Source: a virus
IMG/VR virus record: IMGVR_UViG_3300046499_000160
Coordinates: 1 to 29,562 of that record
DNA: 29,562 bases
Strand: one strand, 5' to 3'
Positions 1 through 29,562 of this stretch are shown here, one piece after another. The notes beneath the pieces were generated by a model that was not told the origin of the DNA, searched no databases, and was given only the letters and a program-made list of their open reading frames with translations. Position 1 is the first letter of the stretch; the number at the start of each line of letters is the position of its first letter. The position numbers and the translations under genes are program-made.

Positions 1-2143
1 TCGCGATGCTCGCACTGTCCCGGGCCGGGAAGATCTGCCCCGTTGGCTGCTGGGTCACCTCAATGGCGTTGGCGAGGTGCGTGCTGTCGAAATCTAGCTG
101 GAGATCCTCGTACGGCAATTCGCCAGCGCCGTCGCCGAACGTGAGCGCGGGAGTAAGCGCGTTGTACCGGTAGCCACGGCCCCGGAACGTGATCGTGCCA
201 TCGCCAGCGACGAAATGTTCGCCATTCTCGGTGGTGGCCACGTTGTTCAGCGCCGTCATGGCATCGCTGCCGGTAATGTCAGTGGCCGGTCCCATCGACG
301 TCGTAAGGCTGGCGCCCACATTGGACGCCCCGGCGTAGCCCGCATACCGCAGAATGCGCGAATACCGGGCGGCAGCCGACTCACCGGCGCACGCCGTAGA
401 CCATGCGCTGGAGAGCCCACTGATCTGCGTGGAATTCAGGTACGAGGGAATCTCAGCGGCGTACGCGATATCACCGTAGAACGTGTAGACAGCGTTGCGG
501 GTAGGCGCGATCCAGTACGCGCCGATACTGTCGTACATGCCACCCAGGGGAATCGCGCCCGGAAGAGTGGCGCTCACGATCGAGCCATCAACGGCGACTT
601 GCGCGGCCGTGCCATTCACGCCGAACGCAACTAGGTGCCACTTGCCATCAAGAGCCGACTTGCCACTGTCGAGAACCGTCGCCGCACCGCCGAACACATC
701 AGTCTTGAACTTGATGCGCCCGTCCGTGTCGACGTACACGTGAACGGCGTTGCGGATACCGGCGACCGAGACGGAGTCCCCGACACCGTTGTAGGCGCTC
801 CACACGTACGCGCCGTCAGTCGGAGCCGTTGCCCCCGTGTAGCGGAAGGCAATCACGCGCGTCCAGCCGCTACCGGTCGAGACGGGCCCAGCGATTCCGG
901 CGCCGTCGAGCGAAACCAGCGTGGCAGGACTGTAGGTAGAGACTCCGGCGACGAGCGGTCGGGCATTGACGACAGTCTCATTGGTGCCCAAGTAGGTGCC
1001 GGTCGTCGCGTTACCCAACGTCCAGTTGCCGTTACCTACCTTGCTGTTGACCAGGTTGGCCGCTGACTGCGTGCCGGTTGAGTCTTGGACGAACGTGGCG
1101 CCCACTGCCTCATTGAACCGGTAGACAAACCTGGGTTTCAGCGTGCCCAGCTCATGTGCGTATACCTGGTCAAGGGACACCTGTGACAGCAGTGCAAACG
1201 CGTCGACGGCCGTTGGGCTCACTTGCCCGTACGTGCCACCCTCGGCCCACTGGGTAGGCCAACGCTCCGTGAAGCCACTGAAGATGGGGTACCAAGTGCC
1301 GGGCGAAACCCAGGTAGTTGCGGCGGATGCCTGCTCCACCTGCCAAGCGTCGGTTTCGATTACGCATGCGCCCGGGGCCACGGCAGTCAGCCGGAGTCCA
1401 ACACGCATGCCGTAGACGTTGACCGTGGTCGGCGCCGTCGCTGTGACGGTTACCTGAGTCCAGCCGTTGACCGTCGAGCTACCGGTGAGCGTCGCGCCAC
1501 TGCCGTTGGTGAAGGTGAGCGCGCCAGCAGAGTCCGTGAAACCGATGATTGCGCCCACGCCCGGATTGACCCCGTCAGTAACGCAGCGCACGCGTATCTG
1601 CACCGTGTAGATCTTGCCGGGCCGGACGGCGACCGTATCCGTGTAGGCGATGCGGCTATTCGAGCCAGCGCCATTGTTCACGGCAAAGCGGAGAGTGTTG
1701 GTGCCTTGGAATGCCGACAGCGGGGAGGTGGGATTGAAGATGAATCCGCCCGTGCCATCGGTCGACGACGACATACCGAATGACGCCGGAATGGTTCCAG
1801 GGCTGAATCCCTCGCCGCCGGTCGCAATGCGCGCGTCGAGCAGGTTGGGAGTTGGCGGCCACTGCGCACGGCGCCGGTAGGGCTGGTAGGGCAGGATCTT
1901 TCCGGCGTAGGGCCCGCTGGTGTTCGTGGGGTCGAGCACGCCATCGGGGTTTCCAAGGGTGATCGAATACTCGCCAGCCTGCGCCTGATCCAGTTCGTAC
2001 TGCTTACCGCGCCGCGCGCTCGCTTGTGACAGCGTCCGGTCGACGTTGTTGACCCAGCGGGAACCGGGGATGCTAGCACCTGCGGCAGTCCACAAGGGAC
2101 CCCAAAGTTCCTCCACCACAGGGTAGTTGGGGTTGAGTGCCAT
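1..2143 (-). CDS. Minor tail protein with CBM-like and LamG-like domains (3' end outside window)
   Basis: Likely a tail-tip or receptor-contacting structural protein. The frame is open from the ATG at 2143, with GGAGGG just upstream, to the left edge: at least 714 codons without a stop. The first ~90 residues carry the motif RGKQYELDQAQAGEYSITL and the phrase GVLDPTNTSGPY, a pattern I associate with actinophage minor tail proteins. Residues ~115-265 look like a jelly-roll carbohydrate-binding module (CBM4/9 style, ending VIETDAWQVEQ). Residues ~425-520 resemble a laminin-G/concanavalin fold (KWHLVAFGVNG, VAVDGSIV). The part near residue 650 (GDGTITFRGRGYRYN) looks like a conserved tail-protein region. 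It lies directly after the tape measure gene, where distal-tail genes normally sit. Family assignment is by motif and position; the exact role in the tail tip is inferred. Confidence 0.85.
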   Translation of the reverse strand, partial: MALNPNYPVVEELWGPLWTAAGASIPGSRWVNNVDRTLSQASARRGKQYELDQAQAGEYSITLGNPDGVLDPTNTSGPYAGKILPYQPYRRRAQWPPTPNLLDARIATGGEGFSPGTIPASFGMSSSTDGTGGFIFNPTSPLSAFQGTNTLRFAVNNGAGSNSRIAYTDTVAVRPGKIYTVQIRVRCVTDGVNPGVGAIIGFTDSAGALTFTNGSGATLTGSSTVNGWTQVTVTATAPTTVNVYGMRVGLRLTAVAPGACVIETDAWQVEQASAATTWVSPGTWYPIFSGFTERWPTQWAEGGTYGQVSPTAVDAFALLSQVSLDQVYAHELGTLKPRFVYRFNEAVGATFVQDSTGTQSAANLVNSKVGNGNWTLGNATTGTYLGTNETVVNARPLVAGVSTYSPATLVSLDGAGIAGPVSTGSGWTRVIAFRYTGATAPTDGAYVWSAYNGVGDSVSVAGIRNAVHVYVDTDGRIKFKTDVFGGAATVLDSGKSALDGKWHLVAFGVNGTAAQVAVDGSIVSATLPGAIPLGGMYDSIGAYWIAPTRNAVYTFYGDIAYAAEIPSYLNSTQISGLSSAWSTACAGESAAARYSRILRYAGYAGASNVGASLTTSMGPATDITGSDAMTALNNVATTENGEHFVAGDGTITFRGRGYRYNALTPALTFGDGAGELPYEDLQLDFDSTHLANAIEVTQQPTGQIFPARDSASIA

Positions 2144-2158
2144 GTTCCCTCCGCAAGA

Positions 2159-2190
2159 GGGGATGGTGGGTAAATTTACCCACCATCCCC
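2159..2190. promoter_or_regulatory. Palindrome site 1, extended to a perfect 32-bp palindrome
   Basis: The core GGGTAAATTTACCC at 2168-2181 is flanked by perfectly complementary GGGGATGGT and ACCATCCCC, giving 16+16 bp of unbroken symmetry centred at 2174.5. It lies between the tape measure stop (2199) and the minor tail start (2143). As RNA it can form a long hairpin, so it may combine the phage-wide site with processing or termination between the two tail genes. No U-run follows it on the minus strand. Confidence 0.9.
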
Positions 2191-2198
2191 AGGCTCGG

Positions 2199-5100
2199 TT
2201 ACCGCTTGAATTGCTGCCATGTCGTCGAGTTGCGCCCGCCGTAGCGGTACATCTCTTGTTGGATCACGTCTCGCAAGTCGCGATCCGTGCGTACAGACCC
2301 GTGAACCTCGATGTGCACGTTGTGCTGCACGACCCCCCGAGAGGCCCCGGCGGAGCCACCCAGGGACGGCATATCAGCGCCACGGACAACGGCGTCAGAC
2401 ATTCGCGTCGCAGCGTTCTGTACGTCCCGGTTCCCGCTGTCGATGCCGCCGACCAGACCGGCCGTGACGAACCTGCCGATCTCAGCGAACAGACGAGACG
2501 GCGACTTGATGCCAAGCGCGTGCTTGATTGCCTTTTCCATGCTCTTGGCAATCTTCAACATTTGCTTGTCGATGGCCTTTTCCTGAGACTGGAGTCCCTT
2601 GACTAGGCCATTCGCTGCCGCGATGCCGCTCTTGTACATGCTGTCGGCAACCACGGCGCCAGCCGAGTTCGCGGACGTGCTCAACTGACCCTGCATTTGA
2701 TTCAGTTGGGCTATCTGCCCGCTATTCGCCCCGAGCAAGGCTTGCGCGGTGGCGCCACCTTGTTCGACACCAGCGGCCGCAATCTGAGAAAGCAGGTCAG
2801 AGCTAAGTCCGCGATCCTTAAGCGCCTTAAGCTCGTTGGCGAACTGAGTAGCCGCAGCCACCTGGGTTTGCATGTTCGCCATGACGTCGCCCACTGTCAG
2901 CGACACACCATCTGCCTGATTCTGCACGACAACCGACGCGCCTTGCATGATGCTGCTGGCCACGTCGTCGCGCTCTTGGGCCCACGCCTTTTGCAGGTTG
3001 GTCAGATTGGTCTGCGCCTTTTTCAGCCGCTTAGCGACACCATCGCGGTAGTCGGCCAACTTTTCGAGCTGGGCACCTTCCTTCTTGACCGACTTTTCAA
3101 GGCTGGCTACGGCGTGCTCATGCGAAGCAATCCACTTCCGGAGACTCGCGCCCTTCTTGCCCTTGGGTGCGCTCATATCGTGCAGCCGATTCATAGCTTG
3201 CATGAGCTGAGTTTCAGTCTTCTTGATCGCGCCCTTGACCTTGGACAGCGAGCCCGTGAGCCCCTCGACAAGCCCCTCATGAACCCAAATGCCAAGCTGC
3301 CGGAACACCTTGGACGGCGAGTTGATTCCAAGCTCACTCTTGAAGTGCCGCACCATGCCCTTAGCGGTGCCGCGTACGGCGCCGTGAGCTAGGTGAGCAT
3401 TCTGAGTGACACCCAGCGCGATACCCTCGGGGATTGCCGCGCCGACCTCATCACGGAAAACCTTGGACGGGCTGTTGATGTGCAGGATTGATTTAGCCGT
3501 GTCCTTGAGGCCGCTGGCCACATTCTTGACAGCGTCCCACGCGGCGCCCGCCATGCCTTCAATGCCGTCGATGAGTCCCTGTATCAGGGCCTTACCGGCG
3601 CTACTGAGCGCGGTTCCGAAATCGGCAGTGACGCTCTTGATTGTGTCCCAGATATCGCTGAAAGCCTGCGAGACGAGCTTCTTTACGTCCTCCCATGCCT
3701 TACCCCAGTGGCCCGTTATGACGTCGGTGACCACCGCGATGAGGTTCATAATGTAGTGCATGCCGAATTTCGTGGCGCCTGAGATCACATCCCATGCGAT
3801 TTTCACCGCACCGGAGATGAGGTCCCAATAGACTTTCATCGACGTCCACAGCAATTTCATCTGCACCTTGACGATGCTGTATCCCACCTTGACGTAGCGC
3901 TGGATTTCCTTCCACAGCAACGCCCAGGTCTGCTTAATCTCCGTGCTGTGAGACTTCCACCACGCCACCACATCGCCGACGCGCGCCTTAAGCCACGTGA
4001 GCACGTTCGAGTTGAACCAGCGGACCACGCCGTGAACGGCTTTCATGGCCATGGCCCACGCCACGTGAAATGCGTTCAGCGTTGCGCGCCACGTCGACTT
4101 GAACGCGTTCGCGACGGCCGGGATGTTCGTCTGGATCCATGTCCACACCTGCCGCCAATGCAGGATCAGCATCGCGAGCCCAGCAACCAGGGCGACGATA
4201 CCGGCGACGATCCACGTAACAGGGTTGGCCAGCAGCGAATCGGTGAACGACCACGAAGCAATCGACGCTGCCGCGAGCCCAATGGTCACTGCTCCGAGCA
4301 CGAGCCCGAACATCTTCAGGTACGCCGCGTTCGCTTGAAGGAACGGGATCCCCTTGGCCAGCCAGCCAATGAACGTCGTGGCGTACGGAAGCAACTTCTG
4401 ACCAAGGGTGATGCTGATTCCCTCGATGCTGCCCTTGAACTCCGCCATGCGCTGATTGAACGTCTTCTGAACGTCCGACCAGCCCTCAATGTTCTTGCCA
4501 CCATCCTTGACGTGGTCGCCGATGCCGTCGACGTTCTTCTTGAACGTGTCCATGTGCGAGCCCGTAAGCATGAGCGCGCCCATCATCGACTTAGTTCCGC
4601 CGACCATGGTGGACAGCGCGCCGATATACGTCTTCTTGGACCCGCTGGCCTTTTCGAGTGCCCCGTTAAAGTCCTTGGAGCTCTTGGCAGCCTTTTGCAG
4701 TGTCTTGATAAAGACGTCGCCGCCCGGTCCCATCTTCTTTTTGATGGCATTCGTAAGCGTGTCCAGCGTGGCCGCGAGACCCTTAGAGCCGAGTTCCTTG
4801 GATACCGAGTTGGCGTTGAGCCCAAGCCCCTTCATGGTCGCCGCAGCCTTGGCCGACGGGTTCGACAACTGGCCGATCGTCTGCCGCAGATAGGTAGCGG
4901 AAACGCGCGCGTCGGTACCCTGTGACGTCATGGTGGCCATGGCGCCGAGTACCTCGTTCAGCTTTACCTTGGCAGCAGCAGCAACGGGCAGAATGCCGGA
5001 CATGCTGCCAGCAAGGGCCTCAAGGTTGGTCTTACCCTCAGCCTCCGTGCCAACCAGCGCGTTCATCACGTCGGTCGTGTGCTGAGTGTTGGTCGCCGCA

Positions 5101-5597
5101 TCTGCCGACTGGAGGTTGTACGCGTTCATGGCCGTGGTCACAGCGTCGGTCACCGTGGCGAGATCCGCCGCGCCGACCTTGGCACCCTGGGCACTTACGC
5201 GAAGCACGTCTAGCGCGTTCTGTCCGTGAAAACCGGCGGACTCGACCATGTACAGGCCAGCAGTCAAGTCCTTGGTCGACTCACCGACTTGGCCAGCCAT
5301 ATGCAGCACGCCATCACCGACGAGTTGCATGTTCTTCGCAGCCTCGCCAGCACCGGTGCGAACGCGCGTCATTTGGGTCTGAAAGTCGGCGGCCATGTGC
5401 ACGGTTTTGACTGCCGCAACGCCAGCGGCCACGCCAATGCCGAGTAGTGCAGCCTTAGCCACGCCACCCAGCTTGCGCATGTTCTTGCCACCATCGCGCT
5501 CAACGCTGGCAAGCTCAGTCTTGACACCCTTGGCCGTGGCCATAAAGCCAGTCGACCGGCCGAGAAACTCAATAAAGACGGGAGGCAAAGCACCCAT
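2199..5597 (-). CDS. Tail tape measure protein, TP901 family
   Basis: Sets tail length and is packed inside the tail tube before DNA ejection. The 1132-aa product is the longest complete gene in the window and lies between the tail chaperones and the minor tail protein, as expected. The first ~300 residues match the TP901 core pattern (AADFQTQMTRVRTGAG, LYMVESAGFHGQNAL, GTDARVSATYLRQTI). There is a short hydrophobic stretch near residues 48-62 and a strongly hydrophobic pair of segments near 430-480. The phrase SPSKVF or SPSRLF recurs three times, near residues 704, 760 and 1032, each time followed by an amphipathic GxxVxxGLxxG segment. The region ~800-880 is charged coiled coil. At about 1.5 A per residue the tail would be near 170 nm (family rule, not measured). 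The ATG directly abuts palindrome site 2. Confidence 0.95.
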   Translation of the reverse strand: MGALPPVFIEFLGRSTGFMATAKGVKTELASVERDGGKNMRKLGGVAKAALLGIGVAAGVAAVKTVHMAADFQTQMTRVRTGAGEAAKNMQLVGDGVLHMAGQVGESTKDLTAGLYMVESAGFHGQNALDVLRVSAQGAKVGAADLATVTDAVTTAMNAYNLQSADAATNTQHTTDVMNALVGTEAEGKTNLEALAGSMSGILPVAAAAKVKLNEVLGAMATMTSQGTDARVSATYLRQTIGQLSNPSAKAAATMKGLGLNANSVSKELGSKGLAATLDTLTNAIKKKMGPGGDVFIKTLQKAAKSSKDFNGALEKASGSKKTYIGALSTMVGGTKSMMGALMLTGSHMDTFKKNVDGIGDHVKDGGKNIEGWSDVQKTFNQRMAEFKGSIEGISITLGQKLLPYATTFIGWLAKGIPFLQANAAYLKMFGLVLGAVTIGLAAASIASWSFTDSLLANPVTWIVAGIVALVAGLAMLILHWRQVWTWIQTNIPAVANAFKSTWRATLNAFHVAWAMAMKAVHGVVRWFNSNVLTWLKARVGDVVAWWKSHSTEIKQTWALLWKEIQRYVKVGYSIVKVQMKLLWTSMKVYWDLISGAVKIAWDVISGATKFGMHYIMNLIAVVTDVITGHWGKAWEDVKKLVSQAFSDIWDTIKSVTADFGTALSSAGKALIQGLIDGIEGMAGAAWDAVKNVASGLKDTAKSILHINSPSKVFRDEVGAAIPEGIALGVTQNAHLAHGAVRGTAKGMVRHFKSELGINSPSKVFRQLGIWVHEGLVEGLTGSLSKVKGAIKKTETQLMQAMNRLHDMSAPKGKKGASLRKWIASHEHAVASLEKSVKKEGAQLEKLADYRDGVAKRLKKAQTNLTNLQKAWAQERDDVASSIMQGASVVVQNQADGVSLTVGDVMANMQTQVAAATQFANELKALKDRGLSSDLLSQIAAAGVEQGGATAQALLGANSGQIAQLNQMQGQLSTSANSAGAVVADSMYKSGIAAANGLVKGLQSQEKAIDKQMLKIAKSMEKAIKHALGIKSPSRLFAEIGRFVTAGLVGGIDSGNRDVQNAATRMSDAVVRGADMPSLGGSAGASRGVVQHNVHIEVHGSVRTDRDLRDVIQQEMYRYGGRNSTTWQQFKR

Positions 5598-5611
5598 GGG
5601 TAAATTTACCT
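5598..5611. promoter_or_regulatory. Palindrome site 2 (GGGTAAATTTACCT)
   Basis: One mismatch in the right arm. The site contains the TAA stop of the upstream gene (5606-5608) and touches the ATG of the tape measure gene (5597), so anything bound here would cover the translation start. The nearest Shine-Dalgarno-like bases (AGAGAGGTAGG) lie on the far side of the site. Confidence 0.9.
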
Positions 5612-6103
5612 ACCTCTCTTGCCGTTGACTGCCGCGCCCCACGAAGCCTCAAAGATTCCGCGAACCTTCGGCGAAGCCTTGTCGACCCCGGTCTTGAAAT
5701 ACGGGTAGTCAGCCTCGATGCGGCCCTTGTAGCGGTTCTGATACCCGCCCCTGCCACCCGCCATGACGACTTGCGACCACGCGCCGACACCCTCAGCTCG
5801 GGCACGGCGGCTAGTCCGAATGGACCGAGCGAGGGCGCCGGTCAACTGTCCGGGGCCTCCCCCGCGCGAAACATGATCGGGTGTCCGCTCAATGCGGTAC
5901 GCCGGTGCGCCGGTTGCCTTGTCTGGCCCCTTGTGAGCCCAGCGAGGACGGCCGCGCATGCCACCCTTGATCCGGGACTTGGTGTAGGAAGTTGCCTTTT
6001 TCAGCGCCACCCTGGTTGCCTCATTAGACGCGACTTGCATCTCCCCCAGCATGGCGCCAACTTCCTTAACTCCCTTGAATACTGCGCCGATTTCGTCAGC
6101 CAT
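5606..6103 (-). CDS. HK97 gp10-like tail/head-joining protein
   Basis: 165 aa. The pattern of a helical N-terminus (EIGAVFKGVKEVGAML), then a basic loop region, then YPYFKTGVDKASPKVRGIFEASW fits the HK97 gp10-like/minor tail completion family, which acts at the head-tail junction or tail terminator. That family normally precedes the major tail gene; here it follows the chaperones and directly precedes the tape measure gene. The ATG overlaps the end of the chaperone T frame (ATGGCTGA), so it is translationally coupled. The stop lies inside palindrome site 2. Family assignment is by pattern and is moderate; it could instead be a tail assembly protein specific to this phage group. Confidence 0.7.
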   Translation of the reverse strand: MADEIGAVFKGVKEVGAMLGEMQVASNEATRVALKKATSYTKSRIKGGMRGRPRWAHKGPDKATGAPAYRIERTPDHVSRGGGPGQLTGALARSIRTSRRARAEGVGAWSQVVMAGGRGGYQNRYKGRIEADYPYFKTGVDKASPKVRGIFEASWGAAVNGKRGR

Positions 6104-6305
6104 TCGCCTCGCGCTCCTCTACGATCTTGCGCGCCTTACCAACGGCGTCATCAACGGCCAACAGCCAATCAAGGGTCACAGCGGATTCGTCGTCCAACGC
6201 GGACGGGAGACAACGCAGCAACGTGCAGAGCCTCCACGTCCGGTATTCCTCGCTGGGAAGTTCATCCGCCGTGTAGTTACTCCCACCCTTGTGGGAAAGT
6301 GCCCC
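6096..6305 (-). CDS. Tail assembly chaperone, frameshifted C-terminal part (T of G/GT)
   Basis: After the stop of the first chaperone frame (6308), a frame shifted by -1 stays open to a TGA at 6096-6098. It encodes about 69 residues including DELPSEEYRTWRLCTLL and LDWLLAVDDAVGKARKIV, and it remains open upstream across the end of the first gene. It has no ATG or GTG start and no ribosome binding site. This is the layout of the tail chaperone pair made by programmed frameshifting in siphoviruses: a short G product and a longer GT fusion that helps load the tape measure. I infer a -1 slip shortly before 6310; the exact slip site is uncertain. A C-run at 6330-6333 (minus TCCCCT) is one candidate. 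Confidence 0.7.
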   Translation of the reverse strand, partial: GALSHKGGSNYTADELPSEEYRTWRLCTLLRCLPSALDDESAVTLDWLLAVDDAVGKARKIVEEREANG

Positions 6306-6307
6306 CG

Positions 6308-6739
6308 TTAGGCGCCGGAGGCTTCGGTAGGGGAATCGGCGTCCGTGCTTGGGTCAAAGTCAGGGTTGAGCTCCGAGAGATACGGGGCTACCGCAGCCCG
6401 CAGCGCATCGAGATCACGGCCCGGTAGATCCTGCGCGGCATCGGCCGACACAGGAAAGCCAAACGACCAGCCAGCCACCAGCGCAGCCACAAGCGCATCG
6501 TTGAGTTCCTCCAGCAGATCGAACGCCTCGCCCATGCCAGCCGCAATCTTGAGCTGCTGGTCCGGGGTGAGGTCTGCGCCGTCCTTCTGTGCCTTGGCTT
6601 CCTCGACAGCGTTCACGAATGCCGGAAGCCCCGCGAGCTTGGTCTGAATCCGCTTGATGGGGCGCCGTCCGCGCTCGGTAACGTCGGCGACGTCGCGCAG
6701 ATCGGCAGTGTTGCCGGAAGGCAGAGTGACACGGATCAT
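6308..6739 (-). CDS. Tail assembly chaperone (G product)
   Basis: 143 aa. Its position right after the major tail protein and upstream of the tape measure gene, its acidic composition and its downstream overlapping -1 frame identify it as the tail assembly chaperone. The start is the ATG at 6739, which overlaps the TAA of the tail tube gene (TAATG), so the two are coupled. Residues ~1-45 contain MIRVTLPSGNTADLRDV; residues ~65-110 are helical (LTPDQQLKIAAGMGEAFDLL); the C-terminus is acidic (DFDPSTDADSPTE). There is no sequence motif for catalysis, as expected for a chaperone. Confidence 0.8.
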   Translation of the reverse strand: MIRVTLPSGNTADLRDVADVTERGRRPIKRIQTKLAGLPAFVNAVEEAKAQKDGADLTPDQQLKIAAGMGEAFDLLEELNDALVAALVAGWSFGFPVSADAAQDLPGRDLDALRAAVAPYLSELNPDFDPSTDADSPTEASGA

Positions 6740-7704
6740 TACTTGTACGTCCCCGATGCAATCGCGTTCTGAATGGTGACCTTGATAGGCGAGTAGCCGC
6801 CGGAGGCGCCGATATCCGTGGTGTTGGCAAGCGCCGTCCACGTAATCGGAACCTCGATGTAGTCCTTGCCGCGCGTAATGTCAGCGGCGGAGATGCTGCA
6901 CTTGGTCATGTGGAGCTTGAGCTGAACGGCAGCCGCACCGGCACCGGCCGTGAAGTTGAAGTCAATCGACGGCTTGACCGTAGTCAGGTACTGCGTAAGC
7001 GCCGTGTCATCTTCCATGATCAGAGTGGCCTTACCGTCGACCTGAACGGGGCCGGACCACAGAGCGGCAGGGGCCTGCGTACCGTCGACGGAATCGAGAA
7101 CCGTGACGCTGCGCTTGATCGTGACCTCGCCGTCGAGCAGACCAGTCTGTGTAACGCCCGCAATCTGCGCAACACCCTGCCAGCCGACCATGGGCGGGAC
7201 CGCCGTAAAGGACGTGGTCGGAGCCGCAACCGTCACACTGCCGAACGTGGTGGCCTTAGCGCTGTAAGTCAGCAGACCATCCGCCGAAAACTTGAACCCA
7301 AGCTCCGAGAACTTAGCGCCCGGGTACTGCCGGTTCCCCGCCACATAGTTGTCATTCAGCGTGTAGGACGTCGGCTGGCCGCTACCGGTGTTGAGGACGG
7401 CGAACGTGTGCGTGAACGGAGCGGACGCACCGGACGTGGTCAGATCACCGAGGATCCCAGCCAGCGGAAAGCCAATGGTGTCCGGGAAGACATCACCGTC
7501 AAAATCGACCGTGCCGTTGAGCACGCCCGCGATCTGGTCGTAAACCTCGACCAGCGAGCCCCTGTAACCCTTGTCGTCCAGAAGGCTCAGGTTGTCCTTG
7601 GGCGTGATCTGCGTAACCGGCAGGAACGCAGTAGCCGCAACCGGAGTTCCCGGGACGGTTTCCTTAGCGATGCCGAGAAATGAATTCGCTGTTGCCTTGG
7701 GCAT
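6739..7704 (-). CDS. Major tail tube protein
   Basis: 321 aa, forming the stacked hexameric rings of the tail tube. It has the usual composition: rich in Thr, Ser, Gly and Val, mostly beta, with few Cys. The N-terminus (NSFLGIAKETVPGTPVAAT) is the opening I expect of actinophage tail tube proteins, and it sits one or two genes downstream of the head-tail connectors. The ATG at 7704 overlaps the TAA of the 61-aa gene before it. C-terminal residues include GKDYIEVPITWTALAN and PIKVTIQNAIASG, typical tube strands. Confidence 0.88.
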   Translation of the reverse strand: MPKATANSFLGIAKETVPGTPVAATAFLPVTQITPKDNLSLLDDKGYRGSLVEVYDQIAGVLNGTVDFDGDVFPDTIGFPLAGILGDLTTSGASAPFTHTFAVLNTGSGQPTSYTLNDNYVAGNRQYPGAKFSELGFKFSADGLLTYSAKATTFGSVTVAAPTTSFTAVPPMVGWQGVAQIAGVTQTGLLDGEVTIKRSVTVLDSVDGTQAPAALWSGPVQVDGKATLIMEDDTALTQYLTTVKPSIDFNFTAGAGAAAVQLKLHMTKCSISAADITRGKDYIEVPITWTALANTTDIGASGGYSPIKVTIQNAIASGTYK

Positions 7705-7889
7705 TACTGGCCAACCTCCGGAGTGTCATCCGTCGGCGCCGGAGCCGGAACGGACTTGCGGGAACCCTTGGCGATGAAACGGCCGTCACCAGGGTCGGAA
7801 TCGAGAGTCACCGTGTCGCCCGGAGCTACGCTCAGCGAGAGTGACGGGTAATAGCGGGAGTCCTCGCCGCTGTAAGTGAAGTCAGGCAT
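7704..7889 (-). CDS. Small protein of the connector-tail tube region, unknown role
   Basis: 61 aa, starting at the ATG at 7889, which overlaps the previous stop as TAATG. The sequence (FTYSGEDSRYYPSLSLSVAPGDTVTL) suggests a small beta domain followed by a Pro/Asp-rich tail (APAPTDDTPEVG). Small genes at this position, between tail terminator and tail tube, are common in actinophages. I cannot name a family. Tight coupling on both sides supports expression with the tail tube. Confidence 0.75.
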   Translation of the reverse strand: MPDFTYSGEDSRYYPSLSLSVAPGDTVTLDSDPGDGRFIAKGSRKSVPAPAPTDDTPEVGQ

Positions 7890-8356
7890 TAGATCCTCGT
7901 AACGCATTCGATTTCGACAGTTACCGTCGCGAGCTTTCCGCCGTGGTCGACATCCCAGCCAACCTCCGCGTCATCACCCTTGGGCTGCGCCCGGATCACG
8001 TGGCCCCCCAGCGTCAGATCACTGCGCACGATGGCGACCACAGCGTTAGCCAGGTCCATAGCGCGGGAGTAAGCCACTTGGCCGCTGTCGGCGCCCCGGA
8101 ACACGTCAATGACGATTTCGACCGTGTACGCCTCATCGAGCCAGCCAGCGCCACCTCCGCCGACCATGGCCGCGACATGTAGCTGTCGCCGCACCTTGCC
8201 GACGGCCACAATGTCGTCAGGCTCATTCGGCCCGGGCTGGTCGAAACACACCAGCAGGGAGGCACGGGTGTTCACCGGGTCGGGCGCGAGGCTCGCGGTG
8301 AACTGATCGAAAAGCCACTGCCGGACCGCTGGCGCCGTCGAGCTAGGGATACTCAT
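7889..8356 (-). CDS. Probable tail terminator / head-tail joining protein
   Basis: 155 aa. The start is the ATG at 8356, which overlaps the TGA of the connector gene (ATGA). Position between the head-tail connector and the tail tube, size, and mixed alpha/beta content with TVEIVIDVFRGADSG and LATVTVEIECV suggest a tail terminator or minor capsid completion protein. These cap the tail tube and dock it on the head. The family cannot be fixed from motifs alone, so the role is by context. Confidence 0.7.
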   Translation of the reverse strand: MSIPSSTAPAVRQWLFDQFTASLAPDPVNTRASLLVCFDQPGPNEPDDIVAVGKVRRQLHVAAMVGGGGAGWLDEAYTVEIVIDVFRGADSGQVAYSRAMDLANAVVAIVRSDLTLGGHVIRAQPKGDDAEVGWDVDHGGKLATVTVEIECVTRI

Positions 8357-9243
8357 GCGATCCCCGGTCCCCGGTAGTACGGCTGCCACAGCTCCAGCAC
8401 GCGGGACGGAATGGCGAAGCCAGTAGGCACCATGCCCTCGCCGCCGTCATAGGCTCCGCCGTTGAACTTTGGCCGCCCGCCACCCTGTTGAGTCATCTGC
8501 CACAGATGGCGGATTAGTTCGAGCACGCCGAGTCTCGCGGACCATGGGACAGCGCCAGCGCGACCGGCCGTGTACACGACCTTGATGTTCTTGGAGCCAT
8601 AGGCGAATATCGCCGCCTCGCCCCCGAACGTCCGCCGGGTGATCTGCCCCGTGCTGTAGTCGACAGTGAACCCAAACGCGCTCACTTGCCCGCTCAGCGG
8701 CTGCTCAGTCAGGGGGAAGGCCGAAAGCCCGTAATACTCCGTGGCGCTGAGAACGCTGGTGACCGGCGTGAAGTCCGGAACGATCGTCGAGCGCCCGCCG
8801 TCGAAATACTGCGTATGCGTTTCAGGGACGAACGGGCCACAGTGATTACGGGCAATCTCCGCCGCAGCGAGGATGAAACCCTGTAGCTCGTCATCCTGGC
8901 GAGAGTCGTTGGGCGGGATGTTCAGGTGAGCCTTGACGCTCGGCAGGTCTACGAGCTGCTCGATGCCCGGCGGGCGCACTTGGAACTGAGTCTCTGAAAC
9001 CCAGCTCACGCCCGTGCCGGTAGCCGTCCAGCGAGCCAGCCAGACCCCGGCGGAGCCCACGCTAGGCACAACGGCCGTGTACGCCCCTGAGACGGGCCCG
9101 GAGGGTGCCGGGTGGGTAACTCCCCCGGACGGGTCTGTAACGGCCAGAGAGACGCTCACAGCGCCTTGCACGGGGCTGCCGCTGTCGTCGAGCGGGCTCG
9201 CGGTGAGTGCAACATCCTGCCCAGTGAAATAGATCAGCGGCAC
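8353..9243 (-). CDS. Head-tail connector (gp6-like) with an N-terminal Ig-like domain
   Basis: 296 aa, GTG start with GGGGG just upstream. Residues ~1-90 read as a bacterial Ig-like domain (PLDDSGSPVQGAVSVSLAVTDPSGGV, VGSAGVWLARWTATG). Residues ~95 onward (LVDLPSVKAHLNIPPNDSRQDDELQGFILAAAEIARN) match the gp6/YqbG-type head-tail connector opening, in which a 'VKxHLN..D..DD..L..I..A' helix pattern is typical. The C-terminus holds VPWSARLGVLELIRHLW, another usual connector helix. The connector forms a ring beneath the portal. The N-terminal Ig-like extension may decorate the neck. Confidence 0.8.
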   Translation of the reverse strand: MPLIYFTGQDVALTASPLDDSGSPVQGAVSVSLAVTDPSGGVTHPAPSGPVSGAYTAVVPSVGSAGVWLARWTATGTGVSWVSETQFQVRPPGIEQLVDLPSVKAHLNIPPNDSRQDDELQGFILAAAEIARNHCGPFVPETHTQYFDGGRSTIVPDFTPVTSVLSATEYYGLSAFPLTEQPLSGQVSAFGFTVDYSTGQITRRTFGGEAAIFAYGSKNIKVVYTAGRAGAVPWSARLGVLELIRHLWQMTQQGGGRPKFNGGAYDGGEGMVPTGFAIPSRVLELWQPYYRGPGIA

Positions 9244-9251
9244 GGCACCCC

Positions 9252-9491
9252 CTAGGACTTAGCCGCGCTCGCGCGCTTGGGTTTGGTGGCCAGCGCATCG
9301 GCAGCCGCCGTCTTGGCTTCGGCGAGTAGCGCCCGCGCTTCGCTGTTGAGTTCCGCCGGGTCGACCGCGTCAAGCTGCGGAGCAACCCAAGCGAACTGTT
9401 CACGCACGCCGGTTTCTCGCGCCTTGTCGCCCGAACGCCGGGAGCCGTCAAGCTCTGCCGCCAGCCCAAGCGCGTAATTGATGGGGTTCAT
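9252..9491 (-). CDS. Small head-region protein, unknown
   Basis: 79 aa with a good ribosome site (AAAGGA) before the ATG at 9491. It is helical and Ala-rich, and ends in a basic tail (KPKRASAAKS). It lies between capsid and connector genes, where actinophages often have a small non-conserved gene. The basic tail could bind DNA or the capsid interior; that is a guess. No family recognised. Confidence 0.75.
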   Translation of the reverse strand: MNPINYALGLAAELDGSRRSGDKARETGVREQFAWVAPQLDAVDPAELNSEARALLAEAKTAAADALATKPKRASAAKS

Positions 9492-9558
9492 GAATTCCTT
9501 TCAGCCAACGGCCGGAGGTAGGTTTACGACCCACCCCCGACCGTCACGGAGTCGCGGT

Positions 9559-10893
9559 TTAGAAGACAGGCGCGACGAGACCCGTACCCGAGATAACCGA
9601 AATCGACTTGGGGTACCGGGCAGGCTGGAAAGACATGTAGTTGTACAGGCGCACGAACACGGAAAGCTGGTTCGCGTACGTCTGCGGGAAGGCTTCGGCC
9701 TTGACGTTGCCCTCCCACGCCATCAGGTCCGACATGCGAGCCACGATGATCTGATCCTGAGTGCCACCCACCGTGGTCGGAATCAGCGAGTCAACGTAGA
9801 CCGGCAGGCCCTGAATGGTGCCAACGTAACCCTGAGACGCGACCTCACCCTGATTGCCAACGGCGTTCATCGGGGAGTTCGCCGACGGAGTCACCAGCGG
9901 ACGGCCCGTGGTGTCCGATGCGGCCAGCAGGTACGCCCACCGGCGAGGGTGCATGATGATCGTGTCCGGAGGCAGGAACCGGTTAGTGTGAACGGTCTGA
10001 ATCGCGTTGGCAATCTGCGAGTACAGGAGCGCGACGGTCGGCGAAGCCTGCGTGTACGTGATCGCGTTCGTGCCCGACAGGGTCAGCATGCCAGTGGGGT
10101 TACCGCCGGTGCCGGAGCCAGACAGAATCAGCGTGTTGTACTGCTGGGCATAGGCGCCAGCCAGGTCCGACAGGATGACGTCGTCAACGTTCAGGGGCGA
10201 CTGCTCGATGAGCTGGAGCGAAACGGTCTGGCCACCCGCAATGGTCGTCACGGTGGACGAAATCGACGTGGTAGTCAGGTCAGTGTTCTGGACACCAGTG
10301 TTCTGCGTCGCCTGCACCGCAACGGCCGTACCGGTCGAAACCTTCGGGACGTTAATCGAGTCGGTACCCGCCGGAAGCGCACTGGTCGGAACCAGGTTCG
10401 CGGTAATGCGGCCCGGACGTGCGAGGCGCACGAACTCCCGCTCAAGCCACAGCGGAGGAACGAACTCACCACCGGCGCCGTTGACCGTGGTCAGTGCACG
10501 CTGCTCGGCCGCGCGACCCCGGTTGTTGCGGACCAGACGATCCATCGCGGCAGTGTCGCCGTTCTGGCGCGAATTCCACATGTCGCGGAAGTATGAGTTA
10601 CCGCCGAGACCAGAGCGGTAGATCTCCGGCTCCGACTGGACACCATCGCCAGCCTTCGGCGCGTAACGCTTTTCGATTTCCTTCGCCGCCTCATCGGCGC
10701 GGACCTGCGCGTCAAGCTCGGCAATACGCTCATCGAGCGCGCGAATCTCAGTCTCGCCAGCATCGAAGGCCGCACGCTGCTCGTCGGTCATACCGCTGTC
10801 GGCGCCGCGAGCCTCACCAAGAATGCCGTCCAGCTTGGTGCGCTCAGCAGAACGCTTGGCAACGAGATCAGCAATAAGGGAACGCTTGTCCAT
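9559..10893 (-). CDS. Major capsid protein, HK97 fold
   Basis: 444 aa. Residues 1-75 are a charged coiled coil (EIRALDERIAELDAQVRADE), the scaffolding delta domain found in HK97-type capsid precursors. The mature shell domain follows from about residue 110, with GGEFVPPLWLEREFVRLARPG, then RFLPPDTIIMHPRRWAYLL, and a C-terminal LSVFVRLYNYMSFQPARYPKS, all typical of the HK97 family. A prohead protease lies just upstream, consistent with delta-domain removal. The start ATG at 10893 has AAAGG seven to eight bases upstream. A 150-bp leader separates it from the protease gene. Confidence 0.95.
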   Translation of the reverse strand: MDKRSLIADLVAKRSAERTKLDGILGEARGADSGMTDEQRAAFDAGETEIRALDERIAELDAQVRADEAAKEIEKRYAPKAGDGVQSEPEIYRSGLGGNSYFRDMWNSRQNGDTAAMDRLVRNNRGRAAEQRALTTVNGAGGEFVPPLWLEREFVRLARPGRITANLVPTSALPAGTDSINVPKVSTGTAVAVQATQNTGVQNTDLTTTSISSTVTTIAGGQTVSLQLIEQSPLNVDDVILSDLAGAYAQQYNTLILSGSGTGGNPTGMLTLSGTNAITYTQASPTVALLYSQIANAIQTVHTNRFLPPDTIIMHPRRWAYLLAASDTTGRPLVTPSANSPMNAVGNQGEVASQGYVGTIQGLPVYVDSLIPTTVGGTQDQIIVARMSDLMAWEGNVKAEAFPQTYANQLSVFVRLYNYMSFQPARYPKSISVISGTGLVAPVF

Positions 10894-11045
10894 TAGGGAC
10901 CTTTCCTAGGGTGGATTCTTGCGAATCGCCCACCACTTGCGTTAGGTGGTGGCCTAGGTGGTGTCCCGTGTAGCAAGGGATCCGGCGTAGGCTCCGGCGT
11001 AAACCGGGCGGGCAGCCAGCGGGTAAATTTACCCACTAGCGAAGG
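10894..11045 (-). other. Capsid gene leader, non-coding
   Basis: The 152 bases between the protease stop and the capsid start hold palindrome site 3 near the upstream end and a hairpin at 10930-10952 (CCACCACTT against AGGTGGTGG, one G-T pair). TAGGTGGTG occurs twice, at 10943 and 10955. I see no convincing -35/-10 pair. The hairpin may act on capsid mRNA processing or stability. Confidence 0.5.
11021..11034. promoter_or_regulatory. Palindrome site 3 (exact GGGTAAATTTACCC)
   Basis: Perfect copy located 12 bases downstream of the protease stop codon and about 128 bases upstream of the capsid start, between two late genes. Confidence 0.9.
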
Positions 11046-11762
11046 TTAGAGATTGAGCGCGCGGAGTCGCGCCTCATACAGCGAAAGATCCTCGCTGCGC
11101 TTGGCATCATCAACGGCATACATGCCGTCAACCTCCGGCGCAAGCTCATAGCCAGCAGCGCGGAGCATTTCCTCAAGTCGACCACGGGAGAGTGTCCCGT
11201 CAGTCAGTGCGGACCGTAGCGAGGTGAGCCCCGCCGTGTGGGGATTCGCGCCGTAGTTGACGATCGAGACATCCCCCTTGTTGAGGTTCACCTCGGTAAT
11301 GTCTCGCTGCGTCCAGTCCGGCGACCACTCCTGACGGGTCACGCGGAACGCAAACGACATCTCATCGAGGTCACCCCGGTCCATCGCGCTGCGAATGTCG
11401 GCAACCTGCCCGTTGCGCGGGTCTAGGTCAGCCTCGACGTGCAGCCCCGTGGAATCCTCGGCCAGCCGCATAGTGCCGCTCTTGGTCCGCGCCAGCGTCA
11501 TACCATCGTGGTTGAGCTTGAACGGGACATCCGCGCCCTCAGCGAGAGTCTTGGAAAACGAGCCGCGCCGGATAACCTCGGAATAGTCACCCAGCCAGTC
11601 AGTCATTTCGTACGGCGTTTCCGTCACGCTGGCGTACCCGGTAAACCGTAGGGTCGTGCCCCCGGAGCCGTTGTCCACCTCGCGTAGCTCCATACCCTCA
11701 AAGGGCCGGTTGCGGTCCTCACGGACGTTACGCCGCTGACTACGGCTAGAAAGGTCGGTCAC
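11046..11762 (-). CDS. Prohead protease, HK97 family
   Basis: 238 aa. It cleaves the capsid delta domain during head maturation. Seen: the F-x-L-N-H-D segment with candidate catalytic His85 and the MSFAF segment with candidate Ser136, spaced as in the HK97/herpesvirus-type assembly protease family. The opening RFTGYASVTETPYEM and the later VSIVNYGANP segment also fit. The GTG start at 11762 overlaps the portal TGA (GTGA), so it is coupled to the portal. The C-terminal ~50 residues (GRLEEMLRAAGYELAPEV) are helical and probably regulate or target the enzyme. Confidence 0.92.
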   Translation of the reverse strand: MTDLSSRSQRRNVREDRNRPFEGMELREVDNGSGGTTLRFTGYASVTETPYEMTDWLGDYSEVIRRGSFSKTLAEGADVPFKLNHDGMTLARTKSGTMRLAEDSTGLHVEADLDPRNGQVADIRSAMDRGDLDEMSFAFRVTRQEWSPDWTQRDITEVNLNKGDVSIVNYGANPHTAGLTSLRSALTDGTLSRGRLEEMLRAAGYELAPEVDGMYAVDDAKRSEDLSLYEARLRALNL

Positions 11763-13009
11763 AGTACGGCCCCCAATGCATCTGCCTTCGGCGCCGTTGG
11801 TGACGCTTCGTTGTCTTTCATCTTTGGCGCCGACGAATTAAGCGGAGCGGCGATATTGTCGCCACCATCAACCGGCGCATAGTTCTCCAGCGCACGGATC
11901 TCGTTGGTGGTGAGAATTCCGGTCGAGCGCGCTGCCGTGTAGACCGCGTACCTACCGGCCGTGTCCGTGCGCAGTAGCGCGTCAGCATTGAAAACGGCGG
12001 TCTGAGTGCGCGGCAACATGCATGACCACGCATCCTCGAAACGGCCCAGCCACGCCGACAGCGTGTAAGCCAGGAACCCTAGGCCCTGCTGCTCGATGCC
12101 CGTACCCCAAGAGGTTGTCTTGTCGACCTGGCCAAGCATGTGCGGCGGCACGCCGAACAACATGGCAATGTCGAGATTCTGCGCGGCACGCGTACCGAGG
12201 AACTGAGCATCTTCCGGCGTGACGCTGATTGGCTTCCACTTAGCACCGCCAGTGAGCACGCCGACCGTGTGAGAGTTCTTGAGACCAGCGTGCGAGGCAG
12301 AGAAATTCTCCTTAATGCCCCGCGCGCGTTCGATGTCTAGGTCAGCCTCGATCTCGACAACGCCAGTCATGTGCGCGCCCTCGCCGAAGAACCTCGCGCC
12401 GAATTCCTCCGCAGCGAGACCGAGCCCGATGGACTGCCGCGCGTACGAAATCACACTCATGCCGGTGGGTGACTCCGGAAGGCTCATGCCCCGGATATGC
12501 ACAACGCTTTGAGCGTCAACCGGCTGGCGATCGATCTTGTACGCCCGCTGGCCGTCCGCGTCAAACTCGCAATCCACGCGGTCCGGGTGCAGCACGCGGA
12601 GCATGGTCGGCCGCCCGTAGGGGTCCCACCCGATCACCAGACAGTACGCGTTGCCCCGCAGCAATAGCGACACCATCAATTGCGCCAGCCCCTCACGGCG
12701 CGTAGGTCGAGCATTCGACGCTGCACGGCCAAACGGGTCGGCGATGATGCCGGGCGGAGGCTCGATGGTTTCCCGGATCTCCCCCTTGGCACGCACCGCA
12801 TCGAGCGGGAGCCCGCTTACCGCATCGCTGAGCAGCCGGACACACGCTGACACAGCCATAAGTTGCATAGCCGTCTCATCGTTCACCGGAACGCCAGACG
12901 CTGTGTAGCCAGCGAGCGAGCCATTCGACGGAATCGCCCACGGGTCGCCAGCACCGGACGGCGCATAGAAACGCTTCGCGGAGCCAGCCGCACGCTTAAG
13001 CATGCTCAT
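11759..13009 (-). CDS. Portal protein, HK97 type
   Basis: 416 aa, forming the dodecameric DNA entry ring. Seen: VNDETAMQLMAVSACVRLLSDAV near residue 45, LMVSLLLRGNAYCLVIGWD near 110, and GVPPHMLGQVDKTTSWGTGIEQQ near 265, all hallmark segments of the phage portal family that includes HK97 gp3. I chose the ATG at 13009 (GGTGG six bases upstream); it overlaps the end of the small membrane gene by 14 bases. The protein ends with an acidic, low-complexity tail. Confidence 0.94.
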   Translation of the reverse strand: MSMLKRAAGSAKRFYAPSGAGDPWAIPSNGSLAGYTASGVPVNDETAMQLMAVSACVRLLSDAVSGLPLDAVRAKGEIRETIEPPPGIIADPFGRAASNARPTRREGLAQLMVSLLLRGNAYCLVIGWDPYGRPTMLRVLHPDRVDCEFDADGQRAYKIDRQPVDAQSVVHIRGMSLPESPTGMSVISYARQSIGLGLAAEEFGARFFGEGAHMTGVVEIEADLDIERARGIKENFSASHAGLKNSHTVGVLTGGAKWKPISVTPEDAQFLGTRAAQNLDIAMLFGVPPHMLGQVDKTTSWGTGIEQQGLGFLAYTLSAWLGRFEDAWSCMLPRTQTAVFNADALLRTDTAGRYAVYTAARSTGILTTNEIRALENYAPVDGGDNIAAPLNSSAPKMKDNEASPTAPKADALGAVL

Positions 13010-13157
13010 TGTCGACCACCGCGCCAATCACCAGTAGGCCAACGCCAGCCAGCGCCAGACCGAGAATGGAACTCCACACCCAACCGGCGCCGACAAGTGC
13101 CCCGATACCTAGAACGTCGGCAATCTCGGCCACCGTGCGCCGATTGGGTCGCCTCAT
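12996..13157 (-). CDS. Small membrane protein between terminase and portal
   Basis: 53 aa, with AAGGG seven bases before the ATG at 13157. A short basic N-terminus (MRRPNRRTVAEIADV) precedes two hydrophobic helices (LGIGALVGAGWVW and ILGLALAGVGLLVIGAVV), so it probably spans the membrane twice. Its role is unknown. The stop overlaps the portal start region. Small membrane genes are found at this place in some actinophages. Confidence 0.7.
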   Translation of the reverse strand: MRRPNRRTVAEIADVLGIGALVGAGWVWSSILGLALAGVGLLVIGAVVDNEHA

Positions 13158-13167
13158 ATTCGGTCCC

Positions 13168-14685
13168 TTACAGATCAGCCCAACTGAAGAATTGGGGTAT
13201 GGGTTCGGCCTCCGGTTCCTGGCAAGCACGCTCCAGCGCCATGACAGCGGAAACGGCAAGGTCGATTTTGCGAGGCGAACCCTTAGCGTCCTTGGACAGC
13301 CGCGAGCCGCGAGAGTCCGTGCGAAGCACACAGTTCGACAGATGGCGCGCTAGACGCGGGTCGCCGGAGTGCTCGACAGTCTTATTGAGTACCGCCTCAT
13401 AGAAACGCTGGGTTGCCGGGACCATGCGCGCGGGAGACTGCGGGAACTCCACAATCGGAAGCCCCTCGGCCTCCAAAATCTGATAGGTGCGAGCCCAGCG
13501 GAACGGGTCACAGACAATCTCCCTCACCTGCCAGCGTCGGCAGGCCTTACGGATTTCGTCCTCAACATCGAAAATCGGGACCGACCACTCATTGCCCGCG
13601 TCGGACGGTTTTTCCCACGCCGCCACGACGTCGACATACGGCTTGTCATCCTCGCCCTGTGGGCAAGAGACCACTACGAGCGCCGTCGAGTCGTTGTTGA
13701 ATGACCCGTCGAACCCTAGGACCACCTCGGCGCCAGGGGCGATTTCCCCGGCGTCATTCGCGCACTCATCCCACGCTCCAGCGGGCAGCCAGGCTTGCGC
13801 CGTCGACACCCACTGATTCATACGCTTGGTGCGGTATTCCGCCTCCGGCGTTCGGAGAACCGACGAATGGAAATCCTCGGCCGAGACAATGTCGCCGAAG
13901 CCAGGGTTCGCCGCCGCCCACACTTCCGGATCCCGGTGGTCGGCGCCCTCCGGTGCTCCCCACCAAGCGAAATAGAACGCCGGGTCGTCAACCTCGCCCC
14001 GTACGATTTTCTCGCCGTATTGGTACATGCCGTAGCACAGCGAATCGCCGCCTGTGCTGTCGCTCTTCACGCCAGCGGTTGTGATGCCCACCATCATCGG
14101 TTCGACACGGGCACCGGACGCCAACGACATGACATCCCACAGTTCACGGGTCGGCTGCGCGTGGACCTCATCGGCAATCGTCAGGTGAGGGTTAAGCCCC
14201 TCCTTGGTGAACGCTTCCGCCGACAGCACGCGGTACACAGACCCCGTCGCCGGTAGCTCGATGGCATCCCGGTAGACGTTGAAAGAGTTCGCCATCTCCG
14301 GCGCCATCTCGATCATTTTCTTGGCAGTGCCGAAAACGATGCGCGCTTGTTCCTTGTCAGCGGCGATGGAATAGACCTCGCCACCTCGCGGACCAGAAAC
14401 CAGACCATAAATGGCGATGGCCGCGCCGACTGCCGACTTGCCATTCTTACGGGGCATACCGATGAGCGCCTGACGGTGCCTGTAACGGCCGTCCGGGCGC
14501 CTCGCGAACAGTTGCCGCATGAGTTCCCGCTGCCAGTCCCGGAACACCAGCAGAGAGCCGCTGTCGCCGCCGACAGAGTCCTTGGTGATGCGGAGGAACG
14601 ACTCAGCGAACCCAACGAAGCTGTCGCCGTCACCGCGCTCGATGTCCGCCGGAGGCACTGGCGTGAGCAGATAGGGAGCGCTCAC
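13168..14685 (-). CDS. Terminase large subunit
   Basis: 505 aa. ATPase motor and nuclease for DNA packaging. Walker A is GMPRKNGKS at residues 76-84, Walker B is ADEVH at 171-175, and the C-terminal nuclease begins with LGFDGSFNNDSTALVVV, carrying the first acidic residue of the RNase H-like site. Later segments WQVREIVCDPFRWARTYQIL and LAVSAVMALERACQ fit the same domain. The GTG at 14685 overlaps the previous TGA (GTGA); upstream GTG/ATG codons lie inside the preceding gene and are not needed. It works with the small subunit upstream and the portal downstream. Confidence 0.95.
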   Translation of the reverse strand: MSAPYLLTPVPPADIERGDGDSFVGFAESFLRITKDSVGGDSGSLLVFRDWQRELMRQLFARRPDGRYRHRQALIGMPRKNGKSAVGAAIAIYGLVSGPRGGEVYSIAADKEQARIVFGTAKKMIEMAPEMANSFNVYRDAIELPATGSVYRVLSAEAFTKEGLNPHLTIADEVHAQPTRELWDVMSLASGARVEPMMVGITTAGVKSDSTGGDSLCYGMYQYGEKIVRGEVDDPAFYFAWWGAPEGADHRDPEVWAAANPGFGDIVSAEDFHSSVLRTPEAEYRTKRMNQWVSTAQAWLPAGAWDECANDAGEIAPGAEVVLGFDGSFNNDSTALVVVSCPQGEDDKPYVDVVAAWEKPSDAGNEWSVPIFDVEDEIRKACRRWQVREIVCDPFRWARTYQILEAEGLPIVEFPQSPARMVPATQRFYEAVLNKTVEHSGDPRLARHLSNCVLRTDSRGSRLSKDAKGSPRKIDLAVSAVMALERACQEPEAEPIPQFFSWADL

Positions 14686-14876
14686 CCGCGAGCCTCCCGG
14701 GCCTCGTACCACGCCAGGATCGCCGGGCCATCTTCCATGCGGAAGGCAGTCTCGTACACGGCCATTGCATCGGCGACGTCGGACCAGTCGATGCCCTTTA
14801 CCGCGTCCAGCAGTGCCAGCGAGGGAGAGCGGCGAATGTGCGTCCAGTGCAGGAACCTGCGAAGCCAGCGCGGCAT
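14682..14876 (-). CDS. Small protein between terminase subunits, unknown
   Basis: 64 aa. The ATG at 14876 has a strong GGAGG six bases upstream and the stop overlaps the large terminase start. The N-terminus is basic and aromatic (MPRWLRRFLHWTHIRR), followed by an acidic helix (DWSDVADAMAVYETAF). It may be a terminase accessory protein, judged only from position. No family recognised. Confidence 0.75.
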   Translation of the reverse strand: MPRWLRRFLHWTHIRRSPSLALLDAVKGIDWSDVADAMAVYETAFRMEDGPAILAWYEAREARG

Positions 14877-14888
14877 GGTTCCTCCAGT

Positions 14889-14902
14889 GGGTAAATTTAC
14901 TC
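14889..14902. promoter_or_regulatory. Palindrome site 4 (GGGTAAATTTACTC)
   Basis: One mismatch in the right arm. It fills the gap between the small terminase stop (14904) and the GGAGG ribosome site of the next gene. There is no terminator here, so this copy is not simply part of a terminator. Confidence 0.88.
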
Positions 14903-14903
14903 G

Positions 14904-15371
14904 CTACACCCCAGCCTTTTTGGCTAGGAAATCCTCGAATGCGTTTCGCGCCTTAACCTCCGCCAACCCCATACGGGTGCGGTCAGTCGGCGTGAGACCC
15001 AGCGCGCTGAATAGCTTGGCAATTTCCGTTTCGATCGTGGAAAGCATGCCGACCAGCGGATTGGGGTACGCGTACATTTTGTCCGTGAAGAGGACTAGCT
15101 CGCTTCGCGACAGCTGAGCTTTCATCGCCTCGCGCCGGTCGACCTTTTCGCATAGCAATTCGAGCGTTGGCTTATCGGTCTCGGCCAGCCAGGCAGCGCC
15201 GTCGACGATCCGGCGGAACATCTCAGCGCCAGCGGAACCGAGCTGCGCGGGCGCACTCTGCGTAACGGGCTGCACGGCGTGAACCGAGCCAGCATCGGGC
15301 AGAGGGCGCGCGCCAGGGTTGCCGAGTTTGCGCTTACGCTCCGCAGGCACCGGCGGACGACCAGCAGGCAT
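14904..15371 (-). CDS. Terminase small subunit, P27-like
   Basis: 155 aa. DNA-recognition subunit of the packaging complex. The start MPAGRPPVPAERKRKLGNPGARPLP is the classic opening of P27-family small terminases, so I chose the ATG at 15371 (GGGGGTGG four bases upstream) and not the farther in-frame start at 15491. The rest is helical, with LFSALGLTPTDRTRMGLAEV, also typical of the family, near the end. It lies downstream of an HNH gene across a 225-bp gap that may contain the packaging site. Confidence 0.92.
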   Translation of the reverse strand: MPAGRPPVPAERKRKLGNPGARPLPDAGSVHAVQPVTQSAPAQLGSAGAEMFRRIVDGAAWLAETDKPTLELLCEKVDRREAMKAQLSRSELVLFTDKMYAYPNPLVGMLSTIETEIAKLFSALGLTPTDRTRMGLAEVKARNAFEDFLAKKAGV

Positions 15372-15596
15372 GCGGCCACCCCCGATTTCTGCGTATTCAT
15401 GCGCTTCCGGCGCGTAAAAGGACCAGACCCCGGGGGTCAGAATTTCGCAGCGATGCGCGGAGCCATGGGGGCCGGGTCCGGGAAGGATCATGCTCTGGAG
15501 ATTTACCCCGCCCCCCTATGCATACATATGCAAGGCAGGTCGAGCGAGGATGCATGTCCATGCAGTCACAGCGAGGCAGGCCAGCAGCGCTAACGC
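15372..15596. other. Non-coding gap between HNH and small terminase; candidate cos region
   Basis: Contains a 13-base palindrome GACCCCGGGGGTC (15426-15438), a 14-base inverted repeat TGCATACATATGCA (15519-15532) with extra TGCAT copies at about 15551 and 15562, and a run of C residues. HK97-type phages have the order HNH, cos, small terminase when circular, which makes this the best place for the cohesive end. No cut site can be assigned by eye. Confidence 0.4.
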
Positions 15597-15944
15597 TTAC
15601 GCCCTGTCACGCTTCCGCGAATTGCAGCCGCGACACAGCACGGTGAGGTTGGCACGGTCGTGAGTGCCACCCTTGGCCAGCGGCACGACGTGATCCACAG
15701 TGAGATCCCTACTCGCGTGCGCCGGGACCCCGTGCCCCGGACACCAGTCACCATGCCTGCCTCGATGCTCTGCTACCACACTGCCTGCTACTGCTCTGTA
15801 CCTACTGGTGTAGCCACGCTGGTGAGCACTGCCACGTACCGCATTGCGCTGGGCCATGTACTCAGCCTGATGTACATCACAGCGTGATGCGTTAGCAGTC
15901 AGCCGCCCACACTTAAGGCACGGTCGCCTAGCCACCCCTACCAC
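15597..15944 (-). CDS. HNH endonuclease of the packaging module
   Basis: 115 aa. The HNH core is LTVDHVVPLAKGGTHDRAN followed by LTVLCRGCNSRKRDR: His of DHVV, the Asn, and the Cys pair with CRGC. An additional zinc site is suggested by CLKCG and CDVH at the N-terminus. HNH proteins beside terminase stimulate cos cleavage in HK97-like phages. The GTG at 15944 overlaps the end of the preceding gene; a second GTG at 15935 is equally possible because neither has a clear ribosome site. Confidence 0.88.
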   Translation of the reverse strand: MVGVARRPCLKCGRLTANASRCDVHQAEYMAQRNAVRGSAHQRGYTSRYRAVAGSVVAEHRGRHGDWCPGHGVPAHASRDLTVDHVVPLAKGGTHDRANLTVLCRGCNSRKRDRA

Positions 15945-16222
15945 CCAGGGGGCAGCAGGGAAGCCACAGGATCAGGAGCAGGCTCCGGCCTAGGCTCGGG
16001 CGTGCAATCGCAATTCGGCAGCGCATTAGACGCCGGACCACTACAGGCAGCGCCATGAACCAGCGAAGCAAGGTCAGCAGTAATAGCATGCGAACCGCAC
16101 GCATAAACGGCCATGGTGCTTTGCGGATCCGGTTCGCCGGGAATTGCCTCTAGCTCAGCTTCGCTAGGGCGCCGTCGCCACTGGACCAGAGCAGACGATC
16201 CGCATGCTTCACAGGCAGCCAT
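15938..16222 (-). CDS. Cys-rich protein upstream of HNH/terminase, unknown
   Basis: 94 aa, ATG at 16222 with GGAGG four bases upstream. It has three Cys pairs or clusters: CEACGSS at the start, YACGSH in the middle and CDCTPEP near the end, the last followed by a Pro-rich tail. This suggests a zinc-binding fold. I recall similar small Cys-rich proteins with a CDCTPEP-like end in Streptomyces phages, but no function is known. It is coupled to the HNH gene, so a packaging role is possible. Confidence 0.8.
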   Translation of the reverse strand: MAACEACGSSALVQWRRRPSEAELEAIPGEPDPQSTMAVYACGSHAITADLASLVHGAACSGPASNALPNCDCTPEPRPEPAPDPVASLLPPGW

Positions 16223-16240
16223 CAAGCCTCCGATCGTGGC

Positions 16241-16254
16241 GGGTAAATTTACTC
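16241..16254. promoter_or_regulatory. Palindrome site 5 (GGGTAAATTTACTC)
   Basis: One mismatch in the right arm. It lies between the 3' end of tRNA-Asn (16260) and the first gene of the packaging module (start 16222), thus at the border between the tRNA array and the late operon. Confidence 0.88.
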
Positions 16255-16259
16255 GCTTG

Positions 16260-16332
16260 CTGGCACGGCTGGATTCGAACCAGCAACACCCGGATTAACA
16301 ATCCGGCGCTCTACCGATTGAGCTACATGCCA
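16260..16332 (-). tRNA. tRNA-Asn (GTT)
   Basis: A complete cloverleaf: acceptor TGGCATG/CGTGCCA with one G-T pair, D-stem AGCTC/GAGC, anticodon stem CCGGA/TCCGG with loop TTGTTAA (anticodon GTT), and T-arm GCTGG-TTCGAAT-CCAGC. No encoded CCA; the bases after the discriminator are CAAG-like. Confidence 0.93.
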
Positions 16333-16338
16333 TGGCGA

Positions 16339-16397
16339 CCCGCCCGGATTGCGTGCCGGACTTCCCCTTGACGGGGTGTGCTGCTTACACCAGCGGG
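16339..16397 (-). ncRNA. tRNA-like element (Asp-like, degenerate)
   Basis: 59 bases closed by CCCGC/GCGGG. It has a D-like arm (GTG-TAAGCAG-CAC), an anticodon-like arm of four pairs with a 5-base loop (CCCC-GTCAA-GGGG, including GTC for Asp) and a T-like arm CCGG-CACGCAAT-CCGG that lacks TTC. It starts six bases from tRNA-Asn. Either a decayed tRNA or an unusual one. Confidence 0.45.
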
Positions 16398-16404
16398 AAG
16401 ATTC

Positions 16405-16468
16405 TGCTTCGCACGCCCGGCATCGAACCGGAGCCATGACCTGAGTCCACCAACTCACGCGCGAAGCA
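16405..16468 (-). ncRNA. tRNA-like element lacking an anticodon arm
   Basis: 64 bases with an 11-pair closing stem (TGCTTCGCGCG against CGTGCGAAGCA, one G-T), a D-like arm (TGAGT-TGGTGG-ACTCA) and a good T-arm (TCCGG-TTCGATG-CCGGG). Only about nine bases lie between the D and T arms, so the anticodon arm is missing. Confidence 0.55.
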
Positions 16469-16535
16469 AGATTTAGGGTTACTCGCCGCCCGCTCCGCTG
16501 GTGACTAGCCAGGGAGGTAGGGCCGGTTTCACCCA

Positions 16536-16584
16536 AGGTGCGCGGAGACTGAGGAGCCCCGGTCAAGGGGTCGTCTTTGCACCT
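16536..16584 (-). ncRNA. Hairpin element in the tRNA array
   Basis: Closed by AGGTGC/GCACCT with an inner AGAC/GTCT step and an apical CCCC-loop-GGGG stem whose loop contains TTGACC on the minus strand. It ends four bases from tRNA-Cys. It may be a spacer hairpin that guides processing. Confidence 0.35.
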
Positions 16585-16587
16585 ACG

Positions 16588-16656
16588 CTGCCAACGCGGG
16601 TCTTGAACCCGACCACTCCAGTTTGCAGCCGGAGTGCGCTCCATACGCTGAGGGCA
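16588..16656 (-). tRNA. tRNA-Cys (GCA), imperfect acceptor
   Basis: The anticodon arm is strong: ACTCCGG-CTGCAAA-CTGGAGT, with the canonical Cys loop and anticodon GCA. The T-loop TTCAAGA has a CGGG/CCCG stem. The acceptor TGCCCTC/GTTGGCA has two mismatches and the D-stem is only three pairs, so function is likely but not certain. Confidence 0.7.
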
Positions 16657-16731
16657 TTATCGCGGGAGTCGCCTACTACGACCATGGCCTGCGCCACCCG
16701 AGCGGAGTAAGGGTTTCCGCAGGATCCGCCG

Positions 16732-16802
16732 TCGACGGCGCCGGAATCGAACCAGCAGTCTTCCGGCCCTTGCCGGACGCTCTACCCTTGAGCTATTCGC
16801 CG
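16732..16802 (-). tRNA. tRNA-like gene with a 6-base anticodon loop
   Basis: D-arm AGCTCAAGGGTAGAGC and T-arm GCTGG-TTCGATT-CCGGC are canonical. The anticodon arm is TCCGG-CAAGGG-CCGGA, a 6-base loop without U33, so no anticodon can be assigned safely (AAG or AGG by position). The acceptor has five pairs at most, though ACGGCG/CGCCGT pairs perfectly if shifted. Confidence 0.5.
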
Positions 16803-16804
16803 TT

Positions 16805-16863
16805 GCGTAAGAGCCACTGTCTTCCAGTGCCCGGGGAGTGCATGCCCCGCATATGTCTCACGC
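16805..16863 (-). ncRNA. tRNA-like element
   Basis: 59 bases closed by seven pairs (GCGTGAG/CTTACGC, one G-T). Inside are GGGG-CATGCACT-CCCC and CACTG-GAAGA-CAGTG hairpins, the second with a 5-base loop. There is no TTC T-loop. It is packed three bases from its right neighbour's 3' end and two from its left neighbour's 5' end. Confidence 0.4.
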
Positions 16864-16866
16864 TCC

Positions 16867-16953
16867 GTGCCGCATCCAGGAATTGAACCAAGGACTTCCC
16901 CACACCCATGGGCCCATGGCGGGGGCGCTCTACCAGACTGAGCTAATGCGGCA
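16867..16953 (-). tRNA. tRNA-like gene (Pro-like) with an insert in the anticodon loop
   Basis: Acceptor TGCCGCA/TGCGGCA is perfect, the D-arm GCTC...GAGC is canonical and the T-loop TTCAATT is normal. Between CCCC and GGGG of the anticodon stem lie about 18 bases that contain the 14-base palindrome CCATGGGCCCATGG. Removing one of the two near-identical 8-base units (GCCATGGG, CCCATGGG) restores a 7-base loop with TGG, suggesting a tRNA-Pro ancestor. Confidence 0.55.
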
Positions 16954-17060
16954 TGCGGCCAGCCTCGCTCAACCGTCGGGAGAGGGACGGGAGCAGGCTG
17001 GCCAGTCGAGGGGGTACACGGTCCGCCACAGGGTCGCTTGACCGATTGGGGTGCGCGGTA

Positions 17061-17120
17061 TTCCCGCCTCACCCTTACTAGGTGTCGGACACACCCTCCG
17101 CGAGACGGATCACGCGGGAA
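17061..17120 (-). ncRNA. tRNA-sized structured element
   Basis: 60 bases closed by seven perfect pairs (TTCCCGC/GCGGGAA) with two inner hairpins, TCCG-TCTCG-CGGA and GGTGT-GTCCG-ACACC, both with 5-base loops. It lacks a standard T-arm. Grouped with the array by spacing and size. Confidence 0.35.
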
Positions 17121-17262
17121 AAGCAAGAGGTGCTACGTAACGGATTGGCAAAGGCTTGTCGGTACAGCGCAAGGGGTCCGCCGTGGCGGTAGTGGTGTTT
17201 CGGGGCCTGAGTTCTGTATTGCTGTTACGTACATAACCAAGTAACAGAGACCGGGGGCTCAA

Positions 17263-17333
17263 CCGTCACGCGGTCGGCATTCCCGCTGGTCAGAGCGTTG
17301 CGCATCGCGCCGTTTCACCACCTGCCGTGACGG
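17263..17333 (-). ncRNA. 71-base structured element closed by eight pairs
   Basis: The closing stem CCGTCACG/CGTGACGG is perfect and the length is exactly tRNA-like. Inner helices GCGG...CCGC, CGCT-CTGACC-AGCG and GCGC-GAT-GCGC are possible, but no canonical anticodon or T-loop is visible. It abuts the DnaA-box palindrome. Confidence 0.3.
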
Positions 17334-17334
17334 A

Positions 17335-17360
17335 GTTATCCACAGGCGCCTGTGGATAAC
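17335..17360. promoter_or_regulatory. Perfect 26-bp palindrome with two convergent DnaA boxes
   Basis: Each 13-bp arm contains TTATCCACA, which equals the E. coli consensus DnaA box and differs by one base from the usual Streptomyces box TTGTCCACA. The boxes at 17336-17344 and 17351-17359 face each other across GGCGCC. It could be a replication element or a site for host DnaA control. It would also form a 13-pair RNA hairpin. Confidence 0.7.
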
Positions 17361-17379
17361 TTTGTGGGCGCATGAGAAA

Positions 17380-17408
17380 GCCCCGGTATCCGTTGTGGTC
17401 ACCGGGGC
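17380..17408 (-). terminator. Integrase terminator
   Basis: On the minus strand GCCCCGGT pairs with ACCGGGGC around a 13-base loop, followed by TTTCTC. It lies 30 bases after the integrase stop. Confidence 0.8.
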
Positions 17409-17411
17409 CTT

Positions 17412-17430
17412 GGTTAGGTTCACCTAAGTG
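17412..17430. promoter_or_regulatory. Inverted repeat resembling an iron box
   Basis: TTAGGT-TC-ACCTAA (17414-17427) resembles the DtxR/IdeR/DmdR iron box; by eye about 16 of 19 positions agree with a TTAGGTTAGGCTCACCTAA form. It lies between the integrase stop and its terminator, where no promoter is expected, so it may be coincidence or a host-derived fragment. Confidence 0.3.
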
Positions 17431-17437
17431 GTGCGGG

Positions 17438-18838
17438 TCACATGTCCTCAAGGTATTCAGTCAGCGCGTAGTCCTCCCCGCCGCTGGCCCAACTGATCTC
17501 CAGCCGCTCCGCGTGCGCCTTGGTCGACACCACGACTGTCAGGCCTAGGTCCCCCAGTAGGCCCGTACGTACCCCCGGGTCGCTGTCCCACGCCTCCCCC
17601 AGCGTCCTGCCGGTCGGCTCCAGCACTTCCCGTACGTCAGGGTCATGCGCGGCCTTTAGAGCGGCGTACGCGGCCTCCAGCTCGGCCGCTTTCTCGTTGA
17701 GCGTGGCCAGCATGAGCGGACCGGCCGAAGCCATCTGTGTCGCGATGCGGTCCGCTTTCTCCTGTGCTTCCGCCATTGCCTCGCTCATGTCGTTGCCACC
17801 CTCCAGCCGCACGACGTATTCATCGACCAACCCGAAACGCTTCCTGAATTCAGCCTCGACCGCGCGGTCTACGTGCTCGGCAGTGATGGATACGTGGCCG
17901 GTCTTGCACCGGTAGCGGGCTACGCCATTGCGGAGCTTTCCGCCGTTCACTCGCCCGTCACAGACGGCGCAGAAAGCCAGGCCAGCGCACAGAGGGGCAG
18001 CCTTGCGCGGCGCACGGTCCTTGCCGGTCGCCAGCGCGTTCAGCCGCTCGCGTACGGCCTTGGCTTCCGCCGCTGTGATGATGGGCTCCGCGAAATGGAC
18101 CGGCGTAATCCCGTCCTCCGCCACGATCAATTGGCCTTTGTGCTCGCGCTGTCCCCGGAGATTGGGGGACTTGAGCATGCGTCGCCACTGTCGCTCACCA
18201 ATTCCGAGCATGCGCGATGTGCTGGCTACCGTGCCGTCGTCATCGTTGATGAGTGAGCGTACGGCGGCGCGAACTTGCTCTGCCTGCTCCTCATCAATGG
18301 CGAGATACGCCGCTCCGTCTCGCCGCTCAATTCGGTATCCGAATGGAGCATTGCCGGATATCCAGCGTCCTTGTGTGCGTCGGGTGGCGTGACCGTCGAG
18401 AATTCGGCCTTTAATCATTTCGCGTTCCCATTCGGCCAGTGCGGCGAGAACAACCGCGACCATGCGCCCGGTGGGAGTCGTCGTGTTCACGACATTGTCT
18501 GTGGTGGCCAAGCGCACATTGTGAGCCTCGCCCCACCCGACCAGCCGGAGGAATTCGCTCACGCTGCGGGCGTACCGGTCGAGTTTCCACGCAATGATCA
18601 CGTTGGGCCGGTCGCGCATTAGCTGACGCATCCGCTGTCGGTCCTCCAGCGCCTTAGCGCCGGATACTCCGGAATCGACGTACTCTGTTATGTCGGCGTC
18701 GGCAAAACCGTTGGCCTTGAGCCAGGTAAGCGCTGCGGCGCGCTGGGTGTCGACGGAGGCCGATTCGGCGGTCTCGCGGCTGAGTCGGATGTAGATCGCT
18801 ACTTGGGTGCGTCCGGTGGTGCCGGTGGAGGTTCTCAT
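17438..18838 (-). CDS. int: Large serine integrase
   Basis: 466 aa from the ATG at 18838. Site-specific recombinase joining attP to a host attB. The resolvase domain has the nucleophile Ser20 in AIYIRLSRE, followed by DSGVSGAK, WKLDRYARSV and AALAEWEREMIKGR. Then come the recombinase domain (APFGYRIERRDG), a zinc ribbon (CAVCDGRVNGG ... YRCKTG) and a coiled-coil insert (LNEKAAELEAAYAALKAAH), the order seen in phiC31/Bxb1-type integrases. The chosen ATG lies inside the attP arm and has GAGGA only one or two bases away, so initiation is uncertain; a GTG at 18910 in the same frame reads through attP and would add 24 residues. The product ends in LEDM, and the same codons occur at the start (SLEDM). 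Confidence 0.93.
   Translation of the reverse strand: MRTSTGTTGRTQVAIYIRLSRETAESASVDTQRAAALTWLKANGFADADITEYVDSGVSGAKALEDRQRMRQLMRDRPNVIIAWKLDRYARSVSEFLRLVGWGEAHNVRLATTDNVVNTTTPTGRMVAVVLAALAEWEREMIKGRILDGHATRRTQGRWISGNAPFGYRIERRDGAAYLAIDEEQAEQVRAAVRSLINDDDGTVASTSRMLGIGERQWRRMLKSPNLRGQREHKGQLIVAEDGITPVHFAEPIITAAEAKAVRERLNALATGKDRAPRKAAPLCAGLAFCAVCDGRVNGGKLRNGVARYRCKTGHVSITAEHVDRAVEAEFRKRFGLVDEYVVRLEGGNDMSEAMAEAQEKADRIATQMASAGPLMLATLNEKAAELEAAYAALKAAHDPDVREVLEPTGRTLGEAWDSDPGVRTGLLGDLGLTVVVSTKAHAERLEISWASGGEDYALTEYLEDM
17441..17453. repeat. Copy of the attP arm at the integrase 3' end
   Basis: CATGTCCTCAAGG is identical to 18836-18848, the left arm of attP, in the same orientation. It encodes the last residues of integrase, so the gene is bracketed by a 13-bp direct repeat. 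Confidence 0.8.
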
Positions 18839-18889
18839 GTCCTCAAGGCTAGCCGCGTTCCCAGGAACGTGTCCACTCTTGAGGACATG
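18836..18889. other. attP: attP site
   Basis: Outer arms CATGTCCTCAAG (18836-18847) and CTTGAGGACATG (18878-18889) are perfect inverted repeats. An inner repeat CGTTCC (18856-18861) and GGAACG (18864-18869) shares the same centre at 18862.5, leaving the non-palindromic dinucleotide CA at 18862-18863 as the predicted crossover. Size (about 54 bp), symmetry and position match serine integrase attP sites. It includes the integrase ATG at 18836-18838. Confidence 0.85.
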
Positions 18890-18894
18890 CACCC

Positions 18895-19098
18895 CTAGCG
18901 GCCGTTCCACCCGTCCGGCGCCGGTACGAACTCACTGCGCCATGCGACGCGGCACCGGTACATCCATGACTCCGCGCCCGCTTGCGCTGTCCACTCCAGC
19001 GCCTCGCCTGCCAGCGTGCAGAACGCTCGCATGTGTCGGTCGAGGATGCCCCAACTACCCGTGCTCGGGACCCTGGTTACTGCGTATCTAGTGATCAT
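18895..19098 (-). CDS. 67-aa protein upstream of attP, unknown
   Basis: Starts at the ATG at 19098 and stops six bases before attP. It has four aromatic Trp residues, two Cys and a basic N-terminus (MITRYAVTRVPSTGSWG). No family recognised. By position it could be a recombination directionality factor or integrase regulator, because such factors are diverse small proteins, but nothing in the sequence proves this. A possible -10 TATGCT (19105-19110) with TTGGCC 15 bases upstream would start RNA at or near the ATG, so the message may be leaderless; a GAGGGAG 13 bases upstream is an alternative ribosome site. Confidence 0.65.
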   Translation of the reverse strand: MITRYAVTRVPSTGSWGILDRHMRAFCTLAGEALEWTAQAGAESWMYRCRVAWRSEFVPAPDGWNGR

Positions 19099-19147
19099 GG
19101 CGGCAGCATAGCTCCCTCGCCCACCGGCCAAGGCAGGGACCAGCAGA

Positions 19148-19181
19148 AAGCCCCGACAGGCGAGGATGCCGATCGGGGCTT
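19148..19181 (-). terminator. Terminator of the early operon (second of a tandem pair)
   Basis: AAGCCCCGA pairs with TCGGGGCTT around 16 bases and is followed on the minus strand by TTTCTG. It closes the right-hand early region before the integration genes. Confidence 0.8.
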
Positions 19182-19192
19182 ACGGTGGCGTG

Positions 19193-19229
19193 GCGGGTCC
19201 CGGGATGCTATGGACTTCCCGGGACCCGC
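19193..19229 (-). terminator. Strong hairpin, first of the tandem terminators
   Basis: Thirteen perfect pairs (GCGGGTCCCGGGA against TCCCGGGACCCGC) around an 11-base loop, 16 bases after the last early stop. There is no U-run, as is common for actinobacterial terminators. Confidence 0.65.
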
Positions 19230-19245
19230 TTGCCATGTGGAGCGC

Positions 19246-19458
19246 TCAGCTCGCCGCTAGGGGCTTGCCGATCCGGGCCAGCCGGTAGGCGCCGTACAGG
19301 GCTGCGCCGGTTTCGCAACCCTTGCCAGGGCTCTCAGCGCCGATGCAGATGGGGCACGGTTCCCCCGTCCCTTCCTTGGGGGTCACGTGACGCGTGTACG
19401 CCACCCACGTTGCCAGGTAGCCCGTGCTGGGCACCGTTGGCCCCGTTCCGGCACTCAT
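19246..19458 (-). CDS. Small CxxC protein, unknown
   Basis: 70 aa. The ATG at 19458 overlaps the TGA of the gene before it (ATGA). It contains CPICIGAESPGKGCETG, a half zinc-ribbon pattern, followed by a helix (ALYGAYRLARIG). I infer a zinc-binding or DNA/RNA-binding small protein; function unknown. It is the last gene of the early operon before the tandem terminators. Confidence 0.75.
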   Translation of the reverse strand: MSAGTGPTVPSTGYLATWVAYTRHVTPKEGTGEPCPICIGAESPGKGCETGAALYGAYRLARIGKPLAAS

Positions 19459-19685
19459 GCCGCCACCCGCTTGCCGAGTAGCGAGGCGCAATACCCGCAC
19501 CCCTTGAGTACGCCGGAATTCGACGCGGACTCATAGGAAGCGATCACTACGAGGGTTTCAGCCGGTCCACTGCACAGAATGCAGCGAGCCCACGATTCCG
19601 GGGAAACGATCTTCGCTTGCCCGTCACCCGTAGGCTCAAGGTCAAGCGACATTCGCAGCGCGCGAGCGCTGTCCGCTTGGGTCAT
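19455..19685 (-). CDS. Small zinc-ribbon-like protein, unknown
   Basis: 76 aa, ATG at 19685 with AGGAC nine bases upstream. Two Cys pairs, CILC and CGYC, are separated by about 28 residues, as in a zinc ribbon, and the N-terminus is acidic. It forms a coupled pair with the next Cys protein downstream; the two may act together. No named family. Confidence 0.75.
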   Translation of the reverse strand: MTQADSARALRMSLDLEPTGDGQAKIVSPESWARCILCSGPAETLVVIASYESASNSGVLKGCGYCASLLGKRVAA

Positions 19686-19743
19686 TTTCGGTTGTCCTAA
19701 CTGGACGTCAGGTCCGGTCCGTTACCGGACTAGTTGAATCAGG

Positions 19744-19962
19744 CTACTCCCCCAACACGTAGGTTGTACGCCCTACGACCACGGTTGATGCACCGTTCCT
19801 GATCTCTTGGGCGGCGCGTTCGAATTCCTCGGCGCGTTCCTTGTTCTCCCGTGCTACGCGCTCCCACATTGCGGCCCTGCCTTCCAGCTTGGCCAGCAGC
19901 TCCGCCGTGTCGCTGAAATTCTTGATCTTGGGCGGGCTGATTACGTCCATCTCGTCATCCAT
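19744..19962 (-). CDS. Small coiled-coil protein, unknown
   Basis: 72 aa. Residues ~17-55 are one charged heptad-like helix (TAELLAKLEGRAAMWERVARE and onward to AQEIRN), followed by a short beta end (STVVVGRTTYVLG). Its ribosome site is weak. It could dimerise or bind another protein. No family recognised. Confidence 0.7.
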   Translation of the reverse strand: MDDEMDVISPPKIKNFSDTAELLAKLEGRAAMWERVARENKERAEEFERAAQEIRNGASTVVVGRTTYVLGE

Positions 19963-19972
19963 GCAGGTGAGC

Positions 19973-20245
19973 CTATCGGTCCGCCCATATCCGGACGGTG
20001 ATGCCGGACGCTGCGCCCGTCCAAGAGCCTCCGGGGTGTGCCGTCGCGTTGGCGCCGTCCGTGCCCATGGCGTCCCTCAGCGGCCCCCAGAAGCGCCCGA
20101 GAACCTCCGCGAGCACCTCCGGGCCGTCGGGGGCGTAGCAGCGCGTCAGTGCCTCCGTGAGAGCCCGCGTGACTGCCTCGACGTCGGCAGCCTCTCCCCC
20201 ACCCAGTTCGCACCCATGGATGCGCCATTGGTAGTGGATGGTCAT
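19973..20245 (-). CDS. 90-aa protein, unknown
   Basis: The ATG at 20245 overlaps the previous TGA (ATGA). N-terminal MTIHYQWRIHGCELGGGEA, then a helix (VEAVTRALTEALTRCYA), then a Gly-rich beta end (GSWTGAASGITVRIW). No motif that names a function. Coupled to the 168-aa gene upstream, so probably a partner of it. An overlapping frame (20252-19941) is rejected. Confidence 0.65.
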   Translation of the reverse strand: MTIHYQWRIHGCELGGGEAADVEAVTRALTEALTRCYAPDGPEVLAEVLGRFWGPLRDAMGTDGANATAHPGGSWTGAASGITVRIWADR

Positions 20246-20748
20246 GATGCAAACCTCCCGCCGTCGAGGCCGTACAGATCGGGCAAGGACCCCTCGTGCG
20301 GGACGTCCTCCTTATGGCGCACGTGTGGGCCCTGGTCCGGTGGCGCCATGTCGTCGGTGATCGGCTCCAGTCGGAGTGTGCTCACGTCCGTGGCGCCGGT
20401 GTCGACCAGCCGGTGATCATCGTGTTCCTCGTAGCGCGGGATCGCGAGTTGGGCACCAAGGCTCAGGGTGTGCCACGCCGGGACGTGGACCCAGGGTTCG
20501 CCCCATGGCTGCCCGCCGATCCACTGCCACTCAGCGAGCCAGCGGCCGGAGAACCTCCCTCGCGCTGTGACCCGCACGTGCGCGCCGCTGGTCATCCGGC
20601 TGGCCCATACGCCGTAGACGCGCAGCACCTTCAGCAGCTCCGGCCGGTTGTAGATGAACTCTTCAGCGGGACGCCGTGAGTACGCCGACCAGTGCCAATT
20701 GGCTTGCGCGCTCCGCACCTCAATATGGATGTCGACTGTAGGGACCAT
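20242..20748 (-). CDS. 168-aa protein, unknown
   Basis: I chose the ATG at 20748 (VPTVDIHIEVRSAQANWHW follows it); an upstream GTG at 20808 lacks a ribosome site and would lie within an operator-like region. The protein is rich in Trp and His with beta strands (AHVRVTARGRFSGRWLAEWQW). It starts a unit with the 90- and 72-aa genes, below a leader full of inverted repeats. No family recognised. Confidence 0.65.
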   Translation of the reverse strand: MVPTVDIHIEVRSAQANWHWSAYSRRPAEEFIYNRPELLKVLRVYGVWASRMTSGAHVRVTARGRFSGRWLAEWQWIGGQPWGEPWVHVPAWHTLSLGAQLAIPRYEEHDDHRLVDTGATDVSTLRLEPITDDMAPPDQGPHVRHKEDVPHEGSLPDLYGLDGGRFAS

Positions 20749-20976
20749 GTCATGCGGAGCCTGTCTCTCAGTGCCTATGGAGCACTCAAGTGGAGTTCGA
20801 GGTTCCACGTTAAGACTTCGTTAAGGTGCCGCGCGCACACATATTCCTCACTATGTGAAGCAGCCGTGAAACGGCCAGGTCAGAGCAGGTGTGGCCATGA
20901 TTGTCAAATCTTCACCAAGTCGTTTGCTACAGACAACGTTCGGCAATACCGAACGGTAACTTACCACCCAGACAAA
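20749..20976 (-). promoter_or_regulatory. Leader/promoter region with clustered repeats
   Basis: Holds CGTTCGG-CAATA-CCGAACG (20937-20955), CACATA...TATGTG (20838-20857), and a direct repeat CGTTAAG at 20808 and 20819 (11-bp period). A consensus -35 TTGACA lies on the minus strand at 20907-20902, but 17 bases on there is only TCTGAC. It follows a terminator, so a promoter for the 20748-19246 operon is expected. Confidence 0.5.
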
Positions 20977-21006
20977 AGGGGCTCACACCCGTAGACGTGA
21001 GCCCCT
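20977..21006 (-). terminator. Intrinsic terminator after the 191-aa gene
   Basis: AGGGGCTCAC pairs with GTGAGCCCCT (ten pairs, 10-base loop) and is followed by TTTTGTC on the minus strand. Palindrome site 6 lies four bases upstream of the stem. Confidence 0.9.
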
Positions 21007-21010
21007 CAGT

Positions 21011-21024
21011 GGGTAAATTTACCC
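21011..21024. promoter_or_regulatory. Palindrome site 6 (exact)
   Basis: Perfect GGGTAAATTTACCC between the stop at 21041 and the terminator stem at 21006. Confidence 0.92.
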
Positions 21025-21040
21025 GCTAGCCGCCGACTGC

Positions 21041-21616
21041 CTAGTAGACCAGCGTCGCACCCTTGTACCGCGCCGCGATCTCCCGCCATATCTGCCGGGT
21101 GGTGGCGCCGTGGTGGCGGTGCACCGGGTAGTCAGCGTGAAGGCGCGTCCGCTCCGTTTTCTCGTAAAACTTTCCGTTGAGCTTGAACACCTCGCCGACG
21201 GCGATATCCCCGACGCGGGCTCCGAGCCTCTCGTCCCGCAGTCGCTCATACGCGGCCTCTGCCTCTTTGCCAGCCTGCGTGCGGAGCCACCCAGCCCCGC
21301 CGCACTGGAAGCACCACCCACCGCCGACCTTGCCCCACGCGGGATTCCGGCGCTCCCCCTCGCACCGGTAGCAGGTGACCGACTCGAACCGGATCGAACG
21401 GGGCTGCGGAGCCTCCGGCGTCTCAACCTCCGTCAGGCGGCCAAGGCTTTCGCGGTAGAGGTTCCCCTCGGCATCCTGGATCACGTACTCAAGGACGTAG
21501 TGCGTCGAGGTGATCATGCGGGGCTCGAAGCCAACCACGGTGCCGGTAACCAGTCGGTAAGTGTGAGTCTTGGTGGACCCGGTGTGCGCGGTGACCGTGC
21601 TGCCCTTGGTGATCAT
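21041..21616 (-). CDS. 191-aa protein with a DnaJ-like zinc motif, unknown
   Basis: ATG at 21616 with GAAGGG six bases upstream. The N-terminal ~80 residues look like a small beta-barrel (YRLVTGTVVGFEPRMI, YVLEYVIQDAEGNLY). Residues ~80-110 hold CYRCEGERRNP...WCFQCGGAGW, a CxxC...CxxCxGxG pattern like the DnaJ zinc domain. The C-terminus has HRHHG and IWREIAARYKG. It is its own unit with a site and terminator on each side. The zinc motif suggests protein or nucleic acid binding; the role is unknown. Confidence 0.78.
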   Translation of the reverse strand: MITKGSTVTAHTGSTKTHTYRLVTGTVVGFEPRMITSTHYVLEYVIQDAEGNLYRESLGRLTEVETPEAPQPRSIRFESVTCYRCEGERRNPAWGKVGGGWCFQCGGAGWLRTQAGKEAEAAYERLRDERLGARVGDIAVGEVFKLNGKFYEKTERTRLHADYPVHRHHGATTRQIWREIAARYKGATLVY

Positions 21617-21658
21617 GCTCAACCCTTCAACGTCTCGACCTTACGTAGGACAACCTAA

Positions 21659-21687
21659 AGGGGCCTGCGCACTCGACGCAAGCCCCT
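21659..21687 (-). terminator. Intrinsic terminator after the 236-aa gene
   Basis: AGGGGC and TGCG pair with CGCA and GCCCCT (one opposed mismatch), followed by TTTAGG on the minus strand. Palindrome site 7 is five bases upstream. Confidence 0.85.
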
Positions 21688-21691
21688 CAGT

Positions 21692-21705
21692 GGGTAAATT
21701 TACCC
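21692..21705. promoter_or_regulatory. Palindrome site 7 (exact)
   Basis: Perfect copy three bases after the TGA of the 236-aa gene and just before its terminator. Confidence 0.92.
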
Positions 21706-21707
21706 GG

Positions 21708-22418
21708 TCACTCCGCCGCCTCCGCCAGTACAACCCGAAACGTGCTGGTAGGGAAGGTGCGGCCCTCAAACTCGCGCATGCCCTTGTGCGCGTTGTCGTA
21801 GCTCTGTGACCAGCGCATCACGCCGTAGGCATACTGCGGACCGGCCTCCGCCTTGTCAGCATCACGATCAAAGATTCCGGCCAGCCGGTCAGCGTTGGCC
21901 AGCCACTCACGGATAGCCGCCTTACGGTCGAGGGGCTCACCGTTCCTGCTGGCATAGTCACCCCCAAGCCACCATTCCTCGCCCTCCCCCATCAGGTAGA
22001 CCGAATCGAAATGGTTAGAGTCCGCGCGCACGGCAATCCGGCCAGCACGCACGGCGGCGATGAACCGGGCCTTTTCCTCGCGGTGAGCCTCTGCCTGCTG
22101 GCGATGCAGCTTGGCCGTAGCCCACATATCCTCGCGCTGCTCGACTGCGTACGTGTAGATGTTGTTCGCGCTGTTGCGCGTCGACTGCGTTCCGTCGGGG
22201 TGCGTGACCACCGTTTTGCGTGCCATGGGCTCTGCCTCTCCCTCGATCTCTGCTGCATGCAGCACACTACCGCACATGTCAAGGACGGCGCCGAAATCGA
22301 ACTCGACGATATACCGGCCGTCGGCGGATCCACGGCCCTTGATGGTGCCTTGCGCTCCGCGTACCTCGGCCACGTTGCCGACATATTCGACCCGGTCCCC
22401 GTCGGCGTACCCGCTCAT
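21708..22418 (-). CDS. 236-aa protein with an SH3/KOW-like N-terminus, unknown
   Basis: ATG at 22418 with GGGAGGG upstream. Residues 1-60 (GDRVEYVGNVAEVRGAQGTI and YIVEFDFG) resemble a KOW/SH3-like barrel. The middle (RKTVVTHPDGTQSTRNSANN) and the following helix (AKLHRQQAEAHREEKARF) are followed by AVRADSNHFDSVYLMGEGEEW and a region (WSQSYDNAHKGMREF) I cannot place. It is likely cytoplasmic and early. Function unknown. Confidence 0.78.
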   Translation of the reverse strand: MSGYADGDRVEYVGNVAEVRGAQGTIKGRGSADGRYIVEFDFGAVLDMCGSVLHAAEIEGEAEPMARKTVVTHPDGTQSTRNSANNIYTYAVEQREDMWATAKLHRQQAEAHREEKARFIAAVRAGRIAVRADSNHFDSVYLMGEGEEWWLGGDYASRNGEPLDRKAAIREWLANADRLAGIFDRDADKAEAGPQYAYGVMRWSQSYDNAHKGMREFEGRTFPTSTFRVVLAEAAE

Positions 22419-22437
22419 GCTGCCCTCCCTTGCTGCG

Positions 22438-22477
22438 TGCCCGGGGCCGGAGTCGAACCGGCCCTACACCATCGGGC
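22438..22477 (-). ncRNA. Mini tRNA-like element (acceptor plus T-arm)
   Basis: GCCCG pairs with CGGGC and encloses a strong T-arm: seven pairs GGGCCGG/CCGGCCC around TTCGACT, with ATGGTGTA as the linker. The D and anticodon arms are absent; the 3' end reads CGGGCA. It fills the gap between two genes, just after the stop at 22485. Confidence 0.6.
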
Positions 22478-22484
22478 TTACTGC

Positions 22485-22700
22485 CTAAACCCACAGTCGA
22501 ACGATGCTGTCAGCGAGAAACGTCCGCGTGTTCGACATGGCGTCCGTCTCGTACTTGACCTCTATGCGGTCCTGCGATCCGGGCGCGTCGTTCTCCAGCA
22601 CACGCACCTTAAGGATCTTGGCGTAATCACCGGTGGCGCAACGGGTGTCGAACACGTCCCCGGGAACCAGTTCGTCCGCTCGCATCTCAATGACCGTCAT
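22485..22700 (-). CDS. 71-aa protein, unknown
   Basis: ATG at 22700 with GAGGAGC upstream. The sequence (MRADELVPGDVFDTRCATGDYAKIL and IEVKYETDAMSNTRTFLAD) reads as a small beta-barrel; the L-x-P-G-D-V-F phrase is common in small phage barrel proteins. No catalytic motif. It begins just after a terminator and palindrome site 8. Confidence 0.78.
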   Translation of the reverse strand: MTVIEMRADELVPGDVFDTRCATGDYAKILKVRVLENDAPGSQDRIEVKYETDAMSNTRTFLADSIVRLWV

Positions 22701-22743
22701 GGCTTGCTCCTCGCTGTCGTTGTGCTTACGTCGCAGACACTAA

Positions 22744-22782
22744 GGGCCCGTCACTCCGCGAGTCAAGCGAAGCAACGGGCCC
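22744..22782 (-). terminator. Terminator-like hairpin
   Basis: GGGCCCGT pairs with ACGGGCCC, with a partly paired loop, followed by a weak TTAGTG. Palindrome site 8 is four bases upstream. Confidence 0.7.
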
Positions 22783-22785
22783 AGT

Positions 22786-22799
22786 GGGTAAAACTACCC
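22786..22799. promoter_or_regulatory. Palindrome site 8, variant (GGGTAAAACTACCC)
   Basis: The centre-right pair is AC in place of TT; the arms are otherwise intact. It lies directly after the lipoprotein stop (22801-22803). Confidence 0.85.
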
Positions 22800-22800
22800 G

Positions 22801-22983
22801 CTACCGGCGCTTGGACAGCGAGCGCGAGCGGCGGACAACGACGTGCCGGTGGGTCACGACGTGATGGTGGGTCACGGTCGTATGGTGACGCGGCGCGACC
22901 ACTCCCCCGTCACAGTCGGTCGGCGCACATGCGGCCGCAAGCAACAGCGCGGGGATGACAAGGGCGAGGGACTTGAGCCTCAA
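22801..22983 (-). CDS. His-rich lipoprotein
   Basis: 60 aa from the TTG at 22983 (AAAGG seven bases upstream). Signal peptide MRLKSLALVIPALLLAAAC with a lipobox ending LAAAC, so it is probably lipid-anchored on the outer face of the host membrane. The mature part is short and dominated by HHTTVTHHHVVTHRHVVVRR, then a basic end. Such a tail could bind metal ions or block receptor or DNA entry (superinfection exclusion); both are guesses. An in-frame GTG at 23016 gives a longer form that reads through palindrome site 9; I judge it less likely because it buries the signal peptide. Confidence 0.72.
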   Translation of the reverse strand: MRLKSLALVIPALLLAAACAPTDCDGGVVAPRHHTTVTHHHVVTHRHVVVRRSRSLSKRR

Positions 22984-23000
22984 GATGGGGCCTTTCTGGT

Positions 23001-23014
23001 GGGTAAATTTACTC
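23001..23014. promoter_or_regulatory. Palindrome site 9 (GGGTAAATTTACTC)
   Basis: One mismatch in the right arm. The TAA of the 113-aa gene (23009-23011) lies inside the site, and the lipoprotein start is 17 bases downstream. Confidence 0.88.
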
Positions 23015-23350
23015 ACTGCGGAGGACGGCGGCGACCCGCTCTAGCGTCTCGTTTGTTATGCGCGAGGCGCGGAACTCGGCGGGCTGAAAGCCGTGCTCTT
23101 TGATCTCGATCAGTAGTGCGGTTCGTCGCGCATCTCTGATCACTTGCTCGGGAGTGCGGAGGGACGTGTGTCCGTAGTTGTCGGCGGCCACGCCGGTGGC
23201 CATGTGGAATTTGGATTCGCGGCCGCAGGTCATCACGTAGACGTACTTGCGCCCCACACGGGAAACGGTCACGTTCTCATGCCGACCACGCATATTCGCG
23301 CCGCTCATTACGAGAATGTCACCGGGCTTTACGCCGCTGAGATCAGCCAT
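23009..23350 (-). CDS. 113-aa protein, unknown
   Basis: ATG at 23350 overlaps the end of the 46-aa gene (ATGGCTGA). The N-terminus (GVKPGDILVMSGANMRGRHENVTV) suggests a small beta-barrel and the C-terminal half (PEQVIRDARRTALLIEIKE) a helix pair. It is likely early and cytoplasmic. I recall similar proteins in Streptomyces phages without a function. Confidence 0.78.
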   Translation of the reverse strand: MADLSGVKPGDILVMSGANMRGRHENVTVSRVGRKYVYVMTCGRESKFHMATGVAADNYGHTSLRTPEQVIRDARRTALLIEIKEHGFQPAEFRASRITNETLERVAAVLRSE

Positions 23351-23483
23351 TGATTGGCGTCCCCATCATTACCAACAGCATGCGCATCGCCTGCTCCTCG
23401 GTGAAGCCTTCGGCCACTAGGGCCTCGAATACCTCGCGCCATTGCGAGGCAAGTCGACGCGCCGTACTGAACATGTCCATCAT
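23343..23483 (-). CDS. 46-aa protein, unknown
   Basis: Starts at the double ATG at 23483/23480 and overlaps the next gene by eight bases. The sequence contains ASQWREVFEALVAEGFTEEQA, an amphipathic helix followed by a UBA-like turn, then MLLVMMG. It is a compact Met-rich helical peptide. No named family, though the pattern recurs in Streptomyces phages as far as I recall. Confidence 0.7.
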   Translation of the reverse strand: MMDMFSTARRLASQWREVFEALVAEGFTEEQAMRMLLVMMGTPING

Positions 23484-23559
23484 TGCGAAACTCGCTTCCC
23501 TAGGTGGATAGGCGTGGCCCGACGGTCACGGAAAAGCAGTCAACGTTAAATGCTTGAAC

Positions 23560-23610
23560 GGGACAGCGAGGGAGGTTGGGGCGTGCGCCCGTCCGGTCCC
23601 TCGCTGCCCC
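23560..23610 (-). terminator. Terminator-like hairpin after the 64-aa gene
   Basis: Ten perfect pairs (CAGCGAGGGA against TCCCTCGCTG) around a 23-base loop, with no clear U-run. It lies 15 bases downstream of the stop at 23621. Confidence 0.6.
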
Positions 23611-23620
23611 TGCTGTGGTG

Positions 23621-23815
23621 CTAGGCGCGCGCCGTGACTCCCCGACCGAATCGGCAGTCTGCGAGGTGGAGGGAGTGCGCCAGCCGCGCAGCCTCGACGC
23701 CGTAGTGAACGACCGTGCTTATCGTCTCGCCAGTGGCGTTACGGGTCTCGAACTCGGTTCCCTCGCCGCGAGGGGTGACGCGGACGCGGTAGCCGTTCGC
23801 AAGCTTGTAGATCAT
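23621..23815 (-). CDS. 64-aa protein, unknown
   Basis: ATG at 23815 with GAGAGG seven bases upstream. A small beta protein (YKLANGYRVRVTPRGEGTEF, ETISTVVHYGVEAARLA). Unknown role. It lies right after the sigma-like gene and may be cotranscribed with it. Confidence 0.72.
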   Translation of the reverse strand: MIYKLANGYRVRVTPRGEGTEFETRNATGETISTVVHYGVEAARLAHSLHLADCRFGRGVTARA

Positions 23816-23847
23816 GGCCGTGCCTCTCGTTGGTTGGGGTAGGGGAG

Positions 23848-24642
23848 TTACGCGGCGATCTCGAACGCGTTCGCGCCGATCAGGTAGAGCTCGCGGAACC
23901 GCGCCTTGGCCTTGTGGCGGATCACGGTGACGCGGGAGTCGAGGATTCCCAGCGACTCCGCTATCTCGCTGTCGCGTTCCATGTGGGGGACCGGCTCGAT
24001 CCCGTAAGTCGCGCGGAGCACGAAAGCCTGCTGACGGCCCATACGAGCCAGCGTGGCGTGCACCTGGTCCCTGATGACCCGACGGCGCTCACGATCGATG
24101 TCAGCGGCCTCCAGCAGGTCTACAGGCACACCCAGCGTGTCCGCGAGCAGATCGCCCAGCGAGATTCCGTCGGCGGTAGCCGGAGCGTCGAGGTACGCGG
24201 AGCCCTGCCACGACAGCCGCGCAGCGTTCGCCATGTCCTGAGACAGCGCCTCGCGGCCAAGGATCCCGTCCGTGCGGGTGGCTTCGCGCTCAGCGGCGTA
24301 CGGGTCACCTCCGCACTCCGACAGGCAGCGCTCGAACCGGCTGGCCGTCGAGGGGCTCACGCCCTGCCGCGTCTCGGTACGCCGGTGGGCGCTCATGTCG
24401 CCGCTCACGTACTTGTCGACGTACGCGAAGAACTCACCGACCGTGCTGCCCTGGAAGGTTTCGAGGCACTTCCAAGCGCGGATCCGGCCAATCTGCGCCA
24501 TGTCCTCCGCCATGTCGGCGTTGGTCGAGTGCTTGTAGGCAAGCTGTCCGATGCGGGGCTCAAGCTCGGCAAGTACCTCGGTGATGGCGTTCAGGTCGTT
24601 GTCGGCTGCTGCGCGTATCTGCTCAACGGTGATGTTGATCAT
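23848..24642 (-). CDS. Sigma-70-like RNA polymerase sigma factor
   Basis: 264 aa from the ATG at 24642 (GGAG seven bases upstream; the in-frame start at 24669 lacks a ribosome site). Region 2 is seen in residues ~25-100 (LEPRIGQLAYKHSTNADMAEDMAQIG and TVGEFFAYVDKYV) and region 4 near the C-terminus (ATLARMGRQQAFVLRATYG, then SEIAESLGILDSRVTVIRHKAK as the DNA-binding helix-turn-helix). It should redirect host RNA polymerase to phage promoters, perhaps the late genes. Its leader holds a terminator hairpin and a CRP-like site. Confidence 0.82.
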   Translation of the reverse strand: MINITVEQIRAAADNDLNAITEVLAELEPRIGQLAYKHSTNADMAEDMAQIGRIRAWKCLETFQGSTVGEFFAYVDKYVSGDMSAHRRTETRQGVSPSTASRFERCLSECGGDPYAAEREATRTDGILGREALSQDMANAARLSWQGSAYLDAPATADGISLGDLLADTLGVPVDLLEAADIDRERRRVIRDQVHATLARMGRQQAFVLRATYGIEPVPHMERDSEIAESLGILDSRVTVIRHKAKARFRELYLIGANAFEIAA

Positions 24643-24710
24643 GAGTTTTGCTCCGTTTCTCAGGTTCATCAGTGCTGGGGATCAAGCACTTCCTGAGCGG
24701 AGCGGCCAAG

Positions 24711-24730
24711 CGTGTGAACCAGGTCACACG
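24711..24730. promoter_or_regulatory. CRP-like inverted repeat upstream of the sigma-like gene
   Basis: Perfect 7-bp arms with a 6-bp spacer; the core TGTGA-N6-TCACA equals the E. coli CRP consensus and also fits the GTG-N6-GNCAC form reported for Streptomyces Crp. It ends about 70 bases upstream of the sigma-like start, next to a weak -35. Confidence 0.55.
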
Positions 24731-24749
24731 TGTTTCAGGGCATGAAAGT

Positions 24750-24783
24750 GCCCCGCCGAGGAGGTGTTGTCTCCTGACGGGGC
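24750..24783 (-). terminator. Hairpin in the sigma-like gene leader
   Basis: GCCCCG...CGGGGC with inner AGGAG/CTCCT, followed on the minus strand by ACTTTC. It either ends the upstream operon or attenuates reading into the sigma-like gene. Confidence 0.65.
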
Positions 24784-25025
24784 TGTGGCCAGTTCGCGCC
24801 GTCGTTCGATGGCCGGAACGTATGCCTGTGAACACTCTGTGGGGAAGGGGTGACGCAAGTGACTACCTGGGGGTAGCGATCTTCACAGCCTGTACATCAA
24901 TGCCGTGGAATCGATCTCTCGCGCAAGATCGAAGGTTGGGAGTTCGTGGGATGTGCACCTACCTTCGGTAACACGGTTACGGAGGTGCGACAGAGCGTCA
25001 GAATCAAGATTCGGTAAACGATGGT

Positions 25026-25039
25026 GGGTAAATTTACCC
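25026..25039. promoter_or_regulatory. Palindrome site 10 (exact)
   Basis: Perfect copy five bases after the HNH stop (25045-25047), at the head of the long sigma leader. Confidence 0.92.
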
Positions 25040-25044
25040 AGTGA

Positions 25045-25317
25045 CTACGCCGACACGCCGAGTGACCGAAGGTACTCCCAGGGGTCACGGTCCGCTTTCA
25101 CGCGGTTGCACTCCGCGCACGCTGGCCACAGATTGCCCAAAGCGTCCACTCCACTACGTGCCAGCGGTACGAAGTGTTCAACGTGCTCCCACGGTGCCCC
25201 GCAGTAGATGCACGCCCATGCGTCCGCTTCCGCCCACAGTGCGTAGATTTCGTCCAGCGAGGGAGTGACCCGCGCCCGCTTCCGCCGGTAGAACACGCCA
25301 CTCCCCCTCGCCGTCAC
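25045..25317 (-). CDS. HNH endonuclease of the replication module
   Basis: 90 aa. The GTG at 25317 overlaps the polymerase TGA (GTGA). The core is CIYCGAPWEHVEHFVPLARSG, then LGNLWPACAECNRVKAD: a CxxC, the HVEH catalytic histidine pair, the Asn and a second CxxC, as in small zinc-bound HNH nucleases. It could be a homing-type nuclease or a replication/repair nuclease. It is unrelated in sequence to the terminase-side HNH beyond the motif. The longer start at 25344 would overlap the polymerase by 31 bases and is not needed. Confidence 0.85.
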   Translation of the reverse strand: MTARGSGVFYRRKRARVTPSLDEIYALWAEADAWACIYCGAPWEHVEHFVPLARSGVDALGNLWPACAECNRVKADRDPWEYLRSLGVSA

Positions 25318-27170
25318 GCTGCCGCGCCGTACAGGCTCCCCCACGATCGGCCCCCAATTTCAGCCTCCGCCGCAATGGGGACGCCGCGTAGGTCGAACGT
25401 CATACAGCGCTCGATCTCTCGGGCAATCTCCGTGGCCTCCGCCGCTGGCACACTCGCGAGCACCTCATCGTGGATCGGCAAGCGGAGGTGGGGCAGCAGA
25501 CCGGCGGATTCCATGTTCAGCATGGACTGGCCCAGCACATCGCGCGCAGCGCTCTGGCACTGGTAATTGACCACGGCGTACATGCGCTGGGCATCGAGCG
25601 GGAGACGTCGACCCGTTGCCGACACAGTCACTCCGCCGTACTGCCGTGCCTCACGCTGCCAGCGACGGGACGCGAGGCTGATCTCCGGGTACACGGCGTC
25701 ATACGTGGCCATGGCTCGCCGGACGTCCGCGACGGGTGCACCGGTCTGTCCGGCCACGTGGTCGGCGCCACCCCCGTAGACCTTGCCTAGGCCGATTGCC
25801 TTGGCCACCTTCCGGTGGTACGGGGTGTAATCCGGCCCGTACACGAGACTCGCCGTGTAGCCGTGCAGGTCCTCCCCCGCAATGATCGCGTCGGTCATCC
25901 GCTTGACCTTGGCCAGCGCTGCGAGCACACGCATTTCCACTGCCTGAAAGTCGACCGACACCCAGACATGACCGGGCTCGGCCAGCAGGCAGCGCCGGAT
26001 CATCCAATCGCCAGCGGGCAGGGTCTGCACGGCCGGTTTGGTGATGCTCATACGGCCCGTGCGTGCTTCCAGGGTCTGGATATTCGGGTGGATGTAGCCG
26101 TTGGCATCCCGCTCGTTCAGGAACGTGTCGACGTACGACGTTTTCCACTTACCGGCGCGCGTCGCCCGGAGTACGGCATTCGCCAGTGGGTTAGGTGTGC
26201 GGGATCCGATGGGCTCCCACTTGTCGGTAACGTCGGCAAGCCTCCGGAGGACGCTGCCATCCGCCGCGAGACTCTTCCCCGACTTGGTTTTCTTGGTGAG
26301 CGTCTCCCCCATGGCTTGCAGCGCGTTGACTACCTGGGTCGGGCTATTCACGCTGGTTACGCCATAGCGTTCAGCGACGGCCAAATACTTGGTGGCTTCG
26401 GCGTCGAGCGTGCTGTAAAGGCCCTGGGTGTATTCCTCATCGACGTACATTCCCGCGCGGGTCATGGTGGCGCACAGTCGGGAGATCTCGCGCTCGTAAT
26501 CGATCAGCGCACGCCGCACGCCGAGACGCTCAATCTCTGCCATGTGGGCGACAAGTAGGCGCGAGCCAAGGATCACGTCGAGCATGGCGTATTCCACGTA
26601 CGTCGGGTGGTCCCACGGGACGTGAATCCATCCCAGCCCGGATTTCTTGGTGTAGCCCAGCGACCGGAATACAGCCGTGAGCCCCTCTTCAGTGTCCGGC
26701 GCTGCTGGGTCGATGTAGTGCGCTGCATGAGGCTTCAGCTTTGCGCCCATGCCGCCAGCCTCCGGGGAGCGCGGGTCAATGAGCTTGGCCGTAATCATGG
26801 TGTCTTGCGTTTTGGGGCAGAACTCTTCCAGCTTTACGCCGAGGTGCTCATCGACGACCAGCCCATCGAACCCAATGACGTTGTGCCCAGTCAGCGACGG
26901 CAGGATGCGGAGTGCCAGCGCTGCCGCCGCACGAAATGCCGGGCCCAGCTCGACGGGGATAACCCACGCTTCCGTTGCCGTGCCGAATTGGGCCAGCCGC
27001 AGAAAGCCCGAGCCCATGGAATAGATCTTGAGCCCCTGGGTTTCCGTGTCAAAACACACGGTGTCACGCTGGGCTCGTACCCATTTCATGAACGGGGTGA
27101 GATCTTCGGGACGCTCGGCCAGCCAGCCGACCCAGGGGACGCCCGCGAGGGAACCGCGAAATTCACGCAT
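25314..27170 (-). CDS. DNA polymerase, family A with 3'-5' exonuclease
   Basis: 618 aa from the ATG at 27170 (GGAGGT upstream). It replicates phage DNA. The exonuclease motif FDTETQG has Asp41 and Glu43. Polymerase motif A is VSVDFQAVEMR (near 405; the family usually has DYSQIELR), motif B is RKVAKAIGLGKVYGGG (near 455) and motif C is LPIHDEVLASV (near 566). There is no 5'-3' exonuclease domain, as is usual for phage enzymes. It is followed by HNH and preceded by the primase-helicase operon, forming a compact replication module. Confidence 0.94.
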   Translation of the reverse strand: MREFRGSLAGVPWVGWLAERPEDLTPFMKWVRAQRDTVCFDTETQGLKIYSMGSGFLRLAQFGTATEAWVIPVELGPAFRAAAALALRILPSLTGHNVIGFDGLVVDEHLGVKLEEFCPKTQDTMITAKLIDPRSPEAGGMGAKLKPHAAHYIDPAAPDTEEGLTAVFRSLGYTKKSGLGWIHVPWDHPTYVEYAMLDVILGSRLLVAHMAEIERLGVRRALIDYEREISRLCATMTRAGMYVDEEYTQGLYSTLDAEATKYLAVAERYGVTSVNSPTQVVNALQAMGETLTKKTKSGKSLAADGSVLRRLADVTDKWEPIGSRTPNPLANAVLRATRAGKWKTSYVDTFLNERDANGYIHPNIQTLEARTGRMSITKPAVQTLPAGDWMIRRCLLAEPGHVWVSVDFQAVEMRVLAALAKVKRMTDAIIAGEDLHGYTASLVYGPDYTPYHRKVAKAIGLGKVYGGGADHVAGQTGAPVADVRRAMATYDAVYPEISLASRRWQREARQYGGVTVSATGRRLPLDAQRMYAVVNYQCQSAARDVLGQSMLNMESAGLLPHLRLPIHDEVLASVPAAEATEIAREIERCMTFDLRGVPIAAEAEIGGRSWGSLYGAAA

Positions 27171-27182
27171 GTTAGTACCTCC

Positions 27183-27215
27183 GGGGGTGGGAGGTGTCAG
27201 ACACTCCCCCACCCC
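27183..27215 (-). terminator. Hairpin between the CxxC gene and DNA polymerase
   Basis: GGGGTGGG and GTGTC pair with GACAC and CCCACCCC with a small bulge. It lies between palindrome site 11 and the GGAGGT of the polymerase. No U-run, so termination is not certain. Confidence 0.5.
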
Positions 27216-27224
27216 GAACGCAGT

Positions 27225-27238
27225 GGGTAAAACTACCT
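27225..27238. promoter_or_regulatory. Palindrome site 11, variant (GGGTAAAACTACCT)
   Basis: Carries the same AC centre as site 8 and one more arm mismatch. It contains the TAG of the CxxC gene (27233-27235). Confidence 0.82.
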
Positions 27239-27388
27239 ACCGGCCGCAGCGCGTCGGGCACGCATCCGCACGAGTATCTGCGCCATCTCCGGCGCCTCCC
27301 ATGCGTGCATGCCAACGGGAGGTTTCCAGCGGTGCCCGTGCATCCGTCGCGGCACGCCGCACCACTTACAGCCATACGGCTCGATCAC
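27233..27388 (-). CDS. 51-aa CxxC protein
   Basis: The GTG at 27388 overlaps the stop of the membrane peptide (GTGA). MIEPYGCKWCGVPRRMHGHRW contains CKWCG and an HGHRW segment, a plausible zinc site, followed by a basic helix (AQILVRMRARRAAAG). It may bind DNA or partner with the primase or polymerase. Genes of this look recur in Streptomyces phages; function unknown. Confidence 0.75.
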   Translation of the reverse strand: MIEPYGCKWCGVPRRMHGHRWKPPVGMHAWEAPEMAQILVRMRARRAAAGR

Positions 27389-27486
27389 CAGAGACCGAGC
27401 CACTTTTCTACGACCAGCGCCAGCGGGCAGAGCACGCCGAACACCAGCAGCCACGCCGCAACCATCTCTCGCCACCAACGGTTCAC
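27385..27486 (-). CDS. 33-aa membrane peptide
   Basis: The GTG at 27486 overlaps the primase TGA (GTGA), and its own stop overlaps the next GTG. The basic, Trp-rich start (MNRWWREM) is followed by one hydrophobic helix (VAAWLLVFGVLCPLALVV) and a short EKWLGLW end, so it is a single-span membrane peptide. It has no ribosome site of its own, so it depends on coupling. The role is unknown; exclusion or host membrane signalling are possible. Confidence 0.65.
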   Translation of the reverse strand: MNRWWREMVAAWLLVFGVLCPLALVVEKWLGLW

Positions 27487-29562
27487 TTGCCACCTCCGAA
27501 GATTCCGGGACCACCGGCGGGAACCGCATCGGCCAGCCGCACGCCGACCAGCCCAACTCCCTTGTTGGTGGCCCGCTTTGCGATGCCACGTTCTTCCATC
27601 GCGCTGTAGAAACCGCGTCGCGTCCAGCGTTCCTTGGCAGGCAGGTTCTCCGCCTCGCACCAATCGAGGTAGGCCGTGAACGCGTCGCCACCGGACATGC
27701 TCGCGGAATCGTCCTTGACCAGAACGGCAGGCTTGGCAGGGTCGGCGCTGTAGAAACCGGCCAGCGCATCGGACGTTTCGCGATACTCCCGCGTGGCCGC
27801 TGTGATGCTGGCAGGTTCCCCGAGCCCGCGCGCGTACCACTCGACGGCGCCCCGGACCGCCCACGCGGCAATGCCTTCGGCCTCCGCGAGTAGTTTCCGG
27901 TCGAGCTCGTAATCGCGTTCCGCCGGAGCGAACCAGCGACTGAACGGGATGAGCTTGACTCGACGCCAGAGCCCCTCATCCTGCCCCTTGAACCGGGGCT
28001 TGTGGTTGGTCGCCAGCATGATCAGGAATTGCGGCTTGAACTCAAAGAACTCTTTGCGGAGGAACCGCGCTTGCATCATCTCTTTGCCGGTTGCTCGCTT
28101 GAGGGTTGCCTCGCTCATGGGTTTGCCCGCTTCCCCCTCGCTGGCCATCACAAGGCGCGAGCCTCGCAGTGCCGCAATGTCGTTGGGGATCCCGCCGTTC
28201 TGCTTTTCCTCGAACGTGGCGAACCCAGTGGTGCGCGTCACGTTGCGGAAGACTGACGTCAGGGTGTCGGTGAAAACCGATTTGCCGTTCGCGCCCTTGC
28301 CCCACAGCACGGCGAAGGCCTGCTCGCTCACATCGCCGGTAATGCCGTAGCCGGTCATCCGCTGCATGTACGCGGGCAACTCCGGATTGTCGGGGAAGAT
28401 CTCCCCCAGGAACCTCTCCCAGCGAGGGGCCGTCGCCGACGGCACGTAGTCGATATCGAGCGCGTACGTCATCATGTCGCTTGGGTTATGCGCGCGGAGA
28501 ATCCCGGTGCGGAGATCCACGGTGCCATTCCGGAACGGCAGCAGGTGTGTAGCCGCGTCGAAATGGTGGGCGGGCGCGTGAACACTCGGGACGCTCTTAA
28601 GCTCCGTGAGAATGCTGTCGATGCTGCCCGTGTTCAGGAATTGCTTAGCGGCCACCGTTTCGCCAGCGAGCGCGAGCGCGGCACCCATGCGGTGAATTTC
28701 CTGCCGGACCTTGGTCGCGGAGCGCTCCCACATGTTGCCGTTCCACACGAGGAACCCAAGCTCCGGAGCGTGCTTGATCCGGCCGTCCGTCCAAGCAACC
28801 AGCGCATACGCGGAGATGGCGTGAGACTCGCCGTATTGCTTGGTGAGTTCCCCGAGCATCTGTGCAGCCTCGACGCCCTGATCACGGCTGACAAAGTCGG
28901 CGCCGGTGCGCTCCGCGAGGGACTGCGTCGCGTGCTCGGCCACTGCCTCATGAACGCTGGCAACGGGCTGTGCGGCCTTCACGGCGGCGTGCAAGGCAGG
29001 GGCGAACGTGCCCGGCGCAGCCTCCCGCCACGCTGTGATGTCCGGTCCACCAAGCGGCAGGGCGTAGACCGTGATCCCGTACGGCTTGAGGCCTTCGGCC
29101 AACCGCCGGTTGAACTGTCGGCCAGCGTCGTCGTCGTCGCCAGCGGCGATCACCTGCGAGCCCTTGAGGCCTTCGGCGAGTTCTCGGAGCAGGTCAGGGT
29201 TGCCAGCCAGAGCAGCGCCACGGATGCTCACCGCGTCGTAGCCCACCGCAGCCGCTGTAAGGCCATCTCCGGGCCCCTCGGCCACGATGGTGACCCCGTA
29301 GCCACCCTGCCCCCTAAACACGCCGTACGCCGCCCAGCGATGCCCTTCGGGGTTGGCCAGCGACACCCACCGCCCCGGACAGTTACCGGACAGGTCACGC
29401 CCTTGCAAGCCTCGCGGCCGTCCGGCAAAGTCCTTGAGCGGAACGATCAGGCGCGGATACGAGGTGAACGCACGGGAGGCATACCGGAATTGGACGCCAG
29501 CGGGCGCGTAGCCAAGCTCAAGATCTGCGGCGAGATCCTCGCTGATGCCAAACCGCTTGACG
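27483..29562 (-). CDS. Primase-helicase with TOPRIM and SF3 domains (5' end outside window)
   Basis: About 692 codons are present and the frame stays open to the right edge. The visible part starts inside a primase region (RAFTSYPRLIVPLKDFAGRP) and runs into a TOPRIM domain (VTIVAEGPGDGLTAAAVG, then VIAAGDDDDAGRQF with the acidic cluster). The C-terminal half is a D5/P4-type SF3 helicase: Walker A LWGKGANGKSVFTDT, then FLIMLATNHKPRFKGQDEGLWRRV with sensor and arginine positions. It primes and unwinds DNA for the downstream polymerase. It ends in a Gly-rich tail and overlaps the membrane peptide. Confidence 0.92.
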   Translation of the reverse strand, partial: VKRFGISEDLAADLELGYAPAGVQFRYASRAFTSYPRLIVPLKDFAGRPRGLQGRDLSGNCPGRWVSLANPEGHRWAAYGVFRGQGGYGVTIVAEGPGDGLTAAAVGYDAVSIRGAALAGNPDLLRELAEGLKGSQVIAAGDDDDAGRQFNRRLAEGLKPYGITVYALPLGGPDITAWREAAPGTFAPALHAAVKAAQPVASVHEAVAEHATQSLAERTGADFVSRDQGVEAAQMLGELTKQYGESHAISAYALVAWTDGRIKHAPELGFLVWNGNMWERSATKVRQEIHRMGAALALAGETVAAKQFLNTGSIDSILTELKSVPSVHAPAHHFDAATHLLPFRNGTVDLRTGILRAHNPSDMMTYALDIDYVPSATAPRWERFLGEIFPDNPELPAYMQRMTGYGITGDVSEQAFAVLWGKGANGKSVFTDTLTSVFRNVTRTTGFATFEEKQNGGIPNDIAALRGSRLVMASEGEAGKPMSEATLKRATGKEMMQARFLRKEFFEFKPQFLIMLATNHKPRFKGQDEGLWRRVKLIPFSRWFAPAERDYELDRKLLAEAEGIAAWAVRGAVEWYARGLGEPASITAATREYRETSDALAGFYSADPAKPAVLVKDDSASMSGGDAFTAYLDWCEAENLPAKERWTRRGFYSAMEERGIAKRATNKGVGLVGVRLADAVPAGGPGIFGGGK

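Follow-up and report, generated by a model that had tools for sequence, protein, structure and literature searches.

Serine integrases such as that of Bxb1 are major genome-engineering tools. The regulation of their own genes is little described in the literature searched, and some of the closest described arrangements belong to other kinds of element. According to the KplE1 study, the promoter of the integrase gene intS overlaps the att site and the integrase represses its own gene (PMC2951348); as described there, and unlike the locus analyzed here, KplE1 has a tyrosine integrase, and the promoter lies in attL, is active in the prophage and is not cut by the crossover. ICEKp1 and ICEclc express int from one promoter in the circular state and from a promoter of the host in the integrated state (PMC13023037), but these are integrative conjugative elements at tRNA genes in which entire promoters are swapped from the far end and none is split in its spacer. 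Among phages, the attP of Streptomyces phage phiJoe lies 18 bp upstream of int (PMC5311408), while that of SV1 lies downstream of int (PMC4068962). Self-repressed promoters that overlap an att site, and a change of promoter between the circular and integrated states, are already known. The literature on integrase promoters and att sites, covered mostly outside subscription journals and on one topic through the best 10 of 155 papers, did not describe any serine-integrase promoter that is split by crossover at its own attP.

The window analyzed here is a virus contig of 29,562 nt (IMG/VR record IMGVR_UViG_3300046499_000160). It belongs to a soil actinobacteriophage with a serine integrase and a phiC31-like backbone, matching phiC31 in its primase, polymerase, terminase, portal and sigma factor, but its integrase differs from that of phiC31. 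At 14904-15944 an HNH gene resembling phiC31 gp30 leads without a break into a small terminase-like gene, at the place corresponding to the ends of phiC31's linear record, and the contig may therefore derive from DNA that was circular or joined. Downstream of int, at 16259-16952, is a cluster of four predicted tRNA genes, of which one has an unusual anticodon of two bases; phiC31 likewise carries a tRNA gene at this place. Closer to int on its downstream side, two inverted, DnaA-box-like TTATCCACA motifs make up a palindrome (17334-17361). The sequence GGTAAATTTACC or a one-mismatch version of it occurs nine times across the genome (at 2169, 5599, 11022, 14890, 16242, 21012, 21693, 23002 and 25027), with none expected by chance, and together these copies resemble a set of operators or stoperators bound by a phage repressor.

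The features of the int region are the following.

17438 to 18838, minus strand: serine integrase gene (int), 466 aa
18836 to 18889, minus strand: putative attP, a 54-bp imperfect inverted repeat
18846 to 18851, minus strand: predicted -10 box TAGCCT, 7 nt before the int ATG
18862 to 18863, minus strand: predicted crossover dinucleotide, CA on the plus strand and TG on the minus strand
18870 to 18875, minus strand: predicted -35 hexamer TGGACA, at an 18-nt spacer
18895 to 19098, minus strand: 67-aa gene resembling phiC31 gp27, ending just upstream of attP

The int product has the architecture of a large serine integrase, a resolvase catalytic domain (PF00239, residues 13-159 of 466, E 7.5e-28) followed by a long C-terminal region, and it matches the PHROG 95 integrase over residues 6-453 (E 4.7e-71). 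We class it on these grounds as a large serine integrase, with predicted recombinase activity on attP and attB. Cultured relatives of the integrase were sought at an identity of at least 60%, and none was found.

The initial annotation had placed attP over the integrase start, with two pairs of arms sharing one center, and the geometry that it gave was borne out. The outer arms, CATGTCCTCAAG (18836-18847) and CTTGAGGACATG (18878-18889), are 12 bp long and exact reverse complements, and the 6-bp inner arms, CGTTCC (18856-18861) and GGAACG (18864-18869), flank the CA at 18862-18863; both pairs are centered on 18862.5. With 21 of 27 pairs matched, 18836-18889 has the highest dyad score of all 54-bp stretches in the window (the next reach 20 and 19), and the score around the int start exceeded those of all 300 shuffles. 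An inverted repeat of about 50 bp adjoining int and a non-palindromic central dinucleotide, features of a serine-integrase attP, are both present. As also claimed, the int ATG (18838-18836, minus strand) forms the final three bases of a dyad arm, and the sole candidate Shine-Dalgarno-like bases, GAGG, lie in the same arm, very close to the ATG at 2 nt; they are not conserved in relatives.

Besides copies of the window's own integrase, two scans of viral contigs yielded about 20 loci whose integrases share 60-70% identity with it. In 16 of 16 distinct sites, the window included, the center of the best dyad around the int start falls 24-25 bp from the ATG; these sites come from related phages and are not mutually independent, so that this and the other counts among them do not represent separate events. 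All attP-bearing relatives retain the int ATG, and the end of the 67-aa gene adjoins attP in relatives too. The central dinucleotide varies (GG, TG, AG, CT or CC), and the window's TG recurs in four other relatives (L043, L046, L052 and L056). In the two genomes of L004 and L005 (region upstream of int, at 9998), int is on the other side of the attachment site with its ATG outside, so the layout of int and attP has been remade on at least one occasion.

Integrases 59-65% identical to the window's are carried by six Streptomyces genomes. The DNA adjoining int is part of one host gene, for a thiamine-binding protein (PF01910), in all six; the gene is interrupted in each of them and intact in eight of nine other Streptomyces genomes tested. 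Both host-gene halves lie beside the element in G114, G063, G001 and G612, only the 3' part was found in G002, and G282 is decayed. Joining the halves of G114 and G063 restores FTS(I/V)EGEWDEVMD, the uninterrupted sequence of other strains. The exchange point in G114 falls within four shared bases, GGGC, at the dyad center; the shared stretch at the G063 junction is longer. Crossover at the central dinucleotide and replacement of all DNA upstream, two further elements of the initial annotation, are thus directly visible in these GG-centered relatives. Since the dyad keeps a conserved position near the int ATG and relatives' junctions fall at its center, we take the 54-bp dyad to be the attP of a serine-integrase actinophage. 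Crossover of the window phage at 18862-18863 is predicted from the GG-type relatives, and from them we likewise infer replacement of its upstream DNA upon integration, which would leave the 67-aa gene at the far side of the element. Genome searches for an integrated copy of the window phage or of a TG-type relative, which would supply an attB for the window's site, found none.

In G114, G063 and G612 the interrupted host gene is co-directional with int and reads into it. The truncated host frame there ends at TAG or TGA in the P' arm, immediately ahead of the int ATG, so that coupled translation would be possible. G001 and G002 are arranged differently, with int on the opposite side of the site and its ATG outside it. 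In Streptomyces, the related integrases are carried by small elements of about 2.2-6.9 kb rather than by full prophages (L013/L030-L032 in G114, L014/L033-L035 in G063, L019-L021 in G001 and L066 in G612); these may be satellites, minimal mobile elements or prophage remnants.

TANNNT is used by the promoters of Streptomyces coelicolor, and leaderless mRNAs arise from 21% of its primary start sites (PMC4895711). A leaderless actinobacterial promoter is expected to carry TANNNT 6-8 nt ahead of the start codon, and int has such a box. Among the related sites, TANNNT ends 7-8 nt before the int ATG, in the P' arm, in 16 of 16, compared with 2 of 16 at the mirror-image position of the opposite arm, and it occurs at the same spacing before only 6 of 795 ATGs generally in the window. 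At the 18-nt spacer, the match to the -35 hexamer TTGACA is 5/6 in the window, 4-5/6 in the other TG-type relatives and 3/6 in the rest. The crossover dinucleotide lies within the spacer between the predicted -10 and -35. The attL of integrated copies retains the -10 and has host sequence at the -35 place, where the hexamer matches at one of six positions in G114, G063 and G612 and at three of six in the decayed G282. A scan for E. coli-type promoters found nothing; that scan demands a hexamer nearer TATAAT than TANNNT is.

Our main reading, to which we give a probability of roughly 0.7, is that the same 54 bp serve both as attP and as the promoter and start of int, and that crossover would split this promoter and hand int over to host transcription. 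In the circular phage the promoter would be whole, with the -10 and the ATG in the P' half and the -35-like hexamer in the other half. The -10 is only 7 nt from the ATG, so the int mRNA is expected to be leaderless. Integrase bound at attP should cover the promoter and should therefore repress its own gene, a step that rests on the overlap of the predicted sites. After crossover, the -10 and ATG would stay with int, and the -35 and everything upstream would give way to host DNA. Where the new upstream DNA is the 5' part of the thiamine-binding protein gene running into int, as in G114, G063 and G612, int would depend on a weakened core promoter and host read-through. We infer promoter activity, the leaderless transcript, repression by Int and the change of expression on integration from the placing of these sites. 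Counting against this reading are the weak -35 match (3/6) outside TG-type sites, the empty scan for E. coli-type promoters, the searches that found neither an attB nor a lysogen of the window phage, and the position of the int ATG outside the site in G001 and G002. In addition, Streptomyces promoters often lack a clear -35, and loss of the -35 may for that reason matter little.

The initial annotation had proposed a different consequence of integration, in which int is transcribed from the leaderless promoter of the 67-aa gene and falls silent in the lysogen once integration removes that promoter. The 67-aa gene does have a TANNNT of its own as claimed, with TATGCT placed 6 nt ahead of the ATG (19098), the gene lies directly upstream of int and is co-directional with it, and host DNA takes its place in integrated relatives. 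However, the int-adjacent -10 is conserved in every relative and remains with int after integration, and the host gene reads into int in the three co-directional genomes. We consequently reject the idea that int is controlled mainly by losing the promoter of the 67-aa gene and regard this account as quite unlikely; promoter hand-over appears to fit better than silencing. A function for the 67-aa protein as recombination directionality factor was also considered and rejected: the protein resembles phiC31 gp27, and a homologue of gp3, the known directionality factor of phiC31, exists in a larger relative, G006. This homologue (L026:10166-10885) is 41% identical to gp3, though the G006 integrase is of a different lineage.

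Another interpretation accepts the dyad as attP and treats TANNNT as simply part of the integrase binding site, with a longer mRNA that begins upstream serving for the translation of int and no promoter function for the arm. Integrase would bind the arms on either reading, and the start of the int transcript is itself predicted from sequence. Against this, the TANNNT is confined largely to one arm and stands at leaderless spacing, and the same -10 precedes int in unrelated actinophages whose dyad lies further off. We consider this reading unlikely. The initial annotation also noted a GTG at 18910 from which int might begin and read through attP, with integration altering the N-terminus. The codon is indeed in frame, and no stop interrupts the window's attP in that frame; its use as a start was rejected, since it is unconserved in relatives (in L009 and L041, for example, reading back from the ATG meets a stop before any start codon) and the ATG is the start common to all attP-bearing relatives. 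A start at this GTG is highly improbable.

The -10 before int extends beyond the close relatives of the window. TANNNT use was assessed more broadly in 24 actinophages from culture that have serine integrases, and in two phages of Firmicutes. TANNNT was found 6-8 nt before a start of int in 21 of the 24 actinophages and in neither Firmicutes phage, compared with 2.9 expected for all 26; in-frame alternative starts were allowed, which gives per-phage chance rates of up to 0.24, and the annotated start was the one used in 14 of the 21. The dyad center falls between the -10 and the -35 place in Bxb1 (25 bp from the start) and VResidence (29 bp), and is intermediate, at 33-35 bp, in R4, Asa16, Indigo and phiC31; several other dyads of cultured phages were not significant, which leaves the share of split promoters uncertain. 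phiJoe resembles the window in having a serine integrase and TAGGTT 7 nt before the ATG, but its dyad center is 43 bp from the ATG and the whole promoter would stay with int. We conclude that the window is a variant of a wider actinophage arrangement and of a known design. A close parallel is mycobacteriophage Bxb1, likewise a serine-integrase phage with a dyad center 25 bp from the int ATG, in which TACGGT lies 8 nt before the ATG and inside the attP arm. Crossover in Bxb1 would accordingly fall between the -10 and any -35, and Bxb1 appears to have the same split geometry as the window. Unlike in the window, the Bxb1 attP arm abuts the ATG without containing it, the target is unrelated and the integrase is only distantly related.

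We suggest tentatively, at somewhat less than even odds, that in a broad group of actinophages that includes Bxb1, attP may be a recombination-controlled promoter that is repressed by integrase and whose -35 is swapped by the crossover, with int output set by the circular or integrated state and by the host gene entered. If attP does act as the promoter of int, vectors built with attP also contain a promoter, and self-repression by the integrase is predicted. The switch from the circular to the integrated state would then rewire the expression of int.
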